The notes: a model not told the origin generated them from the sequence alone. A stretch of 64,000 nucleotides of DNA from Actinomycetota bacterium (GCA_009668945.1 SBEH01000003.1:62001-126000), one strand, 5' to 3'; shown: positions 1 to 64,000, counted from the first letter of the stretch. Made by a program: numbers and translations.

Positions 1-551
1 ACTGCGTTCACGTGGACGACGAGGACATCGAGGTTCTGAAGCGCACCGACACCGCGGTCGCGTACTGCCCGCGCTGCAATGCGAAACTCGGAATGGGCAC
101 CGCGCCGCTGGGCGACTTCCACAGCGCGGGGCTGCGTGTGGGACTCGGCACCGACTCGCCTGCATCCACGAGCACCATCGACTTCTTCGAGGAGATGCGG
201 GTCGGCCTGCTCATCCAGCGCAGCATGCGCGGGGAGCAAGGCTTCTTCACCGCCGAGCAGTTCGTCCGGATGGCCACGATCGACGGGGCCAGGGCGCTCA
301 AGCTCGAGCACCTGATCGGAACCCTGGAGCCGGGCAAGTGCGCCGACATCATCGCAGTGGACCTCTCGCAGAGCTACCAGGTCCCGACGCAGAATCCCTA
401 CAGTGCGCTCGTACACACATGCAATCAGGAGGACGTCCTGATGACCATGGTCGATGGATGCGTGCTCTACGATCGCGGCCGCTTCCTGACCCTCGATCCA
501 GACGGCATGGGTGAGCGCGTCGAACGGCTGCGCGTGAAGATGCGGAGCTAG
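1..551 (+). CDS. Amidohydrolase, MtaD/SAH deaminase type (3' part)
   Basis: The 5' end lies outside the window; the reading frame is open to the left edge and reads into Cys-Val-His-Val-Asp-Asp, the usual His-containing strand of this superfamily. The visible 180 or so residues carry the motif GTDSPAS with the metal-binding Asp and, near the end, the GTLEPGKCADI segment typical of composite-fold amidohydrolases. The closest match by eye is 5-methylthioadenosine/S-adenosylhomocysteine deaminase or a related aminohydrolase that deaminates purine-type nucleosides. The stop at 549-551 is followed two bases later by the next start, so the two genes are probably co-transcribed. Substrate cannot be fixed from this fragment. 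Confidence 0.85.
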   Translation, partial: CVHVDDEDIEVLKRTDTAVAYCPRCNAKLGMGTAPLGDFHSAGLRVGLGTDSPASTSTIDFFEEMRVGLLIQRSMRGEQGFFTAEQFVRMATIDGARALKLEHLIGTLEPGKCADIIAVDLSQSYQVPTQNPYSALVHTCNQEDVLMTMVDGCVLYDRGRFLTLDPDGMGERVERLRVKMRS

Positions 552-553
552 GG

Positions 554-991
554 ATGCACGAGCGCGGCCGGGTCATCACCGTGCGGGACGGGGCCGTAGA
601 CGTCCGGATCGAGAGCGCCGGCAACTGCGACGGATGCAGCGCGTGCACGCGCACTCCGACAGGTGAGACGGTCATGCACGGCGTGTCCGACGCACATGGC
701 GCGATGGTGGGCGATACCGTCGACGTCCTGATTCCGGACCGGGTTCGCTCGAAGGCCGCTGCAGCCGTGTTCGTAGTCCCTGTCGCCTGCATGTTGCTCG
801 GATACCTGGCTGGCTTCTTGCTTGGACGCTGGGTGGGCTGGTCCCCGGACGTGAGCGGTCTCGTACTTGCGCTTGTGGCCGCCAACGTCGCGTTTGTCGG
901 CGCACGCGCCGCCGAGCGCACGGTATCGAGTAACGAGGCGTACACGCCGAAAGTCAGTGCTATAATCGCGCGAGGCCGCGACCGGGGTTAG
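554..991 (+). CDS. RseC/MucC-like SoxR-reducing system protein
   Basis: The 145-residue protein has an N-terminal soluble part with a Cys-rich motif (GNCDGCSAC, about residues 28-36) and then two hydrophobic helices (about 72-95 and 101-120). This is the RseC/MucC architecture, a small inner-membrane protein that accompanies Rnf-type electron transport or SoxR reduction in other bacteria. No rnf genes are visible nearby, so the partner is unknown. The ATG at 554 follows the amidohydrolase stop by two bases, which implies coupled translation. Confidence 0.75.
   Translation: MHERGRVITVRDGAVDVRIESAGNCDGCSACTRTPTGETVMHGVSDAHGAMVGDTVDVLIPDRVRSKAAAAVFVVPVACMLLGYLAGFLLGRWVGWSPDVSGLVLALVAANVAFVGARAAERTVSSNEAYTPKVSAIIARGRDRG
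958..966 (+). promoter_or_regulatory. Extended -10 promoter for the 1037 gene
   Basis: TG-C-TATAAT at 958-966 is a perfect extended -10 element inside the last codons of the RseC-like gene. No convincing -35 hexamer lies upstream, as is common for extended -10 promoters. It would start transcription near 973 and give a leader of about 64 bases ahead of the GTG at 1037. Confidence 0.5.
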
Positions 992-1036
992 ACGCCCGCG
1001 CGGCCGTTCGGTCGACAAACAAGGAGGTATCCGCAC

Positions 1037-1465
1037 GTGAGCGATCAGGACTTCTTCTTCGACGAGGAGGAGACGGCCGCCGAGGCCAAGGACGCGAAGC
1101 CTTCGAAGGACGCGAAGACCGACTCCAAGACCCCGGCGAAGTCACCCGCGAAGGCCGAACCGGTTGCGCGCAAGAGCGCGCCCAGGTCCGCACCGGCTGC
1201 CGTATCGCTGTTCGAGCAGAGTGTCAGCATGACCGTCGCAGCGCTCATGACCGTGATCGGTCTGCTTCTCGGCGTGATCATCGGCTTCCTCGTGGCTCCG
1301 GACTCGACGACCGTGACCACCGGCACGACAGCCACCTCGACGGACACCGGCTCGACGGCACCGCAGCTCTCCGAGGAGCAGCTGCAGTCGGGTGCGCTGC
1401 CCGAGGGACACCCCGATATCGGCTCGGCGGGCGCCACCGGCACCGCTGAGGCGCCCAGCAACTAG
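1037..1465 (+). CDS. Single-pass membrane protein, low-complexity ends
   Basis: The GTG at 1037 is preceded by AAGGAGG at 1020-1026. The 142-residue product has an acidic, then Lys/Pro/Ala-rich N-terminal half (residues 1-58), one hydrophobic helix (about 64-87) and a Thr/Ser/Gly-rich C-terminal tail. I do not recognise a family. The likely topology is a basic cytoplasmic N-terminus with an extracytoplasmic Thr-rich tail. The next gene encodes a similar single-pass protein with a TPR-like tail, so the two may work together, but this is only inference from position. Confidence 0.7.
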   Translation: MSDQDFFFDEEETAAEAKDAKPSKDAKTDSKTPAKSPAKAEPVARKSAPRSAPAAVSLFEQSVSMTVAALMTVIGLLLGVIIGFLVAPDSTTVTTGTTATSTDTGSTAPQLSEEQLQSGALPEGHPDIGSAGATGTAEAPSN

Positions 1466-1479
1466 CCTCAAGAGTCCAA

Positions 1480-1515
1480 ACGAGGCCCGATCGGTCCTCA
1501 TCGTTCGGGCCTCGT
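1480..1515 (+). terminator. Hairpin between the 1037 and 1539 genes
   Basis: A perfect 11-bp inverted repeat (1480-1490 with 1505-1515) encloses a 14-base loop. There is no T run after it, so it may attenuate or stabilise the RNA rather than fully terminate. The ATG at 1539 lies only 23 bases downstream. Confidence 0.5.
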
Positions 1516-1538
1516 ATCGTCAAGAGGGAGAACACGGC

Positions 1539-2120
1539 ATGGCGAAGAAGTCAGCACGCACGCCGATGGCGGTAGACAAGTCGAACACACCCGCGTGGAT
1601 GCGAGGCGTGATCATCGCGATCATCATCTCGTTCGTGGCGATGGTTGCCGGTGTGGCGTATCTGGGAAGCGCCGGCGGCACGAGGACCCCCACCAATGGC
1701 ACCGACACCTCTGGCGACACCATCACCGCACAGTACCAGCCGCGGGTGGATGCGGCGATCGCGGCGGCCCAGTCGAGTCCCGACAACCCGGCTGTGGTGA
1801 TCGAGGTCGGCCACGCGTATTTCGAGTGGGCGGTCGCGCTGTACGAGAGCGGGCAACAGTCCGCATCGATCCCGGTCTGGAAGAGCGCGGTCAGCTACTA
1901 CGACCAGGTGCTCGCGATGGATCCTTCCGACGACATCGCACTCGGCAACAAGGCGTTCGCGCTCTACTACGCGCAGGATGCCGTGCTCGCGCCCGCCGCT
2001 CTCCAGGCGTTCATCGACGGCGCATCGGACAACGCGAACCTGGCGGAGCAGGTGGAGAACGCCAAGGGCATGCTCGCCGAAATCCAGTCGGCGTCTGTCA
2101 CGACGACCACGACGCCCTAG
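1539..2120 (+). CDS. Membrane-anchored TPR-like protein
   Basis: I chose the ATG at 1539 because AGAGGGAG precedes it at a proper distance (1523-1530); the frame is open further upstream but has no signal there. The 193-residue product has one N-terminal hydrophobic helix (about 22-43), a Thr/Gly linker, and an alpha-helical region (about 67-170) that reads like degenerate tetratricopeptide repeats (HAYFEWAVALYESGQ, YYDQVLAMDPSDDIALGNKAFALY). It is probably an extracytoplasmic scaffold for protein-protein contacts. It is followed by a strong bidirectional terminator. Function unknown. Confidence 0.75.
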   Translation: MAKKSARTPMAVDKSNTPAWMRGVIIAIIISFVAMVAGVAYLGSAGGTRTPTNGTDTSGDTITAQYQPRVDAAIAAAQSSPDNPAVVIEVGHAYFEWAVALYESGQQSASIPVWKSAVSYYDQVLAMDPSDDIALGNKAFALYYAQDAVLAPAALQAFIDGASDNANLAEQVENAKGMLAEIQSASVTTTTTP

Positions 2121-2143
2121 AAGTACACCGACCCAGCAATCAC

Positions 2144-2171
2144 GATGGCCGGCCCCAACGGGCCGGCCATC
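2144..2171. terminator. Bidirectional terminator hairpin
   Basis: A perfect 12-bp stem (2144-2155 with 2160-2171) has a 4-base CAAC loop and lies between convergent genes, 24 bases after the TPR-like gene and 24 bases before the 3' end of the minus-strand STAS gene. It lacks a clear T run on either side but its position and stability fit a shared terminator. Confidence 0.65.
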
Positions 2172-2195
2172 GGCATGTGGTGTCGGCTGGACCTC

Positions 2196-2546
2196 TCATT
2201 GAGCGACGTCGGCAAGCATGGTCTGCGCCTCGTCGATCGATGCCGCGCACGAGAAGAGCCCCGACAGCCGTGTCAGGTCCAGGATGTTGTCGACGGATTC
2301 GTTCGTGACCAACACGAGCCTGCCGCCCTGTGAGGCGTATTCCTTGGACAGCGAGAGGAGAAGGCCGAGCCCGGAGCTGTCCAGGTAGTCGAGTGCACTC
2401 AGATCCACCACCGTGGCCGAGGGCAGGTGTTTCAGGATGCGATCGATGGTCATGCGAAACGACGCGCATTCGCTGTAGTCGAGATCGCCCTGAAGAGTCA
2501 GAACCCAGTGATCTGCGTCTTGGTCGAGCTGGATCGAGAGCCCCAT
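2196..2546 (-). CDS. STAS-domain anti-sigma factor antagonist
   Basis: The 116-residue protein is a single STAS domain of the SpoIIAA/RsbV type, with the phosphorylatable serine context DYLDSSGLGLL about half way along. Such proteins bind anti-sigma kinases and release a sigma factor when unphosphorylated. I placed the start at the ATG on 2546, which has GGGGGA just upstream on the minus strand and begins the STAS fold directly; an ATG ten codons earlier (2576) has a weaker site. It is divergent from a second STAS gene at 2692. No anti-sigma kinase, phosphatase or sigma factor is visible nearby. Confidence 0.85.
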   Translation of the reverse strand: MGLSIQLDQDADHWVLTLQGDLDYSECASFRMTIDRILKHLPSATVVDLSALDYLDSSGLGLLLSLSKEYASQGGRLVLVTNESVDNILDLTRLSGLFSCAASIDEAQTMLADVAQ

Positions 2547-2624
2547 ACCATCCCCCGTCGTGCGCTCCGCCGGCATCTAGGTGTGTACCCCGCACCCGCA
2601 TCCTTCACACCGGGGCTCTCCGTG

Positions 2625-2654
2625 CTGGCACGGCGATGGGCCTGCGGGTACAAT
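2625..2654 (+). promoter_or_regulatory. Putative promoter of the 2692 STAS gene
   Basis: CTGGCA (2625-2630), an 18-base spacer and TACAAT (2649-2654) form a fair sigma-70-type promoter in the gap between the divergent STAS genes. The expected start is near 2661, about 30 bases ahead of the ATG. Confidence 0.4.
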
Positions 2655-2691
2655 CGTGCTCGCACGTTGCTTCGGCGAAGGGGCAGACGCG

Positions 2692-3027
2692 ATGGAGCTC
2701 GACATCTCGACCAGCAGTGAGGGCGCGAGCTGCACGATCGCCCTCGACGGTGAGGTCGACGTGTACACCTCGGCTCGCCTGAGGCAGGAGCTCGCCGACG
2801 TGATGGACGCCGATTGCGTTCATATCGTCGTCGATCTCGAGAGTCTGGCGTTCATCGACAGTTCGGGGTTGGGCGTCCTGGTCAGCGCGCTTCGCCGGGT
2901 GAAGGAGCGCGGAGGCACACTGCGTCTCGTGTGCACCAAGGACGGGATTCTCAAGATCTTCAGGATCACCGGGCTCGACAAGGTCTTCCCGCTGTTCACC
3001 ACCGTTGAAGAGGCACGGGAGTTCTAG
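2692..3027 (+). CDS. STAS-domain anti-sigma factor antagonist
   Basis: This 111-residue protein is another stand-alone STAS domain, with AFIDSSGLGVLVSAL holding the conserved serine and a C-terminal helix ending in FTTVEEAREF. The ATG at 2692 starts directly at the domain (MELDIS) and has GAAGGGG upstream; the frame extends further up without support. It is a probable RsbV/SpoIIAA-type switch. It shares the region with a divergent paralogue, and tatA follows 59 bases downstream on the same strand. Confidence 0.88.
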   Translation: MELDISTSSEGASCTIALDGEVDVYTSARLRQELADVMDADCVHIVVDLESLAFIDSSGLGVLVSALRRVKERGGTLRLVCTKDGILKIFRITGLDKVFPLFTTVEEAREF

Positions 3028-3086
3028 CGCCGGGTTGACGGCGCGATGTCGGCGTCCCGCGTGCTTCAGTAGCCAAGGAGTTGAGC

Positions 3087-3452
3087 TTGTTCGGCATCGG
3101 CGGTTGGGAGTTCATCGTCATAGCGGTGTTGGCGCTGTTGCTCTTCGGCCCCGACAAGCTCCCTCAGTTCGCCCGTACCATTGGGCGCTTCATGCGGGAC
3201 TTCAAGAGATACCAGGATCTGATGGAGTCCACCATACGGGGCGAGATCTTCGCGTCCGATCCCGGCTCTCAGGCAGACCCGTTCGACAAGGGCAAGGAGT
3301 TCCGCGAGAAGGTCGCCGGCGGCGGCTTCTCGAAGCCGGTGCCCGAGGGCGAGCCGGCTGAGTCCGCGCCGGAGGAAGAAGCGGCAGACGGCGAGCCCGC
3401 ACCCGACGCTCCGGCCTCCGACGGTGGAGAGGGGGAAGCGGAAGAGGCCTGA
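3087..3452 (+). CDS. tatA: Sec-independent translocase TatA/TatB-type subunit
   Basis: The 121-residue protein has an N-terminal membrane helix directly followed by FGPDKLPQFARTIGRFMRDF, the hinge and amphipathic helix of TatA/B. It forms the export pore for folded proteins together with TatC, the next gene. AAGGAG at 3075-3080 directly abuts a TTG at 3081, which is too close; the TTG at 3087 has proper spacing and yields the canonical beginning MFGIGGWEF, so I use 3087. The C-terminal half is acidic and Pro/Ala-rich and probably disordered. TatA and TatB roles cannot be separated by sequence alone. Confidence 0.9.
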   Translation: MFGIGGWEFIVIAVLALLLFGPDKLPQFARTIGRFMRDFKRYQDLMESTIRGEIFASDPGSQADPFDKGKEFREKVAGGGFSKPVPEGEPAESAPEEEAADGEPAPDAPASDGGEGEAEEA

Positions 3453-3472
3453 GATGGCCCTCCGCGCATGCC

Positions 3473-4228
3473 ATGCCCGTCTCCCCGAAGCGCATGCCGT
3501 TCTTGTCGCACCTCAACGAGCTCAGAAAGCGGCTGACGGTAGTCATACTCGTTGTCGGGGTGCTCACCCTCGTCGGCTACTTCTTCTCCGACAGGATCTA
3601 CCTGCTTCTCGTCGGGCCTATGCGCCCGGTGATCGGCGACCAGGGCTCGTACGTCTTCGACATCCTCGAAGCGATGTCGAACCGGTTCCGGCTCGGCATG
3701 TTCGGTGCCCTGGTGGTGGGTAGCCCGATCATTCTGTACGAGACGCTCGCCTTCTTCCTGCCCGCGCTCAAGCCGAAGGAGCGCCGCTGGTTCGTCTGGA
3801 CGTTCATCGCCGGAGTGGTTCTGTTCCTCGGCGGTGTGGTGTTCTGCTACCTGCTGATCCTCGAGCCGAGCACACGGTGGCTGGTCCAGCAGAGTGGTGA
3901 GACCTTCGAGCTGCTGCTGCGGGCGCAGAGCGCGATGACCTTCGCGATGTGGTTCCTTGCCGGTTTCGGCATCGCGTTCGAGGTGCCGGTCATCGTCTTC
4001 TACCTTGTCTACTTCAACGTCATCCCGTACGCGACGTTGCGGAAGAACTGGCGGTTCGTATGGGTCGTCATCGTGGTGGCGGCCTCGATGATCACGCCGG
4101 ACTGGAATCCCTGGAGCATGGCCGCGCTCTCGGCGTCGATGATCGTGCTGTTCGAGGCGAGCATGCTGCTGGTGCGTGTGATGCTTGCGCGCAAGATCAA
4201 GGCCCAGAGCCTGCCGGACATCGAGTAG
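3473..4228 (+). CDS. tatC: Twin-arginine translocase subunit TatC
   Basis: At 251 residues with six predicted membrane helices this is a full-length TatC, the receptor for twin-arginine signal peptides. The conserved cytoplasmic N-terminal motif (PFLSHLNELRKRL, residues 9-21) is present, and the segment with FGIAFEVPV is the usual conserved fourth-helix region. It follows tatA by 20 bases, so both are in one transcript. An alternative ATG seven codons in would begin exactly at the conserved motif. Hydrogenase maturation genes follow, which fits the use of Tat to export cofactor-loaded hydrogenases, though no hydrogenase structural genes are in view. Confidence 0.95.
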   Translation: MPVSPKRMPFLSHLNELRKRLTVVILVVGVLTLVGYFFSDRIYLLLVGPMRPVIGDQGSYVFDILEAMSNRFRLGMFGALVVGSPIILYETLAFFLPALKPKERRWFVWTFIAGVVLFLGGVVFCYLLILEPSTRWLVQQSGETFELLLRAQSAMTFAMWFLAGFGIAFEVPVIVFYLVYFNVIPYATLRKNWRFVWVVIVVAASMITPDWNPWSMAALSASMIVLFEASMLLVRVMLARKIKAQSLPDIE

Positions 4229-4240
4229 ACGGGGCGACAC

Positions 4241-4585
4241 GTGCACGAGTCCGGTATCGCCGAAGGCATCCTGAAGTCCACGCTCGAGGCCGCTGCTGAG
4301 GCCGGCGCCGTGAAGGTGAACTCGGTAGACATCACCGTTGGCGTGCTCACCGAGGTCATGGAAGACGCGCTGCAGTTCGCCTGGGAGGCAGCACGCGCCG
4401 CCTCGATCGCCGACGGCGCAGCGCTCAACGTGACGATGGTCGACGCGCGCACGCGCTGTCTGGACTGCGGCCACGAATGGGTCCACGACCGCTACTCGGG
4501 CGCGAAGTGTCCGTCCTGCGAGGGATACCTTGTGAGCCTGCTCGCGGGCCGCGAACTGAGGATAGACAGCATCGACATCGACTGA
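4241..4585 (+). CDS. hypA: Hydrogenase nickel incorporation protein HypA
   Basis: HypA is a small metallochaperone that, with HypB, delivers nickel to NiFe hydrogenases. The 114-residue product starts with MHES, in which His2 and the amino terminus bind nickel, and carries the structural zinc site in CLDCGH and CPSC (about residues 73-92). The start is GTG at 4241. It lies 12 bases after tatC and 13 bases before hypB. Confidence 0.93.
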   Translation: MHESGIAEGILKSTLEAAAEAGAVKVNSVDITVGVLTEVMEDALQFAWEAARAASIADGAALNVTMVDARTRCLDCGHEWVHDRYSGAKCPSCEGYLVSLLAGRELRIDSIDID

Positions 4586-4598
4586 GGAGTCATCACAG

Positions 4599-5267
4599 GT
4601 GAGAGTCGACATCGATAGGAAGATACTCGCGGCCAACGACGAGCTCGCCGGCCAGAACCGCGCCCGTTTCAAGGGCGCAGGCGTCTTCGTGCTCGATCTC
4701 ATGGCGTCGCCCGGCGCCGGAAAGACATCCACGATCCTCGCGACCATAGGCGCGCTCCGGGACCGCTACGCGATCGCGGTGATCGAGGGCGACATCGCGA
4801 GCAAGGTCGACGCCGAGAAGGTCCGCGCACACGGCATCCCGGCGGTGCAGATCAATACCGGCGGCGCGTGCCACCTCGAGGCGGCGATGATCCGCCGGGC
4901 AGTGGACACGCTTGATCTCGACGCATTCGACCTCATCATCATCGAGAACGTCGGAAACCTGGTGTGCCCGTCGGACTTCGACCTCGGCGAGAACGCGAAA
5001 GTCATGATCCTCTCAGTACCGGAGGGTCACGACAAGCCGTACAAGTACCCGAACATCTTCCAGGTTTCCAAGGCCGTGATCCTGAACAAGTACGACACCA
5101 TGGGCGTGTTCGACTTCGACGAGCCCGAGTTCCGCGGGGTCGTCGCAAGCCTCAACGGCCAGGCGCCGATCTTCCCGATCTCGGCCACGAAGGGCGACGG
5201 CGTGGCGGAGTGGGCCGAATGGCTGGCCGGACGCATTGACGCGTGCAAAGCCGGTGAGCAGGCATGA
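4599..5267 (+). CDS. hypB: Hydrogenase nickel-insertion GTPase HypB
   Basis: HypB is a SIMIBI-class GTPase that drives nickel insertion into hydrogenase large subunits. The P-loop SPGAGKT is at residues 37-43, followed by EGDIASKVD and IIENVGNLVCP, which supply the GTP- and metal-site residues. At 222 residues it is the short form without the His-rich nickel-storage N-terminus. The start is GTG at 4599. Its stop overlaps the start of the HD gene by 4 bases. hypCDEF are not in the window. Confidence 0.93.
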   Translation: MRVDIDRKILAANDELAGQNRARFKGAGVFVLDLMASPGAGKTSTILATIGALRDRYAIAVIEGDIASKVDAEKVRAHGIPAVQINTGGACHLEAAMIRRAVDTLDLDAFDLIIIENVGNLVCPSDFDLGENAKVMILSVPEGHDKPYKYPNIFQVSKAVILNKYDTMGVFDFDEPEFRGVVASLNGQAPIFPISATKGDGVAEWAEWLAGRIDACKAGEQA

Positions 5268-5818
5268 TGGACCGCGCGGCGGCCCTGGCGCTCGTGCGCG
5301 AGCGCATCCCGAATGCGAATCTGGTCAACCACTGCGTTGCTGCCGAGATCATCATGGAGGCCTTGGCGCGGCATTTCGGGTTGTCGGAGGCCGACACAAA
5401 GCGCTGGGCGATGGCAGGCCTGCTGCACGACCTCGACTACGCCGAGACCGCAGAGGACTTCGAGCGGCATGGCGTGGTGACCGCGGAGCTCCTCGCCGAT
5501 GACCTCGACGAGGAGCAACTGCACGCCATCCTGGCGCATGCGGACAAGGAGCCGCGAGAGTCGCTGATGGATCGCGCACTGTACGCGGCAGACCCCACGA
5601 CCGGCTTCATCGTCGCCGCGGCGCTGGTGCGGCCCGACAAGGCGCTCGCGAACGTGGAGCTCCGCTCGGTGCTGAAGCGGTGGAAGGAGAAGGCGTTCGC
5701 CCGCGGTGCTTCGCGCGAGCAAATGGCCGCATGCGAGGAGCTCGGTCTCTCCCGCGAGGACTTCCTCGGACTCGCGCTTCTGGCCATGCAGGCGCGTGCG
5801 GGCGAGATCGGTCTGTAG
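5264..5818 (+). CDS. HD-domain hydrolase
   Basis: The 184-residue protein has the HD superfamily signature: His23 (NHCVAAE), the HD pair at residues 55-56 in GLLHDLDYAET, and a later His (HADKE). HD proteins of this small cytosolic type are metal-dependent phosphohydrolases, usually acting on nucleotides. It is translationally coupled to hypB by an ATGA overlap, so it may belong to the hydrogenase maturation operon, but a direct role is not established. Its substrate is unknown. Confidence 0.8.
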   Translation: MMDRAAALALVRERIPNANLVNHCVAAEIIMEALARHFGLSEADTKRWAMAGLLHDLDYAETAEDFERHGVVTAELLADDLDEEQLHAILAHADKEPRESLMDRALYAADPTTGFIVAAALVRPDKALANVELRSVLKRWKEKAFARGASREQMAACEELGLSREDFLGLALLAMQARAGEIGL

Positions 5819-5941
5819 GGTCGAGCAACCCTCGACGACTGCGCGAGCGGGCACGATTCGCAAAGGTCCCGTTCATCCCGGGGTTGACGCGCCGTATATA
5901 CTCGGCAGGAATTGCCTCCACGACCGCCGGAGACCGAGTCC

Positions 5942-8338
5942 ATGCGTCTGATCATCTCTGAGAAGAACATCGCTGCGCGCCGCATCGCCGAGATACTCGC
6001 GGTCGGCAAGCCCGCGTCCGGCAAGGTCTACACCACGCCCGTGTACACGTTCCGTCGCGACGGCGAGGACTGGGTCTCGATCGGCCTCAAGGGCCACATC
6101 ATGGGCGTCGACTTCCCGCCGATGCTGGGCGAGACGGATCTGAAGCGCTGGAGCCTCGAGGCGCTGCCGACGCTCGCCCGGGCCGACGTGGAGAAGGTAC
6201 CGACGGAGAAGGGCATCATCCAGTCGATCAAGAGTCTCGCCAAGAAGGCGGACCGCGTCGTGATCGCGACCGACTTCGATCGCGAGGGCGAGCTCATCGG
6301 TGCCGACGCACGCGACGTCGTGCGCACGGCCAACAATGACGTGCTGGTCTCACGCGTGCGCTTCTCAGCGATCACCAAAGACGAGATCGAGCGGGCATTC
6401 GCGAACGAAGGCGAGCTGTCGGAAGCGCTAGCACAGGCGGGAGAGACCCGGCAGGAGATCGACCTCATCTGGGGCGCAGTGCTCACGCGCTACCTGACAC
6501 TCGCGCTGCAGACGGTGACCCGCAAACCGTTCGGCGACGTGCTCTCCTCAGGGCGTGTTCAGACGCCCACGCTCAAGCTGATCTGCGACCGGGAGAAGGC
6601 GCGCGAAGCATTCGTCCCGCAGGACTACTGGGTCGTGCGCGCAACGTTCGCCGAGAACGGTGACGAGTTCGCTGCCGGCCACTCGGCCGAGAAGTTCGAC
6701 TCCGAGGGCGCCGCGCGCGCCGTTCTCGATGCCGTGAGCGGTGCACAAGAGGGTGTTGTGGAGGCTGTGAAGCGCACGAAGCGCCAGCAGAACCCGCCGA
6801 CTCCGTTCAACACCACGGCGCTGATGGCCGCGGCCGCTTCTGAAGGGCTGTCACCGGCACAGACGATGCGTATCGCCGAGTCGCTGTATATGAGTGGCCT
6901 GATCTCGTACCCGCGCGTAGACAACACGGTGTATCCGCCGAGCCTGGATCTCAAGGGCATCCTCCGCGCGTTGGCGGAGGTGCCGTTCTACCGCGAGCAC
7001 ACCCAGCGGCTGCTCTCGCGCGAGGCGCTCCACGCTACCCGCGGCTCCAAGGAAGCGACAGACCATCCTCCCATCCACCCCACCGGGGCGGCGGATTCCG
7101 ACAAGATGGATCCCCAGGCGTGGAAGCTGTACAACCTCGTCGCCCGCCGGTTCATGGCAACGCTCTCCGAACCGGCCGTGATCGAGGGGACGCGCGTGGA
7201 CATCTCCGTCTCGCACGAGCGCTTCGTGGCCCGCGGCGACGTGGTCGTCGCTCCCGGCTACCGCACGATCTACCCGTACGGCCTGCGCAAGGACGAGCAC
7301 CTGCCCACACTCGACGAGGGACAGCGCGTCCGCTTCCTCGGCGCCGAGATGGAGGGCAAGCAGACGCAACCGCCGAGCCGCTACTCGCAGGGACGTCTCA
7401 TCCAGAAGATGGAGGAGCTCGGCCTCGGCACCAAGGCGACCCGTCACGACATCATCCAGACGCTCTTCGACCGCAAGTACATCGCCAACGACCCGGTCGA
7501 GCCGACGCACAAGGGACGCAGCGTCATCAACGCGCTGTCGATGTACGCGAGCGAGATCACCACGCCCGACATGACGGTGGCGCTCGATGCGGAGATGGAC
7601 GCCATCGCCAGCGGTCGGTCCACGTTGCCGGTGGTAGTGGGGCACTCGAAGGACGCGCTTGCGGTGGCCCTAGAGGAACTGATGCCGCGGGTCGGCGAGG
7701 TCGCCGAGATGCTCAAGGACGCGATCGACGAAGACGCGAAGGTCGGCAAGTGCCCGCAGTCCGGGCACGACCTGCTCATCAAGTTCTCGCCGAGGAACCG
7801 CAACTACTTCGTCGGATGCACTGGGTATCCGGAGTGCACGGTCACCTACCCCCTGCCGAAGAACGCAAAGTACAGCGCGGTGGAGGAGTTGTGTCCTGAG
7901 TGCGGCACGCCGCAGGTGTTGGTCATCCAGTTCAAGAAGCGTCCGCGCGTCATGTGTCTGAACACCGAGTGTCCCACCAAGCGGGGCCCGGAGATCATCA
8001 TCGCACGGGACGCGTGTCCGACTGGCGATCACGGCGACCTGGTGGTGCACTACTCGGGCACGGGCAGCAGGTACGTGCGATGCACGAACTTCGAGAATTG
8101 CCGCACCTCGTACCCGCTGCCGCAGTCCGGCGAGATCGAGCCGACCGACGAGCGGTGCGACTGCGGCACGCCCAAGATCATCGTGCACACCAAGAAGGGG
8201 CCGTGGAAGATCTGCATCGATCCCGAGTGTCCGCTGAAGCCGCCGCGGCCGGCGGGGCGTCGAAAGGCCGGCGGCGGGAAGAAGGCCGGCGGCGGGAAGA
8301 AGGCCGGCGGCGGGAAGAAGGCCGGCGGCGCCACGTAG
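5942..8338 (+). CDS. topA: DNA topoisomerase I with C-terminal zinc ribbons
   Basis: This is a type IA topoisomerase of 798 residues that relaxes negative supercoils through a 5'-phosphotyrosyl intermediate. The Toprim acidic residues appear in ISEK near the N-terminus and in ATDFDREGELIG (about residue 112), and the active-site tyrosine lies in LISYPRVDNTVYP (about residue 323). The N-terminus (MRLIISEKNIAARRIAEILA) and YPR-x-DNTVYP resemble the archaeal-like branch more than E. coli TopA. The C-terminus holds four Cys-paired zinc ribbon units and ends in Gly/Lys hexapeptide repeats. I use the ATG at 5942; a TTG 30 bases upstream is in frame but would add an unconserved leader. Confidence 0.95.
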   Translation: MRLIISEKNIAARRIAEILAVGKPASGKVYTTPVYTFRRDGEDWVSIGLKGHIMGVDFPPMLGETDLKRWSLEALPTLARADVEKVPTEKGIIQSIKSLAKKADRVVIATDFDREGELIGADARDVVRTANNDVLVSRVRFSAITKDEIERAFANEGELSEALAQAGETRQEIDLIWGAVLTRYLTLALQTVTRKPFGDVLSSGRVQTPTLKLICDREKAREAFVPQDYWVVRATFAENGDEFAAGHSAEKFDSEGAARAVLDAVSGAQEGVVEAVKRTKRQQNPPTPFNTTALMAAAASEGLSPAQTMRIAESLYMSGLISYPRVDNTVYPPSLDLKGILRALAEVPFYREHTQRLLSREALHATRGSKEATDHPPIHPTGAADSDKMDPQAWKLYNLVARRFMATLSEPAVIEGTRVDISVSHERFVARGDVVVAPGYRTIYPYGLRKDEHLPTLDEGQRVRFLGAEMEGKQTQPPSRYSQGRLIQKMEELGLGTKATRHDIIQTLFDRKYIANDPVEPTHKGRSVINALSMYASEITTPDMTVALDAEMDAIASGRSTLPVVVGHSKDALAVALEELMPRVGEVAEMLKDAIDEDAKVGKCPQSGHDLLIKFSPRNRNYFVGCTGYPECTVTYPLPKNAKYSAVEELCPECGTPQVLVIQFKKRPRVMCLNTECPTKRGPEIIIARDACPTGDHGDLVVHYSGTGSRYVRCTNFENCRTSYPLPQSGEIEPTDERCDCGTPKIIVHTKKGPWKICIDPECPLKPPRPAGRRKAGGGKKAGGGKKAGGGKKAGGAT
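8264..8335 (+). repeat. 18-bp tandem repeat in the topA 3' end
   Basis: Three exact 18-bp units (8264-8281, 8282-8299, 8300-8317) plus a partial fourth (8318-8335) encode Lys-Ala-Gly-Gly-Gly-Lys. They give the topoisomerase a basic, flexible tail, which may help bind DNA. Exact repeats like these can change copy number by slippage. Confidence 0.9.
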
Positions 8339-8470
8339 CCGAGTGCCGCTCGGCCGCGCAAGCCGCGGTCGCCGCTTCGGCGCATGGTAGAATCCTCCGC
8401 GAACGCTTCGGACAGCTTCCACCTGCCTCGAACTGGCACGGCGTTCCACCCGGGGAGGGGTCGACTCCGC

Positions 8471-9406
8471 ATGTCAATGCCCAAGGTAACGGTCGTCGGC
8501 GCAGGCCAGGTCGGTGCCACTGCTGCCTTCCTGATGGCCCTCAAGGGGCTTGCCGACATCGTTCTGGTCGATGTCGCCGAGGGGATTCCGCAGGGCAAGG
8601 CGCTCGACATGATGCACGCGCGGTCGATCGAGGCGTTCGGAGCGACGGTGACGGGCACGAACGAGTACGGACCTACCGCTGACTCGGACGTCGTTGTGGT
8701 CACCGCGGGACTGCCCCGCAAGCCCGGCATGACCCGTGAGGACCTGCTGGCCGCCAACGGGGCGATCGTGCGCTCCGTCATGGCCGAGGTCAGCTCCGTG
8801 TCGCCCGAGGCGATCGTCATTCTGGTCACGAATCCCCTCGACGTCATGGCGCACCTGGCGTGGCGCGTGTCGGGGTTCCCTGCCTCGCGCGTGATGGGAA
8901 TGGGCGGGGTGCTCGACTCGGCCCGGTTCGCCTACTTCATTGCGCAGGCGACCGGCGCGCCCGTCTCCGAGATCGCCGCGGTCGTCATCGGAGCGCACGG
9001 CGACACGATGGTACCGCTGCCGCGCTTCTCGACCGTGCGAGGCGAGCCACTCTCCGAGATGCTTCCCGCCGATGAGGTCGCCGAGGTCGTGCGCCGGACG
9101 GTTCACGGCGGCGCGGAGGTAGTGTCGCTGCTGAAGTCCGGAAGCGCCTTCTACGCACCGGGAGCTTCGGTGGCGAGGATGGTGACCGCGATCCTCGGCG
9201 ACACGCGCGAAGTGCTGCCGTCGTGCGTGCTCCTGGATGGGCAGTACGGGCTGAGCGGGCTGCACTTGAACGTGCCCGCTGCGATAGGCCGCGCTGGAGT
9301 GCTGGACGTGCCCGAATGGCCGCTCGACGATGCCGAATTGGCCGCGCTTCGGGCGTCGGCGGCCGGTGTGGCGGAGACGCTGGCGACTCTCGACTTGGAG
9401 GTCTGA
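8471..9406 (+). CDS. mdh: Malate dehydrogenase (NAD-dependent)
   Basis: The enzyme interconverts malate and oxaloacetate. The 311-residue protein has the NAD-binding GAGQVG motif (residues 10-15), the substrate loop LPRKPGMTR with Arg83 and Arg89, Arg151, and the catalytic His175 in GAHGDTMVPL. Arg at the position where lactate dehydrogenases have Gln indicates malate rather than lactate. It is of the LDH-like MDH group. I use the ATG at 8471, downstream of GGAGGGG; a second ATG two codons later is possible. TAGAAT at 8388-8393 may be a -10 element. The fumarase alpha subunit gene begins three bases after the stop, giving a malate-fumarate unit. Confidence 0.93.
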   Translation: MSMPKVTVVGAGQVGATAAFLMALKGLADIVLVDVAEGIPQGKALDMMHARSIEAFGATVTGTNEYGPTADSDVVVVTAGLPRKPGMTREDLLAANGAIVRSVMAEVSSVSPEAIVILVTNPLDVMAHLAWRVSGFPASRVMGMGGVLDSARFAYFIAQATGAPVSEIAAVVIGAHGDTMVPLPRFSTVRGEPLSEMLPADEVAEVVRRTVHGGAEVVSLLKSGSAFYAPGASVARMVTAILGDTREVLPSCVLLDGQYGLSGLHLNVPAAIGRAGVLDVPEWPLDDAELAALRASAAGVAETLATLDLEV

Positions 9407-9409
9407 CCC

Positions 9410-10249
9410 GTGCCGACCGCCGCCGACATCGCGGGCGCAGTGCGCTCGGCCATAGCCGAGGCCGCATGCACGCTCCGCGGTGATGTCCGAGAGGCCGTGG
9501 CGGCCGCCGCCGAGACCGAGCCCTCCGAGCGGGGGCGGGAGGTGCTCGCCCAGCTGCTCGACAATGCCCGTGTCGCACGCCAGGACCGCGTGCCGCTGTG
9601 CCAGGACACGGGGACCGTCTGGGTCTGGGTGGAGCTCGGCGAAGACGCGTGGCCCGGTCACGGCCTGCAGCCGGCCATCGACGCAGCGGTGGCCGCGGCC
9701 TACCGGGACAACTCACTCAGGATGAGCGTCGCGCGCGACGCGCTGGGCGACCGCTCCAACACCGGCGACAACACGCCCGCGTTCGTGGACATCACCGCTC
9801 GACCCGGCACCGGGGCGACAGTTCATGTGATGCTCAAGGGCGGTGGCTCGGACAACGCGAGCGCGCTTGCGATGTTAGACCCCGCGGCGGGCGAGGCCGG
9901 GGTCCGCGCGTTCGTGCTTGAGACAGTGTCGGCCAGGGCCACGGGCGCGTGCCCGCCGATCGTGGTGGGTGTCGGTATCGGCGGGACGTTCGACTCGGTT
10001 GCCAAGCTCGCGAAGAAGGCGCTCTTGCGTCCGCTTGGATCTCCGGCGCCCTCGCCGGCGGCATCTGCACTCGAGGCGCATCTGCTCGCCGACATCAACG
10101 CACTCGGCATCGGTCCGGCCGGACTGGGCGGTGCTACCACCGCGCTTGCCGCTCATGTCATGAGTGCGCCATGCCACATCGCCACACTGCCCGTCGCCGT
10201 GAACCTGGGCTGTTCGGCTATGCGCAGCGTCACCATCGAGGTCCCGTAG
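9410..10249 (+). CDS. Class I fumarate hydratase, alpha (N-terminal) subunit
   Basis: The 279-residue protein matches the Fe-S hydro-lyase alpha subunit of heterodimeric fumarase (or L-tartrate dehydratase). The early motif VPLCQDTGTVWVW, the mid motif VMLKGGGSDN, and a GACPPIVVGVGIGG segment carry the cluster and substrate residues, including Cys in PLCQD and in GACPP. The start is GTG at 9410 with TTGGAGG at 9395-9401. Its location next to mdh favours fumarase. The beta subunit is not adjacent; it follows after an MFS gene. Confidence 0.9.
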   Translation: MPTAADIAGAVRSAIAEAACTLRGDVREAVAAAAETEPSERGREVLAQLLDNARVARQDRVPLCQDTGTVWVWVELGEDAWPGHGLQPAIDAAVAAAYRDNSLRMSVARDALGDRSNTGDNTPAFVDITARPGTGATVHVMLKGGGSDNASALAMLDPAAGEAGVRAFVLETVSARATGACPPIVVGVGIGGTFDSVAKLAKKALLRPLGSPAPSPAASALEAHLLADINALGIGPAGLGGATTALAAHVMSAPCHIATLPVAVNLGCSAMRSVTIEVP

Positions 10250-10252
10250 GCG

Positions 10253-11698
10253 ATGGCCGACGAAGCCGCGGTGCTCGAAACGCCCAAGGTCCGCTACTCG
10301 GCGGTGCTCAAGAACAAGCGTTTCCGGGCGCTCTGGACGTCTCAGTTCATAAGCGGCATCGGCGACTGGCTCGTCATCGGTCTGCTGATCCCGCTGGTGA
10401 CGACGCTCACCGGCGGATCCTCGTTCGCTGTCGCCGGCATCATGATCGCGAAGATCATCCCGTCACTTCTGTTCTCATCCTTCATCGGGGTGTTCGTCGA
10501 CCGATTCGATCGCAGGCGCCTGATGATCGCGTGCGATCTGGCGCGTGCGCTGCTCACGCTGTTCCTGCTGTTCACCAACAGCCTCGCGGTCATCTACATG
10601 ACGGTGCTGCTCATGGAGGTCGCATCGCTCTTCTACACGCCGGCGCGCAATTCGCTCGTGCCCAGGATCGTCGCCGAAGACGAGATCGCGGTGGCGAACG
10701 GGCTCGCGTATACGACGCAGCAGGCGAGCATGCTCATCGGTCTGACGATGTCCGGCGCGATACTCGCCGGGTTCGAGGCGATCGTGCGCAACGTCCTCTC
10801 CAGCGGCGTCCCGTTCGTCGACGTCCTCGTAGGTCCGCTGGCGCCCGCACTGCTCGGGCCGCGTGCGGGCGTCGTGCTCAACAGCCTCACATTCGTGTTC
10901 TCGGCCGTCATGCTGTGGACGATCAGGATCCGAGTGCGTGCCGAGCGGGAGGAGATGCACTTCGACCTGTCGCTTGTCGGCCGCGATGTGCTCGAGTCCT
11001 TCCGGTTCCTCGGCGAACACAGGGAGCTGCGCGGGCTGCTCGTGACGGTCGGCATGGCGATTCTCGGCGGCGGTGCCATCATCACTGTCGGCCTGGCCTA
11101 CGTGCAGGGCATCCTCGCCGACGGTCTGCCGATCCTCGACCACTTCCAGGCGATAAGCAATCTGGTCGCAGCGCCGCAGACGTTCGTTCTTGTGCTGCTG
11201 GCGCTCGGCATGGCCACGGGTGCTGTCGTCGTTCCGCGTCTGGCCCGGCGCATACCGCTTCAGCTTCTGTTTCTCGGTGCGGTCACGACCTTCGGCGCTA
11301 CGATGCTCGTCTTCGCCAGCGTCGGTGTGTACTGGGTGTCGATCGTATTCGGTTTCACCGCCGGCTTCTGCATCGCGTGCCTTACGGTGGCCGGGAACAC
11401 GTACGTGGCCCGCACTGTATCCGACGACATCCGGGGGCGTGTGTTCACGGCCCAGGAGTCTGTGATCCGCGTCTCGCTCCTGCTCTCCATGGTGGTCGTG
11501 GCGCCTCTGGCCGACCTCCTGGGCGCGCTGATCCGGAAGCTCAGCGCGGGCATGGCGAACCCGAGCTGGTTCACCGGCCCTCGCGTTACCCTGCAGATCG
11601 CGTCGCTGATCGTGCTCTCGGCGGCGTACTATGCATATCGCACGCTCAACTGGCGTATCGCCGAGGTGCCGAGCGGAATGACCGGAGTCATCCGATGA
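10253..11698 (+). CDS. MFS transporter, EntS-like (MFS_3) exporter family
   Basis: This 481-residue protein has about 12 hydrophobic segments and the MFS signature in the loop after helix 2 (VDRFDRRRLMI). The overall pattern (NKRFRALWTSQFISGIGDWL start, TPARNSLVPRIV) is that of the MFS_3 group of drug and siderophore exporters. It lies 3 bases after the fumarase alpha gene and overlaps the fumarase beta start by 4 bases, so it is translated within the fumarase operon. The substrate is unknown; transport of a dicarboxylate would suit the context but the family does not show it. Confidence 0.88.
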   Translation: MADEAAVLETPKVRYSAVLKNKRFRALWTSQFISGIGDWLVIGLLIPLVTTLTGGSSFAVAGIMIAKIIPSLLFSSFIGVFVDRFDRRRLMIACDLARALLTLFLLFTNSLAVIYMTVLLMEVASLFYTPARNSLVPRIVAEDEIAVANGLAYTTQQASMLIGLTMSGAILAGFEAIVRNVLSSGVPFVDVLVGPLAPALLGPRAGVVLNSLTFVFSAVMLWTIRIRVRAEREEMHFDLSLVGRDVLESFRFLGEHRELRGLLVTVGMAILGGGAIITVGLAYVQGILADGLPILDHFQAISNLVAAPQTFVLVLLALGMATGAVVVPRLARRIPLQLLFLGAVTTFGATMLVFASVGVYWVSIVFGFTAGFCIACLTVAGNTYVARTVSDDIRGRVFTAQESVIRVSLLLSMVVVAPLADLLGALIRKLSAGMANPSWFTGPRVTLQIASLIVLSAAYYAYRTLNWRIAEVPSGMTGVIR

Positions 11699-12258
11699 CC
11701 GAGCCCGTCCGCGTATGCCTTCCCCGCGACGCCGGCCTGCTGCGCACGCTTGCGGCCGGGACGCACGTCTTGCTGAGCGGGGCCGTATACACGGCGCGCG
11801 ACGCGACGCATGCGCGTCTTGCCGCCGAGCTCGAGCGTACCGGCGAGCTGCCGTTTGGGCTAGCGGGAGCCGTGCTGTTCTATGCGGGTCCGACGCCCCC
11901 GGCAGCGGGACGTCCCGTCGGCTCGGTCGGACCGACCACCGCCAGGCGGATGGACACCTGGACCCCCGCGTTCCTCGACGCCGGGATCGTGGCGACCATC
12001 GGCAAGGGTGCGCGCTCGGAACGCGTTCGCGAGGCGTGCGTGCGCAACCGTGCGGTGTATCTCGCCGCGGTGGGCGGTGCGGCCGCGCTGCTCGCTACGC
12101 ACGTGACGTCGGTGGAGCCGGTCGCATGGGGCGAGCTCGGCACCGAGGCGCTCGTGCGCATGGACGTTCGGGACTTCCCCGTGTGGGTAGCGATCGATGC
12201 CGAAGGGCATGACCTCTATGCGGAAGCCCGGGCAGAGTGGCAGGCAGCGGGGGAATAG
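11695..12258 (+). CDS. Class I fumarate hydratase, beta (C-terminal) subunit
   Basis: The 187-residue product matches the beta subunit/C-terminal domain of class I fumarase: an early GTHVLLSGAVYTARDATHARL motif, GPTTARRMD, and IGKGARSERVREAC. It completes the enzyme with the alpha subunit at 9410. The ATG overlaps the MFS stop (ATGA). Its stop is one base before the tmk start, so the operon continues into DNA replication genes. Confidence 0.9.
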   Translation: MTEPVRVCLPRDAGLLRTLAAGTHVLLSGAVYTARDATHARLAAELERTGELPFGLAGAVLFYAGPTPPAAGRPVGSVGPTTARRMDTWTPAFLDAGIVATIGKGARSERVREACVRNRAVYLAAVGGAAALLATHVTSVEPVAWGELGTEALVRMDVRDFPVWVAIDAEGHDLYAEARAEWQAAGE

Positions 12259-12259
12259 G

Positions 12260-12901
12260 ATGGCAGGCCTCTTCATCACCTTCGAAGGCGGCGACGGCTC
12301 CGGCAAGTCGACGCAGATCGCGATGCTCGCCGAGCGGCTGCGCGCGCTCGGTCATGACGTGCGAAGCTTCCGCGAGCCTGGGGGCGTAGCCGCGGGCGAC
12401 GCGGGCGAACGAATCCGGGACATCCTCCTCGACCCCGTGAACGCGGATCTCGGCGTACGCGCCGAGCTGCTCCTATACGAGGCGAGCCGGGCTCAGCTCA
12501 CCGAGCAGCACTACCGCCCGGCCCTCGATGCCGGGGCAATCGTGCTGTGCGACCGGTACGCCGACTCCAGCGTCGCGTATCAGGGCTACGGGCGCGCTGT
12601 GCTTCCGGTTGCCGAGGTGCAGGAGCTGAATCGCATCGCCACGGGCGGGCTTGTGCCCGACCTCACCTTGCTGCTCGATGTCGATGCCGCATCCGGGCTC
12701 GCGCAGGCGACCTCGGCCGGGGCCGACCGTCTTGAAGCAGCCGGACGGGAGTTCCACGAACGCGTACGCGAGGGCTACCTTGAGATAGCCCGGGCCGAGC
12801 CCGGACGGGTGAAAGTGATCGGGCGGGCGCCGGTCGAGCAGGTGGCCGACGAGATCTGGTCGCACGTCCAGCCGCTGCTTTCGCGAATCGGGCGGGAATG
12901 A
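12260..12901 (+). CDS. tmk: Thymidylate kinase
   Basis: The enzyme phosphorylates dTMP to dTDP. The 213-residue protein has the P-loop GGDGSGKST (residues 10-18), the DR(Y/H) dTMP-binding motif in CDRYADSSVAYQGYGR, and the lid region behind it. The ATG at 12260 is one base after the fumarase beta stop, with GGGGGAATAGG serving as ribosome site; an in-frame ATG further upstream is inside the previous gene. The 3' end overlaps holB by 4 bases. tmk-holB adjacency is common in bacteria. Confidence 0.95.
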   Translation: MAGLFITFEGGDGSGKSTQIAMLAERLRALGHDVRSFREPGGVAAGDAGERIRDILLDPVNADLGVRAELLLYEASRAQLTEQHYRPALDAGAIVLCDRYADSSVAYQGYGRAVLPVAEVQELNRIATGGLVPDLTLLLDVDAASGLAQATSAGADRLEAAGREFHERVREGYLEIARAEPGRVKVIGRAPVEQVADEIWSHVQPLLSRIGRE

Positions 12902-14031
12902 CGCGCGTGACCACGTCGGTGTGGAACGATCTCGTCGGGCAGCGCCGGGCGACTGCCTTCCTCAAGCGCGCTGCGGCCTCGGGGACGATCGCGCACGCGT
13001 ACCTGTTCGTGGGACCGACTGGCGCCGGCAAGAAGTCGGCCGCCAGGGCGCTGGCATGCACGCTGTTCTGCCCGGACCTCGGCTGCGGCTCGTGCCCGGC
13101 GTGCAGACGCATACACTCTGGATCGCATCCGGACTTCCACCTCGTGGCTCCGGGCGGGGTCGCGGGTTATGTGATCGAGCAGGTGCACGAGATGATCCGG
13201 GACGTCCACCTCAAGCCGATCGAGGCGTCGCACAAGGTCTACGTACTCGAAGACGTCGGGCGTTTCAACGAGTCCTCGGCGAACGCCTTCCTGAAGACGC
13301 TCGAAGAGCCGCCCGAAGACGTCGTCATCATCCTGCTTGCCGACGACTACGACGACGTTCTTCCGACGATAGCATCGCGCTGCCAGGTCGTCCGGTTCTC
13401 TCCGGTCGCCGAGTCGGTCGCGCGGGCGCTCGTGGTCGAGCGTACTGGCGCCAGTGAGGACGAAGCGAAAGCCGCGCTGGCGGCGGCCGGCAACGTCATC
13501 CCACGCGCCATCGCGTTCCTGAACTCGGCGGGCCGACGCAATGCGCGTGCGACGATCATGTCGATACTCAAGCGTCTCACCGTCATGGACGGGCACGACG
13601 TGCTGCTGGCGGCACGAGAGCTGCTGACGGCAGTGCGTGCGCCGGTCGAAGAGATGAAGGAGATCCAAGCCGAAGAAGCCGATGCCGCACGCGAGTACCT
13701 CTCAAAGGGCGGCGTGACCACCATGGAGAAGCGCCACAAGCGAGAGCTGACCGCGCAGGAGCGCGACGGGATCACGGAGATCATGAGTGTGACGGAGAGC
13801 TGGCTTCGGGACTGTCTGGTCATGGCCAAAGGGATGCCCGAGTTGGTCGCCAACGTGGACACTGCGGATGCCACCGCCGAGGTGGCAGCAGTGCTCAGCG
13901 TGCCGGCCGCGTTGCGAGGCCTGGACCGCGTCCGCGCCGCGCGCGAACGCATCGCCTATAATGTGAGCCCCCAGCTGGTCGTCGAGGCCATGCTGTTCGA
14001 CATACAGGAGGTCTTGCGATGCCCACGGTAG
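12898..14031 (+). CDS. holB: DNA polymerase III delta' subunit
   Basis: This is a 377-residue clamp-loader subunit. It has the VGQ motif (LVGQRRA), a P-loop (GPTGAGKK, residues 39-46), a zinc module with Cys58, Cys63, Cys66 and Cys69, and the sensor-1 region SSANAFLKTLEEPPEDVVIILL typical of DnaX/HolB. The C-terminal third is the helical collar domain. The ATG overlaps the tmk stop. A GTG three codons in is an alternative start. Its 3' end overlaps the PSP1 gene by 13 bases. Confidence 0.92.
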   Translation: MTRVTTSVWNDLVGQRRATAFLKRAAASGTIAHAYLFVGPTGAGKKSAARALACTLFCPDLGCGSCPACRRIHSGSHPDFHLVAPGGVAGYVIEQVHEMIRDVHLKPIEASHKVYVLEDVGRFNESSANAFLKTLEEPPEDVVIILLADDYDDVLPTIASRCQVVRFSPVAESVARALVVERTGASEDEAKAALAAAGNVIPRAIAFLNSAGRRNARATIMSILKRLTVMDGHDVLLAARELLTAVRAPVEEMKEIQAEEADAAREYLSKGGVTTMEKRHKRELTAQERDGITEIMSVTESWLRDCLVMAKGMPELVANVDTADATAEVAAVLSVPAALRGLDRVRAARERIAYNVSPQLVVEAMLFDIQEVLRCPR

Positions 14032-15176
14032 TGGGAGTGAAGTTCCCGTACGCCGGTCGCGTACTGTGGTTCGATCCGGCGGGCGCCGAGCCCGCGGAAG
14101 GCGACTGTGTGATAGTCACGACCGAGCGGGGTCAGGAGTTCGGCGAAGTGGTTACGCCTGCGCGCGAAGTCGACCCGGCCGACCTTCCGGCGGAGCTGAA
14201 GCCGGTCGTACGCGTCGCCGATGCTAACGACCACGCACGGGCCGAGTCCCTGCACGAGCGCGAGCGCGAGGAGATGGAACGCTTTCGCGCGCTGGTGACC
14301 GAGCACGGTCTGGACATGAAGCCGATAGGCGCAGAACACCTCTTCGACGACTCGAAGATCGTCTTCTACTTCGCGGCCGAGGAACGCGTGGACTTCCGCG
14401 AACTCGTGCGGGAGCTCGCAGCCGAACTGCACAACCGCATCGACATGCGACAGGTCGGCGTCCGAGACGAGGCGCGCATGATCGGCGGGCTGGGGCACTG
14501 TGGCCAGCAACTGTGCTGCGTGCGTTTCGCGGGCGAGTTCCAGCCCGTTTCGATCCGGATGGCCAAGGAGCAGGACCTGCCGCTGAATCCCTTGAAGATA
14601 AGTGGCCTGTGTGGCAGACTCATGTGCTGCTTGCGGTACGAGTACGACGCGTACAAGGACTTCAAGCAGCGCGCGCCCAAGGTCGGGACGCCGGTGGACT
14701 TTCCGGACGGTTCGGCCGGTAGGATATCAGCGCACAACGTCCCGCGCGAGCTGCTGACGGTGCGGCAGCAGGGAGGTCCGGAGATCACGGTTCCGCTCGA
14801 GGCGCTTGATTGCAGCGCCGGCCGGGGCTGTCCGTGCAAGCTGGACGCGAGCGCCGTACCGCAGCAAGCGGGCGGTCTCGGGCCGACGCGCGGCACCGCT
14901 CCTGCGCTCCGGGAAGCGGACCGGTCTGGCGAGGCGCAGGGCGCTCCGCGAGCGCAGCAGCCGCAGCGCAAGCGGCGGAGCGCCAAGCCCAGTGAGGGCG
15001 CGCAGCAGAGCGGGTCGCAGGGACAGACGCAGCGTCAGCCGAAGAGCCGCGGTCCGAAACCGCAACAGGCGGCGCAGCAGGGACCGTCCGGACAGGACGG
15101 GCAGGCGGCGAGCGGCGCGCGCCGTAGGCGAAGGCGCCGCCCGCGCACGGACGGCGGGAGCACGGCAAGCGAGTAG
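14019..15176 (+). CDS. PSP1-domain protein of the RicT/YaaT family
   Basis: Residues 1-275 match the RicT/YaaT family: the PSP1 domain with conserved cysteines in GLGHCGQQLCC and GLCGRLMCCLRYE, and CSAGRGCPC further on. In Bacillus, RicT acts in the RicAFT complex, which binds Fe-S clusters and affects mRNA maturation. The last 110 residues are a Gln/Arg/Gly/Pro-rich tail ending in a run of arginines, much longer than the usual tail and probably disordered and RNA-binding. The start has AGGAGG at 14008-14013. It follows tmk-holB as in many Gram-positive genomes. Confidence 0.9.
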   Translation: MPTVVGVKFPYAGRVLWFDPAGAEPAEGDCVIVTTERGQEFGEVVTPAREVDPADLPAELKPVVRVADANDHARAESLHEREREEMERFRALVTEHGLDMKPIGAEHLFDDSKIVFYFAAEERVDFRELVRELAAELHNRIDMRQVGVRDEARMIGGLGHCGQQLCCVRFAGEFQPVSIRMAKEQDLPLNPLKISGLCGRLMCCLRYEYDAYKDFKQRAPKVGTPVDFPDGSAGRISAHNVPRELLTVRQQGGPEITVPLEALDCSAGRGCPCKLDASAVPQQAGGLGPTRGTAPALREADRSGEAQGAPRAQQPQRKRRSAKPSEGAQQSGSQGQTQRQPKSRGPKPQQAAQQGPSGQDGQAASGARRRRRRRPRTDGGSTASE

Positions 15177-15181
15177 GAACG

Positions 15182-15257
15182 GCCGACGTAGCTCAGCTGG
15201 TAGAGCAGCGCACTCGTAATGCGCAGGTCAGCGGTTCGAATCCGCTCGTCGGCTCCA
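15182..15257 (+). tRNA. tRNA-Thr (anticodon CGT)
   Basis: A complete 76-base cloverleaf folds with a 7-bp acceptor stem (GCCGACG/CGTCGGC), a D arm, an anticodon arm GCGCA-CTCGTAA-TGCGC with anticodon CGT (reads ACG), and a T arm AGCGG-TTCGAAT-CCGCT. The discriminator is T and the CCA end is encoded. Its 3' two thirds are repeated at 23617-23665, and a phage-type integrase gene lies beside it, so this gene is the attachment site of the element. Confidence 0.97.
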
Positions 15258-15258
15258 C
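15210..15258 (+). repeat. attL: tRNA-Thr 3' repeat copy
   Basis: This segment repeats at 23617-23665. The first 22 bases (15210-15231) are identical and cover the anticodon stem-loop and variable region, the normal crossover place for tRNA-targeting integrases. Three differences follow, in the T arm: C/G, A/G and G/C. Two of them are compensatory, so both copies keep a paired T stem. Confidence 0.92.
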
Positions 15259-15266
15259 GATTCTCC

Positions 15267-15296
15267 GCAGGTCAGAGGCTGAATCCTCTGGCCTGC
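15267..15296 (+). terminator. Terminator after tRNA-Thr
   Basis: A 12-bp stem with one G-T pair (15267-15278 with 15285-15296) and a 6-base loop is followed by a T-rich stretch (TTCGTTTCTTCC). It lies 9 bases after the tRNA and should end its transcript. It is inside the integrated element. Confidence 0.75.
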
Positions 15297-15344
15297 TTCG
15301 TTTCTTCCCCAAGCTGTCAGGGTGCACGCGCGTCATTGGACGCG

Positions 15345-16580
15345 TCATCTGGCCGCACGGACGGCGGCGCGTGCCTGTGCGAGCGTCTCGATCGCCTCGC
15401 GCTTGCGGTCGTCGAACGCATGTGCGTAGACGCGCAGCAGCACGTCGGGGGAGTGCCCGGTGATCGCTGAGATCGTCACGGCGTCGAACCCGGCCGCTAT
15501 GAGCTGCGAGACGAACGCGTGCCGCAGCAGGTGCGGCGTGATGGCGACCTTCTCCCGCTCGGCGAAGAGCCGGAAGCGACTCTCAAAGCGCGAGGGGGCG
15601 ATCATGCTGCCGTCAGGCTGTGCGCACACCCAATCGGCATCGGCGGTGTTCCCGCCGCGCCAACCCCGGCCGAAGGCAAGCCGCCGCTCGAGCTGGTCGG
15701 TGCGTGTCGTCTTGAGCCTTGCGGCCGTGTTCGCATCGATCGGCACCGTGCGCACCTTGCCCGTCTTGGTGGTCTCCCTGACGACAGGTCCATCGTCGCC
15801 GGGAGTCTGTGTGACTGACCGCCTGACCGTGATCTCCGCCGCATGTAGGTCCACGTCGCGCCATTGGAGCGCAAGCGTCTCAGAGCGCCGCGTGCCGAGC
15901 CACGCGGATAGCATCACGGGTACGGCGATTTCCGGCTCGCGTTCGCACGCGAGGGCTACGAAGCGCTCTACCTCCGCAACGTCCACGGCCCGTCTGCCGT
16001 TTCCGGTGCGCGGCACGTTCGGCCTTGCGGCCTTGCCCGCCGCCGGGTTGGCCGTGAAGTCGCCTTGCGTCTCGATCGCGAAGGTGAAGATCGCACGGAT
16101 GACGTTGTGCACCATCCAGATCGACGGGCCGGACAGCGCGCCGTCGCCGCCGCGTTGCCGGGCGCCCTTGCCTGCGAGCTTCGCGTAGAGCTCCTGGAGC
16201 GTCGTGGGCGTCACGTCAACCATGCGCATCTGGCCGATGTTCGGCTTGATGTTCGTCTCGATCGCGCCGGTGTAGCGCCTTCGCGTCGTGTTCGCGAGGT
16301 GGACGGGTGCCCACTTCTCGAGGTAGTAGTCGGCGTATCGCTCTACCGTCCACTCCTGACGCCGCTCGCGCTCGATGCCGCTCGCGTCTTTGCGGCTCTC
16401 GTGCTTCGCGATGAGCTCGAGACGGAGCGCCCCGGTGGTCTTCTCGGCCTCGGTGCGGTTGCGTGCCGTGAACGTGCGCGAGAGCCTCGCGCCGTCATCT
16501 GCCCTGCACTCGAAGCGGTAGCGGTCGCCCTCCAGGTGCCGCAGAGAGCCGCTCCCGTAGGTCCTACGAGTCTGTGTCAT
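15345..16580 (-). CDS. int: Tyrosine recombinase integrase
   Basis: The 411-residue protein has an N-terminal AP2/SAM-like DNA-binding part and a C-terminal tyrosine recombinase domain. The catalytic set is complete by eye: Arg231 (LGTRRSE), His350 and Arg353 (HLLRH), His376 (GHSP) and Tyr385 (RVYAHAF), with a Lys near 275. It would integrate and excise the element at the tRNA-Thr gene, which begins 87 bases away from its stop. The start ATG overlaps the stop of the upstream minus-strand gene and has GGGAGGTGA before it. Confidence 0.95.
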   Translation of the reverse strand: MTQTRRTYGSGSLRHLEGDRYRFECRADDGARLSRTFTARNRTEAEKTTGALRLELIAKHESRKDASGIERERRQEWTVERYADYYLEKWAPVHLANTTRRRYTGAIETNIKPNIGQMRMVDVTPTTLQELYAKLAGKGARQRGGDGALSGPSIWMVHNVIRAIFTFAIETQGDFTANPAAGKAARPNVPRTGNGRRAVDVAEVERFVALACEREPEIAVPVMLSAWLGTRRSETLALQWRDVDLHAAEITVRRSVTQTPGDDGPVVRETTKTGKVRTVPIDANTAARLKTTRTDQLERRLAFGRGWRGGNTADADWVCAQPDGSMIAPSRFESRFRLFAEREKVAITPHLLRHAFVSQLIAAGFDAVTISAITGHSPDVLLRVYAHAFDDRKREAIETLAQARAAVRAAR

Positions 16581-17221
16581 TTCGCTTCACCTCCCTTCCG
16601 TCGTCGGTAGTGCGCTTTCGCCCGGCACTTGTCGCCGCAGAACTCCCGCCGATCGGTCGCGTCTGTGGCGTCATACCTCTTCTCGCACACCGGGCAGATG
16701 GCGTACTTCCTGTCACCGTCGACTGCGACGGCGGCCTGCAGCCACATCGCCCCGGCTAGATCGCGGACGCGGTAGGAGAGGTACCCCTTCTGACATGGCA
16801 CGCGGCTCGGCACAACCTCGGGATTGATACCGTGTCTCGCCAGTCCTGCATTGATGAGGTCCGCCAGCGCGCCCTTGGTCTCCTCGCGCCTGCTTGAGAC
16901 GATCTCGCTGTCGAGCGCCTCGAAGAGCGCGACAGCCTCCTGCATCGCGTCGTGCTCGGTCGTCCAGACGGACAGGCGGTCGCCCTCAGGACTCAGCAGA
17001 GGGCCGTATTCCGCCATGAACTCGGCGAACGACGGCAAGTCACCTGACAGGTCGGCAAACCGGACGAACAGCGCGGGGTGCTCCTGGAGTGGGCGATACG
17101 GGAGGTCGGGGCACGTCCTGATCAGTGGGTCCGCCTCCGCATCGTCGTAGGCGATCTCGCCCACCGTCCACCAAGTGAAGTCCAGCATCTGTGCCGCTGT
17201 CCTGCTTCTCGTCGGTGTCAT
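16577..17221 (-). CDS. Unknown protein with C-terminal zinc finger
   Basis: The 214-residue protein is not recognised as a whole. Its last 45 residues hold a Cys4 arrangement (CPVC then FCGDKCRAKAHYRRRKG) that resembles the short zinc fingers at the ends of CGNR-type or other phage and actinobacterial DNA-binding proteins. The N-terminal part is acidic and mixed alpha/beta. It is in one operon with the integrase (4-base overlap) and would be the first gene from the minus-strand promoter at 17263-17292, so a role in excision control or early regulation is plausible but unproven. Confidence 0.7.
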   Translation of the reverse strand: MTPTRSRTAAQMLDFTWWTVGEIAYDDAEADPLIRTCPDLPYRPLQEHPALFVRFADLSGDLPSFAEFMAEYGPLLSPEGDRLSVWTTEHDAMQEAVALFEALDSEIVSSRREETKGALADLINAGLARHGINPEVVPSRVPCQKGYLSYRVRDLAGAMWLQAAVAVDGDRKYAICPVCEKRYDATDATDRREFCGDKCRAKAHYRRRKGGEAK

Positions 17222-17262
17222 CGGTAATCAACGCTCCTCCCCGTAGAATGGTCGCAGAACCG

Positions 17263-17292
17263 ATGATAGGCTAGGGGCTGGCACTAGGTCAA
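17263..17292 (-). promoter_or_regulatory. Minus-strand promoter for the zinc-finger/int operon
   Basis: On the minus strand TTGACC (17287-17292) and TATCAT (17263-17268) are separated by 18 bases. The 93-base divergent gap also contains two CTAG tetramers (17271-17274 and 17284-17287) inside the spacer, which could mark an operator for the adjacent Xre repressor. No clear plus-strand promoter stands out. Confidence 0.55.
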
Positions 17293-17313
17293 TAGGGTGG
17301 AGGTCGGAGTCAC

Positions 17314-17520
17314 ATGAAGCTCATGCAGCACATGCGGGAAGAGCGCGGATTGTCCAGGCGTAAGGTAGCGCAGCTCGCCGACATGGATCCCGCTCTCTAT
17401 GGGAAGGTCGAGTCTGGGCGGGTCCTCAGCGGAAATCAGCTCGAGCGCCTGGCGCGAGCACTCGGGTACAAGGGCGACCCGGCGGCGCTGCTCGAGGAAC
17501 TCAACGATGCCCGCGACTAA
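17314..17520 (+). CDS. Xre-family (Cro/CI-like) helix-turn-helix regulator
   Basis: The 68-residue protein is a lone HTH_3 domain (MREERGLSRRKVAQLADMDPALYGKVESGR), the size of small Cro-like or plasmid-type regulators. It starts 93 bases from the divergent zinc-finger/int operon, and GGAGG lies just upstream of the ATG. It probably controls the divergent promoters of the element. The 3' end overlaps the next gene by 14 bases. Confidence 0.9.
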   Translation: MKLMQHMREERGLSRRKVAQLADMDPALYGKVESGRVLSGNQLERLARALGYKGDPAALLEELNDARD

Positions 17521-17707
17521 GCCCGCCACCGTCCGCGCCGACGCCCTGCCCGACGTGATGACCGCGGCCGAGCTCGCGGCCTATGAGCGCGTGGACGTTC
17601 GCGTGATCCGGGCGGACCTGAGCGCCGGGAAGGTGCCGGGCGCGTACATGCGCGGCTCTCACTGGCGGATCGTCACGCGGACCTACCTGGACGCGGTGGC
17701 ATCGTGA
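17507..17707 (+). CDS. Excisionase-like winged HTH (HTH_17) protein
   Basis: The 66-residue protein contains MTAAELAAYERVDVRVIRADLSAGKVPG followed by SHWRIVTRTYLDAV, the pattern of MerR-like HTH_17/excisionase domains. Proteins of this type direct integrase to excision or act as small regulators. The ATG at 17507 lies in the end of the Xre gene, and the 3' end overlaps the next GTG start. Confidence 0.85.
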   Translation: MPATKPATVRADALPDVMTAAELAAYERVDVRVIRADLSAGKVPGAYMRGSHWRIVTRTYLDAVAS

Positions 17708-17967
17708 CGGCGTACGAGCTGCCCAACATCCTGCTCTGCGACGACCCGCGCTACCGGAACGAGGACCTCCAGGAGATCGGAGACGGTGAGCTCTTCGCCG
17801 AGAACGTCCGCGTTGAGCGCGCCCTGGCGGACGAGATCGCGCGGCCCCGGCCGCGCATCGTGCCCGTCCTCGACCATCGGAGCTTCATCCTTGCCGATGA
17901 GTGGCTCACCGCCCGGCTCGCAGGCGTCCGCGCCGAGATCGCCAGGCGCAAGAAGGTGGCCCGGTGA
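17704..17967 (+). CDS. Small protein of unknown function in element
   Basis: The 87-residue product (GTG start) is mixed charged with no recognised domain. It has an acidic N-terminal half and a basic C-terminal helix (ARLAGVRAEIARRKKVAR). GTGA overlaps at both ends tie it to the Xis-like and RepA-like genes, so it is translated with the replication module. Confidence 0.65.
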   Translation: MTAYELPNILLCDDPRYRNEDLQEIGDGELFAENVRVERALADEIARPRPRIVPVLDHRSFILADEWLTARLAGVRAEIARRKKVAR

Positions 17968-19133
17968 GCGACATCCTCGACCTTCTCGACGCGCCACTCG
18001 ACGCGCCGAAGGCCAAAGCAGCCGCACGTGAGCACGACGATCAGAGCATCGATGATGCGCAGGGCGTCGGCGTGCTGCTCTCCGATGTGACGGCTCAGTC
18101 GGTTGAGTGGCTCTGGTACGGCCGGATCCCGCTCGGGATGATCACCGTCCTCGACGGCGACCCCGGGCTCGGCAAGAGCACGCTCACGCTCGACCTCGCG
18201 GCGCGTGTCACCCGCGGCCTTCCGTTCCCGGATGACAAGCTGCGTGTCGAGCCGTCGGGTGTCGTGCTGCTGTCGGCCGAGGATGACCTGGCGAACACCG
18301 TGCGCCCGCGGCTCGACGCCGCTGGCGCGGACGTGTCCCGGATACTCGCGCTCCGGGAGGTCGTAGACGGCGATGAGAGACGGCCGCCGGTGCTGCCGGG
18401 CGATCTGGCATGGGTTCGCGCCGCTATCTCGCGCGTCGGGGCCCGGCTTGTCGTCATCGACCCGCTCTTCGCGTTCCTCGGCGGCAACATCGACACGAAC
18501 AAGGACGATCAGGTGCGGCGCGGGCTGCACCCCTTCATGCTGCTGGCCGCCGAGACAGGCGCCGCGATCGTGATCGTCAGGCACCTGAACAAGAACGGCG
18601 GCGGGAACCCGCTGTACCGGGGCGGCGGCTCGATCGGCATCGTGGGCGCGGCGCGCTCGGGTCTGCTTGTGGCGCGCGATCCGGGCGATCCCGACAAGCG
18701 CGTGCTCGCGTCGACCAAGTGCAACCTTGCGCCCGAACCGCGCTCGATCACGTATCACATCGAGCAGATCGGAGCGAGCTCGGCAGTCGTCTACGACGGC
18801 GTGTCGGAGTACGACGCAGCAAGTGCGCTCTCGGGGAACGCGATCGCACGCGATGAGGCCGAGGCGTTCCTGTTGAACGCGCTCGCTGACGGCCCGCTGT
18901 CCGCGAATGAGGTCAAGAAGCTCGCGCGCGAGGAGGGGATAGCCGAGCGGACGCTCTTCCGCGCGAAGAAGAAGGCCGGGATTGTCGCCAAGCAGCGAGG
19001 GCATCACGCGGGGTGGGTGTGGGCTCTTCCCGATGACGCGAACGACTCCACACACACACAACAACCCCTTGACATTCTGACAGCCTGGCACTCTGACTCA
19101 GATTGCCAGAGTGCCAGCGTGCCGCCGTTTTAG
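17964..19133 (+). CDS. RepA-like RecA-fold ATPase, replication protein
   Basis: The 389-residue protein is a RecA-fold NTPase of the RepA/AAA_25 hexameric helicase group found on plasmids and phages. Walker A is GDPGLGKST (residues 65-73), Walker B is RLVVID (161-166), and NKNGGGNPLYRGGGS is the conserved loop after it. The C-terminal region (about 300-360) reads as a winged-helix. It is expected to unwind the element's origin or load the host replisome. GTG 17964 overlaps the previous stop. The 3' end carries a perfect inverted repeat and a (CA)n tract that may be regulatory. Confidence 0.85.
   Translation: MSDILDLLDAPLDAPKAKAAAREHDDQSIDDAQGVGVLLSDVTAQSVEWLWYGRIPLGMITVLDGDPGLGKSTLTLDLAARVTRGLPFPDDKLRVEPSGVVLLSAEDDLANTVRPRLDAAGADVSRILALREVVDGDERRPPVLPGDLAWVRAAISRVGARLVVIDPLFAFLGGNIDTNKDDQVRRGLHPFMLLAAETGAAIVIVRHLNKNGGGNPLYRGGGSIGIVGAARSGLLVARDPGDPDKRVLASTKCNLAPEPRSITYHIEQIGASSAVVYDGVSEYDAASALSGNAIARDEAEAFLLNALADGPLSANEVKKLAREEGIAERTLFRAKKKAGIVAKQRGHHAGWVWALPDDANDSTHTQQPLDILTAWHSDSDCQSASVPPF
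19069..19117 (+). promoter_or_regulatory. TTGACA box with perfect 11-bp inverted repeat
   Basis: A consensus TTGACA (19069-19074) sits before a perfect inverted repeat of 11-bp arms (19085-19095 with 19107-19117) and an 11-base centre, all inside the last codons of the RepA-like gene and 31 bases ahead of the next ATG. The expected -10 place would overlap the left arm. It could be a repressible promoter for the downstream structural module, a terminator-like hairpin, or a replication origin element. The -10 hexamer itself is poor. Confidence 0.5.
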
Positions 19134-19147
19134 GAGAGGGTGGCGAC

Positions 19148-19360
19148 ATGTCTGACACTTCGCGTGACCTCTACCGCCACGAGCGCCGCACGGCCGTTCA
19201 CGATGCCCGGTGCTTCTACACCGCCGCCAACGATCCGCGCGCGACAGGCCGCGAGCGTCGACTGAATCACCTCTACTTCGAGGCGTCGATGCGCGTTGCG
19301 CGCCGGATGCGCGCACTTCTGCACGAACAGGACGCACCGGATGACGCGCGGCCGCCCTAG
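19148..19360 (+). CDS. Small charged protein, unknown function
   Basis: The 70-residue protein is Arg/His-rich and alpha-helical (RHERRTAVHDARCFYTAANDP), with no recognised domain. The ATG at 19148 has GGAGAGGGTGG in front. It is the first gene after the inverted repeat in the RepA-like gene and leads into the capsid module. Confidence 0.65.
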   Translation: MSDTSRDLYRHERRTAVHDARCFYTAANDPRATGRERRLNHLYFEASMRVARRMRALLHEQDAPDDARPP

Positions 19361-19420
19361 ATGCCCGGTCGCGAGCACGAACGGCAACGCATGAGGACTG
19401 CGCAGAGAAGGAGGACGAGG

Positions 19421-19687
19421 ATGACCGGCCGCACCGACACAAGGGACATGCTGCACGCTCGCGCTCAGTTCTACGAGTGCGACACGTTCGATGACTTCCT
19501 GGAGCAGCTCAGGGCGCAGCGCCTGTGTATCGGCGCAGCCCGCGCTCCCGGTTTGTTCCTGTCCCGCGCGAAACTCGAGCGCAAGCTTCGCGAAGCCCGC
19601 GATCTATTCGGGGACTCTAGCGTGCTCGAGTGGCTCGACGATCAGCTGAAATACCGTCCCCGTGAAGAGAAGGAGTCGAATCGATGA
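19421..19687 (+). CDS. Small protein before scaffold gene, unknown function
   Basis: I chose the ATG at 19421 because AAGGAGGACGAGG precedes it; the open frame continues upstream to 19361 without a signal. The 88-residue product is helical and charged. No family recognised. Its end overlaps the scaffold gene start by 4 bases. Confidence 0.65.
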   Translation: MTGRTDTRDMLHARAQFYECDTFDDFLEQLRAQRLCIGAARAPGLFLSRAKLERKLREARDLFGDSSVLEWLDDQLKYRPREEKESNR

Positions 19688-20106
19688 ACGAGCAGGAGCA
19701 GGCCGAGGTCGAGGAGCAGGCCGAGGTCGAGGAGCAGGCCGAGGTCGAGCCGGGTGCTCACGACAACGAGGCCGCGAAGTACCGGCGCAAGCTCCGCCAC
19801 GCGGAAGCGGAGCGTGACGCGCTCGCGGGACAGCTCGACGCCATGCGGCGCGAACAGATTGAGGCGGTGATCGCCGACAGGCTGCACCGTCCTGCTGACT
19901 TCTTCGAGGTGGGCGGTGCGTTCGACATGACCGCGATGCTCGACGAGTCCGGGTGCGTCGACAGCAAGAAGGTCGACGAACGGCTCAAGGTGATCGGGAC
20001 GGAGCGGCCGCATCTGCTCAAGCCCGCCGAAACTGGTTCCACAGGAATCCCCGCGAGGGGTACGGCGGATCCATCTGCCGCCTCCTGGAAGGATGCGATC
20101 TCGTGA
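19684..20106 (+). CDS. Putative phage capsid scaffolding protein
   Basis: The 140-residue protein has an acidic repeat N-terminus (AEVEEQ units), a coiled-coil-like charged helix (KYRRKLRHAEAERDALAGQLDAMRREQIE) and a C-terminal region with RPADFFEVGG and SWKDAIS. This acidic-coil layout immediately before a major capsid gene is typical of scaffolding proteins (DUF4355-like). It would guide capsid assembly and then leave the shell. No protease domain is fused. The assignment rests on layout and position. Confidence 0.7.
   Translation: MNEQEQAEVEEQAEVEEQAEVEPGAHDNEAAKYRRKLRHAEAERDALAGQLDAMRREQIEAVIADRLHRPADFFEVGGAFDMTAMLDESGCVDSKKVDERLKVIGTERPHLLKPAETGSTGIPARGTADPSAASWKDAIS
19702..19749 (+). 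repeat. 18-bp tandem repeat in scaffold gene
   Basis: Two exact 18-bp units (19702-19719 and 19720-19737) and a 12-base partial third encode Ala-Glu-Val-Glu-Glu-Gln. It makes the N-terminus strongly acidic. Confidence 0.9.
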
Positions 20107-20244
20107 GCGAGGGTGTAGGATGCGAGGCGACGGCGCACACCGGCCCGAGGCCTGGCGCGCTCGTCGACGCGGCTCCTGGTGAGCACCTGGACGACGCCTG
20201 TGGCGCTCCAGCGGACAGCACCCACCTGACCTAAGGAGCCCCTC

Positions 20245-21249
20245 ATGTTGCGCTCAGGTATCTCACCTGCGTTCCTGCCCGACCAGATCAGCGAGCTCGT
20301 CGTCATCCCGGTGCAGCGCGAGTCCGTCGCCATGCGCGTCGCGACCGTGCACAACACCGACCGGCACGAGTTCGTCTACCCGCTCGCGATCGCCGACCCG
20401 GCCGCCGCATGGACGGCCGAAGGCGCGGACATCACCGCCGCCGAGATCTCGACCGGCGAAGGCAAGTGCAACCCCTTCAAAATCGCGGGCCTTTCCGTGA
20501 TCTCCAACGAGCTCGCGGCCGACTCCTCGCCCGAGGCCGCCACGATGATCGGCCAGGGGCTCGCACGTGACATCGCCGCGAAGGTCGACGCCGCGTTCTT
20601 CGGCAACACCACCTCCAACGGCCCCGCCGGACTAGGCTCACTCGCGTCCGTCTCCACCACGCGCGCCAACTCGACGGCGTATGCCGTGGGGGATCGCGTG
20701 ATCGGCGCGGGCAAGCTCTTCGAGTGCACCGTCGCCGGTACGTCGCACACCTCGGCCCCGTCCTGGCCTGCTTCCGGCACCGTCACAGACGGCACCGTGA
20801 CGTGGAAGTTCCTCATGTGGATGCAGGCGAACGGCATCACGCCCGGCGCGTCGTGGGCGAACCTGGACCCGTTCCTCGAGGCCATCTACGCCAGCGAGGG
20901 CATGGGCGCGGACGTGACGGCGTTCTGCGCCAACCCGGCCGATGCGCTCACGCTCGCGCAGCTCAAGGAAGCGACCGGATCCAACAAGGCGCTCCTGCAG
21001 CCCGACCCGACGCAGCCGACCCGGCGCACCATCGCCGGTGTCCCGCTGTATGTCTCGCCGTCCGTGGCGGTCGGCACGGTGTGGGGTGTGCCTAAGGCGG
21101 CCGTGTACATGGTCGTCCGCAACGACACCACGCTCGAGGTCGACAAGTCGCGCTACTTCGAGAGCGACTCGACCGCCATCCGCGCGATCATGCGCGTCGG
21201 CATCGCGTTCCCGATGCCGGGCGCGGTCCAGCGGGTCTACATCGCCTAA
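20245..21249 (+). CDS. HK97-type major capsid protein with inserted beta domain
   Basis: The 334-residue protein matches the phage major capsid pattern: an N-terminal segment before the fold, NPFKIAGLSVISNELAADSSPEAATMIG, DIAAKVDAAFFGN, then a C-terminal half with TIAGVPLYVSPSVAVG and the ending IRAIMRVGIAFPMPGAVQRVYIA. Residues about 137-192 interrupt it with a module of the AYAVGDRV-x-LFECTVAGTS-x-APSWP-x-TDGTVTW type, a beta-rich carbohydrate-binding-like repeat often found on phage virion surfaces. AAGGAG precedes the ATG. It probably forms the shell of the element's own particles. Confidence 0.85.
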   Translation: MLRSGISPAFLPDQISELVVIPVQRESVAMRVATVHNTDRHEFVYPLAIADPAAAWTAEGADITAAEISTGEGKCNPFKIAGLSVISNELAADSSPEAATMIGQGLARDIAAKVDAAFFGNTTSNGPAGLGSLASVSTTRANSTAYAVGDRVIGAGKLFECTVAGTSHTSAPSWPASGTVTDGTVTWKFLMWMQANGITPGASWANLDPFLEAIYASEGMGADVTAFCANPADALTLAQLKEATGSNKALLQPDPTQPTRRTIAGVPLYVSPSVAVGTVWGVPKAAVYMVVRNDTTLEVDKSRYFESDSTAIRAIMRVGIAFPMPGAVQRVYIA

Positions 21250-21383
21250 GGTTCTTCGGGCCGCCCCTGTGCCTACTCCTCGCAGGGGCGGCCCGGCATG
21301 TCGCACGCAACGACGCGAGGGTACACCGATCGGGCGGAATCAAGCACGGACCACCGGGCACGACCAATGCGCAGGGAGGCAAC

Positions 21384-21764
21384 GTGAGCTCACTGACCGA
21401 GGCGGATGAGCTGCAACTGTGGGAGCTCCTGCCGGTCCCGGCGCAGCAGGCCGTTGCGCGGGGCGACGTGACGATCGCCGATCTCCTCGAGCGGATGACC
21501 GCGGCCTCCCGAAGCGAGCTGTGTCCGCGCTGTTGCGTGCGTCCGGTCTCCGTCCATCACCGGCACATCGGGTGGTGCGCGACGTGTGCGAAGAAGCTTG
21601 CCCTGGCGGCATCAGAGGAGCGTTACGCCGAGCTCAAGGCCGCGGACAAGGTGAACGCGGCGAAGATGCGCCTGAACCGCCTACGAGACGCACTCGAGCC
21701 GGGCCGGGAGCGCCACGCCGGGCCGGGTGCACGCGCCGCACGAGCGAGAGGGGAACAGCCGTGA
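21384..21764 (+). CDS. Small Cys/His-motif protein in capsid module
   Basis: The 126-residue protein (GTG start, GGGAGG upstream) contains CPRCC, HHRHIGWC and CATC, a likely zinc site, followed by a helical, basic C-terminus. I do not recognise it. Its place between major and minor capsid genes suggests a role in head completion or in regulation. The stop overlaps the next start. Confidence 0.65.
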   Translation: MSSLTEADELQLWELLPVPAQQAVARGDVTIADLLERMTAASRSELCPRCCVRPVSVHHRHIGWCATCAKKLALAASEERYAELKAADKVNAAKMRLNRLRDALEPGRERHAGPGARAARARGEQP

Positions 21765-21784
21765 GAGTGAGAGTGAGAGTGGGA
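21761..21784 (+). repeat. GTGAGA hexanucleotide repeat at a start codon
   Basis: Three exact GTGAGA units and one GTGGGA follow each other at the beginning of the minor capsid gene. Each unit supplies an in-frame GTG and encodes Val-Arg. Gain or loss of units would keep the frame but move the start and spacing. Confidence 0.85.
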
Positions 21785-22306
21785 GTGCGTGTGAGCAGTG
21801 TCAACCTAAGTGGTGTGCTCGCGAAGGCGGCGTCCGCCCAGAAGCGCGCGCTCACGATGACGACCGAGAAGGCTATCGCGGACACACGCCCCTACGTGCC
21901 GTATCGCGAGGGCGACCTTGCCGGATCGACGGGACGCTCCCCGGTCTCGACCGGGCGCATCATCTACGACCAGCCGTACGCCCGCGCACAGTACTACGGG
22001 CTGCCCGGCAAGTCTAGGCTCAGGCACCTGAAGGCGATCATGTTCTGGTTCGAGGCGTCGAAGGCCGTGAATACGCGCAAGTGGCGCGACGTCTACGCCC
22101 GCGAGTATGCTCGTGCGCTCAGCAGTGGCGGCGGCAGCCTCGGGGGCGGCCGTACCTGGTACTCGCCGAGCCGCTACTCCAGTAGCAACCCGTTCGGCTT
22201 CCGTGACGCCTCCGATCTCGATTACAGCGAGCTCGACCGGTTCTTCACGGGTGCCCTGCGCGACGGGTGGCGACTGGTCCGCGAGATACTGGACGGGCCG
22301 CTGTGA
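21761..22306 (+). CDS. Minor capsid protein (Minor_capsid_2-like)
   Basis: The protein of up to 181 residues carries RPYVPYREGDLAGS, GRIIYDQPYARAQYYG and WFEASKAVNTRKWRDVYAREYARAL, which match the minor capsid/head-closure family found next to phage capsid genes. The C-terminal part is Gly/Ser/Tyr-rich. Six in-frame GTG codons between 21761 and 21791 make the exact start uncertain; the first overlaps the previous stop, while the last gives a start directly at SSVNLSG. Confidence 0.8.
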   Translation: MRVRVRVGVRVSSVNLSGVLAKAASAQKRALTMTTEKAIADTRPYVPYREGDLAGSTGRSPVSTGRIIYDQPYARAQYYGLPGKSRLRHLKAIMFWFEASKAVNTRKWRDVYAREYARALSSGGGSLGGGRTWYSPSRYSSSNPFGFRDASDLDYSELDRFFTGALRDGWRLVREILDGPL

Positions 22307-22740
22307 CACTCACCTCGCGACAGGAGGCGTTCGTCCGTGGGCTCGTCTCCGGGATGACTCAGCGCAAGGCGTACCGGGCGGCCTACGGAGCCGAGCGCAT
22401 GGCCGATCGCACGGTCGACAAGCGCGCCTGTGAGCTGTTCGCGCGAGAGGCCGTGAAAGCCCGCTACGCGGCGCTTACGGATGAAGTGGCGGCATCGGTG
22501 CAGTGGGACCGTGCAAGGGCCGCACGCGAGCTCCTGGCCGTGATGGACGAGGCGATGGAGAAGATACGCGCGACACGGTGCCTGGAGGTCTCCTACACCG
22601 AGGCAGGTGCCCGGCAGGTGCCCGACCTCCCGCCCGATGCGACCCGCGCGCTCATCAGGGCCGTAGCCGAGCTCAACCGGATGTTCGGCGTCTACGAGGA
22701 GCGCGACGCGGATGCGCGGGTGGTGATCGTGTACCCGTAG
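22303..22740 (+). CDS. terS: Phage terminase small subunit
   Basis: The 145-residue protein begins LTSRQEAFVRGLVSGMTQRKAYRAAYGAERM-ADRTVDKRACELF, the classic HTH start of the Terminase_2 family. It recognises the packaging site and recruits the large terminase. The GTG at 22303 overlaps the minor capsid stop. No large subunit gene follows, which implies that the ATPase/nuclease must come from a helper phage, if packaging occurs at all. Confidence 0.9.
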   Translation: MTLTSRQEAFVRGLVSGMTQRKAYRAAYGAERMADRTVDKRACELFAREAVKARYAALTDEVAASVQWDRARAARELLAVMDEAMEKIRATRCLEVSYTEAGARQVPDLPPDATRALIRAVAELNRMFGVYEERDADARVVIVYP

Positions 22741-22836
22741 GCGCCCTCGCACGCGCGCGCGAGGCACGTACCCGCTTCCACCCCGCGCGCTGCGCCCAGG
22801 TGTACGATGTCGATGGAATGGCTACGGGAGGAAGAA

Positions 22837-23055
22837 GTGAGCGGTCGCGCCTGCGTGATCGACGATCGGGTCACCTTCTCGGAGGTCTGCTCCCGCTGTG
22901 TCCACTTCAGTCCGATCGTGGGCCTCGAGTGGCATTGTGACGCGTTCGACCGCGTGCCTGACGCCATCTGGGATGGCAAGAACGACCACACCGCTGAGTA
23001 CCCCGGCGATCATGGGATCCGGTTCGAGCCGAGGGTGCCCGTCGGAGAGGTATAG
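22837..23055 (+). CDS. Small Cys-rich protein, unknown function
   Basis: I placed the start at GTG 22837 since GGGAGGAAG precedes it; ATG codons at 22807 and 22813 are in frame but have no site. The 72-residue product has Cys residues in RACVID, VCSRC and WHCDAF that could bind a metal. TACGAT at 22803-22808 could be a -10 element giving the gene its own transcript. It is followed by a strong terminator. No family recognised. Confidence 0.65.
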   Translation: MSGRACVIDDRVTFSEVCSRCVHFSPIVGLEWHCDAFDRVPDAIWDGKNDHTAEYPGDHGIRFEPRVPVGEV

Positions 23056-23072
23056 CCTCCGCGCTCCGACCT

Positions 23073-23096
23073 GAAGCTCCGCCCTTGCGGGGCTTC
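23073..23096 (+). terminator. Rho-independent terminator of the structural module
   Basis: A 10-bp stem with one G-T pair (23073-23082 with 23087-23096) and a 4-base loop is followed by TTCGTTTC. It lies 17 bases after the Cys-rich gene. Confidence 0.8.
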
Positions 23097-23110
23097 TTCG
23101 TTTCTGCGAG

Positions 23111-23152
23111 CAAGCAACGAGGGGCCACCCGACCGGGCGGCCCCTCTGCTTG
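23111..23152 (-). terminator. Long hairpin ending the minus-strand gene
   Basis: An outer 6-bp stem (23111-23116 with 23147-23152) and an inner 12-bp stem (23119-23130 with 23135-23146) form a long hairpin. The single A-C mismatch on the plus strand becomes a G-U pair in the minus-strand RNA, so it fits best as the terminator of the minus gene that ends at 23166. Confidence 0.65.
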
Positions 23153-23165
23153 TCAGAGTGCTGTG

Positions 23166-23474
23166 CTACGCGCGAGCCCGACGCCTCTCATCGGCGCGGC
23201 GGTCGATCTCCCCGTACACCATCCGCCGGGCAGCTTCCTCTTCGTCGCTGTCACCGATGCCGCGAGATTCGAGGAGGAGCTGTGTTGCGGCGGCGTACTG
23301 ATCCACGTCGCCGTGCTCGAGGCGCTCTCTCCACGCGCGCCCCGCTTCCATGAGCTCATCCCACCGGCGGCGGAATCGCTCGTCGTCACCTGCGTAGATG
23401 CCCTCGGCCTGGATCACCGCGTTCAGGGCGTCCATCAGCTCGCACTTCTCATCGTGCAGTCTCATGCTGTCCAT
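23166..23474 (-). CDS. Small charged protein at the element's right end
   Basis: The 102-residue protein is acidic, Arg-rich and helical (RFRRRWDELMEAGRAWRERLEHGDVDQYAAATQLL). The ATG at 23474 has AAGGAGG upstream on the minus strand. The open frame extends upstream to 23711, but that part is only the antisense shadow of the tRNA repeat. No domain recognised. Minus-strand genes at the far end of satellites and prophages are often accessory or defence genes; nothing here proves that. The 317 bases between this gene and the next at 23791 hold attR, a terminator and a promoter. Confidence 0.65.
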   Translation of the reverse strand: MDSMRLHDEKCELMDALNAVIQAEGIYAGDDERFRRRWDELMEAGRAWRERLEHGDVDQYAAATQLLLESRGIGDSDEEEAARRMVYGEIDRRADERRRARA

Positions 23475-23616
23475 GCCCGTACCTCCTTCATCGTGCGTCA
23501 TGTGGCGCGTCATTCCTACTGTCCGTGACTGTATCTGACGGCTTCCTATCCCCTCGACCCTCGGCGCGACTGTGCTTGACTGTCGTTGACACGCCCCCGC
23601 TGACGCTCTGTATCCT

Positions 23617-23665
23617 GCACTCGTAATGCGCAGGTCAGGGGTTCGAGTCCCCTCGTCGGCTCCAC
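23617..23665 (+). repeat. attR: duplicated 3' part of tRNA-Thr
   Basis: The segment repeats 15210-15258 with three differences. It starts in the anticodon stem and lacks the 5' half, so it is not a tRNA gene. It is followed within 8 bases by a T-tailed terminator hairpin, as expected if this is the original chromosomal 3' end that was displaced when the element integrated. Confidence 0.92.
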
Positions 23666-23672
23666 AGCATAG

Positions 23673-23705
23673 GAGGATCCGCAGGTGTGCAGCCTGCGGA
23701 TCCTC
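23673..23705 (+). terminator. Original tRNA-Thr terminator, right of attR
   Basis: A perfect 13-bp stem (23673-23685 with 23693-23705), a 7-base loop and a short T run (CTCTTTC) form a strong rho-independent terminator. It stands 8 bases from attR, the same spacing as the hairpin after the intact tRNA. Confidence 0.8.
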
Positions 23706-23739
23706 TTTCATGGGGGCGACGTTGTGGCGGTCTAGGTGA

Positions 23740-23748
23740 TGCTAGACT
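23740..23748 (+). promoter_or_regulatory. Extended -10 promoter for the 23791 gene
   Basis: TG-C-TAGACT at 23740-23748 forms an extended -10 element 42 bases before the start codon; TTGTGG at 23722-23727 is at a short 15-base spacing. Confidence 0.4.
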
Positions 23749-23790
23749 GGCAGCGCATGAGGCCGGTCGCGCCTGCGAGAGGGAAGATGC

Positions 23791-25260
23791 ATGGCTCACG
23801 GCTCACCCCAGGAGGAGCGCGACCGTCGCGCCGCGACAGTGGTGGACTCGGCTGCCGGGCGTGTCGGATACCTTGTGGATCGGTTCGCCGCGGCTGCTGC
23901 AGTGTTCGCGCTTTCGGCACTCGGCTTCCTGGCGCTCAATGAGCCGTGGGTCTCGGATGACTTCAGCGGGGCGCTCTTCTTGAAGGAGCATCCCGGCCTC
24001 TGGGACACGGTGTCGACCGGGTACCTCACATGGACCGGGCGCTTCGCAAGCTCGGCGTTCTCGTGGCTCGCGTGCCAGATCCGTCCCGTTTACGGCATCG
24101 TGATCTGGTCAGGACTGCTTCTGCTCGTCGTGATGACGTTCGCGCTTGCGCGCGGTAGACTCCCTCGCCCTCAACGGGCAGATCTGTACGTCCTTGCGGT
24201 CGTACTGGCCTCGTACTGGTTCGGGCTGCCGGCCATCGAAGAAACCGTGTTCTGGACATCCGGGTCTGTGGTGTACCTGTGGCCGGCAGTGGCCGCACTC
24301 TCGTTTCTGTACCTGTACCGCCGATTGGATTCCGACGTAGAGCCTCAGAAGCGCCCAGGCGCTGTTGCCACCGGTGCGTCCGTCCTCGGAATGCTCGTCC
24401 TCGGCGTGGTCGTCGGCGCTTCTCAGGAGCAGGTGCTGGCTGCGTCTCTGCTATACGTCGCCCTGCTTGCGTGGCGTGCTGCACGAAGCGGGCGGCTGCG
24501 TCGAATCCCGGTGCGCTTCTGGGCTGGGGCTGGCGGGCTTGTCGCGGCTGGGGCCGTCAGTCTTGCCGCGCCGGGAAACAGCCAGAGACTCGAGGCGATT
24601 CCGGCCGAGAGCATGCTCCGCGCGCTTGTCGAGTCAGCCAAGTACACGGTTCACATCCTCGTAGACTGGCTGCCACCGCTGATGCCCTGGCTCGCATGCC
24701 TCGCCCTGCTCGCCGTCCCGGTCACCGTGATCGGTCAAATCGGTGTACGCGCAGCTTCTCCTCGCCGGCTGCTGTCGCGTTGGTGGGTCTGGGCGCTACT
24801 AGGAGTGTCCACGGTTGTGACTATGATGGTGCATCCGTACTTCGCCGCCGAGCGGACCGTGATGTTCCTGGGTGTATTCCTTGTGGTCGCAGCCGTGTCA
24901 CTGATGGGCGAGGCGACTCGTGGGACCATCCTGGAGCGTCTTCCGGCGCGCACCGCGTCTGGCGTCGTGTGCCTGCTGCTCGTAATCGTTGCGGGAGACG
25001 CCGCCCTGAGCGGGTGGCAGGCCCGCGAGCTGCGGCTTGGCCAGCTCGAGCGGGAGCAGCGTGTCGCGGAGCTCAAAGAACAAGGGGTGCGTGACATCAC
25101 GCTTGCATCGCTTACGAACGACTTGCCGAGGCGCGGCGTGATGTGGGGCGATGGGACCACCGACGAGACCTTCTGGATCAACGGGATTCTGGCCGATTGG
25201 TATGGGGTCGACAGCGTGGTCATCGCCGATGAGGCCTCGGCGCGGGTCCGGGAGCCGTAG
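23791..25260 (+). CDS. Polytopic membrane protein, DUF6056-like
   Basis: The 489-residue protein has about 10-11 hydrophobic helices and the conserved elements NEPWVSDDFS, TWTGRF, EETVFWTSGSVVYLWPA and PGNSQR seen in DUF6056-type proteins, which resemble GT-C fold glycosyltransferases using lipid-linked sugars. The DD pair after the first helix is in the place of the GT-C acidic motif. It is a stand-alone gene next to the integrated element. The role in cell-surface glycosylation is inferred from family resemblance only. Confidence 0.7.
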   Translation: MAHGSPQEERDRRAATVVDSAAGRVGYLVDRFAAAAAVFALSALGFLALNEPWVSDDFSGALFLKEHPGLWDTVSTGYLTWTGRFASSAFSWLACQIRPVYGIVIWSGLLLLVVMTFALARGRLPRPQRADLYVLAVVLASYWFGLPAIEETVFWTSGSVVYLWPAVAALSFLYLYRRLDSDVEPQKRPGAVATGASVLGMLVLGVVVGASQEQVLAASLLYVALLAWRAARSGRLRRIPVRFWAGAGGLVAAGAVSLAAPGNSQRLEAIPAESMLRALVESAKYTVHILVDWLPPLMPWLACLALLAVPVTVIGQIGVRAASPRRLLSRWWVWALLGVSTVVTMMVHPYFAAERTVMFLGVFLVVAAVSLMGEATRGTILERLPARTASGVVCLLLVIVAGDAALSGWQARELRLGQLEREQRVAELKEQGVRDITLASLTNDLPRRGVMWGDGTTDETFWINGILADWYGVDSVVIADEASARVREP

Positions 25261-25344
25261 CTCAAGGACGGGGACAGGGTATCCTCGAAGGGCTATCCTG
25301 TTCCCGGTATGGGCGCGCCGGAGCGTATACCGTTGGGGGTACCC

Positions 25345-25373
25345 TTGCGAGAGAATGTAACTCGTGTTACATT
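25345..25373 (+). promoter_or_regulatory. Promoter of the nuo operon
   Basis: TTGCGA (25345-25350) and TACATT (25368-25373) are 17 bases apart, in the 231-base gap before nuoA. Transcription would start near 25380 and leave a leader of about 110 bases. A perfect palindrome overlaps the spacer and the -10. Confidence 0.65.
25355..25372. promoter_or_regulatory. Palindromic operator over the nuo promoter
   Basis: ATGTAAC-TCGT-GTTACAT is a perfect 7-bp inverted repeat around a 4-base centre. It covers most of the spacer and five of six -10 bases, so a bound dimeric repressor would block RNA polymerase. The ATGT...ACAT ends resemble PadR-type sites, but the regulator cannot be named from the site alone. 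Confidence 0.65.
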
Positions 25374-25491
25374 GTCCCGACTGCGCCCCGGACGGGGATT
25401 CTGAGCGTCAACCCGTCGTGAGGGCGTCGCTGTATCCTGGAGAGGATTCCCTGCTCGGCAAGGGCGTCGGAGGAAAGGGGCGGATCGGCAC

Positions 25492-25860
25492 GTGCAGTCA
25501 CCTGCATTCGATCATCTGGTCGTCGGCGCCTTCCTGTTGTTCGGAGTGGTCTTCGTAGCCGTCACGGTCTTCGCCTCGAATCTGCTCTCCCCCAAGGGCA
25601 AGGACGAGCCGAATCGCCTTGAGCCGTACGAGTGCGGTGTGGAGCCGGTTGGGCCGCCATGGGTGCAGTTCCGCGTCGGCTACTACGTCTACGCCCTTCT
25701 GTTCGTCGTCTTCGATATCGAGACCGTCTTTCTCTATCCCTGGGCGGTCTCGTTCAACAAGATGGGCTTGTTCGTCTTGACGGAGATGACGATCTTCATC
25801 GCCATCCTGGCAGCGGGGCTGGCGTACGCCTGGAAGGAGGGGGCGCTCAGGTGGCGCTAG
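25492..25860 (+). CDS. nuoA: NADH-quinone oxidoreductase subunit A
   Basis: The 122-residue protein has three membrane helices and the conserved loop [29 protein letters not shown], including the Cys of the A-subunit loop near the quinone site, then [12 protein letters not shown]. It is part of the membrane arm of complex I. GTG start at 25492. It overlaps nuoB by 10 bases. Confidence 0.95.
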
Positions 25861-26351
25861 ACCGGCTCACGGGCGACAACTCCATCGTCTTCATCCGAAG
25901 CGAGCAGCTCTTCGACATCGCGCGCACCAACAGCCTCTGGTACATGGCCTTCGGCATCGCTTGCTGCGCGATCGAAGGACTGATGAGCGCCTCCGGCCCG
26001 CGCTTCGACTTCGACCGGATGGGTGTGTTCTTCCGCAACTCCCCCCGGCAGGCCGACGTGATGATCGTTGCCGGAACGGTGAACCTCAAGATGGCCGAGA
26101 CCGTCCGCAGGCTCTACGAGCAGATGCCCGAGCCGCGCTGGGTGGTCGCGATGGGCGCGTGCGCGAGCACAGGCGGCCCGTTCCGCGAGTATCCCAACGT
26201 CGTGATGGGCGTGGACAAGGTGGTCCCGGTGGACGTGTACATCCCGGGATGTCCGCCACGCCCGGAGTCGGTTCAGTACGCGTTCCTGGAGCTCAGGAAG
26301 AAGATTCGCGCGAAGACGGAGGATCGCCTTGCGGCCCGACGCCAGAAGTAG
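25851..26351 (+). CDS. nuoB: NADH-quinone oxidoreductase subunit B
   Basis: The 166-residue protein carries the four ligands of cluster N2: Cys38-Cys39 (ACCAIE), Cys104 (GACAS) and Cys134 (GCPPRPE). N2 passes electrons to quinone. I use the GTG at 25851 with AAGGAGGGGG upstream; this overlaps the nuoA end. The 3' end overlaps the TTG start of nuoC by 23 bases. Confidence 0.95.
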
Positions 26352-26781
26352 TCGCGCAGTCCTCAAGAGGGCAGGTGTCCCCGCGGATTTCGAGACACTC
26401 GCGCTCGGCGAGGTTGCGCGCGTGCCTGCCGCCGATGTCATCGCAGCGCTCAAAGCGCTCAAGGACTCCGGGTACGAGTCGCTCATCGACTTCGACGGTA
26501 TCGACACCGGCGACGACATCACGCTCACGTGGCGGTTGCGCTCGTATTCGGCGGATCGCGAGACCTACGTTCGCACCAGCGTCGCGTACGGCGCGGAGAT
26601 TGCATCGGTATGGAACGTCTACCCCTCGGCACTGATGCCCGAGCGCGAGACAGCCGAGCTGTTCGGTATGAGACTCGCAGGACATCCGAATCCGAAGCGG
26701 CTGCTCACGACCGACGGCGTGCCGCCGCTGCTCCTCAAAGAGGTGCCCATCCGCACCGAGGAGGAGGTGAAGGCCCGGTGA
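26329..26781 (+). CDS. nuoC: NADH-quinone oxidoreductase subunit C
   Basis: The 150-residue protein matches the 30-kDa subunit: SLIDFDGID, then [34 protein letters not shown], the signature in which NuoC contacts NuoD. The start is TTG at 26329 with GGAGG at 26318-26322. It is a separate NuoC, not a NuoCD fusion. Its stop overlaps the nuoD GTG. Confidence 0.93.
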
Positions 26782-27983
26782 GCGATCCACGCACAACGGT
26801 GACCACTCCCGGCCTTCTCGCCGAGGGCACGCACGATCCGGGCACGCCTCCCGCGGGCATCAAGCGGGCGCCGACCGGCGTCGATCATCTTGCGACGGAG
26901 CACCTCGTCATCAACATGGGGCCGCAGCACCCCTCCACGCATGGCGTGCTGCGCTTGCTCATCGAGGTCGACGGCGAGGAAGTCGTCACCGTCGAGGTGA
27001 GTGTCGGCTACCTCCACCGCGGCATCGAGAAGCTGGCCGAGCACCGGCGCTTCAACGCGATCGGCACTCTGATGGACCGTGGTGACTATGTCTCCGGCAT
27101 TCACGGCGAGACCGCGGTCGCGCTGGCTGTCGAGCGGCTTATGGAAATCGAGGTGCCGCGGAAGGCACAGTGGCTGCGGTCGCTTGCAGCCGAGCTCAAC
27201 CGCATCGCGAGCCATCTCGTCTGGTTCGGCACGTTCGGTCTGGATACCGGCGGCATGGGACAGTTCCTGTACGCCATGCGAGACCGTGAAGCGATTCTCG
27301 ACATCCTCGAGGCGATCACCGGACAGCGCATGATGTTCAACTACGCGCGCCCTGGCGGTGTTGTCGCGGACTTGCCGGTCGGGATCGATGAAAAGATCCG
27401 TGCCTTCTGCGACACGTTCGACACCTACCTCGACGAGCATCACGCGCTACTCGGCGGCAACGAGATCTTCCAGGGACGGGTCAAGGGCATCGGGATCATT
27501 GACGCCGAGAAGGCGTTCGCCTTCGGCCTCACGGGCGCGAACCTGCGTGGCGCCGGTGTTGACTTCGACGTGCGAAAGAAGCGGCCCTACGACGCGTACC
27601 CCGAGCTCGACTGGGAGGTGCCGCTCGGCAGCGCGGGCGACGCCTGGGACCGCTACATGGTCCGCATGGGCGAGATGCGGCAGTCCGCGCGGATGATACG
27701 GCAGCTCATCGACGGCATTCCCGAAGGCGAGCACACCGCGAAGGTGCCGAAGGTGCTCCGTCCGCCCGCTGGCGAGATCTACGCGTGCGTGGAGTCGTCT
27801 CGCGGCGAGACCGGCATCCATCTGGTGACCGACGGCGGCGACACGCCGTACCGCATGCACTACCGCGCGCCATCGATCTTCGCGTTGCAGGCGGTGGAGG
27901 ACATCGTGCCGGGCCACCTGATCGCCGACACCGTGATGATGGTTGGCTCTACCGACGTGATGCTCGGGGAGACGGACCGATGA
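26778..27983 (+). CDS. nuoD: NADH-quinone oxidoreductase subunit D
   Basis: The 401-residue protein is the 49-kDa subunit that forms the quinone cavity with NuoB. Signatures include NMGPQHPSTHGVLRLL with the quinone-site His, GYLHRGIEKL, and AELNRIASHLVWFG. The last residues (GSTDVMLGETDR) keep the modified [NiFe]-hydrogenase-like end. About 45 residues precede the fold. GTG start at 26778. Confidence 0.95.
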   Translation: MSDPRTTVTTPGLLAEGTHDPGTPPAGIKRAPTGVDHLATEHLVINMGPQHPSTHGVLRLLIEVDGEEVVTVEVSVGYLHRGIEKLAEHRRFNAIGTLMDRGDYVSGIHGETAVALAVERLMEIEVPRKAQWLRSLAAELNRIASHLVWFGTFGLDTGGMGQFLYAMRDREAILDILEAITGQRMMFNYARPGGVVADLPVGIDEKIRAFCDTFDTYLDEHHALLGGNEIFQGRVKGIGIIDAEKAFAFGLTGANLRGAGVDFDVRKKRPYDAYPELDWEVPLGSAGDAWDRYMVRMGEMRQSARMIRQLIDGIPEGEHTAKVPKVLRPPAGEIYACVESSRGETGIHLVTDGGDTPYRMHYRAPSIFALQAVEDIVPGHLIADTVMMVGSTDVMLGETDR

Positions 27984-29014
27984 GTCCGACACTCGCCGTC
28001 ATCGTTCGCCTCGTCGCCGTCCTCGGGCTGATGCTCACCAACGGCGTCGTGATGATCTACCTGCTCCGCAAGGTTCTCGGACACCTGCACATCCGCCTCG
28101 GACCTATGCACGTCGGCTGGCACGGGCTGCTGCAGACCGTGAACGACGTCCTGAAGCTGCTCACCAAGGAGGACCTCACACCGCGTGCCGTGGACAAGGT
28201 ACTCTTCTTCCTTGCTCCGGTGGTCGTCTTCGTCCCGTCGCTCATGGCGTACCTGGCGCTGCCGTTCTCGGAGGCGCTCCGCGCGACGCGTCTCGAGACC
28301 GGCATGCTGTTCACGTTCGCGGTGCTTGCGATCGTGCCGATCGGCATCCTCATGGCGGGGTGGGCATCGGCCAACAAGTGGTCGCTGCTCGGCGGGATGC
28401 GCGCCGCGGCCATGCAGATAGCCTACGAGGTGCCGCTTCTGCTCTCGGTGCTGCCGATCGTGATGATCGCCGGCACGATGGAGCTCGGCGCGGTCGTCGA
28501 CGCCCAGGCCGGGACGTGGTTCGGCCTTGTCCCAAGGTGGTTCATCACCGACCCGCTTCTGTGGCCGACCTTCCTCATCTTCCTCATCTCGTCGCTCATC
28601 GAGGTCAACCAGACGCCGTTCGACATGTCCGAGGGCGAGTCCGAGATCGTGGCGGGATTCGCATCCGAGTACTCGGCGATGAAGTTCGCACTGATGTTCC
28701 TGTCCGAGTTCAGCAACACGTTCGTGGTCTCGGCGATGGGCGTTACGCTCTTCTTCGGCGGCTGGCTGCTGCCCTGGGCGCCGGACAGCTGGTACGAAGC
28801 GGTGCCGGCGTTGGCCCCGATCGTGTTCCTCACGAAGGCGTACGTCGGCGTCGTGCTCTTGTGGTGGATTCGAGGCACCTTCCCGCGTGTGCGCATCGAC
28901 CAGATGATGTCGCTGGGCTGGAAGCGCCTGATCCCGGCGGCGCTCGCGATGATCCTGATCACAGGAGTAGTGCAGAAGCTGCTGGCACCGGTGCTCTACC
29001 GGGCGGTGGGGTAG
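27980..29014 (+). CDS. nuoH: NADH-quinone oxidoreductase subunit H
   Basis: The 344-residue, eight-helix protein links the hydrophilic arm to the proton-pumping arm. Conserved loops are present: IRLGPMHVGWHGLLQTVNDVLKLLTKED near the start and the acidic EVNQTPFDMSEGESEIVAGFASEYS loop, which lines the quinone tunnel entry. The ATG overlaps the nuoD stop. Confidence 0.95.
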   Translation: MSPTLAVIVRLVAVLGLMLTNGVVMIYLLRKVLGHLHIRLGPMHVGWHGLLQTVNDVLKLLTKEDLTPRAVDKVLFFLAPVVVFVPSLMAYLALPFSEALRATRLETGMLFTFAVLAIVPIGILMAGWASANKWSLLGGMRAAAMQIAYEVPLLLSVLPIVMIAGTMELGAVVDAQAGTWFGLVPRWFITDPLLWPTFLIFLISSLIEVNQTPFDMSEGESEIVAGFASEYSAMKFALMFLSEFSNTFVVSAMGVTLFFGGWLLPWAPDSWYEAVPALAPIVFLTKAYVGVVLLWWIRGTFPRVRIDQMMSLGWKRLIPAALAMILITGVVQKLLAPVLYRAVG

Positions 29015-29016
29015 CC

Positions 29017-29478
29017 ATGTGGGGAACCGGACTCATCAACGGCCTCCGCATCAGCTTCCGGAACATGCTGCGCGGACCGATCACCGTGAAGTACCCCTAC
29101 GAGAGACTCGAGCTGCCCGAGCGCGCACGCTGGGCGGTGCGACCGAAGTACTTCGGCGACGGTACGCCGAAGTGCACCGCGTGCCTCACGTGCGTGAAGA
29201 CTTGCCCGGACCATATCCTCTCGCTCGACGTGGAGACGCGCGACGACAAGAGCAAGCGCATCGCGCGGTTCGGCTACGAGATCGGTGCCTGCATGATGTG
29301 CGGGCTGTGCGTCGAGGCATGCCCGTTCGATGCCATCCGGATGAGCCATGAGTACGAACTTGCGGTGACCGACGCCTCTGGACTCATGGAGTACCTGCTC
29401 ACCGAGGTGGACGCGGCTACGAACGCGCGCCACAAGGCCGAGAAGGAAGCCGAAGGAGGAGGCGAGGCCGATGAGTGA
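29017..29478 (+). CDS. nuoI: NADH-quinone oxidoreductase subunit I
   Basis: The 153-residue ferredoxin-like subunit holds two [4Fe-4S] motifs: Cys53/56/59 with Cys63 and Cys92/95/98 with Cys102 (clusters N6a and N6b). It relays electrons to NuoB. With NuoEFG absent from the cluster, this would be the first relay after an unknown electron donor. The C-terminal tail is Glu/Lys/Ala-rich. It overlaps nuoJ by 8 bases. Confidence 0.95.
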   Translation: MWGTGLINGLRISFRNMLRGPITVKYPYERLELPERARWAVRPKYFGDGTPKCTACLTCVKTCPDHILSLDVETRDDKSKRIARFGYEIGACMMCGLCVEACPFDAIRMSHEYELAVTDASGLMEYLLTEVDAATNARHKAEKEAEGGGEADE

Positions 29479-29971
29479 GACGCTGCCGGTCGCCGCCTTC
29501 TGGATCCTCGCCTTGGCTTCGCTAGGAGGCGCCGTGGCGATGATGGCCACGCGCAACGTCGTTCACGCGGCGTTCTGGCTACTCGAGGTCATGCTGGCCA
29601 CGGCCGGCATCTACCTGCTGCTCTCGGCGGAGTTCCTCGCGCTCGTGCAGGTGCTCGTGTACGCCGGGGCGGTCGCTGTGCTCACGCTCTTCACGGTGAT
29701 GCTGACGCTCAGGCGGCGTGAAGACGCCGTACGCGAGTTCCCGGTCGCATGGGGCTCGATGGCGATCGCATCGCTGTTCACAGGCGGAATCCTGCTGGTG
29801 CTCGCGCGATTCCGGCCCGCACTCGCCCAGGTGCCGGAGACGATTCCCGGGGTCGAAGCATTCGGCGAGCAGATGTTCACGACTTGGGCGCTGCCCTTCG
29901 AGCTCGCCTCCATCGTGTTGTTGGCTGCACTGGTCGGCGCCGTCTGGTGGACTGGCGGTGAGGACCTGTGA
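29471..29971 (+). CDS. nuoJ: NADH-quinone oxidoreductase subunit J
   Basis: The 166-residue protein has five hydrophobic helices and the segment AEFLALVQVLVYAGAVAVLTLFTVML, where the pi-bulge helix that couples proton pumping lies. ATG at 29471; its end overlaps the nuoK GTG. Confidence 0.93.
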   Translation: MSETLPVAAFWILALASLGGAVAMMATRNVVHAAFWLLEVMLATAGIYLLLSAEFLALVQVLVYAGAVAVLTLFTVMLTLRRREDAVREFPVAWGSMAIASLFTGGILLVLARFRPALAQVPETIPGVEAFGEQMFTTWALPFELASIVLLAALVGAVWWTGGEDL

Positions 29972-30279
29972 CGATCGGGCTTGCGCACCTCCTCACGTTG
30001 GCCGCGATGCTCTTCGGCATCGGCATGTACGGCGCTCTGTCCCGCAAGAATGCGGTGCATGTGATGATGTCGCTGGAGCTCATGGCCAACGCGGTGAACA
30101 TCAACCTGGTCGCACTATCCAGGTTCCTCACGCCGGACGCTCTCACCGGCCAGTTCTTCTCGGTGTTCTCGATGGTGGTCTCGGCCGCCGAGATCGGCCT
30201 CGGACTCGCGCTCGTCCTTGCGATCTACCGGCGCCGTCGGACCGTCGAGCTCGACGCGATTGATGAGCTGAGGGGATAG
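29968..30279 (+). CDS. nuoK: NADH-quinone oxidoreductase subunit K
   Basis: The 103-residue, three-helix protein shows GMYGALSRKNAVHVMMSLELMANAVNINLVALSRF, with the two membrane-embedded Glu residues that carry protons (one in SLELM, one in AAEIGLGLAL). GTG start at 29968. Confidence 0.95.
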   Translation: MTIGLAHLLTLAAMLFGIGMYGALSRKNAVHVMMSLELMANAVNINLVALSRFLTPDALTGQFFSVFSMVVSAAEIGLGLALVLAIYRRRRTVELDAIDELRG

Positions 30280-30282
30280 GCA

Positions 30283-32187
30283 GTGGGCTACGTTGCGCTC
30301 ATACCGCTGCTCCCGGCGCTCGCGTTCGCGATCCTGACGCCGATGTCGCGGAAGGCTCGCACGCGAGCGGTCCCGCTTGCGCTATGTGCGGCGCTGGGCT
30401 CGCTCGCACTCTCGGTGGCGGCGTTCGTCTCGGTGTGGCCGGGCGGCCACGCCGAGGAGCCGGTGTGGCAGGCGGGCGTGACGCTCGCTCACGTCGGCGA
30501 GCGCGCGGTCTCGCTCGGCTTTCAGCTCGAGCCGGTCAACGCGCTGATGCTGCTGGTCGTGACTGTCGTCGGTACGGCGGTGCAGGTCTACTCGCTCGGC
30601 TACATGCACCGCGAGGACCGCATCGGCTGGTACTACGCGGTGCTCTCTCTCTTCACGGCCGCTATGCTTGCGCTCGTGCTGTCGGACAACTTCCTCGGCC
30701 TGTTCATGGCGTGGGAGGTCATGGGCCTCTGCTCGTATCTCCTGATCGGGTTCTGGCACGAGCAGGAGGGGCCGAGACTCGCGAGCATCAAGGCGTTTCT
30801 CACCACGAAGGTGGGCGACCTCGGCTTCATGCTGGCGCTGGCGGTCATCTACGCCGAGGTGGGCTCGTTCGACTTCGCGGCCGTGCTTCACGCGCATACC
30901 TGGGCGCCTGCCGCGGCTACCGCGGTGGCGCTGTTGCTGCTGTTCGGTGCGATGGGCAAGAGCGCTCAGGTGCCGCTGCACGTCTGGCTGCCGGACGCGA
31001 TGGCAGGCCCCACACCGGCCTCGGCGCTCATTCACGCCGCGACGATGGTGGCGGCGGGCGTGTTCCTCGTCGTGCGGGCATATCCCATCTTTGAGGCGAG
31101 TGACACGGCGCTGATGTGGACGCTCGGCGTAGGCCTGGTGACGGCGCTGGCCGCCGGTCTGCTCGCGTGCGTGCAGCACGACATCAAGAAGGTGCTCGCG
31201 TACTCGACCATCAGCCAGCTCGGCTTCATGTTCATCGCACTCGGGGCGGGCGGGGCGACGGCCGGCCTGTACCACCTCGTGACCCACGCGTTCTTCAAGT
31301 CACTGCTGTTCCTCGGCGCGGGCGTGATCATCCATTCGGCGCACACGCAGGACATGCGCGAGATGGGTGGCCTTGCGAAGCATCTGCCGGTCACGACCGC
31401 GGTCTTCGGTGCGGGAGCGCTGGCGCTCGCCGGTATCGTGCCGTTCTCCGGCTTCTGGTCCAAGGACGAGATACTCACCGTGCTCCTGCACGAAGGTCAC
31501 TACGTCGGCTTCGCTCTGGCGCTTGCGGCCGCCTTCGTCACGGCGTTCTACGTATCGCGACTCTGGTTCCGGGTGTTTACCGGCCCGACGCAGCAGGCGG
31601 AACTGCACGAGGCGCACCGCTCGATGCTGGCGCCGATGGTCGTGCTCGCGGCGATCACGGCCGGCGTCGGCTTCTTCGGACCGCGCCTCGGCGCATTCCT
31701 CGGCCACGACATCCCGTGGCCGGAGCTCTCAACAGCGGCGATCTCGACGGGTGTCGCGGGTGCGGGCATCGCTCTCGGCTGGTTCGTGTACGGCAGGAGT
31801 ACGGCGGTCGTGAACACGCGCGCGCTCAAGCAGCGCTACGCGAACCTCTACGGCGTGCTCGCGAACAAGTACTACTTCGATCTGACGTACGGCTACTTCG
31901 TCATAGGTGGCTACAGTGCGTTGTCCCGGGCATCTGCGGCATTCGACTCGCGAGTCGTCGATGGCGTCGTGAACGGGGCCGCGGCTGCGTGGCGCCGCAC
32001 GGCCGAGCGCGGATGGGCATTCGACTCGACGATCATCGACGGCGTTGTGAACGGTACGGCCGCGATAGTGAAGGAGGCGGGCGCGAGCCTGCGGAAGATC
32101 CAGTCAGGTCGCGTTCGCAACTACCAGCTGCTCGTTTCGGGGGCCGTCGTGCTCCTCGTCGTATGGATCCTCGTGAAAGGGGCCTGA
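30283..32187 (+). CDS. nuoL: NADH-quinone oxidoreductase subunit L
   Basis: At 634 residues this is the distal antiporter-like proton pump of complex I. It shows the membrane Glu in FMAWEVMGLCSYLLIGFWHE, the proton-channel LPDAMAGPTPASALIHAATMVAAG, and the broken-helix region. The long lateral C-terminal helix region contains a repeated motif (FDS-x-VDGVVNG-AA), see findings. GTG start three bases after nuoK. Confidence 0.95.
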   Translation: MGYVALIPLLPALAFAILTPMSRKARTRAVPLALCAALGSLALSVAAFVSVWPGGHAEEPVWQAGVTLAHVGERAVSLGFQLEPVNALMLLVVTVVGTAVQVYSLGYMHREDRIGWYYAVLSLFTAAMLALVLSDNFLGLFMAWEVMGLCSYLLIGFWHEQEGPRLASIKAFLTTKVGDLGFMLALAVIYAEVGSFDFAAVLHAHTWAPAAATAVALLLLFGAMGKSAQVPLHVWLPDAMAGPTPASALIHAATMVAAGVFLVVRAYPIFEASDTALMWTLGVGLVTALAAGLLACVQHDIKKVLAYSTISQLGFMFIALGAGGATAGLYHLVTHAFFKSLLFLGAGVIIHSAHTQDMREMGGLAKHLPVTTAVFGAGALALAGIVPFSGFWSKDEILTVLLHEGHYVGFALALAAAFVTAFYVSRLWFRVFTGPTQQAELHEAHRSMLAPMVVLAAITAGVGFFGPRLGAFLGHDIPWPELSTAAISTGVAGAGIALGWFVYGRSTAVVNTRALKQRYANLYGVLANKYYFDLTYGYFVIGGYSALSRASAAFDSRVVDGVVNGAAAAWRRTAERGWAFDSTIIDGVVNGTAAIVKEAGASLRKIQSGRVRNYQLLVSGAVVLLVVWILVKGA

Positions 32188-32190
32188 CGC

Positions 32191-33657
32191 GTGGACTTCC
32201 CGCTGCTCACCGTCATCGTGTTCCTCCCGCTCGCCGGTGCGGCGCTCGTCGCGCTGCCGGGCAACGGCAGGCCCGGTGCCGCGCGCGTGATCGCGGCGAC
32301 AGTCGCTGCGGTCGATCTGGTGCTCGTCGGCTGGCTGACGCTTCGGTTCGACACCGGCGCGGGCATGCAGTTCGCCGAGAAGGCCGCATGGGTGCCGCAG
32401 GTCGGCATCACGTATCACCTCGCAGTCGACGGGATGTCGCTTGCGATGGTGGCGCTCTCGGCGCTGCTTACGCTGCTCGCGATCGTCGCGTCGTGGAAGA
32501 CCGAGAAGAAGCCCGCCATGTGGTTCTCGATGCTGCTCCTGCTCGAGGTGGGCATGAACGGTGTCTTCGTCGCCATGGATTTCGTGTTGTTCTACGTGTT
32601 CTGGGAGCTCGTGCTCGTGCCCATGTACTTCCTCATCGCTACATGGGGCGGTCCGCGCAGGGAGTATGCGGCGATCAAGTTCTTCCTCTACACGCTGTTC
32701 GGCAGCGTTTTTATGCTTGTGGGCATCATCGCGCTCTACCTGCAGACGGGCACCTTCGACATCCTCGCGATGGCCGAGGCCGGCGGGCTGGCACCATCGT
32801 TCCAGTGGTGGGTCTTCGCCGCGTTCTTCCTCGGCTTTGCGGTGAAGGTGCCCGTGTTCCCTCTGCACACCTGGCTTCCGGATGCTCACGTCGAGGCGCC
32901 CACAGCCGCATCGGTGCTGCTGGCGGGCATCCTGCTGAAGATGGGCTCGTACGGCTTCCTGCGCATCTCGCTGCCGATCCTGCCCGACGCAGCCCGGCAG
33001 TGGAGCGGCTTCCTCGCAGCGCTCGCCGCGATCTCGATCGTCTATGGAGCTGCGGTGGCGTTCGCCCAGACCGACATGAAGAAGCTGGTGGCGTACTCAT
33101 CGGTCTCGCACATGGGCTTCGTGATGCTCGGTATCGCGTCGCTCACTCCCGAGGGGCTGAACGGTGCGGTTGCCGTGATGTTCAGCCACGGCGTCGTGAC
33201 CGGCATGCTGTTCTTCCTCGTCGGCATGGTCTACGAGCGCACGCACACGCGCACGATCGCGGAGGTGTCCGGTCTTTCCTCACGGGTTCCGGTGGCCGGC
33301 GGTCTGCTCGCGTTCGCGTCGTTCGCGTCGCTCGGCCTTCCCGGTCTCTCCGGCTTCGTTGGCGAGTTCTTAAGCCTCGTCGGCGTGTGGAGCTCGCAGA
33401 TATGGGCCGGATGGGTGGTTGTCGCTGCCGTGGGCGTCCTGCTGGCGGCCGCCTACATGCTCTGGCTGGTGCAGCGCGTGGTGCTCGGCGGATCGAGTCC
33501 GGCGGTCGAGACCATCGGCGACCTCACGAAGGCCGAGATCTGGGTTCTAGCGCCGCTGGTCGTGCTCACGATCACGGTGGGCGTCTATTGGGATTCGCTG
33601 CTGCGCTTCACCGATCCAGCCGTGAACGCGGTGCTGACGCTGATGGGTGGCGCGTAG
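32191..33657 (+). CDS. nuoM: NADH-quinone oxidoreductase subunit M
   Basis: The 488-residue antiporter-like subunit has DFVLFYVFWELVLVPMYFLI with the key Glu, and TWLPDAHVEAPTAASVLLAGILLKMGSYG. GTG start at 32191, three bases after nuoL. Confidence 0.95.
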   Translation: MDFPLLTVIVFLPLAGAALVALPGNGRPGAARVIAATVAAVDLVLVGWLTLRFDTGAGMQFAEKAAWVPQVGITYHLAVDGMSLAMVALSALLTLLAIVASWKTEKKPAMWFSMLLLLEVGMNGVFVAMDFVLFYVFWELVLVPMYFLIATWGGPRREYAAIKFFLYTLFGSVFMLVGIIALYLQTGTFDILAMAEAGGLAPSFQWWVFAAFFLGFAVKVPVFPLHTWLPDAHVEAPTAASVLLAGILLKMGSYGFLRISLPILPDAARQWSGFLAALAAISIVYGAAVAFAQTDMKKLVAYSSVSHMGFVMLGIASLTPEGLNGAVAVMFSHGVVTGMLFFLVGMVYERTHTRTIAEVSGLSSRVPVAGGLLAFASFASLGLPGLSGFVGEFLSLVGVWSSQIWAGWVVVAAVGVLLAAAYMLWLVQRVVLGGSSPAVETIGDLTKAEIWVLAPLVVLTITVGVYWDSLLRFTDPAVNAVLTLMGGA

Positions 33658-33658
33658 C

Positions 33659-35026
33659 GTGGCCGACGTCTGGCGACTCATACCCGAGTTCCTAGTGCTC
33701 GGCGGCGCGCTCGTTGCGCTGTTCGCCGAGCGCGCCAGGTCCGACAGTCGCGTCTCGGCCGGGATTGCCGCGGCCTTCGCTGCGGCGGCCGCCGTCGCAG
33801 CTGCGGTCATCGGCCCGGGCGGGGACCTTTTCGGGGGTCAGCTGTCGCTCGATCACATCGCGGTCTTCGCGCGCGTCGCCATCGGGGCGCTTGCGACCGC
33901 GTGGCTGCTGTGGGTATGGGGGCGCGGAGTAACTGGCGAGCGGTGCGCCGAAGCAGCCGCGCTAGCGCTGTTCTCTGTCGCTGGTGGCATGCTCATGGCG
34001 TCCGCGCGCGACCTCATCGTGCTGTACGTCTCTCTCGAACTCTCCACCATTCCCGCATACGTGCTCATGGGCTACCGCCGCGACGACGCGCGCGGGCTGG
34101 AAGGCGCGCTCAAGTACTTCCTTCTCTCGATGCTCACGAGCCTCGTCATGCTCTACGGCCTGTCGTTCGTGTTCGGGATCTCGGGATCGACCTCGTACGG
34201 TCAGATCTCACTCGGCGCTGCCGGACCGCTCGGCCAGGTCGCTTTCGTGCTCGTGCTCGTAGGCCTGTTCGCGAAACTCTCCGCCGCGCCGTTCCACTAC
34301 TGGACTCCTGATGCGTACGCGGGGGCACAGGCGGGAGCGGTGGCGTACGTTTCCACGGTGCCGAAGATCGCCGGAGTGGTAGCACTCGTGCGCCTGGTGG
34401 GCGCGATGGCACCGAACGTGGCGGGGGCCTCTGGTGTCCTGGTGGTCGCGGCGGTGTTCTCGATGGTGCTCGGCAACCTCGCGGCCTTCCCGCAGTCGGA
34501 CGTCCGGCGGATGATGGCGTATTCGGGCGTTGCCCATACCGGCTACATCCTGCTTGCGACGGGGGCCGGCACTGCCGGCGGCCCGGCCGCCGTGTTCTAC
34601 GCGGTCGCCTACGCGGTCCCGTCGATGGCCGTCATGATGCTTGCCGAGGAGGAAGGCCCGGCGCTGGACGACCTTGGCGGCCTGGCGTCGCGTCGTCCCG
34701 CCGTGGCGTGGGCATCGCTAGCATGGCTGCTTTCGCTGGTCGGTATCCCGCCAGTGGTCGGCTTCTTCGGGAAGTTGTATCTGTTCACCTCCGCCGTGCG
34801 GGCGGGGTTCATCTGGCCCGTGCTCGTGGCGGTAGCGATGAGCGTCGTCTCGGCCGGCTACTACTTCCGCCTGATTCGCTCCGCCTTCCTGGGCCAGCGA
34901 AAGGGAGCACCGGTCGTGGAGCGCAGGACTTCGGCGGCAACAGCATTCGTGCTCATCACCGTTATCGTGCTTGCGCTGGGGGTGCTTGCCTCGCCGGTCC
35001 TCGCTTTCCTCGGCATGCGGTTCTAG
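33659..35026 (+). CDS. nuoN: NADH-quinone oxidoreductase subunit N
   Basis: The 455-residue antiporter-like subunit shows LIVLYVSLELSTIPAYVLMGY, YFLLSMLTSLVMLYG and PFHYWTPDAYAGAQAGAVAYVSTVPK. I use the GTG at 33659, one base after the nuoM stop; an in-frame GTG at 33647 would overlap nuoM. It is the last nuo gene; no nuoE, nuoF or nuoG is in this cluster. rlmH follows 9 bases on. Confidence 0.95.
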   Translation: MADVWRLIPEFLVLGGALVALFAERARSDSRVSAGIAAAFAAAAAVAAAVIGPGGDLFGGQLSLDHIAVFARVAIGALATAWLLWVWGRGVTGERCAEAAALALFSVAGGMLMASARDLIVLYVSLELSTIPAYVLMGYRRDDARGLEGALKYFLLSMLTSLVMLYGLSFVFGISGSTSYGQISLGAAGPLGQVAFVLVLVGLFAKLSAAPFHYWTPDAYAGAQAGAVAYVSTVPKIAGVVALVRLVGAMAPNVAGASGVLVVAAVFSMVLGNLAAFPQSDVRRMMAYSGVAHTGYILLATGAGTAGGPAAVFYAVAYAVPSMAVMMLAEEEGPALDDLGGLASRRPAVAWASLAWLLSLVGIPPVVGFFGKLYLFTSAVRAGFIWPVLVAVAMSVVSAGYYFRLIRSAFLGQRKGAPVVERRTSAATAFVLITVIVLALGVLASPVLAFLGMRF

Positions 35027-35035
35027 GGCGAAGCG

Positions 35036-35500
35036 ATGAGACTCGATCTGATCTGTGTCGGGAAGCTCAAGGAGCCGCACTGGCGCGATGCGGCCGACGA
35101 GTACCTGAAGCGGCTGGGCCCTTACGCGCGCGTCGCGGTGACTGAGATTCCCGATCGTGACGTCACTGCCGACGAGGCCAAGGCGCTTGCGGCCGAAGGG
35201 GCTGGAATCCTGCGCGCCATCCCGGATGGCGCGATCGTAGCGGTGCTCGATACCAGCGGGGCGCAGCGCTCGTCGGAGGAGTTCGCGTCGTGGCTGCAGG
35301 TTCTTGGCGCTGCGGGCAGGAGCCATGTGGCCTTCGTCGTGGGCGGCGCTGCGGGTCTTGATTCCGGGGTGCTGAGCCGCGCGGACGAGCGGTTGTCGCT
35401 CGGGCCACTCACGCTGCCGCACCAGCTCGCGCGGGTCGTGTTGCTCGAGCAGCTGTACCGTGCATTCCGTATCATCCGGGGCGAGCCATACCACAGGTGA
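35036..35500 (+). CDS. rlmH: 23S rRNA (pseudouridine1915-N3)-methyltransferase
   Basis: RlmH is a SPOUT methyltransferase acting on the assembled 70S ribosome. The 154-residue protein has FVVGGAAGLD, the AdoMet-binding knot, and the conserved C-terminus LTLPHQLARVVLLEQLYRAFRIIRGEPYHR, which ends in Arg instead of the usual Lys. It begins 9 bases after nuoN and may be read from the nuo transcript. Confidence 0.93.
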   Translation: MRLDLICVGKLKEPHWRDAADEYLKRLGPYARVAVTEIPDRDVTADEAKALAAEGAGILRAIPDGAIVAVLDTSGAQRSSEEFASWLQVLGAAGRSHVAFVVGGAAGLDSGVLSRADERLSLGPLTLPHQLARVVLLEQLYRAFRIIRGEPYHR

Positions 35501-35504
35501 GGGC

Positions 35505-35915
35505 ATGGGACCGCACGTCCACATGAATCTGACGCGTCAGTGGGCGCTCGAAGAGGGGTTCGGTGAGCGGGAGGCCGAGCTTGTCGCTGTTGCGAACCTG
35601 GCTTTCGATTCCCGATACCCCGCGCGAGCCTCGTTCGCGAACATCACGAAGCACTTTGCGCCCACCGCATGGGCGTGGTCGGCGAGGTACCTGAGCATAG
35701 CGGTTCGCGGGGGGGATCTGATGATGCTTGGCTACGCGCTGCATTGCGCGCAGGACGGCGTCGCGCACGGGAGACTGGGGGAAAAGCACCTGCTCACGCT
35801 CGCCGGGCTGGGTCGGCACCCGGACTTCTGGGACCGCGCGCCGCGCTCGGTGCAGCGTAGGATCGAGGCCGTCACGCGGCATCGCCTGCGCCGATTCGTG
35901 AGAGACGTGCGCTAG
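35505..35915 (+). CDS. Zinc-dependent phospholipase C-like small protein
   Basis: The 136-residue product starts GPHVHMNLTRQWALEEG and contains MMLGYALHCAQDGVAHGRLGEKH, which resembles the His/Asp zinc ligand helix of bacterial phospholipase C/P1-nuclease-like proteins (ALH-x-QD-x-x-H). It is shorter than the classic enzymes, has no visible signal peptide, and lies in a cytosolic RNA-modification context, so a hydrolase role is only tentative. The ATG at 35505 is 4 bases after rlmH. Confidence 0.5.
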   Translation: MGPHVHMNLTRQWALEEGFGEREAELVAVANLAFDSRYPARASFANITKHFAPTAWAWSARYLSIAVRGGDLMMLGYALHCAQDGVAHGRLGEKHLLTLAGLGRHPDFWDRAPRSVQRRIEAVTRHRLRRFVRDVR

Positions 35916-35969
35916 CCGGACGGCCTGGGCGACGTCGGTGGTGATGCCCCGCTTGGCTGCGGTATCGCG

Positions 35970-35998
35970 TTGCCGCAGTGTGGGCGCGGCGGTATCCT
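35970..35998 (+). promoter_or_regulatory. Promoter of argS
   Basis: TTGCCG (35970-35975) and TATCCT (35993-35998) are 17 bases apart, 37 bases before the argS GTG. Confidence 0.6.
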
Positions 35999-36034
35999 GA
36001 AGCGCCAACCCTGACCGACACCGGGAGAGTCCGA

Positions 36035-37768
36035 GTGCGCGAGACGCTGAACGCTGCTATCCGAGCCGAACTCGAACGCGCTGTCGCCGACGGACGTCTC
36101 GCTCTGGACGTGCTGCCGAACGTGTCCGTGGAGCGTCCGCGAGACCCGTCGCACGGTGACTGGGCGACGAGCATAGCGCTCGTCTCTTCGAAGGCGGCCG
36201 GGGCACCTCCGCGCGAGATCGCGGAGATGCTGGCGGCGGGGCTTCGCGAGCGGCTTGCCGGTGTGGCTACCGCCATCGAGGTGGCCGGTCCCGGTTTCAT
36301 CAACATCCGTCTGGCGCGCGACGTCGTGGCCGATGTCGTCGAGAGGGTCCGCTCTCTCGGCGATGCGTACGGCGCCGGGGCGCGCAGCGGCAGGCGCGTA
36401 CAGGTCGAGTTCGTGTCGGCCAACCCCGTCGGGCCCATGCACGTCGGCCATGGCCGGTGGGCGGCGCTCGGCGACAGCATCGCCCGGATCCTCGAGCATG
36501 CGGGCGACACGGTCGAGCGCGAGTTCTACATCAACGATGCGGGCGTGCAGATGGACATGTTCGCAGCCAGCGTTTCGGCCCGGTACCTGGAACTCGCCGG
36601 TCACGAGGCCGCGTTTCCCGAGGACGGCTACCGCGGTGCCTACGTCACCGACATCGCTCGCGAGATCCTCGATGCCGAGGGGCCTTGCTGGGCCGACGCG
36701 TCTGCTGCCGAGCGAGAAGCGCACTTCAAGGAGCAGGCGTACGCGCAGGTGCTCATGCACCTGACGCGCGTGCTCCACGGCATGGGCGTGGACTTCGACG
36801 TCTGGTTCTCCGAGCGCACCCTGCATGCTCCAGGCACGGATGGTGGTCCCGCCGCTATAGAGCGCGGAATCGCGCGGCTGAAGGAGGCGGGGTACCTCTT
36901 CGAGCACGAGGGCGCTCTGTGGTTCCGGTCCACCGACTTCGGGGACGACAAGGACCGCGTACTCAAGAAGGCCGACGGCAGCTACACCTACTTCGCGGCC
37001 GACGTGGCCTACCACGCCGACAAGTTCGACCGCGGCCTCGACCTGGTGATCGACATCTGGGGCGCCGACCACCACGGCTACGTCAAGCGGATGGAGTCAG
37101 CCGTGGCGGCTCTTGGCCATCCCGGGCAGCTCGAGGTGATCATCGGACAGCTCGTGAATCTGTTCCGCAATGGCGAGGTCGTGCGCATGAGCAAGCGCAC
37201 GGGCGAGATGGTGACCTTCGAGGACCTGCTCGACGAGGTGGGCGCCGACGCGGCACGGTACTTCTTCCTGCGCCGCTCCACCGATCAGCCGCTCGACTTC
37301 GACATCGGGCTGGCCAAGGAGCGTTCCAGCGACAATCCCGTCTACTACGTGCAGTATGCGCACGCGCGCATCTGCTCGATACTGCGCAAGTCCGCCGGCG
37401 CCGACACGACGGACGAGAGCGTGGATGTCGCTGCGGTCGGATCGCAGACATCGGCCGACAGCGCAGCACTCGCGCTTCTGGGCTCCGAACCGGGAACGCT
37501 TGCCGGAGACGCGGAGCTCGGCCTGCTTCGGAAGCTCGCCGAGTTCCCTGAAGTCGTCGAGGTCGCTGCGCGTCAGCGCGCGCCGCACAAGCTGACGACC
37601 TACGCAGAGGAACTCGCGAGCGCATTCCACCAGTTCTACACGCACTGCCAGGTCGTCGTGGACGATCCGGCGTTGCGTGCGGCACGGCTCGCGCTTGCGG
37701 ACGCCTCGCGCATCGTGCTCGCGCGCGCGCTCGGCCTGCTCGGAGTGAGCGCACCGCAGCGGATGTAG
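36035..37768 (+). CDS. argS: Arginine-tRNA ligase
   Basis: This is a class I aminoacyl-tRNA synthetase of 577 residues. It has the N-terminal additional domain, the HIGH-type motif in NPVGPMHVGHGRW, the segment IWGADHHGYVKRM, the KMSKS-type MSKRTGEMV, and the DALR anticodon-binding domain at the end (HQFYTHCQVV...ARLALADASRIVLARALGLLGV). I use the GTG at 36035, preceded by GGGAGAG. It is followed by lysA, as in many actinobacteria. Confidence 0.95.
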   Translation: MRETLNAAIRAELERAVADGRLALDVLPNVSVERPRDPSHGDWATSIALVSSKAAGAPPREIAEMLAAGLRERLAGVATAIEVAGPGFINIRLARDVVADVVERVRSLGDAYGAGARSGRRVQVEFVSANPVGPMHVGHGRWAALGDSIARILEHAGDTVEREFYINDAGVQMDMFAASVSARYLELAGHEAAFPEDGYRGAYVTDIAREILDAEGPCWADASAAEREAHFKEQAYAQVLMHLTRVLHGMGVDFDVWFSERTLHAPGTDGGPAAIERGIARLKEAGYLFEHEGALWFRSTDFGDDKDRVLKKADGSYTYFAADVAYHADKFDRGLDLVIDIWGADHHGYVKRMESAVAALGHPGQLEVIIGQLVNLFRNGEVVRMSKRTGEMVTFEDLLDEVGADAARYFFLRRSTDQPLDFDIGLAKERSSDNPVYYVQYAHARICSILRKSAGADTTDESVDVAAVGSQTSADSAALALLGSEPGTLAGDAELGLLRKLAEFPEVVEVAARQRAPHKLTTYAEELASAFHQFYTHCQVVVDDPALRAARLALADASRIVLARALGLLGVSAPQRM

Positions 37769-37855
37769 CGTCGCCTGCACGCTTCGCTCCGCAAGCCGCA
37801 CTCGTGTATCCTCTCCCATACCCGCTGGACGCGTCGCTTGGGAGGAAGATGCGCC

Positions 37856-39217
37856 ATGGCCAGACCCTCGACCCCACGTCCTGTCGCCTCGCCCGATCTG
37901 CTGACTGCAGCCGACCTGATGGCCGTACTGCCGATGACCGCCGAGGTCAAGGACGGGCACCTGTGGATAGGCGGGGTCGACACCGTCGAGCTGGCCCGCG
38001 AGGCGGGGACCGCACTCTACGTCATGGACGAGGCCACGATCCGCTTCCAGCTCTCCGAGTACGTCAAGTGGACGCGCTATCACTGGAAGGACGTCGACGT
38101 GGTCTACGCCGGCAAGGCCTTCCTCACCCTCGCGATGGTCAAGATCGTCGAAGAGGAGGACTGCTGCCTTCTGTGTGCCTCAGGCGGGGAACTCGCATAC
38201 GCCGTTCGCGCAGGGTTCCCCATGGACCGGGTCCAGATGCACGGCAACAACAAGACGCCTGCCGAGCTGGCGGAGGCGCTCGATGCCGGGATCGGGCGGA
38301 TCGTCGTCGACAACTTCGAGGAGATGGAGCGGCTCTCAGCGCTCGCATCGGAGCGCGGCGTGACGCAGCGCGTCTTGATCCGGGTGACGCCCGGCGTCGC
38401 CGCGGACACGCACGACTTCATCATCACCGGCGCTGAGGACAGCAAGTTCGGTTTTGGGCTGAACCAGGGCCTTGCGATGCAGGCGGTCAAGCGCGCCATC
38501 GAACTCCCCGGTATCGAGTTCGAAGGCCTGCACATGCACATCGGCTCGCAGATCTTCGCGCTTCACAGCTTCGCGAAGGCCATAGAGGTCATGGTCGGCT
38601 TCATGCGTGAGATCCAGGTCGAGACCGGTCATTCCGTACGCATGCTCGATGTCGGCGGCGGACTCGGCGTGGCGTACGGCGTGCCGGATGAGCCGTCGAC
38701 CGTCAAGGACTTCGGCAAGGTGGTCGTGGACGGCATCAAGGAAGAGTGCGAGAGGCACGGCCTCACCGTGCCGCGCATGGCGGTAGAACCCGGACGCTCG
38801 ATCGTGGCGAATGCCGGTGTCACGCTGTACACCGTGGGGTCGATCAAGGAGATTCCCGGCATCCGGACGTACGTCGCCATCGACGGGGGCATGTCGGACA
38901 ACATACGCACGTCGCTGTATGGCGCGCACTACGAGGCGCTCGTCGCCGACAGGGCGGACCAGCCTCGCGAGATGATCGCCACGATTGCCGGCAAGCACTG
39001 CGAGAGCGGAGACATCGTGGTGAAGGATGCGCCGCTACAGCACCTCGAGGTGGGTGACATCGTGTGCGTGTGCGCCACCGGCGGCTACTGCCATTCGATG
39101 AGCAGCAACTACAACAAGCAGGTGCGCCCCGGCGTGGTCTTCGTGCGCGATGGTGCCTGGCGGTGGTCGCTTCGTCGCGAGACCTACGACGACCTGATGC
39201 GCAGTGACCTGGGATAG
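37856..39217 (+). CDS. lysA: Diaminopimelate decarboxylase
   Basis: The enzyme makes lysine from meso-diaminopimelate. The 453-residue protein is a fold-III PLP enzyme with the lysine in VVYAGKAFLT, HMHIGSQIF, the phosphate loop LDVGGGLGVAYG, the EPGRSIVANAG motif, and the second-subunit Cys motif KHCESGD. The ATG at 37856 follows GGAGGAAG (37841-37848). TATCCT at 37807-37812 may be the -10 of its own promoter. Confidence 0.95.
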   Translation: MARPSTPRPVASPDLLTAADLMAVLPMTAEVKDGHLWIGGVDTVELAREAGTALYVMDEATIRFQLSEYVKWTRYHWKDVDVVYAGKAFLTLAMVKIVEEEDCCLLCASGGELAYAVRAGFPMDRVQMHGNNKTPAELAEALDAGIGRIVVDNFEEMERLSALASERGVTQRVLIRVTPGVAADTHDFIITGAEDSKFGFGLNQGLAMQAVKRAIELPGIEFEGLHMHIGSQIFALHSFAKAIEVMVGFMREIQVETGHSVRMLDVGGGLGVAYGVPDEPSTVKDFGKVVVDGIKEECERHGLTVPRMAVEPGRSIVANAGVTLYTVGSIKEIPGIRTYVAIDGGMSDNIRTSLYGAHYEALVADRADQPREMIATIAGKHCESGDIVVKDAPLQHLEVGDIVCVCATGGYCHSMSSNYNKQVRPGVVFVRDGAWRWSLRRETYDDLMRSDLG

Positions 39218-39350
39218 CCGGACGCGCCGGATTACGTGCCGCCTGTCGGGGTTCTAGTGCCTCACATCACAAAGACGCCGCGCGTCAATGACAACCGGCC
39301 GTGCGCATGACATCATATCCTAGCTGTCGAAGAGTAGCGCAGGGGGAAGC

Positions 39351-39875
39351 GTGGCGAATCGGCTAAGTGAACGGCCCGAAGGTGAGCGGACAAGCTCGCG
39401 CGCGCAGACCGCGTGGCGGATCGTCCGCGAGGTGTTCAGTCTGCTCGCTGTCTGGATCATCGCGCTGTACGTGATCTCGCAAAGCCGCGGGAGCGTCACC
39501 AATGCGGCCATCGCCATCTCTATCGGGTGCTTCACAGCGCTACTTCTCGGCCTAGGCCTTGAGGCGATAGTGATGGGCAAGACCCCGACAATGTGGCTAG
39601 GTTGCCTCGTTCTGGCGGCCTGGGGGGCGGTGCTGCCGTTCGCGCCTCCCGGGCCCTACCTGGCTGCTATCGGCATCGCGGGCCTGGCCCTCATCGCCGT
39701 GACACCCCGCGAGTGGCGGAGGCGCAGCCTCGAAAACGAGCGCGACTTCCTCCGTGAGCACCCGCGTTGGGCGATCTGGCGGCACGGGGTCCGGAGATTG
39801 CTCGTGGCCGGCATGGTCATCGGGCTGGTGATCGCAGTACTGACAGGCATCTGGAATTCGGTTGCAGTGATCTAG
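39351..39875 (+). CDS. Four-helix membrane protein, unknown function
   Basis: The 174-residue protein has a basic N-terminus, about four or five hydrophobic helices and an Arg-rich loop (PREWRRRSLENERDFL). GTG start with GGGGGAAG upstream. No family recognised. It precedes the TackOD1/GGDEF gene by 12 bases and is probably in the same transcript as the glycosyltransferase, so it may be part of a polysaccharide export system. Confidence 0.7.
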   Translation: MANRLSERPEGERTSSRAQTAWRIVREVFSLLAVWIIALYVISQSRGSVTNAAIAISIGCFTALLLGLGLEAIVMGKTPTMWLGCLVLAAWGAVLPFAPPGPYLAAIGIAGLALIAVTPREWRRRSLENERDFLREHPRWAIWRHGVRRLLVAGMVIGLVIAVLTGIWNSVAVI

Positions 39876-39887
39876 GAAGGCGATGAG

Positions 39888-40976
39888 ATGATGTCCAAAG
39901 CAACACCGTCAGTGTCGTCGCAGGTCAGCGGCTCGAATGCGGGTACGACGCTGACCGATCGGGTAGTCGAGCTGGTGACGTCGCTGGCTACGGGCGCGGT
40001 ACCCAAGCTCGTTCCGGAGCGCTCGATCGCGAGTCCGGTCGCCTATACCTATGCTGAGGCGGCACGGATCCTCGGCGTCGCGCCCGGCGAGGAGATCGCA
40101 ACACTCGACGCGCTCGAGGACCGCGGAGTGCTGGCGGCCGAGCCTGTGACCACCGTGCCCGTGTGCCCGTTCTGTCGAACGTATCCGCTGCGTGTCGAGC
40201 GCGCCTGTCAAGAGTGCGGAAGCACGGCGGTCCACCGGACCACGATGATTCACCACTACCGCTGCGGCAACGTGTCGCCCGAGGAGACATATCGTCACGA
40301 TGCGGACCTCGTCTGCCCGAAGTGCAACCACAAGCTGCGCCACATCGGCGTCGACTACGAGCGGCCGAGCGGAGTCTGGCTGTGCGACGACTGCCATCAG
40401 GTGTCGGACGCGCCGGAGCTGCGATACCACTCGCTCACCTGTGACAGGCGCGTGCCGCTGGACGACGTCGTGGATCGGCAGCTGTCCGCGTACACGCTGT
40501 CGCCTGACGGTGCGCACCTGGTGTCCGAGGGAACCCTCCGTGCGGCCATCGAGCGGCCGGACGTATCGGATTCGCTGACGGGGCTTCCGGGCGCGGCAGC
40601 GATCGACCGCGCGCTGCAGCTCGAGCAGACGCGCGCGGAGCGGTACGGCACGAAGTTCGCACTCGTGCGCTTCCATCTGTCGAACGGTCCCGAGCTAGGC
40701 GAGCGCTTCGGCGAGGAGGCCGTGTCGCGGGTGGTCAAGACGCTGGCGACCATCGCGCGCGAGAACCTCAGGACGATTGACGCCGTGGGCCGCTCGGAGC
40801 GCTACGGATTCCTGGCCGTGCTTCCCGAGACGGACAGTGAGGGCGCCCGCGTCGCGCTCAGCAAGCTGACCGAGTCGGCGCAAGCGTATATGCACGGACT
40901 CGGCCGAGACGAGGCGCACAGAGCGGCGAACGTAGCAGGCGAGATAGTGGAGCCGACCGCTCCGAAGGCCGAGTAG
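39888..40976 (+). CDS. TackOD1-like zinc domain with degenerate GGDEF domain
   Basis: Residues about 90-186 form a dense zinc-binding region with Cys pairs at 93/96, 107/110, 143/146 and 166/169 plus Cys126, Cys185 and His122/123, in the layout of the TackOD1 output domain (RCGN, YRHDADLVCPKCN, SGVWLCDDC). Residues about 228-350 are a GGDEF-like fold (DSLTGLPGAAAID at the start), but the signature motif reads ERYGF (304-308) in place of GGDEF, so diguanylate cyclase activity is very unlikely. It probably senses or scaffolds. The glycosyltransferase gene starts 10 bases later. ATG at 39888 or 39891. Confidence 0.75.
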   Translation: MMSKATPSVSSQVSGSNAGTTLTDRVVELVTSLATGAVPKLVPERSIASPVAYTYAEAARILGVAPGEEIATLDALEDRGVLAAEPVTTVPVCPFCRTYPLRVERACQECGSTAVHRTTMIHHYRCGNVSPEETYRHDADLVCPKCNHKLRHIGVDYERPSGVWLCDDCHQVSDAPELRYHSLTCDRRVPLDDVVDRQLSAYTLSPDGAHLVSEGTLRAAIERPDVSDSLTGLPGAAAIDRALQLEQTRAERYGTKFALVRFHLSNGPELGERFGEEAVSRVVKTLATIARENLRTIDAVGRSERYGFLAVLPETDSEGARVALSKLTESAQAYMHGLGRDEAHRAANVAGEIVEPTAPKAE

Positions 40977-40986
40977 CCCGATCACC

Positions 40987-42309
40987 ATGCTCGATACCGT
41001 CCTCGCTCACCTGGCAGCCATCGCCCGTGCGTTCGGCGATTGGTGGATGCAGGGCTTCTACGACATCCAGGCGATGACGTGGGAGCGATTCTTCCGCGTC
41101 TTCTGGTGGCTTATCGTCTTCGACTTCCCGCGGTACATCCTGCCCGACGTGATGATGATTCTCTACATCTTCTCGCGGCTCATCTTCAAATGGCCGCACA
41201 AGGTCGTCATGGACCGGTCCTACGAGCCGACGGTGAGCGTACTTGTGCCGGCTCACAACGAGGCAGACAGCGCCGCAAAGACGGTGCATTCACTCATCGA
41301 GCAGGACTACCCGATCAGCGAGATCGTCGTAGTCGATGATGGCAGCCTCGACGACACCTGGGACTCGTTGCGGGTGTTCGCAGACGATCCGCGCGTGAAG
41401 CTCGTGCGCAACACCTCTCGCGGTGGAAAAGCCTCGGCTCTGCAGACTGCCCTCAAGATGACGACCGGCGAGGTCATCGTCTCGGTCGATAGCGACTCCA
41501 CGTTCGACCGAGACGCGATCCGCTGGCTCGTGCAGTACCTCAGGGACCCGGAGGTCGGTGGCGTTTCCGGAAACATCAAGGTCCGCAACCGGAAGAAGAC
41601 GCTCGCCACCTGGTTCCAGGCTGCCGAGTACGCCATCGCGATCGCGACCGGTCGGCGAGTATCCGGCTACCTCGGCTGGCTCACCGTGATCTCCGGTGCG
41701 TTCGGGGCGTACAAGCGCGAGTCGCTGAATGCCGTGGGGGCATGGGACCCGGGGATCGGAGACGACTCGAACGTCACCATCAAGGTGCGCAAGCGCCGGC
41801 AGAGAATCGCGTTCGCGCCGGAGGCGATATGCCTGACCGACGCCCCGGAGAGCTGGCGCGTGCTCTGGCGGCAGCGGAGGCGCTGGGACAAGTCGGGGTA
41901 TCGCAACCGCCTCCGCAAGCACGTCGGCATCCTCAACCCGTTCATCTACGGCGCGCGCAACTCGGTTGCGGTGGCGGTGGGCGTCTTCTACAAGATGGTC
42001 TTGCTGTTCACGTTCCTGTTCTGGTTCTTCTACGAGCTGCTCTTCAGCCAGCGCGGTCAGATCGCCTGGGTCTTCATGATCACCTTCGTCATCTATGGCG
42101 TGTCCAACCTGGTGTCGCTACTCATCGCATGGGCACTCTCCGAGCGGCACGACGAATGGCAGCTGCTCTGGACCGCGCCGCTGATGATCTTCTACTACTT
42201 CTTCCTGCGCTTCCCGCGGGCGATCTCGACCATCGAAGAGGTCTTCGGGCTGAACTACGCGCAACGCTTCTATCCCGACGAGGTGTGGGACCAGGCGCCG
42301 AAGTGGTGA
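40987..42309 (+). CDS. Processive family 2 glycosyltransferase (polysaccharide synthase)
   Basis: The 440-residue protein has an N-terminal membrane helix, a GT2 domain and C-terminal helices, like chitin, hyaluronan or poly-GlcNAc synthases. The motifs for a processive synthase are visible: DDGS (117-120), DSD (168-170), GDD (258-260) and QRRRW (296-300). No PilZ domain is fused. It likely polymerises and extrudes a surface polysaccharide, possibly under control of the upstream degenerate GGDEF protein. The sugar is not deducible. Confidence 0.85.
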   Translation: MLDTVLAHLAAIARAFGDWWMQGFYDIQAMTWERFFRVFWWLIVFDFPRYILPDVMMILYIFSRLIFKWPHKVVMDRSYEPTVSVLVPAHNEADSAAKTVHSLIEQDYPISEIVVVDDGSLDDTWDSLRVFADDPRVKLVRNTSRGGKASALQTALKMTTGEVIVSVDSDSTFDRDAIRWLVQYLRDPEVGGVSGNIKVRNRKKTLATWFQAAEYAIAIATGRRVSGYLGWLTVISGAFGAYKRESLNAVGAWDPGIGDDSNVTIKVRKRRQRIAFAPEAICLTDAPESWRVLWRQRRRWDKSGYRNRLRKHVGILNPFIYGARNSVAVAVGVFYKMVLLFTFLFWFFYELLFSQRGQIAWVFMITFVIYGVSNLVSLLIAWALSERHDEWQLLWTAPLMIFYYFFLRFPRAISTIEEVFGLNYAQRFYPDEVWDQAPKW

Positions 42310-42355
42310 AGCCGGCCGTTGCGCCGATGGGTGACTGACCGCCGCGCGGCTCGGC

Positions 42356-42361
42356 TACAAT
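42356..42361 (+). promoter_or_regulatory. Likely -10 element for hom-thrB
   Basis: TACAAT lies 37 bases before the hom ATG in the 89-base gap after the glycosyltransferase gene. No good -35 hexamer is at the standard distance (TGACTG at 42332-42337 is weak). Confidence 0.4.
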
Positions 42362-42398
42362 AACCTTCGTCAGGCGAGATAGACGCGGAGGATGCTTC

Positions 42399-43685
42399 AT
42401 GTGCGCCGTCAAGGTCGGACTCATCGGGCTTGGCACCGTCGGTAGCGGCGTCGTCGAGATCATCAGACGCCACGGCGAGCGGTTCCGCACGCGCGTAGGC
42501 GTGGACATCGTGCTTGCCAAGTGCGCTGACAGGGACGCCTCGAGAGCGACCGAGCTCGACCTGGCACCGGAGTGCTTCACCACCGATGCGGCGGACATCA
42601 TCGGCGATCCCGAGATCGACATCGTCATCGAGCTCGTCGGCGGCACCGGCGTCGCCCGCACGATCGTGCTCGACGCTCTGCTCGCCGGGAAGACGGTCGT
42701 CACGGCGAACAAGGCGCTCATGGCCACGCATGGGCACGAGGTGATGGACGCCGCAGCCTCCTCAGGCGTGGATATCTTGTTCGAAGCCAGCGTCGGCGGC
42801 GGCATCCCGATCATCGGACCGCTGAAGCACAGTCTCACGAGCAACGAGATCCAGGCGGTCTACGGCATCGTGAACGGCACTACGAACTACATGCTCACCC
42901 GCATGGCCGAGGACGGCCTCGACTACGACGGCGCGCTCGCCGAGGCGCAGGAGCGCGGTTTCGCGGAAGCTGACCCGACCGCCGACGTGGACGGACTCGA
43001 CGCGGCGGCCAAGATCGCGATCCTCGCGTCGATCGCGTTCAACTCGCGCGTGACCTTCGCGGACGTGCCGGCCGAAGGGATACGGTCTGTCGCCCCCACC
43101 GACATCGCTTACGCGCACGAGACCGGCTACGTGATCAAGTTGATGGCCATCGGCAAGCGTACGTCAGACGGTCTCGACATCCGAGTACAGCCGACGATGA
43201 TTCGCGAGAACCACCCGCTCGCCCAGGTGAACGGGGTCTACAACGCCATATACGTGGTTGGTGACGCCGTCGGCGAGACGATGTTCTTCGGCGAGGGAGC
43301 AGGTTCGCTGCCGGCCGCCTCCGCGGTGGTGGGCGACGTCATCGAGGCAGCGAGGCACATACAGGGTGACTGCCGCGGTCTGGTCGGCTGCACGTGTACC
43401 GAGACGCTGCCTGTCCGCGATATCGCGGATCTCACGACCTCCTACTACCTCCGACTGCACGTATGCGATCGGCCGGGAGTGCTCGCGGCCATCGCCGGGA
43501 TCTTCGGCGATCATGGCGTATCCATCGCGTCGGTGATCCAGAAGCGCGCTGAAGACGGTGGCGCCGAGATCGTCTGGATCACACACGAGGCGGCGGAGCG
43601 GGACATGCGTGCTGCGCTCGCCGCGATCGAGAAGCTCGACGTCGTCGATGCCGTGGGCTCGGTGCTGAGGGTGGAGGAGCTCTAG
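42399..43685 (+). CDS. hom: Homoserine dehydrogenase
   Basis: The enzyme reduces aspartate semialdehyde to homoserine. The 428-residue protein has the NAD(P) motif GLIGLGTVGSG, VVTANKALMA, the catalytic region GIVNGTTNYML...FAEADPTADVDGLDAAAK, and a C-terminal ACT domain (about 348-428) for threonine feedback. It is the monofunctional Gram-positive form. thrB follows 5 bases on. Confidence 0.95.
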   Translation: MCAVKVGLIGLGTVGSGVVEIIRRHGERFRTRVGVDIVLAKCADRDASRATELDLAPECFTTDAADIIGDPEIDIVIELVGGTGVARTIVLDALLAGKTVVTANKALMATHGHEVMDAAASSGVDILFEASVGGGIPIIGPLKHSLTSNEIQAVYGIVNGTTNYMLTRMAEDGLDYDGALAEAQERGFAEADPTADVDGLDAAAKIAILASIAFNSRVTFADVPAEGIRSVAPTDIAYAHETGYVIKLMAIGKRTSDGLDIRVQPTMIRENHPLAQVNGVYNAIYVVGDAVGETMFFGEGAGSLPAASAVVGDVIEAARHIQGDCRGLVGCTCTETLPVRDIADLTTSYYLRLHVCDRPGVLAAIAGIFGDHGVSIASVIQKRAEDGGAEIVWITHEAAERDMRAALAAIEKLDVVDAVGSVLRVEEL

Positions 43686-43690
43686 GTAGC

Positions 43691-44605
43691 GTGAGCAGCT
43701 GCGTCCGGGTCCCGGCGTCATCGGCCAATCTCGGGCCGGGATACGACTCGTTCGGTCTCGCACTCGGTCTGTACAACGAGTTCGAGGGTGAGATAGCCGA
43801 GGAGTGGAGCTTCGCGATCGGCGGTGAGGGCGCCGGGCGGCTCGGATCCGACGCCGACAACCGGGTCCTCCGGGCGATGCGTCGTGTCTTCGCCGAGGCC
43901 GGTCAGCCGGAGCTCGCCGCGAGCGTGTCGTGTCACAACGGCATCCCGGTCGGCGTAGGGCTTGGATCCTCGGCTGCCGCGATCGTGGGCGGACTCGTGC
44001 TTGCCGACGCGCTGGTCGGCGGAAACCTTGGAAAGAGGCGTCTGCTCGAACTCGCGGCCGAGATGGAGGGGCATGCCGACAACGTTGCGGCGGCGATCTA
44101 CGGCGGCTTCACGGTCACCGCGAACGGTGGGGGGCAGCTCACTTGTGCGCACGTCGACCCCGCGGCCGGCGTGGCGGCGCTTGTGGTTCTCGGGGAGAAC
44201 GAGCTGCCCACGGCCGAGGCCAGGGCCGCCCTGCCCGAGACCGTGCCACACGCCAACGCGGCCGCGAATGCCGGCGCTGCTGCGTTGGTCGCACTCGGGA
44301 TCGCGATCGGGCGCCGTGAGTATCTGGATTCCGGCATGCACGATGCGATCCACGAGCGCTACCGAGCGGCTCTGGTGCCGGATCTCGACGCGGTGCGCGG
44401 CTTGCTGGATGCGATCGGCGCGGGGCCTGCGGTACTCTCGGGCGCCGGTCCGACGGTGCTCTCGCTCGTTCTGGACCTGGACGACGAGCGCGCCCTGGAG
44501 CGTGCGCGATCGCTTGCCGAGGTGGCACGCGTGGCTCTGTCGGAGATCGGCAGGGGGCGTGTGCTCGCACTGGGCGTCGACCGGACGGGTGCGAGGAACC
44601 CATAG
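43691..44605 (+). CDS. thrB: Homoserine kinase
   Basis: A GHMP kinase of 304 residues that phosphorylates homoserine for threonine synthesis. Motifs: VPASSANLGPGYDSFGLAL at the start and the ATP loop PVGVGLGSSAAA. The GTG at 43691 follows hom closely. Threonine synthase (thrC), often between hom and thrB in actinobacteria, is absent from this cluster. Confidence 0.95.
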   Translation: MSSCVRVPASSANLGPGYDSFGLALGLYNEFEGEIAEEWSFAIGGEGAGRLGSDADNRVLRAMRRVFAEAGQPELAASVSCHNGIPVGVGLGSSAAAIVGGLVLADALVGGNLGKRRLLELAAEMEGHADNVAAAIYGGFTVTANGGGQLTCAHVDPAAGVAALVVLGENELPTAEARAALPETVPHANAAANAGAAALVALGIAIGRREYLDSGMHDAIHERYRAALVPDLDAVRGLLDAIGAGPAVLSGAGPTVLSLVLDLDDERALERARSLAEVARVALSEIGRGRVLALGVDRTGARNP

Positions 44606-44735
44606 CCGTTCAGCGGACCCGCTGCGTGCTGCGCGCGCCGCGGTAGGTGAGAGCGCCGTTTCGGGAATGAACTGTTGCATCCCCGCGCGTCCGGCCTCAT
44701 CCGCAGTCGGGGCACCCTCGGACATCGGAGAAGCA

Positions 44736-45536
44736 ATGACTGACAACCGGCCTGTCATCATCGCCCAGATCTCGGATTTCCACTGCGGCTCGCAGTACCA
44801 CATCCCGAGCCTTGCGACTCGCGTGGTGGACGAGATCAACGATCTTGCGCCCGATGCGCTGGTCGTGACCGGCGATCTCACCGACATGGGCTTCCGCCAG
44901 GAGTTCAAGCTCGCCCACCGCCTCGTCTCCAGGATGAATGTCGAGAGGCTCATGGTGCTGCCGGGCAACCACGATGCGCGCAACGTCGGAGAGGTGCACT
45001 TCGAGGAGCTGTTCGGGGCGCGCACCAGCGAGCTCGCGTTCAAGGGAGTGCGCATCCTCGGTCTCGACTCCTCCGAGCCGGATCTCGACAATGGCCGGAT
45101 CGGGCGACAACGATACCGTTGGATCGAGGAGCAGTTCTCCGACCCCACCGAGTTCAAGATCGTTGCGCTTCACCACCACCTCCTGCCGGTACCGGGGACC
45201 GGGCGCGAGCGGAATATCGTCTACGACGCGGGCGACCTGCTACGCGTGCTGAGCGGCAGCGGGTGCAACGTCGTGCTGTGCGGACACAAGCACGTCCCGC
45301 ACGCCTGGCGGCTGGAGGAGCTCGTCATCGTCAACGCCGGGACCGCCTGCTCGCACCGTCTGCGGGGCCTGACGCGTGCGAGCTACAACATCATCGAGAT
45401 CCACCCCGACCGCATCCGCGTGATCCTCAAGCACCCGTTCCACGAGCCGGAAGTGGTGGCGGACTACAAGCGTGACCTGCGCCGCGAGTGCACATGGCGG
45501 CCGCACGCGGACGGGACACGGGGGGAGTGCGACTGA
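44736..45536 (+). CDS. Calcineurin-like metallophosphoesterase
   Basis: The 266-residue protein has the full two-metal motif set: ISDFHCG, VVTGDLTDMG, LPGNHDARN, ALHHHLLPVPG and CGHKHVPHAW. The layout resembles the Icc/cpdA-like and purple-phosphatase-like group; its substrate is unknown. The ATG at 44736 has GGAGAAG in front. The stop overlaps the cDPG synthetase ATG (TGATG), so it may be part of the same pathway, for example in releasing phosphate from or degrading phosphoglycerates; that is only inference. Confidence 0.88.
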   Translation: MTDNRPVIIAQISDFHCGSQYHIPSLATRVVDEINDLAPDALVVTGDLTDMGFRQEFKLAHRLVSRMNVERLMVLPGNHDARNVGEVHFEELFGARTSELAFKGVRILGLDSSEPDLDNGRIGRQRYRWIEEQFSDPTEFKIVALHHHLLPVPGTGRERNIVYDAGDLLRVLSGSGCNVVLCGHKHVPHAWRLEELVIVNAGTACSHRLRGLTRASYNIIEIHPDRIRVILKHPFHEPEVVADYKRDLRRECTWRPHADGTRGECD

Positions 45537-46879
45537 TGCCGAGAGCGCTCGCGCTGATCGACGGCGAGCACTACCCGCCCGTCGTCCGGTCCGCTCTCGC
45601 CGAGCTTCGCCGCGACTGCGACGTCGTTGCCGCGGTGTTCGTCGGCGGGACCGAGAAGGTGGACTCCGCGGTGGGTGAGGAGACCTACGGACTCCCGGTG
45701 ATCGCGGCTCCTGACGCCAGTGCCGCACTGCGTGAGGCCCTCGGCGTGTTCCGCCCCGAGGTGGTCATCGACCTCTCGGACGAGCCGGTCCTTTCCCCGG
45801 CCGACCGGATGTCGCTTGCGAGTGTGGCGCTCGGATTCGGCGTTGCGTACCGTGGAGCGGACTTCGCCTTCGATCCGCCGCTGGCCGAGTACACCACCTC
45901 CACGCCTGCCATCGCGATCATCGGGACGGGGAAGCGCGTGGGCAAGACCGCGGTCTCGGCGGATGCTGCGCGGCGGCTCAAGGCCGCAGGGCTGGACCCG
46001 GTCGTCGTCGCGATGGGCCGTGGAGGCCCGGCCGAGCCCGAGGTCATCCGCGGGGACGAGGTCGCGCTCACGACGGATGACCTCCTCGCACTCGCCCGGC
46101 GCGGAGTGCATGCGGCGTCGGACAGCTATGAGGACGCGGTGATGAGCCGGGTCGCGACCGTCGGATGCCGCAGGTGCGGGGGCGGGCTGGCAGGTGCGAC
46201 CGCGATCTCCAACGTCGCCGAGGGTGCCCGGCTCGCCGACTCGCTGGGCAAGGAGATCATCATCCTCGAAGGTTCAGGCTCGGCGATCCCGCCGGTCGCG
46301 GCGGACGCAACTCTGCTCGTAGTCGGCGCGGCACAGGGCCTGCCGTACGTGAGGGACTACTTCGGGCCGTACCGGCTCGCCCGCTCCGACGCGGTCGTCA
46401 TCGCGGGCGCTGAGGCGCCTCTGGTGAGCCCGGAGGAGGTCGGGGCGATCGAGGCCGCCGTTCGCGATCTCCGCGGTGACATCCCTGTGATGGCCGTGAG
46501 GTTCCGGCCACGTCCGCTGGCGGCGGTCGCCGACGCCCGCGTGTTCTTCGCGACGACGGCGCCGCCGGCGCTGCTGCCGACGCTCTCGGCGCACTTGGAG
46601 CGGCAACACGGCTGCGAAGTCGTGGGCGCAAGCCCGAACCTATCGAACCGCGCGATGCTCCGCGACGACCTGCGTGCCGCCGAGGGGCACTACGACGTCC
46701 TCCTCACCGAGCTCAAGGCGGCTGCGGTGGATGTCGTAGCCGAAGCGGGCGTTGTCGCCGGCGTGTCGACGGTGCTCTGCGACAACGAGCCGCTCACCGC
46801 AGACGGGACCGGTCTCGGTGCGCTCGCGCGGGACCTGTACGACCTAGCGTTGACGCGACACGGAATGAGGACCGCCTGA
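45536..46879 (+). CDS. Cyclic 2,3-diphosphoglycerate synthetase
   Basis: The 447-residue protein matches 2,3-diphosphoglycerate synthetase, which closes the anhydride ring of cDPG using ATP. It begins MPRALALIDGEHYPP, has VGGTEKV, the P-loop GTGKRVGKT (130-138), GRGGPAEPE and NRAMLRDDL. cDPG is a thermoprotectant and phosphate store known from thermophilic methanogens. The start overlaps the metallophosphoesterase stop, and the stop overlaps the 2-phosphoglycerate kinase start, so the operon is tightly coupled. Confidence 0.85.
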   Translation: MPRALALIDGEHYPPVVRSALAELRRDCDVVAAVFVGGTEKVDSAVGEETYGLPVIAAPDASAALREALGVFRPEVVIDLSDEPVLSPADRMSLASVALGFGVAYRGADFAFDPPLAEYTTSTPAIAIIGTGKRVGKTAVSADAARRLKAAGLDPVVVAMGRGGPAEPEVIRGDEVALTTDDLLALARRGVHAASDSYEDAVMSRVATVGCRRCGGGLAGATAISNVAEGARLADSLGKEIIILEGSGSAIPPVAADATLLVVGAAQGLPYVRDYFGPYRLARSDAVVIAGAEAPLVSPEEVGAIEAAVRDLRGDIPVMAVRFRPRPLAAVADARVFFATTAPPALLPTLSAHLERQHGCEVVGASPNLSNRAMLRDDLRAAEGHYDVLLTELKAAAVDVVAEAGVVAGVSTVLCDNEPLTADGTGLGALARDLYDLALTRHGMRTA

Positions 46880-47802
46880 TGCCGAGGAACCCCGTCGTGA
46901 CCATCAAGGACCAGAAGCACGGTCTGCCGCTGAGCAAGGGCCTGCTCGCGCAGACCTTCACCGCTACCGGCCTGAGCCCCGGTCGCTCCTACGCTGCCGC
47001 ACAGCGGGTGCAGGATGAACTGCTGGAAGCCGGGCGGCTTGAGGTCACCCTCGCCGAGTTGCACGACCTCGCTGCCGATGTTCTCGCCGACGTTGCCGGA
47101 TCGGAGACAGCGACCCGCTACCGTCGCCTTGATGAGATCGCGAAGCTACAGCGTCCTCTCATCATCCTGATCGGCGGAACGACCGGCGTCGGGAAGTCGA
47201 CCATCGCCACCGAGGTGGCCCACAGACTCGGCATCACGAGAATCGTGTCGACGGATAGCATTCGGGAGGTCATGCGTGGTATCTTCTCCCGGGAACTCAT
47301 GCCCGCGATCTACGAGAGTTCGTTCGATGCGTGGCGCGGACTGAGGGTTCCCGTCCCCCACGGCGCAAGTCCTGTGATCGTCGGATTCCGGGAACAAGCC
47401 GCCGTTGTCGCCACCGGCATCAAGTCACTTATCGATCGCGCGGTGGTAGAGGGCGTCAGCATGGTGCTCGAGGGCATCCACGTCGCTCCGGGGTACATCG
47501 AGCCTTCCCAGTTCGAGAACGTGTACGTCGTGCAGTTTCTGATCAGCGTGGACGATGAGGATGCGCATCGAAGCCACTTCTACATCCGCGAGGTGCAGAC
47601 CGACGGGATGCGGCCGTTCGAGCGGTACCGGGCGAACTTCGACAACATCCGGCTGCTCGGTACCTACGTCGAGGAGCTTGCCGTGGAGCATGGCATCCCG
47701 GTTGTTCACAGCCACCAGCTGGACCGCACGGTGGCCGAAGTACTGGAGCTGATCGTTGATACCGTGATACGCGCCGAAGAGGGGACCGAAGCGGGCGGGT
47801 GA
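46879..47802 (+). CDS. 2-phosphoglycerate kinase
   Basis: The enzyme makes 2,3-diphosphoglycerate from 2-phosphoglycerate, the step before cDPG synthetase. The 307-residue protein has an ATP-cone-like N-terminal domain (about 1-90), a P-loop GTTGVGKST (100-108), STDSIREVMRG, and VLEGIHVAPG. The arrangement is the same as in archaeal 2PGK. Its ATG shares a base with the stop of the cDPG synthetase gene. Confidence 0.88.
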   Translation: MPRNPVVTIKDQKHGLPLSKGLLAQTFTATGLSPGRSYAAAQRVQDELLEAGRLEVTLAELHDLAADVLADVAGSETATRYRRLDEIAKLQRPLIILIGGTTGVGKSTIATEVAHRLGITRIVSTDSIREVMRGIFSRELMPAIYESSFDAWRGLRVPVPHGASPVIVGFREQAAVVATGIKSLIDRAVVEGVSMVLEGIHVAPGYIEPSQFENVYVVQFLISVDDEDAHRSHFYIREVQTDGMRPFERYRANFDNIRLLGTYVEELAVEHGIPVVHSHQLDRTVAEVLELIVDTVIRAEEGTEAGG

Positions 47803-47833
47803 CCGTCCGGGGGATACCGAGAGGGAGCAAGGC

Positions 47834-48496
47834 ATGAAGTTCTTTCTGGACACTGCCAACCTGGCCGAGATTCAAGAGGCGGCCTCGTGGGGCGTGCTCG
47901 CGGGTGTCACCACGAATCCGACGCTGTACGCGCGCGAGGGCGGATCGCTGGCGGACTTCCACGGCCACATCCAGCGCATATGCGAGATCTGCGACGGTCC
48001 GGTCTCGGCCGAGACGGTGAGTCTGGCGCGCGACGAGATCGTGACGGAAGCCGAGACTCTGGCAGCACTGGCGCCGAACGTGGTGGTTAAGGTGCCGGTC
48101 ATGCCGGAGGGCCTTGCGGCCACCCGCACCCTCGCAGGGAAGAACATCGACGTGAACATGACGCTGTGTTTCACAGTTCCCCAGGCGCTCATGGCCGCCC
48201 GCGCGGGTGCGCGGTACGTGAGTCCGTTCATCGGCCGCTTCGACGACATCTCTGAAGATGGCCTGGAGCACCTCGGCAACATGATCGCCGCGCTCAACAA
48301 CTACGACTTCGGCCACCCGGTCGAGGTCATCGCCGCGTCCGTGCGGCACAACCAGCACGTCGTGGCCGCTGCCCTCATGGGTGCCGACATCGCCACCGTG
48401 CCGTTTGGCGTGCTGCAGAAGCTCGTCAAGCACCCGCTTACCGATCGCGGCCTGGAGTCGTTCCTGGCCGACTGGGAGAAGGTGAAGAACGCGTGA
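47834..48496 (+). CDS. fsa: Fructose-6-phosphate aldolase / transaldolase-like
   Basis: The 220-residue protein is the short transaldolase form: FFLDTANLAEI, GVTTNPTLYAREG, the Schiff-base Lys in VVKVPVMPEG, and SPFIGRFDDI. It may act as transaldolase or as fructose-6-phosphate aldolase; sequence alone does not separate them well. Its end overlaps the rho GTG. Confidence 0.9.
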   Translation: MKFFLDTANLAEIQEAASWGVLAGVTTNPTLYAREGGSLADFHGHIQRICEICDGPVSAETVSLARDEIVTEAETLAALAPNVVVKVPVMPEGLAATRTLAGKNIDVNMTLCFTVPQALMAARAGARYVSPFIGRFDDISEDGLEHLGNMIAALNNYDFGHPVEVIAASVRHNQHVVAAALMGADIATVPFGVLQKLVKHPLTDRGLESFLADWEKVKNA

Positions 48497-49845
48497 GTGC
48501 ACGTCCCCGCAAGCGCGGACGCCGCGGAGGCGGCGGCCCGCAGGAGGTAGTCCAGCCCTCGATAACCCGCGAGGAACTGCAGACCAAGACCGTAGCCGAG
48601 CTGCGTGCGATGGCGGCCGAGATCGAGCTCGACGTGAAGCTCCTCAAGAAGAAGGAGGAGCTCGTCGAGGCGGTCTACGACGCCAAGGTCAAGTCCGAGG
48701 GATTCGTCGACATCCTCGGCATCCTCGACGTACTGCCCGAAGGCTACGGCTTCATCCGCACGAGCGGGTACCTGCCCGGCGACAGCGACGTCTACTGCTC
48801 GATGTCGCAGATCCGTCGTGCTGATCTGCGCCGCGGCGACATGATCAAGGGGCAGGTTCGTCCGCCGAAGGAGTCCGAGAAGTACCCGGCGCTCATGCGG
48901 GTGATCTCCGTGAACGGCCACGATCCGGAAGAGGCGCGCCGCCGCAAGGTCTTCCGCGACCTCGTGCCGGTCTACCCCGACGAACGACTGCGCTTGGAGC
49001 ACGGTGCCGAGCAGATCACCGCGCGGGTCATCGACCTCGTGGCGCCGATCGGCAAGGGGCAGCGCGGTCTGATCGTCTCACCGCCGAAGGCCGGCAAGAC
49101 CACGGTGCTCAAGGATATCGCCGCGTCGATCAGCGCGAACAACCCTGAGGTCTACCTCATGTGCCTGCTCGTGGACGAGCGGCCCGAAGAGGTCACCGAC
49201 ATGGAGCGCTCGATCAAGGGCGAGGTCGTCTCCTCGACCTTCGACATGCCCTCGGAGAACCACATCGCGGTGGCCGAACTCGTGATGGAGCGCGCCAAGC
49301 GGCTCGTCGAGGCGGGCTACGACGTAGTCATCCTGCTCGACTCGATCACCCGGCTTGCGCGTGCGTACAACCTGGCGACCCCCGCCTCCGGCCGCATCCT
49401 TTCCGGTGGTGTCGACTCCACAGCACTCTACCCGCCGAAGAAGTTCTTCGGTGCGGCACGGAACATCGAGGACGGCGGCTCACTCACGATCCTCGCTACC
49501 GCACTCGTGGACACCGGCTCGAAGATGGACGAGGTGATCTTCGAGGAGTTCAAGGGCACCGGCAACATGGAGCTTCGCCTCGACCGCCGACTCGCCGACC
49601 GGCGCATCTTCCCGGCTATCGACGTCATCACGTCGGGCACGCGCAAGGAGGAGCTCATCCTCTCGCAGATGGAGGCGCCGTTCGTCTGGGGTCTGAGGCG
49701 AATCCTCCACGGCGTGGACTCGCCGGAGCGCGCGATGGACATGCTGATCAAGGGGCTCAAGACCACCAAGTCGAACAACGAGTTCCTCACGAAGATGGCA
49801 AAGAGCGCGAGCGACAAACGCACCACCAACGGGATCGACCTCTAG
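48493..49845 (+). CDS. rho: Transcription termination factor Rho
   Basis: The 450-residue hexameric RNA helicase has a basic Gly/Arg-rich start, a SAP-like N-terminal region (residues 24-60), the RNA-binding cold-shock-like fold (GYGFIRTSGYLPGDSDVYCSMSQIRR), the P-loop SPPKAGKT (196-203), VDERPEEVTDM, and the Q-loop/R-loop region. It lacks the long insert of high-GC Actinobacteria such as Micrococcus. GTG start overlaps the aldolase stop. Confidence 0.96.
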   Translation: MSARPRKRGRRGGGGPQEVVQPSITREELQTKTVAELRAMAAEIELDVKLLKKKEELVEAVYDAKVKSEGFVDILGILDVLPEGYGFIRTSGYLPGDSDVYCSMSQIRRADLRRGDMIKGQVRPPKESEKYPALMRVISVNGHDPEEARRRKVFRDLVPVYPDERLRLEHGAEQITARVIDLVAPIGKGQRGLIVSPPKAGKTTVLKDIAASISANNPEVYLMCLLVDERPEEVTDMERSIKGEVVSSTFDMPSENHIAVAELVMERAKRLVEAGYDVVILLDSITRLARAYNLATPASGRILSGGVDSTALYPPKKFFGAARNIEDGGSLTILATALVDTGSKMDEVIFEEFKGTGNMELRLDRRLADRRIFPAIDVITSGTRKEELILSQMEAPFVWGLRRILHGVDSPERAMDMLIKGLKTTKSNNEFLTKMAKSASDKRTTNGIDL

Positions 49846-49853
49846 CGTCCGAC

Positions 49854-49941
49854 GAGGCCGGCGGGCGTAGACCTCGCTTGCTGTCTTCGGGGCGAAGCCC
49901 GCGCCTGCGGAGGCGGCGCTCAGGTCTCGCCCGTCGGCCTC
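49854..49941 (+). terminator. Long-range hairpin after rho
   Basis: A 14-bp stem with one G-T pair (49854-49867 with 49928-49941) is extended inward by AGACCT/AGGTCT and encloses a structured loop. A CTTTG tail follows. It is both the likely terminator of rho and the upstream border of the rpmE promoter, whose -35 lies in the tail. Confidence 0.55.
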
Positions 49942-49970
49942 TTTGCCCGGCCTCGAACCCGTGCTATGAT
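49942..49970 (+). promoter_or_regulatory. Promoter of rpmE
   Basis: TTTGCC (49942-49947), 17 bases, and an extended TG-C-TATGAT (49962-49970) form a good promoter. The start would be near 49977, giving a leader of about 53 bases that can fold into a small hairpin (GGCTGGT/ACCAGCT) before the ribosome site. Confidence 0.6.
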
Positions 49971-50029
49971 TCGCGGGCTGTCACCAGCGGCTGGTCGGAA
50001 ACCAGCTGCATCGCAAGCGGAGGTAGAAG

Positions 50030-50500
50030 ATGCGTACCGGTATCCACCCTGACTACGTCGAGTGCAAGGTAACCTGCTCGTGCGGTGAGACCTTCGTCAC
50101 TCGCTCCACGAAGCCCGAGCTTCACGTCGAACTCTGCTCGAAGTGCCACCCGTTCTACACCGGCACGCAGAAGCTGGTCGACTCCGGCGGACGCGTGCAG
50201 CGCTTCGCCGACAAGTTCGGCAATGCCGCGGCTAACGTTGCCAAGAAGGAAGCTGACGCTCGCGAGGCCCGCCAGAAGGCCGCCGAGGAAGCCGCTCTGT
50301 CGGCTCGCGAGGCGAAGGCCTTCAAGGACTCGACGAAGGCCGAGCGTGCTGCGAAGGTCGAGGTCGCTTCGGCGATCGAGACAGGCGAGGCCGTCGCCGA
50401 TGTCGTCGAGGAGCCGGCGCCCGAAGAGACCGCCGCTGAGGCGGCAGAGGAAGTCGTCGTGGAGACGGCCGAGGAGATCGCCGAGGAGTCGGCCGAGTAG
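50030..50500 (+). CDS. rpmE: Ribosomal protein bL31 with long acidic tail
   Basis: Residues 1-70 are bL31 of the zinc-binding type, with Cys in CKVTCSCG and [11 protein letters not shown] further 86 residues, rich in Ala, Glu and Lys and ending in an acidic run, follow. Usual bL31 proteins have 65-90 residues, so the tail is unusual; it is likely helical or disordered and would extend from the ribosome surface. GCGGAGG precedes the ATG. Confidence 0.92.
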
Positions 50501-50531
50501 TCCGCGAGCCGATGTATCGCTGGTATCATCT

Positions 50532-50561
50532 CTAGAAGGCGGGGAGCCCCCCGCCTTCTAG
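50532..50561 (+). terminator. Strong hairpin between rpmE and thyX
   Basis: A perfect 13-bp stem (50532-50544 with 50549-50561) with a 4-base loop ends 22 bases before the thyX GTG, and only TGTTC follows it. It is probably the rpmE terminator. TG-G-TATCAT at 50521-50529 just before could be an extended -10 for thyX, in which case the hairpin would lie in its leader. Confidence 0.6.
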
Positions 50562-50583
50562 TGTTCTGGAGGCTGCACCCGAC

Positions 50584-51267
50584 GTGGACGTCAGGCTTCT
50601 CAACCACACGCCCGACCCGGAGCGCGCGATAGCGGCAGCCGCGCGGCTGTGCTACGCACCTGTGGGCGCCGCGGAGTTGCTCGAGCAGATGTCCGACCAG
50701 GCCGTCCGGCGCGTTCTCAAGACGATCATCACCTCCGGCCATACATCGGCACTCGAGCATGCGAGCTATACCTTCGCGATCGACGGGGTGAGCCGCGCGC
50801 TCACCCACCAGCTCGTGCGGCATCGGTTGGCAAGCTACAACCAGCAGTCGCAGCGGTACGTCACCTACGAGTCCGAGCCGTCGTTCGTGGTTCCGCCGGT
50901 GATCGAGGCCGACCTCACGGCATCGGAGGCGTTCGCTTCGGCAACGCAGGCAGCCTTCGACGCCTACCGGATTCTGCTCGACGCGGGCGTGCCTGCCGAG
51001 GATGCACGCTACGTCCTCCCGAACGCGATGGAGACCAAGATCGTTGTCACAATGAACGTGCGGGAGCTGTTGCACTTCCTGGACCTGCGGTGCTGCAAGC
51101 GTGCGCAGTGGGAGATCCGCGAGCTTGCGCTCGAGATGCTCGCGCTCGCCGAGTCCACCGCGCCGTACATCTTCCTGGATGCCGGCGCGTCGTGCCGTCG
51201 CGGCCCGTGCCGCGAGGGGAAGATGACCTGCGGCGACCCGTACCCCAAGGCCGCGAAGCGGGAGTAG
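50584..51267 (+). CDS. thyX: Flavin-dependent thymidylate synthase ThyX
   Basis: ThyX makes dTMP with FAD and methylene-tetrahydrofolate. The 227-residue protein has the signature R79-H80-R81 seven residues before S89 (RHRLASYNQQSQR), and R-CCKRAQWEIRELA at the C-terminal half. It has the unusual Cys-rich end (CRRGPCREGKMTCGD). The start is GTG at 50584. tmk and a dCMP deaminase elsewhere in the window are consistent with this pathway. Confidence 0.95.
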   Translation: MDVRLLNHTPDPERAIAAAARLCYAPVGAAELLEQMSDQAVRRVLKTIITSGHTSALEHASYTFAIDGVSRALTHQLVRHRLASYNQQSQRYVTYESEPSFVVPPVIEADLTASEAFASATQAAFDAYRILLDAGVPAEDARYVLPNAMETKIVVTMNVRELLHFLDLRCCKRAQWEIRELALEMLALAESTAPYIFLDAGASCRRGPCREGKMTCGDPYPKAAKRE

Positions 51268-51269
51268 CT

Positions 51270-52265
51270 ATGCCCGAGTCAGTCCCCGCAGCCGAATGCG
51301 CGGTGAAGCCGACCCACATAGGGGGTCAGGCTCTTCTCGAGGGCATCATGATGCGCGGCAAGTACAACTGGGCCGTCGCCGTGCGCGAGCCTTCGGGTGC
51401 CATCTACACCGAGGAGCACGATCTGCACTCGGCAAGAGAGCGCCACAAGTGGCTGAACTGGCCGGTCATCCGCGGCATGTGGGCCTTCTACGAGACCATG
51501 GTGCTCGCGGTCAAGGCCTTCGGCATCTCGGCCGAGCACTCGGGTGAGAGCGAGGAGGAGCAGCTCACAAGCAAGGAGATCGGCATCACGATGATCATCG
51601 GCGTCGCGCTGGCCGTGGGGCTGTTCATCGTGCTTCCAGCCGTCGTCACCAACTTGCTCGTGGGCAGCTCGGTGGATCGACCGTTCATCTGGAACATTGT
51701 TGACGGCGTCCTTCGCCTGGTGGCGTTCTTCGCTTACATCTGGGCTGTGAGTCGGGTCAAGGAGATCCATCGCGTCTTCGCGTATCACGGTGCCGAGCAC
51801 AAGACTATCCACGCCTACGAACGCGGGCTTCCGCTCGAGACCGACACCATCCAGCGCTACCAGACGCTGCACGTGCGGTGCGGCACCTCGTTCCTGCTCA
51901 TGGTGATGGTCGTGGCGATCCTCGTGTTCTCGCTCGTCCCGGGCAAGGCCATCCTCGCCGGCTGGGGTGTGGACAGCCGGGTGCCGGTGCTGCTCTTCAA
52001 CATCGCGACACGCATTCTGCTGCTGCCGCTGATCGCGGGGCTCGCGTACGAGATCACGGTGAAGTGGGCAGGTACACGTCCGGACAACCCGCTCGTGAAG
52101 GTGCTGCTCTGGCCGGGCATGCAGATGCAGCGCATCACCACCGCCGAGCCCGACGACTCGATGGTTGAGATCGCGGTGGCGGCGATGAGTCTGGTCGTGG
52201 CGCGCGAAGAGGCGGAAAGCGTACGCTCGTGTCAGGCGCCGGAAGGAATCCTCGCGGATGCGTGA
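51270..52265 (+). CDS. DUF1385 (YqhQ-like) membrane protein
   Basis: The 331-residue protein starts with the conserved [28 protein letters not shown] and has several membrane helices plus the loop [21 protein letters not shown] with three His/Glu residues that might bind a metal. The family sits with prfA and prmC in many Gram-positive genomes but its function is unknown. ATG at 51270, three bases after thyX; the end overlaps prfA by 8 bases. Confidence 0.9.
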
Positions 52266-53325
52266 GAAGCTGCAGTCCATCCTCTCGTCGTACGACGAGA
52301 TCACCACGAGGCTCTCGGATCAGGCTGTCCTGAACGATCAGAAAGAGTACGCGCGCCTGGCCAAGGAGCATTCCGACATGACACCGCTCGCGGGCAAGAT
52401 CCGCGAGTACTTCGGCGTGCTGGACGGCATCGCCGAGGCAAAGGAGATCCTCAAGACCGAGTTCGACGCCGAGATGAAGGACCTCGCGAAAGAAGAGCTG
52501 GACGAACTCGAGGCGCGCGTGGAACCGCTCGAGGACGAGCTCAAGGTGATGATGCTCCCCGGCGACCCGAACGACGAGAAGAACGTCATCGTCGAGATTC
52601 GCGCCGGCGCCGGCGGCGACGAGGCCGGACTCTTCGCGGGCGACCTCTACCGCATGTACACGCGCTACGCTGAGACGCAGCGCTGGAAGGTCGAGGAGAT
52701 CGACTCGGCGGACAACGAGGTCGGCGGGTACAAGGACGTCTCTTTCATGATCAAGGGCAAGGGCGTCTACTCGAAGATGAAGTTCGAGAGCGGCGTCCAC
52801 CGCGTGCAGCGTGTTCCCGCTACCGAGAGCCAGGGCCGGATCCACACCTCCACCGCGACGGTCGCCGTGCTTCCGGAGGCCGAAGACGTCGAGATCGAGA
52901 TCAACCAGAGCGACCTGCGAGTCGACGTCTACCGCTCGAGCGGCCCCGGCGGCCAGAGCGTGAACACCACCGACTCGGCCGTGCGCATCACGCATCTGCC
53001 CACCGGCACCGTCGCGCAGTCGCAGAACCAGAAGTCGCAGCTGCAGAACAAGGAAGCCGCCATGCGCGTGCTGCGAGCACGTCTCTACGAGGTCGAACTC
53101 GAGCGCCAGCAGGCCGAGCTTGGCGCCGCGCGCAAGAGCCAGATCGGCTCGGGCGACAGGAGCGAGAAGATCCGCACGTACAACGTCCCGCAGGACCGAA
53201 TCACCGACCATCGGATCGGGCTTACGGTGCACAATCTGCCCGGGGTGCTGATGGGAGACCTCGACGCCTTGCTCGAGGGCCTGGCGGCCGCCGACCGGGC
53301 CGAGCGCCTGGCGGCGGTGGTCTAG
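52258..53325 (+). CDS. prfA: Peptide chain release factor 1
   Basis: The 355-residue RF1 reads UAA and UAG stop codons. The codon-recognition tripeptide is PAT (187-189, in [15 protein letters not shown]), the PxT form of RF1, and the catalytic GGQ is at 231-233. Both sit in their normal places. Its stop is two bases before prmC, its methyltransferase partner. Confidence 0.95.
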
Positions 53326-53327
53326 CG

Positions 53328-54194
53328 GTGGCCGAGCGCGTCTGGACAGCGAAGGACGCGCTCGAGTGGACGTGCGACTTCCTGGAGCGCAAGGGCGACG
53401 AGCATCCGCGACGCTCAGCCGAGTGGCTGCTCTCTTCGGCGACTGGTCTCTCACGTGTGGAGCTCTACGCGTACCACGACCGCCCTCTCTCGACCGAGGA
53501 ACGCGAGCGCTACAGAACGCTTGTCGCTAGGCGCGCCGAGGGGATGCCCCTACAGTACGTCACGGGCGAGATGCCATTCCGGCACCTCGTGCTCCGGGTC
53601 GAGCCCGGCGTCTTCATTCCGCGCCCGGAGACCGAGGTGCTTGTGGACGTGGCGCTCGAGCTCGTGGCCGAGACGGCCGAACCCCGCGTACTCGATCTGT
53701 GCACGGGCTCGGGCTGTGTTGCCGTTTCACTCGCTAGCGAACGCCCCGAAGCGTTCGTCTGGGCGGTGGAACTCGGACAGACGGCGTATGAGACCGCTTG
53801 TCGGAATGCGCTTCACGCGGGGGTCGCGGACAGGGTACAAGTACTCCATGGAGATCTCTTCGATCCGCTGCCTGCAGATCTGCTCGCAACCTTCGACCTC
53901 ATCGTGTCGAACCCCCCGTACGTGCCGAGCGCAGAGGTCCCCGAACTCCCCGCGGAGATTCTCGGATTCGAGCCTCGAGAAGCTCTCGACGGCGGCCCGG
54001 ACGGCCTGGACGTGTTCCGCCGCATCATCTCCGGCGCGGGTGCCTGGATCGCACCCGGCGGCGCTCTTGCGGTCGAGCTGGACGCGGGAACCGTCGGCCG
54101 GGCGGCGGATACTCTCGGTGACAAGTGGCAAGGAGTGACGGTCCGGAAGGACCTGACAGGACGTGACAGGATCGTCTATGCAAGGGAAAGGTAG
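53328..54194 (+). CDS. prmC: Release factor glutamine methyltransferase
   Basis: The enzyme methylates the GGQ glutamine of release factors. The 288-residue protein has the N-terminal helical domain, PLQYVTGEMPF, IPRPETEVLV, the AdoMet loop LDLCTGSGCVAV, and the catalytic NPPYVP. GTG start at 53328. Confidence 0.95.
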   Translation: MAERVWTAKDALEWTCDFLERKGDEHPRRSAEWLLSSATGLSRVELYAYHDRPLSTEERERYRTLVARRAEGMPLQYVTGEMPFRHLVLRVEPGVFIPRPETEVLVDVALELVAETAEPRVLDLCTGSGCVAVSLASERPEAFVWAVELGQTAYETACRNALHAGVADRVQVLHGDLFDPLPADLLATFDLIVSNPPYVPSAEVPELPAEILGFEPREALDGGPDGLDVFRRIISGAGAWIAPGGALAVELDAGTVGRAADTLGDKWQGVTVRKDLTGRDRIVYARER

Positions 54195-54206
54195 GGCGAT
54201 GCAGCC

Positions 54207-54851
54207 ATGAACAAGGTGATCCACATCGACCCGGAAAACCCCTCGGCGGAGGTCGTCAATCTCGCCGCCACGATCTTGAGGGACGGGGGCATCGTAGTGT
54301 TCCCGACCGAGACCGTGTATGGGATAGGCGCTTCCGCTACGTCGTGTCTGGGGCCGCAGGAGATCATCGACATCAAGATGCGACCCAAGAACAAGCCGCT
54401 GCCGTGGCTCGTCGAGGATGAGGCGGCACTCGACAAGTACGGTGTGGATGCGCCCGAGTACGCACACACGCTGGCCCGGGCGTTCTGGCCTGGAGCGATG
54501 ACGCTGGTGGTCAAGGCGGCCGACATCGTTGCCCCGGAGTTCCGCGACGACCGCGGTGCGGTCGCTCTTCGATCCCCGGACCACGAACTCGTGCAGGAGC
54601 TCATCCGCGCGTCGGGCGCTGCGATCATCACAACCTCGGCCAACACCTCCGGCAAGCCGGCAGCGGCGTCGTTCGAGGAGCTCGAGGAGCGGATCATCGC
54701 TGCCGCCGACGTGACCCTTGACGGGGGCGAGACCGCGCATGGGATGGCCTCCACGGTGGTGGACTGCACGGGTCCCGAACCCGTTGTGACCCGCGTTGGC
54801 CCTATCCCCGCGGAGGAGATCATGGCCGTCGCGAAGGGCCTCACGTCGTAG
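54207..54851 (+). CDS. tsaC: Threonylcarbamoyl-AMP synthase
   Basis: TsaC/YwlC makes the threonylcarbamoyl adenylate used for t6A37 in tRNAs that read ANN codons. The 214-residue protein has VFPTETVYGIGASA, KMRPKNKPLPWLV, and SANTSGKPAA, the nucleotide-binding signature. It is the short (YrdC-domain only) form, without the C-terminal Sua5 domain. It is placed after prmC as in many genomes. Confidence 0.93.
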   Translation: MNKVIHIDPENPSAEVVNLAATILRDGGIVVFPTETVYGIGASATSCLGPQEIIDIKMRPKNKPLPWLVEDEAALDKYGVDAPEYAHTLARAFWPGAMTLVVKAADIVAPEFRDDRGAVALRSPDHELVQELIRASGAAIITTSANTSGKPAAASFEELEERIIAAADVTLDGGETAHGMASTVVDCTGPEPVVTRVGPIPAEEIMAVAKGLTS

Positions 54852-54880
54852 GCTTCGTGCGCGTGCCGATACGCTACAAT

Positions 54881-54916
54881 CTGCGGGAGGCGCCCCGGTC
54901 GGGCCGCCTCCCGCAG
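54881..54916 (+). terminator. Hairpin between tsaC and rpiB
   Basis: A perfect 12-bp stem (54881-54892 with 54905-54916) encloses a 12-base loop that can pair further (CCC/GGG). It stands 29 bases after the tsaC stop and 18 bases before rpiB. TACAAT at 54875-54880 sits directly before it. It lacks a T run, so it may be a terminator or a leader structure. Confidence 0.45.
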
Positions 54917-54934
54917 ACGCAGTCAGGGGAGTCC

Positions 54935-55381
54935 ATGCGCATCTTCCTCGGCGCCGATCACGCCGGCTTTGAGCTCAAGGAGCACGTCCGGCGATGGTTG
55001 ATGGCCTCGGGATACGAGGTCACAGACGTCGGTACCGACGGCGAGGCATCGGTGGACTACCCGGACTTCGCGCGCCTCGTGGCTGAGGCTGTCGGCCGCC
55101 GCGATGCGGACTTCGGCGTGCTCGTGTGCGGAACGGGGCTGGGAATGGCCATCGCGGCGAACAAGGTGCCGGGTGTCCGGGCCGTTCCGGTCTCCGATCC
55201 GGAGATCGCGCGCATGTCGCGCCTCCACAACGACGCGAACGTCATCGCGCTTCCCGGGCGGCACATCGCGCCGGAGACAGCCGAAGCGGTGCTGCAGGCG
55301 TTCCTCACCACCGACTTCGAGGGCGGCAGGCACCAGCGTCGGCTCGACAAGATACGCGAGCTCGAGGAATCCGAGAGATAA
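54935..55381 (+). CDS. rpiB: Ribose-5-phosphate isomerase B
   Basis: The 148-residue protein has the RpiB features [13 protein letters not shown], the active-site Cys in [22 protein letters not shown], and the conserved phosphate-binding [14 protein letters not shown]. It interconverts ribose-5- and ribulose-5-phosphate. The ATG at 54935 follows AGGGGAG; the frame is open upstream without signal. Confidence 0.93.
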
Positions 55382-55397
55382 GAGGAGACGAACCCGT

Positions 55398-56642
55398 ATG
55401 GCACTGCGCTACATCCCGGCGTCCGATCCCGAGCTTGCCGCGGCTATCGACAGCGAGCTCGCCCGGCAGCGCGAGAGCATCGAGCTCATCGCGTCCGAGA
55501 ACTTCGTGTCGATGGCGGTCCTCGAGGCGGCCGGCACCGTTCTCACGAACAAGTACGCCGAGGGGCTGCCCGGCAAGCGCTACTACGGCGGCTGCGAGCG
55601 CGTCGATGTGGTCGAGGACCTCGCGCGCGAGCGGGCCAAGAAGCTCTTCGGCGCCGACCACGCAAACGTCCAGCCCCACGCCGGTGCGCCGGCGAACCTG
55701 GCGGTGTACTACGCGTTCCTGAATCCTGGCGACACGTACCTCGGCATGAACCTGGCCATGGGCGGTCATCTGACGCACGGTTCTCCGGTGAACTTCTCTG
55801 GCAAGTGGTTCAACGTCGTGCCGTACGGACTGGGTGCGGACGAGCGCATCGACTACGACGCGCTCGAGCGTCTCGCCAAGCAGCACCGGCCGAAGATGAT
55901 CATCGCGGGCGCCTCGGCGTACCCGCGCATCATCGACTTCGAGCGGTTCGCACAGATCGCGGGCGAGGTGGGCGCGAAGCTCATGGTGGACATGGCGCAC
56001 ATCGCGGGGCTCGTTGCCACAGGTGCGCACCCGTCGCCCGTGCCGCACGCCGACGTCGTCACATCCACCACCCACAAGACGCTGCGCGGCCCGCGAAGCG
56101 GACTCATCCTCTGCAAGGCCGAGCACCAGGTGGCCATCGACAAAGCAGTGTTTCCCGGACTCCAGGGTGGGCCGCTCGAGCACATAATCGCCGCGAAGGC
56201 GGTCGCGTTCCACGAGGCCATGCAGCCGGAGTTCAAGACCTACATCGACGCCGTGGTCACCAACGCCCGGGTCATGGGCGAGGCGATGGTCGAGGGTGGC
56301 CTGCGCCTCGTTTCCGGCGGTACCGACAACCACCTCATGCTCGTGGATCTTCGCCCCGCCCAGGTCACGGGCAAGGAGGCCGAGCGCCTGCTCGAGGAGA
56401 TCGGCCTCACCGTCAACAAGAACGCGATACCGAACGACCCCGAGAGCCCGTTCGTCACGAGCGGGATCCGTGTCGGCTCGGCTGCGATGACGACCCGCGG
56501 CTTCGGCGAGGAGGAGGCGCACACGGTCGGCCGCCTCATCGCCGAAGCGATCTTCAAGCGCGACGAGCCCAATCGCCTTGAGGCCATCAAGGCCGAGGTC
56601 AAGGCCCTCATCGACGCACACCCGCTGTACCCGGAGCTCTGA
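55398..56642 (+). CDS. glyA: Serine hydroxymethyltransferase
   Basis: The PLP enzyme converts serine to glycine and makes methylene-THF, the one-carbon donor for ThyX. The 414-residue protein has [28 protein letters not shown], the PLP lysine in [11 protein letters not shown] (about residue 226), and [23 protein letters not shown] precedes the ATG at 55398. Confidence 0.96.
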
Positions 56643-56664
56643 TCCGGGCAAGGAGGAGTGACAA

Positions 56665-57312
56665 GTGGTATCGGATCCTCGCTGGGACAACGTGGTCGTC
56701 ATCGACCACCCGCTCGTGCAGCACAAGCTGTCTATCCTGCGCGATGCGGGTACGGGTGCGAAGGAGTTCCGCGAGCTCGTGAAGGAGCTGGCGATGCTCG
56801 AGGCGTACGAGGCCACGCGCTCGTTCCACCTGGCCGAGTCCGTCGTGAACACGCCGATTACCGACACCACGACGTACGTGCTCGCCGGGAAGAAGGTCGC
56901 GGTCATCCCGATCCTGCGTGCGGGCCTCGGCATGGTCGACGGCATCCTCGAGCTCATACCGGCCGCCAAGGTGGGGCACGTCGGTCTGTACCGCGACCCG
57001 GAGACGCTGCAGCCGGTCGAGTACTACTGCAAGCTCCCCGAGGACATCGGCGAACGCGACGTGCTCATCGTCGACCCGATGCTTGCGACAGGCGGATCGG
57101 CGGCAGCCGCGGTGCAGTTCCTGCGAGACAAGGCTGCCCGCGAGATCAACCTGCTCGTGCTCATCGCGGCGCCCGAGGGTATCGAGGAGATCAACCGCAC
57201 GTGCCGTGACATCACGATCTACACGTGCGCTATCGATAGCCACTTGAACGACCACGGCTACATCGTTCCCGGGCTCGGGGACGCCGGCGACCGGCTGTTC
57301 GGTACGAGGTAG
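56665..57312 (+). CDS. upp: Uracil phosphoribosyltransferase
   Basis: The salvage enzyme makes UMP from uracil and PRPP. The 215-residue protein has [24 protein letters not shown], the PRPP loop [11 protein letters not shown], and the uracil-binding end [19 protein letters not shown] start with AAGGAGG upstream. Confidence 0.95.
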
Positions 57313-57325
57313 CGGGGGAGACGAC

Positions 57326-57784
57326 ATGGCGAGACCGTCGTGGGACGAGTACTTCATGGCGATCACCGACCAGGTGGCCGAGCGCGCGACCTGCAAGAGG
57401 CGCAAGATCGGCGCGGTTCTCGTGAAGGACAAGCGGATTCTCGCTACGGGCTACAACGGCGTGCCGAGCGGCCTGGCTCACTGCGATGAGGTCGGCTGCC
57501 TGCGCGAGCAGCGTGGCATCCCCTCGGGGACTCAGCACGAGCTCTGCCGCGGGATCCACGCCGAGCAGAATGCGGTGATCCAGGCGGCGAGGCACGGCAT
57601 CGCTATCGACGGCGCCACCGTCTACTGCACGCACCAGCCGTGCGTGCTGTGCGCGAAGATCCTCATCAACGCCGGCGTGAAAGAGATCGTCTTCCGCGAT
57701 GCATATCCTGACGAACTTGCCTGCGAGATGCTCGCCGAGGCGGGGATCACACCGCGGTGCTATCCGAGTGGTGAGGGTGCGTGA
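57326..57784 (+). CDS. Deoxycytidylate (dCMP) deaminase, ComEB-like
   Basis: A cytidine-deaminase-fold protein of 152 residues with the zinc site HAE ([13 protein letters not shown]) and PCVLC, plus an early [11 protein letters not shown] and the Cys-rich insert ([11 protein letters not shown]) typical of dCMP deaminases. It supplies dUMP to ThyX. Its end overlaps the WecA-like GTG. Confidence 0.9.
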
Positions 57785-58854
57785 ACCTGGTCCCGCATCT
57801 TGCCGTCATCGCGACGGCTCTCGGGGTGACGCTCGCGCTCACGCCCCTTGTGCGCCTGGTCGGGACCCGCTGGGGCATCGTTTCGCACTCCGGAGGGCGC
57901 CACGTCCACCATGGCGCGATTCCTCGCATCGGAGGAGCGGCGATGTTCGGCGGGTTTGCCGCTGCGGTCTTCGTGCGCTGGCTGGGGGAGAGGCTTTGGG
58001 GTTGGCCGCCGGCCCTCACCATCGTGGGCGAACCCGTTCTCGGCGTGCTCGCCGGACTCGGAGTGATGTTCGCCGTCGGCCTACTGGACGACGTGGTAGA
58101 CCTGTCGGCGGGACAGAAGCTGGCCGGCCAGATCATCGGAGCCGGGATAGCCTTCGCTGGCGGGGTGAGCATCGACTTCGTGGGCAATCCCATCGCGGGC
58201 GGGATCCAGATGCTCGGCTTCCTGTCGCTGCCGATCACGCTGTTCTGGATGGTCGGGTTCGCGAACGTCGTGAATCTCATCGACGGGATGGACGGCCTCG
58301 CCGCTGGCATCACGGCCATAGCGGCGGTAAGCCTCCTCGTGCTCGCCGAAGAGACCAACCAGCCCCTGGCGGCGGTTCTCGCAGCCGCGCTTGTGGGTGT
58401 CTGCGTGGGATTCCTGCGCTACAACTTCAACCCGGCATCGATCTTCATGGGCGACTCAGGTGCGCTGTTCTTGGGGTTCGCGCTCGCGTGCATCTCGCTT
58501 CTGGGTGTGATGAAGTCCGTCGCCGCGATCACGTTGGTGGTTCCGCTGCTCATAATCGGCGTGCCGGTCTTCGACACGCTCTCCGCCATCATCCGCCGAC
58601 GCAGGAGTGGTCGTCCGGTGCACGAGGCCGACAAGGGACACATCCATCATCGGCTGCTCGGCCGAGGGTTCACGGTGCGGCAGACGGTGCTGATCATCTA
58701 CGTCTGGTCGATTGCCCTGGCCGTCGGCGGGTACGCGATGCGTTGGGTGGCGCCGGTCTTCAAGATCCTGACATTCGTGCTGCTAGCAGGGCTTTCGGGC
58801 CTCATGGCGTACTGGCTCGGCCTGTTCGAGGTGGCGCATCACGACGAGGACTAG
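57781..58854 (+). CDS. Polyprenyl-phosphate GlcNAc-1-P transferase, WecA/TagO type
   Basis: The 357-residue protein has about 10-11 membrane helices and the PNPT motifs: [18 protein letters not shown] (DD), [27 protein letters not shown] and the HIHHR motif in [12 protein letters not shown], which marks WecA/TagO rather than MraY. It starts lipid-linked cell-wall polymer synthesis by transferring a sugar-1-phosphate to undecaprenyl phosphate. GTG start at 57781. It is the last gene before the atp operon promoter. Confidence 0.92.
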
Positions 58855-58894
58855 CGGTTCCGCGGCGTGCTTGCACACGCGCCCTGGCGTTTTC

Positions 58895-58923
58895 TTGTTG
58901 CACCACTGACGTTGTTGTATAGT
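58895..58923 (+). promoter_or_regulatory. Promoter of the atp operon
   Basis: TTGTTG (58895-58900) and TATAGT (58918-58923) are 17 bases apart. A leader of roughly 100 bases follows before the first atp gene. This is the clearest promoter in the window by both boxes. Confidence 0.7.
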
Positions 58924-59033
58924 GAGCACGCTTTTCGGCAGGCCACCCCCCGGGGCCTCATGCGGACCTTCGAGTCTCGTGCGCTACTCCGGCGTACACG
59001 CGGACGTCTGCCTTCCCCGGCCTGTGGCTGCAG

Positions 59034-59390
59034 GTGGGGTCGAGGGACTCGTTCGAAGGGACATGCGCGATTCCGGTTGTAGCTTCCCTGTTCGGCCATC
59101 CTCTGGTCGCCGCGGCACTCGGCGTGCTGCTCGGCGGCCTCCTCACGTTCGTCTCGCGCCGGTCGAGTGAGCTGGTCACTCCCTATGACCCCTTCCGGGG
59201 CATGGTGAAGTACGGCGCCCTCATGCTCGCGCGCATGTCCTTCGCGATCGTAGCCCTCGCGCTGTACTTCATCGTGGCGCGTGACGGGATCGCCCCGTTC
59301 GGCGTCGCGCTCGGCGTTTCGTTCGTAGCCGGTCTCCTCATCGAGGCCGTGAGAGCGTCCTGTCCGCACATCTCTCGCACGTCCGCCTGA
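59034..59390 (+). CDS. ATP synthase subunit I-like membrane protein
   Basis: The product of up to 118 residues has four hydrophobic helices and ATP-synthase-I-like composition (GGLLTFVSRRSSELVTPYDPFRGMVKYGALMLARMS). AtpI helps assemble the c ring in other bacteria. The GTG at 59034 has only a weak ribosome site, but it is the only ordinary start before the first helix. It lies at the head of the operon, 17 bases before atpB. Confidence 0.65.
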   Translation: MGSRDSFEGTCAIPVVASLFGHPLVAAALGVLLGGLLTFVSRRSSELVTPYDPFRGMVKYGALMLARMSFAIVALALYFIVARDGIAPFGVALGVSFVAGLLIEAVRASCPHISRTSA

Positions 59391-59407
59391 GGAGGGAGAT
59401 CGCAACC

Positions 59408-60211
59408 GTGTCAGCACCCGTCGTCACAGCCGCCGAAGCGGTGGAGGCAAGTCCGATGACCGAGAAGATCGCCGAGCTCTTGCACGAGCTGTCGGTCCGC
59501 CCGTTCTCGGAGCACGCCGCATTCAGCCTCACGAACTACACGTTCTGGCTGATCATCGCGGTCGTCCTGCTCCTGGTCTTCGTCGTCGTAGCGTCGCGCA
59601 AGGCCAGGCTCGTGCCGAGCGGCGTGGGGAACATCGCCGAGGCTGCCGTCGACTTCGTACGCAACGGCGTCTGCGTCGACATCATGGGGCCGGAGGGCAA
59701 GAAGTGCTTCCCGTTCATCGGGACGATGTTCTTCTTCGTGCTGTTCAACAACTTGCTCGGCAACATCCCGCCGGCGCTTCCCGGCACGGGGACGGTCGGT
59801 ACCACCTTCACGTGGGCGATAGTCGTGTTCCTCGTCTACAACGGCATCGGCATCAAGAAGATCGGGTTCTTCCGCTACATCAAGGCGCTCGTCCCCTCGG
59901 GCACGCCGGTCTTCCTTGCGCCGCTGATCTTCGTGATCGAGCTCATCTCGCACTTCTTGCGCCCGTTCACGCTGGGCGTCCGACTCTTCGCCAACATGTA
60001 CGCGGGCCACATCATGCTGGGCGTGTTCACGGTGTTCATGGCGCTTGCACTCGAGCACTTCACCGCCACCAGCGCCATCGTCCTGCCGCTCTCGTTCCTG
60101 ATGAGCGTGATCCTACGCGCGTTCGAGGTCTTCGTGGCCGTTCTGCAGGCGTACATCTTCACGATCCTGACGGCGGTCTACATCAACGGCGCGATTCACG
60201 CCGAGCACTAG
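59408..60211 (+). CDS. atpB: ATP synthase Fo subunit a
   Basis: The 267-residue subunit a has the essential Arg in LGVRLFANMYAGH (about residue 190), the FNNLLGNIP segment and the C-terminal FEVFVAVLQAYIFTILTAVYI. It forms the proton half-channels against the c ring. GTG start with GGAGGGAG upstream. Confidence 0.95.
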   Translation: MSAPVVTAAEAVEASPMTEKIAELLHELSVRPFSEHAAFSLTNYTFWLIIAVVLLLVFVVVASRKARLVPSGVGNIAEAAVDFVRNGVCVDIMGPEGKKCFPFIGTMFFFVLFNNLLGNIPPALPGTGTVGTTFTWAIVVFLVYNGIGIKKIGFFRYIKALVPSGTPVFLAPLIFVIELISHFLRPFTLGVRLFANMYAGHIMLGVFTVFMALALEHFTATSAIVLPLSFLMSVILRAFEVFVAVLQAYIFTILTAVYINGAIHAEH

Positions 60212-60304
60212 GTTTCGCTCGTCGTGCGAAGCGCGCGACGTGTTGGATACGGGAACAGTCATCCGCCGACGGATGCGGCGGGTGGGGAACAGAAGGAGGA
60301 AGTT

Positions 60305-60514
60305 ATGCAATCTTTGGGTGCTGCGCTCGCGTTCGGTCTCGGAGGTATCGGTGCCGCCATCGGTCTGTCGATCGTCGGCGCCAAGACCATCGAGTCGATG
60401 GCCCGCCAGCCCGAGATGGCCGGTCGCCTGCAGACCACCATGTTCATCGCCCTCGGCATGATCGAGGCCATCGGCCTCCTCGGATTCGTCCTCGCCTTCG
60501 TTCTGAACGCCTAG
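60305..60514 (+). CDS. atpE: ATP synthase Fo subunit c
   Basis: The 69-residue, two-helix hairpin has the ARQP loop (33-36) and the ion-carrying Glu54 in GMIEAIGLLG. Sodium-type c subunits have Gln in helix 1 and Ser/Thr after the Glu; here those places hold Leu21 and Ala55, so protons are the expected ion. GGAGGAAG precedes the ATG at 60305. Confidence 0.95.
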   Translation: MQSLGAALAFGLGGIGAAIGLSIVGAKTIESMARQPEMAGRLQTTMFIALGMIEAIGLLGFVLAFVLNA

Positions 60515-60545
60515 TAGACGCCTACCAAGCGGGAGGAGCGACAGC

Positions 60546-61046
60546 GTGGAACTCATCATTCCGAACACCACAGAGATGTGGGTCAACGTTGTCGCGTTCG
60601 CCGTTCTGTTCATCGTGATGTGGAAGTTCGCCTTCCCGCCGATCACGAAGATGCTGGACGAGCGCGCCAACAAGATCCGCGAGTCCCTGGAGCGGGCCGA
60701 AGAGACCCGCGTCGAGGCCGAGCGGCTGCTCGAGGAGTACAAAGTCCAGATGGCCGAGGCGCGCGCCGAGGCCACCCAGGTCATAGAGCAGGGCCGCAAG
60801 GTGGCCGAGTCTATGAAGACCGAGATCCTGGCCAAGGCCAAGGAAGAAGCCGAGGCCGAGAAGGCCAAGGCTATCGAGGCCATACAGGCCGAGAAGGCCG
60901 CGGCGATGGCGGAGATCAAGGGCGAGGTCGCCGATCTCTCGGTGGCCGTAGCCGGCAAGATCATCGGCTCCAGCCTCTCCAAGAAGGACCACGAGGCGCT
61001 CATCGACAAGTACCTCGCCGAAGTGGGGAGCCTGAATGAGAACTAG
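60546..61046 (+). CDS. atpF: ATP synthase Fo subunit b
   Basis: The 166-residue protein has one N-terminal membrane helix (VNVVAFAVLFIVMWKFAFPPI) and a long charged coiled coil, the peripheral stalk. It overlaps atpH by 11 bases. GTG start. Confidence 0.93.
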   Translation: MELIIPNTTEMWVNVVAFAVLFIVMWKFAFPPITKMLDERANKIRESLERAEETRVEAERLLEEYKVQMAEARAEATQVIEQGRKVAESMKTEILAKAKEEAEAEKAKAIEAIQAEKAAAMAEIKGEVADLSVAVAGKIIGSSLSKKDHEALIDKYLAEVGSLNEN

Positions 61047-61593
61047 CGAGACGATCGAGACCCTCGCACGGGTCCTCTTCGAGCTCGCGACGCTCGCCGA
61101 TGTCGTCGACGCCGTCGACGGCGACCTCGCATCGGTGGCCAAGGCCGTTCGCGGCCACGTCGACCTGCACCAGGCGCTCAACGATACGAGCCTGCCCGCG
61201 GAGAAGAAGCGCGACATCATGCGCGGCATCTTCGGCGAGTCGGTCACGCCGGAAGCGCTCTCGATCGTGACGCTCATGGTCGAGCGCGGTCAGACCGACG
61301 CCATCGGCGACCTCGCGCGTCTGTTCAGCGAGACCGCCGAGGCGCAGCGCGGGATCGTGGTCGCCGAAGTCACCACGGCCATCGAGCTCGACGAGCCCAT
61401 GCGGGCGAAGCTCATCAAGCAGCTCACCGACGCCACCGGGCGCCCCGTCACCCTCCGCGAGCGGGTGGACGGCTCGATCCTCGGCGGCATCCGCATCAGT
61501 ATTGCCGGCCGCGTTCTCGACGGGACCGTGACGTCCCAGCTCGACGGCGTGCGCCAGGCGCTTGTGACCGCACGTCAGGGAGGTGAGGCGTAA
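61036..61593 (+). CDS. atpH: ATP synthase F1 subunit delta
   Basis: The 185-residue protein joins the peripheral stalk to F1. It has the usual ending with RVDGSILGGIRISIAGRVLDGTVTSQLDGV. The ATG lies inside the end of atpF and its stop abuts the atpA GTG. Confidence 0.93.
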   Translation: MRTSETIETLARVLFELATLADVVDAVDGDLASVAKAVRGHVDLHQALNDTSLPAEKKRDIMRGIFGESVTPEALSIVTLMVERGQTDAIGDLARLFSETAEAQRGIVVAEVTTAIELDEPMRAKLIKQLTDATGRPVTLRERVDGSILGGIRISIAGRVLDGTVTSQLDGVRQALVTARQGGEA

Positions 61594-63159
61594 GTGGCGG
61601 AGATCACCGCTAGTGCGATCGGCGACGTGCTGCGAGCGCAGCTCGAGTCGTACAAGGCCTCCGTTGACGTACGGGAGGTCGGCACCGTCATCCAGATCGG
61701 TGACGGTATCGCCCGCGTCGAGGGCCTGAAGGGCGCCATGGCAGGCGAGCTCCTCGAGTTCGTAGGCCAGGGTGGCGAGATCGTCTACGGCATGGCCTTG
61801 AACCTCGACGAGAACGAGGTCGGCGCTGTGCTGATGGGCGAGACCTCGCTCATCAAGGAGAACGACAGCGTTCGCACATCCGGCCGTGTTGCGGAGGTGC
61901 CTTCGGGCCCCGGGCTGCTCGGCCGCGTCGTGAGTCCGCTCGGCCAGCCGATCGACGGCAAGGGTCCTATCGCCGCCGAGGGCTACCGCCCGGTGGAGTT
62001 CCGTGCCCCCGGCGTCATCGAACGCAAAGGCGTCCACGAGCCGGTTCAGACCGGCATCATGGCCATCGACTCGATGATCCCGGTCGGCCGCGGCCAGCGC
62101 GAACTGATCATCGGCGACCGCCAGACTGGCAAGACCGCAGTGGCGATCGACGCGATCATCAACCAGAAGGGCAAGGACCTCATCTGCGTGTACGTGGCGA
62201 TCGGCCAGAAGGCCTCAACCGTGGCGGGTGTGGTCGAGACCCTTGAGGCGCACGGCGCGATGGAGTACACGATCGTCGTGGCGGCCAATGCTTCCGATCC
62301 CGCCCCGCTGCAGTACCTCGCCCCCATGGGCGGCTGCGCGATGGGTGAGTACTTCATGTACACAGGCGCCGACGGCAAGCCTGCCTCGGCGGACAACCCG
62401 GGCCGTCACGTGCTCTGCATCTACGACGACCTCTCCAAGCAGGCCGTCGCGTACCGCCAGATGTCGCTCACGCTTCGCCGCCCGCCGGGTCGCGAGGCGT
62501 ACCCTGGCGACGTCTTCTACCTGCACAGCCGCCTGCTGGAGCGTGCCGTGAAGCTCTCCGACGCAAACGGAGCGGGGTCGCTCACCGCACTTCCCGTGAT
62601 CGAGACGCAGGCCGGCGACGTGTCGGCGTACATCCCGACGAACGTCATCTCCATCACAGACGGCCAGATCTTCCTGCAGTCGGACCTGTTCTTCCAGGGC
62701 GTCCGCCCCGCCATCAACGTGGGCATCTCGGTGTCGCGCGTCGGCGGCAACGCGCAGATCAAGGCGATGAAGCAGGTCGCGGGCTCGCTCCGTCTGGACC
62801 TGGCCCGCTACCGCGAACTTGCCGCGTTCGCGCAGTTCGGCAGCGACCTTGACAAGGCGACGCAATCCACGCTCAACCGAGGCGCCCGACTGGTGGAGCT
62901 CCTGAAGCAGGGGCGCTACGTGCCCTACGGGGTGGAGCAGCAGGTCATGGCGATCTTCGCCGGGACCAAGGGCTACATCGACGACCTCCCGGTCGAGAAC
63001 GTCGAGAAGTTCCGCGACGGGCTGCTCGAGTTCCTCGAGAACGCCCACCCGGAGATCGGCCGCGCCATCGTAAGCGAGCTCAAACTCTCGGACGAGACCG
63101 CCGAGGCGCTCGCCAAGGCGATCGAGGAGTACAAGGCCGGCTTCGGGGCAGAGGGATAG
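61594..63159 (+). CDS. atpA: ATP synthase F1 subunit alpha
   Basis: The 521-residue alpha subunit holds the non-catalytic nucleotide site with P-loop GDRQTGKTA (about 172-180), [13 protein letters not shown], and the Arg finger region [13 protein letters not shown]. Full length. GTG start with GGGAGGTGAGG before it. Confidence 0.96.
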
Positions 63160-63163
63160 CCGG

Positions 63164-64000
63164 ATGCCGAACCTTCGCGACATCAAGCAGCGGATCGTGA
63201 GCGTGCAGAGCACGCGGCAGATCACGCGCACCATGGAGATGGTCGCGACCGCGAAGATCAAGCGTGCGCAGGAAAAGATCGAGGCCGCTCGCCCGTATGC
63301 GTTCGCGATGATGGAAGTCTTGAGCAACGTTGCGCGCTACGTGCAGAACGCCACGCATCCTCTGCTGGAAGAGCATGCCGAGCGCAGCCGTATCGTCGTC
63401 GTGACCATCACGAGCGATCGCGGCATGTGCGGGGCGTTCAACTCCAACATCCTGCGGATCACCGAGGACCTCATGCGCGGCGAAGCTGCCGCAGGCGTTG
63501 AGGCCGATCTCATTGCGGTGGGCAAGAAGGCGATCGGCTACCTTCGCTATCGTGGGATCGAGCCGATAGCGTCGTACCGTGACATCTCGGACAAGCCGAC
63601 TTTCGCGGATGCGCGTGCGATCGCGACCAGCATCATCGGACGGTACTCGGCGGGCGAGATCGACGCCGCGTACGTCATCTTCAACCGCTTCAAGAACGTG
63701 GCCGAGCAGAAGGCTGAGACCTACCAGCTCTTGCCGATCGAGCACAAGGTCGTCGAGGCCGACACCGAGGAGGCGGTCGGCATGCGTGCCGAGTACCTCT
63801 TCGAGCCCTCGGCCGCCGCCGTGCTCGAGCACCTGCTCCCCACGTACGTCGAGACGCTCGTGTACCGGGCGCTCATGGAGTCGGCCGCATCCGAGCAGGG
63901 TGCGCGCCGCACGGCCATGAAGTCCGCCACGGACAACGCGAGCGAGATGATCACAACCCTGACGCGCAGCTACAACCGCGCGCGGCAGGCAGCCATCACC
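63164..64000 (+). CDS. atpG: ATP synthase F1 subunit gamma (5' part, nearly complete)
   Basis: The visible 279 codons begin MPNLRDIKQRIVSVQSTRQITRTMEMVATAKIKRAQ, the N-terminal coiled-coil helix of gamma, and include TSDRGMCGAFNSN and the C-terminal helix SEQGARRTAMKSATDNASEMI. The frame runs off the right edge with only about ten residues missing. The operon should continue with atpD and atpC. Confidence 0.95.
   Translation, partial: MPNLRDIKQRIVSVQSTRQITRTMEMVATAKIKRAQEKIEAARPYAFAMMEVLSNVARYVQNATHPLLEEHAERSRIVVVTITSDRGMCGAFNSNILRITEDLMRGEAAAGVEADLIAVGKKAIGYLRYRGIEPIASYRDISDKPTFADARAIATSIIGRYSAGEIDAAYVIFNRFKNVAEQKAETYQLLPIEHKVVEADTEEAVGMRAEYLFEPSAAAVLEHLLPTYVETLVYRALMESAASEQGARRTAMKSATDNASEMITTLTRSYNRARQAAIT

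Follow-up and report, generated by a model that had tools for sequence, protein, structure and literature searches.

A compact unit inserted in the tRNA-Thr (CGT) gene of an Actinomycetota bacterium (GCA_009668945.1) carries a capsid gene and a small terminase subunit (TerS), and the question arises of what such a unit is: a phage satellite, the remnant of a prophage or a small phage in its own right. The window analysed is a stretch of 64,000 nucleotides (SBEH01000003.1, 62001–126000), to which all coordinates refer. We consider it probable, at roughly 80%, that the element is an integrated, helper-dependent PICI-like satellite, which, judging from its sequence, would combine its own shell and packaging specificity with the motor, portal and tail of a helper. 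The initial annotation had named it a candidate phage satellite; this is supported by the analysis, from which we infer mobilisation by a helper.

Boundaries and gene content

The element is an 8,407-bp unit bounded by a 49-bp repeat from the 3' end of the tRNA gene. The two copies match at 46 of 49 positions (94%) and are spaced by 8,407 bp. In the related genome G023, the site is empty, with a single copy of the repeat, and about 195 bp separate the tRNA gene from the gene found beyond attR in the window, so the direct-repeat boundaries proposed earlier can be accepted. About 15 genes lie between the repeats, with a coding density of 89%. The features are as follows:

15182–15257, +, tRNA-Thr (CGT), the integration target (ARAGORN)
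15210–15258, attL, 3' end of tRNA-Thr, 49-nt repeat
15345–16580, −, tyrosine integrase (PF00589, 1.6e-17; phrog_1, 1.9e-54)
16577–17188, −, 203-aa protein with a C-terminal zinc-finger-like motif, integrase partner gene (weak zinc-finger matches)
17314–17520, +, Xre-family regulator, divergent from the integrase gene (HTH_31, 3.9e-11; conserved in sister elements)
17507–17707, +, small HTH protein, putatively Xis/AlpA-like (phrog_10045, 4.7e-6; weak HTH_17)
17704–17967, +, 87-aa protein (31% identity to a protein of the G022 tRNA-Leu element)
17964–19133, +, AAA_25 RepA-like ATPase, putative replication protein (PF13481, 9.7e-38)
19148–19360, +, 70-aa protein (coding call only)
19421–19687, +, 88-aa protein (coding call only)
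19684–20106, +, scaffold-like protein (phrog_12880, 2.8e-3, weak; gene context)
20245–21249, +, HK97-type major capsid protein, MCP (PF05065, 2.3e-25; phrog_10, 1.2e-29; tree; alignment)
21255–21297, +, strong hairpin after the MCP gene (folding; similarly placed in most relatives)
21384–21764, +, 126-aa zinc-ribbon-like protein (common to other satellites: G022 tRNA-Leu, G097)
21815–22306, +, minor head or neck protein, Minor_capsid_2 (PF11114, 3.7e-13; phrog_556, 6.7e-21)
22303–22740, +, TerS (phrog_1595, 3.1e-21)
22807–23055, +, 82-aa protein (no matches)
23166–23474, −, 102-aa protein (no convincing matches)
23617–23665, attR, second copy of the 49-nt repeat

Most of the functions named in the initial annotation, namely the intact integrase, the RepA-like ATPase, the major capsid protein and the small terminase, are confirmed by these profile matches. 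Of its Xre and Xis regulators, the first is clear, whereas the Xis-like gene gives weak matches. The gene called minor capsid does match its profile, but neck or minor head protein is the better name. For the scaffold, the profile match is weak, and the assignment draws on context, since relatives encode this protein ahead of their MCP. The genes had also been described as all intact and overlapping; the recognised genes are indeed free of frameshifts and stops, but only five junctions overlap, by 4–14 nt, and the MCP gene is separated from its neighbours by about 138 bp on one side and 134 bp on the other. The hairpin in the second of these intervals, just after the MCP stop codon, folds at −39.6 kcal/mol, where shuffled sequences average −29.3 kcal/mol. 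Stems of differing sequence were found 3' of the MCP gene in most of the relatives folded, there without a shuffle comparison, and the hairpin may adjust late-gene expression.

Relatives of the integration module, the capsid genes and the terminase

The same integrase and regulator module recurs at tRNA-Thr in related genomes with differing cargoes, as emerged from the search for the same gene order that had been proposed at the outset. The integrase shows 46–60% identity to integrases of eight other genomes of the order, and the small HTH protein 56–70% identity to its counterparts in sister elements. Homologues of the 203-aa integrase partner were found in L017, L094 and L096, and a similar gene is recognisable in several sister elements. 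In G013, which belongs to another genus, an element of about 5.7 kb occupies the same tRNA-Thr, adjoining the same ricT/yaaT-like gene; it encodes an integrase, the zinc-finger partner, Xre and HTH proteins, a replication initiator, a scaffold, an MCP and a DUF5681 protein. The tRNA-Thr element of G022 (same genus, about 6.9 kb) has no MCP and encodes an integrase, the partner, Xre and HTH proteins, a replication initiator, a DnaC-like loader and a single Neck1/tail-completion protein. Among the three main elements, the integrases are 56–59% and the HTH proteins 65–70% identical, and the remainder changes. The elements of G094 and G021 (about 8 kb and 6 kb) have no recognised MCP, the latter carrying a 61% identical counterpart of the AAA_25 gene, and those of G097, G148 and G118 are interrupted by contig ends. 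G022 also has a second element, at tRNA-Leu, whose MCP is distant and in which two small genes of the window element have homologues. An integration module shared at tRNA-Thr genes with swapped cargo, together with the empty site, suggests a mobile element of the satellite kind.

The MCP carries an inserted domain at about residues 133–200, as judged by alignment; its AlphaFold model, built from 12 sequences, has a pLDDT of 40. Among 50,697 phage records, it is matched over most of its length only by Mycolicibacterium aichiense records of about 11 kb (11 of the 12; OR387110–OR387121). These records share with the element a scaffold and a homologous MCP (27–30% by tblastn) as well as TerS and connector genes. 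Two of them, Alyssa1 and WillG, encode a TerS, an adaptor, a stopper, a serine integrase, a scaffold-like protein, an MCP and a tape-measure gene, and neither a TerL nor a portal was found in them by the models run. Unlike them, the element has no serine integrase, P27-like TerS, head–tail adaptor, stopper or tape-measure gene. Scaffold homologues stand directly 5' of the MCP gene in the G013, Nocardia araoensis and M. aichiense elements and in six IMG/VR contigs (E from 1e-4 to 1e-17). Scans of viral_contigs with single MCP, AAA_25 and neck proteins gave no relatives; the MCP alignment did find some.

The closest relatives of the MCP belong to small elements (the 11-kb Mycolicibacterium "phages", Nocardia and IMG/VR contigs, several of the latter being fragments), and the MCP–scaffold pair is common to elements of 8–16 kb without TerL or portal. 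The IMG/VR contigs L048, L051 and L053 (8–11 kb) partly repeat the pattern, with a P27-like TerS in L048 and L051 and an adaptor in all three (weak in L048). L047 is an 85-kb contig in which the capsid gene is terminal and TerL and portal lie about 37 kb away from it. The MCPs of L052 and L054–L056 adjoin portal genes and show 28–32% identity over the aligned part; MCPs of conventional prophages or portal-bearing contigs are in general distant (about 25–32% identity). The initial annotation had raised the possibility that relatives carry the same block inside a full-length prophage; the nearest scaffold–MCP blocks are instead in small elements, with no TerL or portal nearby. In a maximum-likelihood tree with a small sampling of 22 MCPs, the ten MCPs from satellites that have a separate scaffold fall into a single group with moderate support (92/91), sister to the phage MCPs of L052 and L054–L056 and the long-branched MCP of the G022 tRNA-Leu element. 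Such a common capsid module of small elements would be expected of satellites.

The TerS and neck proteins appear to point to a second source, apart from that of the MCP and scaffold. TerS matches that of the Streptococcus satellite Javan339 (44% identity over 86 aa) and also proteins of Streptococcus, Staphylococcus and Lactococcus phages, and for the neck protein the matches are to Streptococcus phages and to the satellites Javan257 and Javan292. In these streptococcal satellites (Javan257, Javan292, Javan339), the integrase, divergent HTH genes and replication genes are followed by a distal neck or TerS gene; the phrog_1595 TerS of Javan339 and the phrog_556 protein of Javan257 both occupy this distal end. 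The likeness in layout and in homologous genes is consistent with a satellite of this type, although, unlike the element, the streptococcal satellites are annotated without a major capsid gene. In other genomes of the host's class, relatives of TerS are often the N-terminal part of proteins of about 565 aa; in G237, the one such case examined, the rest of the protein matches TerL.

Missing functions and the place among known satellites

Neither gene sizes nor profiles revealed genes for TerL, portal, tail or lysis in the element, in agreement with the initial annotation. Nor was a pac or cos site recognised in the list of repeats. The largest protein without an assigned function has 203 aa. 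To our knowledge, all known portals and TerLs are larger, and therefore neither is hidden among the unassigned genes, a possibility named in the initial annotation as one that would refute a satellite. The packaging motor, portal and tail are therefore most likely borrowed from a helper virus. In the proposed mechanism, a helper phage would induce the element and the integrase would excise the unit, whose own AAA_25 protein would support replication. The scaffold and MCP would build a procapsid on the helper portal, TerS would direct the helper TerL to satellite DNA, and the neck protein may help to attach a helper tail once the head is filled. The need of portal and TerL to function with each other and with the tail would account for both being left to the helper.

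A helper prophage with matching TerL and portal, which the initial annotation had suggested might reside in the same genome, was not found in this draft assembly (1.92 Mb, 99.26% complete, 32 contigs), where absence is not final. The models PF03354, PF04860 and PF04466 gave zero matches to it, and phrog_2 gave one weak match (1.1e-4), to a conserved 336-aa ORF. This ORF is conserved in most genomes of the family (about 1e-4, mostly about 330–420 aa) and was rejected as a TerL; it is probably RuvB-like. The MCP of the element is the sole HK97 capsid gene in the host genome, and such a gene occurs in only 5 of 27 family genomes; in one of them (G006), the contig that carries it is 4.9 kb long and also has a TerL-like match. 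The family is nearly without prophage TerL and HK97 MCP genes. This scarcity would fit a helper that arrives from elsewhere and speaks for the satellite reading. A helper need not be resident, because an E. coli cfPICI is mobilised by phages not native to its strain (PMC11389934).

The element is laid out like a PICI of the Gram-positive type: an integrase with an att repeat at a tRNA gene, adjoining divergent regulators, then a replication gene, and a TerS of its own, with no genes for TerL, portal, tail or lysis. Classical PICIs use the helper capsid and have no MCP of their own, so the element is not one of them. With cfPICIs it shares its own capsid genes and TerS and the lack of a tail, but cfPICIs carry TerL, portal, protease and connectors (PMC10690885), of which the element lacks TerL, portal and protease. 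The Streptomyces satellites MulchRoom and MiniFlayer, likewise actinobacterial and with capsid, scaffold and TerS, carry TerL and portal in their structural module (PMC10690885). Having neither gene, the element belongs to neither group. No match to the P4 markers alpha, psu, delta and sid was found among the element genes in the general Pfam and PHROGs profiles.

The element does fit the loose definition of the Mycobacterium candidate PICIs, an integration gene and an MCP in a non-prophage region, some with scaffold and terminase, among which phiRv1 and phiRv2 are included (PMC10654092). These proposed satellites also have an integrase (at a tRNA in several), a capsid gene and replication genes; they differ in host lineage, phiRv1 and phiRv2 being set beside the element by description, and the TerS and neck proteins here are of the streptococcal satellite type. 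The "uncommon design" of the initial annotation is thus too strong a phrase, as such candidates have already been proposed (PMC10654092) and GenBank already holds the 11-kb Mycolicibacterium records with MCP and TerS and without TerL or portal. The element belongs to a recognisable, little-studied class of actinobacterial phage satellites.

Competing explanations and a possible capsid lineage

PICIs are known for interference with phages, and the scaffold, MCP, neck and TerS proteins could mainly disturb helper assembly and protect the host, with little transfer of the element itself, by poisoned or small capsids or by a misdirected terminase. The sister element of G022, with a neck protein alone, is hard to see as a packaging set and fits such an island. 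We nevertheless regard this as rather unlikely, as the integrase and tRNA attachment, the wide spread with differing cargo and the location of the TerS gene at the end of the block favour packaging of the element's own DNA, and PADLOC gave no match on seven of the genes without assigned function.

Decay is unlikely. The genes for portal, TerL, tail and lysis might have disappeared from a full phage at tRNA-Thr, with intact genes left behind, because loss of whole modules spares their neighbours, and the MCP does have phage relatives. However, neither a broken gene, as already noted in the initial annotation, nor a close full-length prophage relative was found, sister elements at the same site share the module and carry other cargoes, and the nearest relatives are all small elements that group together in the tree. 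When the integrase, MCP, HTH and AAA_25 genes are compared with those of sister elements, the third codon position is less conserved than the first and second, the pattern also shown by the host gene ricT; in the scaffold gene it is weaker (0.53/0.67/0.50). This conservation, the intact genes and att repeats and the coding density support a functional satellite, and we place descent from a decayed prophage at about one chance in ten. That the element is an autonomous small phage, or another capsid-using element without a helper, is highly improbable: similar 11-kb records were deposited as phage "complete genomes", but an unrecognised motor and portal would each have to fit within 203 aa.

If the element is a helper-dependent satellite, as we prefer, a broader and quite tentative reading can be suggested, to which we give somewhat less than even odds. 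A satellite-specific lineage of capsid and scaffold, long apart from its phage relatives, might have spread over Actinomycetota, building its own shell on borrowed portals and motors. A tRNA-Thr integrase family of this order would exchange assembly cassettes, from the full shell through a neck protein alone to nothing of the kind, here with TerS and neck of the streptococcal satellite type. The Actinomycetota hosts in this reading are Mycolicibacterium, Nocardia and the present lineage, which, judged by the other members of its class, may be a Coriobacteriia lineage akin to OPB41/Anaerosomatales (PMC9686372 for background).

The element would represent a middle design. Classical PICIs steal the whole shell and cfPICIs lack only the tail; this one would own shell and packaging specificity and borrow portal and motor, which predicts that portal and TerL are the parts such a satellite must obtain from its helper. 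It also extends the range of satellites to a bacterial group for which no satellite report was found in the literature searched. The sister elements at the same site, with their other cassettes, provide a natural experiment on the parts that can be dispensed with.

Inserted domain of the major capsid protein and downstream hairpin

The HK97-type major capsid protein (MCP) of the element contains an inserted domain that is missing from its relatives in the MCP alignment, and the gene is followed by a strong hairpin.

20641-20844 (+), inserted domain in the MCP, residues about 133-200
21255-21297, strong hairpin shortly 3' of the MCP stop codon

In the profile comparison, the inserted domain weakly resembles CBM_5_12 (PF02839), at 1.5e-4, which is below the cut-off. 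The level of identity between a 52-aa stretch at the insertion and a Bacillus phage Eldridge protein, annotated in one record as a tail fiber, is 54%. The domain may be a sugar-binding decoration exposed on the surface.

A strong hairpin is also located downstream of the MCP in the related loci L017, L005, L006, L049, L051, and L053; the position is alike, but the sequences differ.

Small terminase relatives

In loci L031, L032, L033, and L034 from the same class, the small terminase (TerS) relative is the N-terminal part of a 563-568 aa protein. These proteins look like natural fusions of TerS with the large terminase (TerL). A TerL match was obtained for the protein of related genome G237 in the TerS-relative set.

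Other satellite-like elements

The same-genus genome G022 carries a second satellite-like element (L018), located at tRNA-Leu and containing an MCP, a primase-like gene, and homologues of the 87-aa and 126-aa genes of the window. The tRNA-Thr element of G094, a genome of the same order, encodes the following protein:

L093:7813-8310, weakly resembling phage ADP-ribosyltransferase (phrog_3895, 6e-6) as well as head proteins

An 85-kb IMG/VR contig (L047) contains a satellite-like MCP block and a region bearing TerL and portal genes, spaced about 37 kb apart, which may represent a satellite–helper pair.
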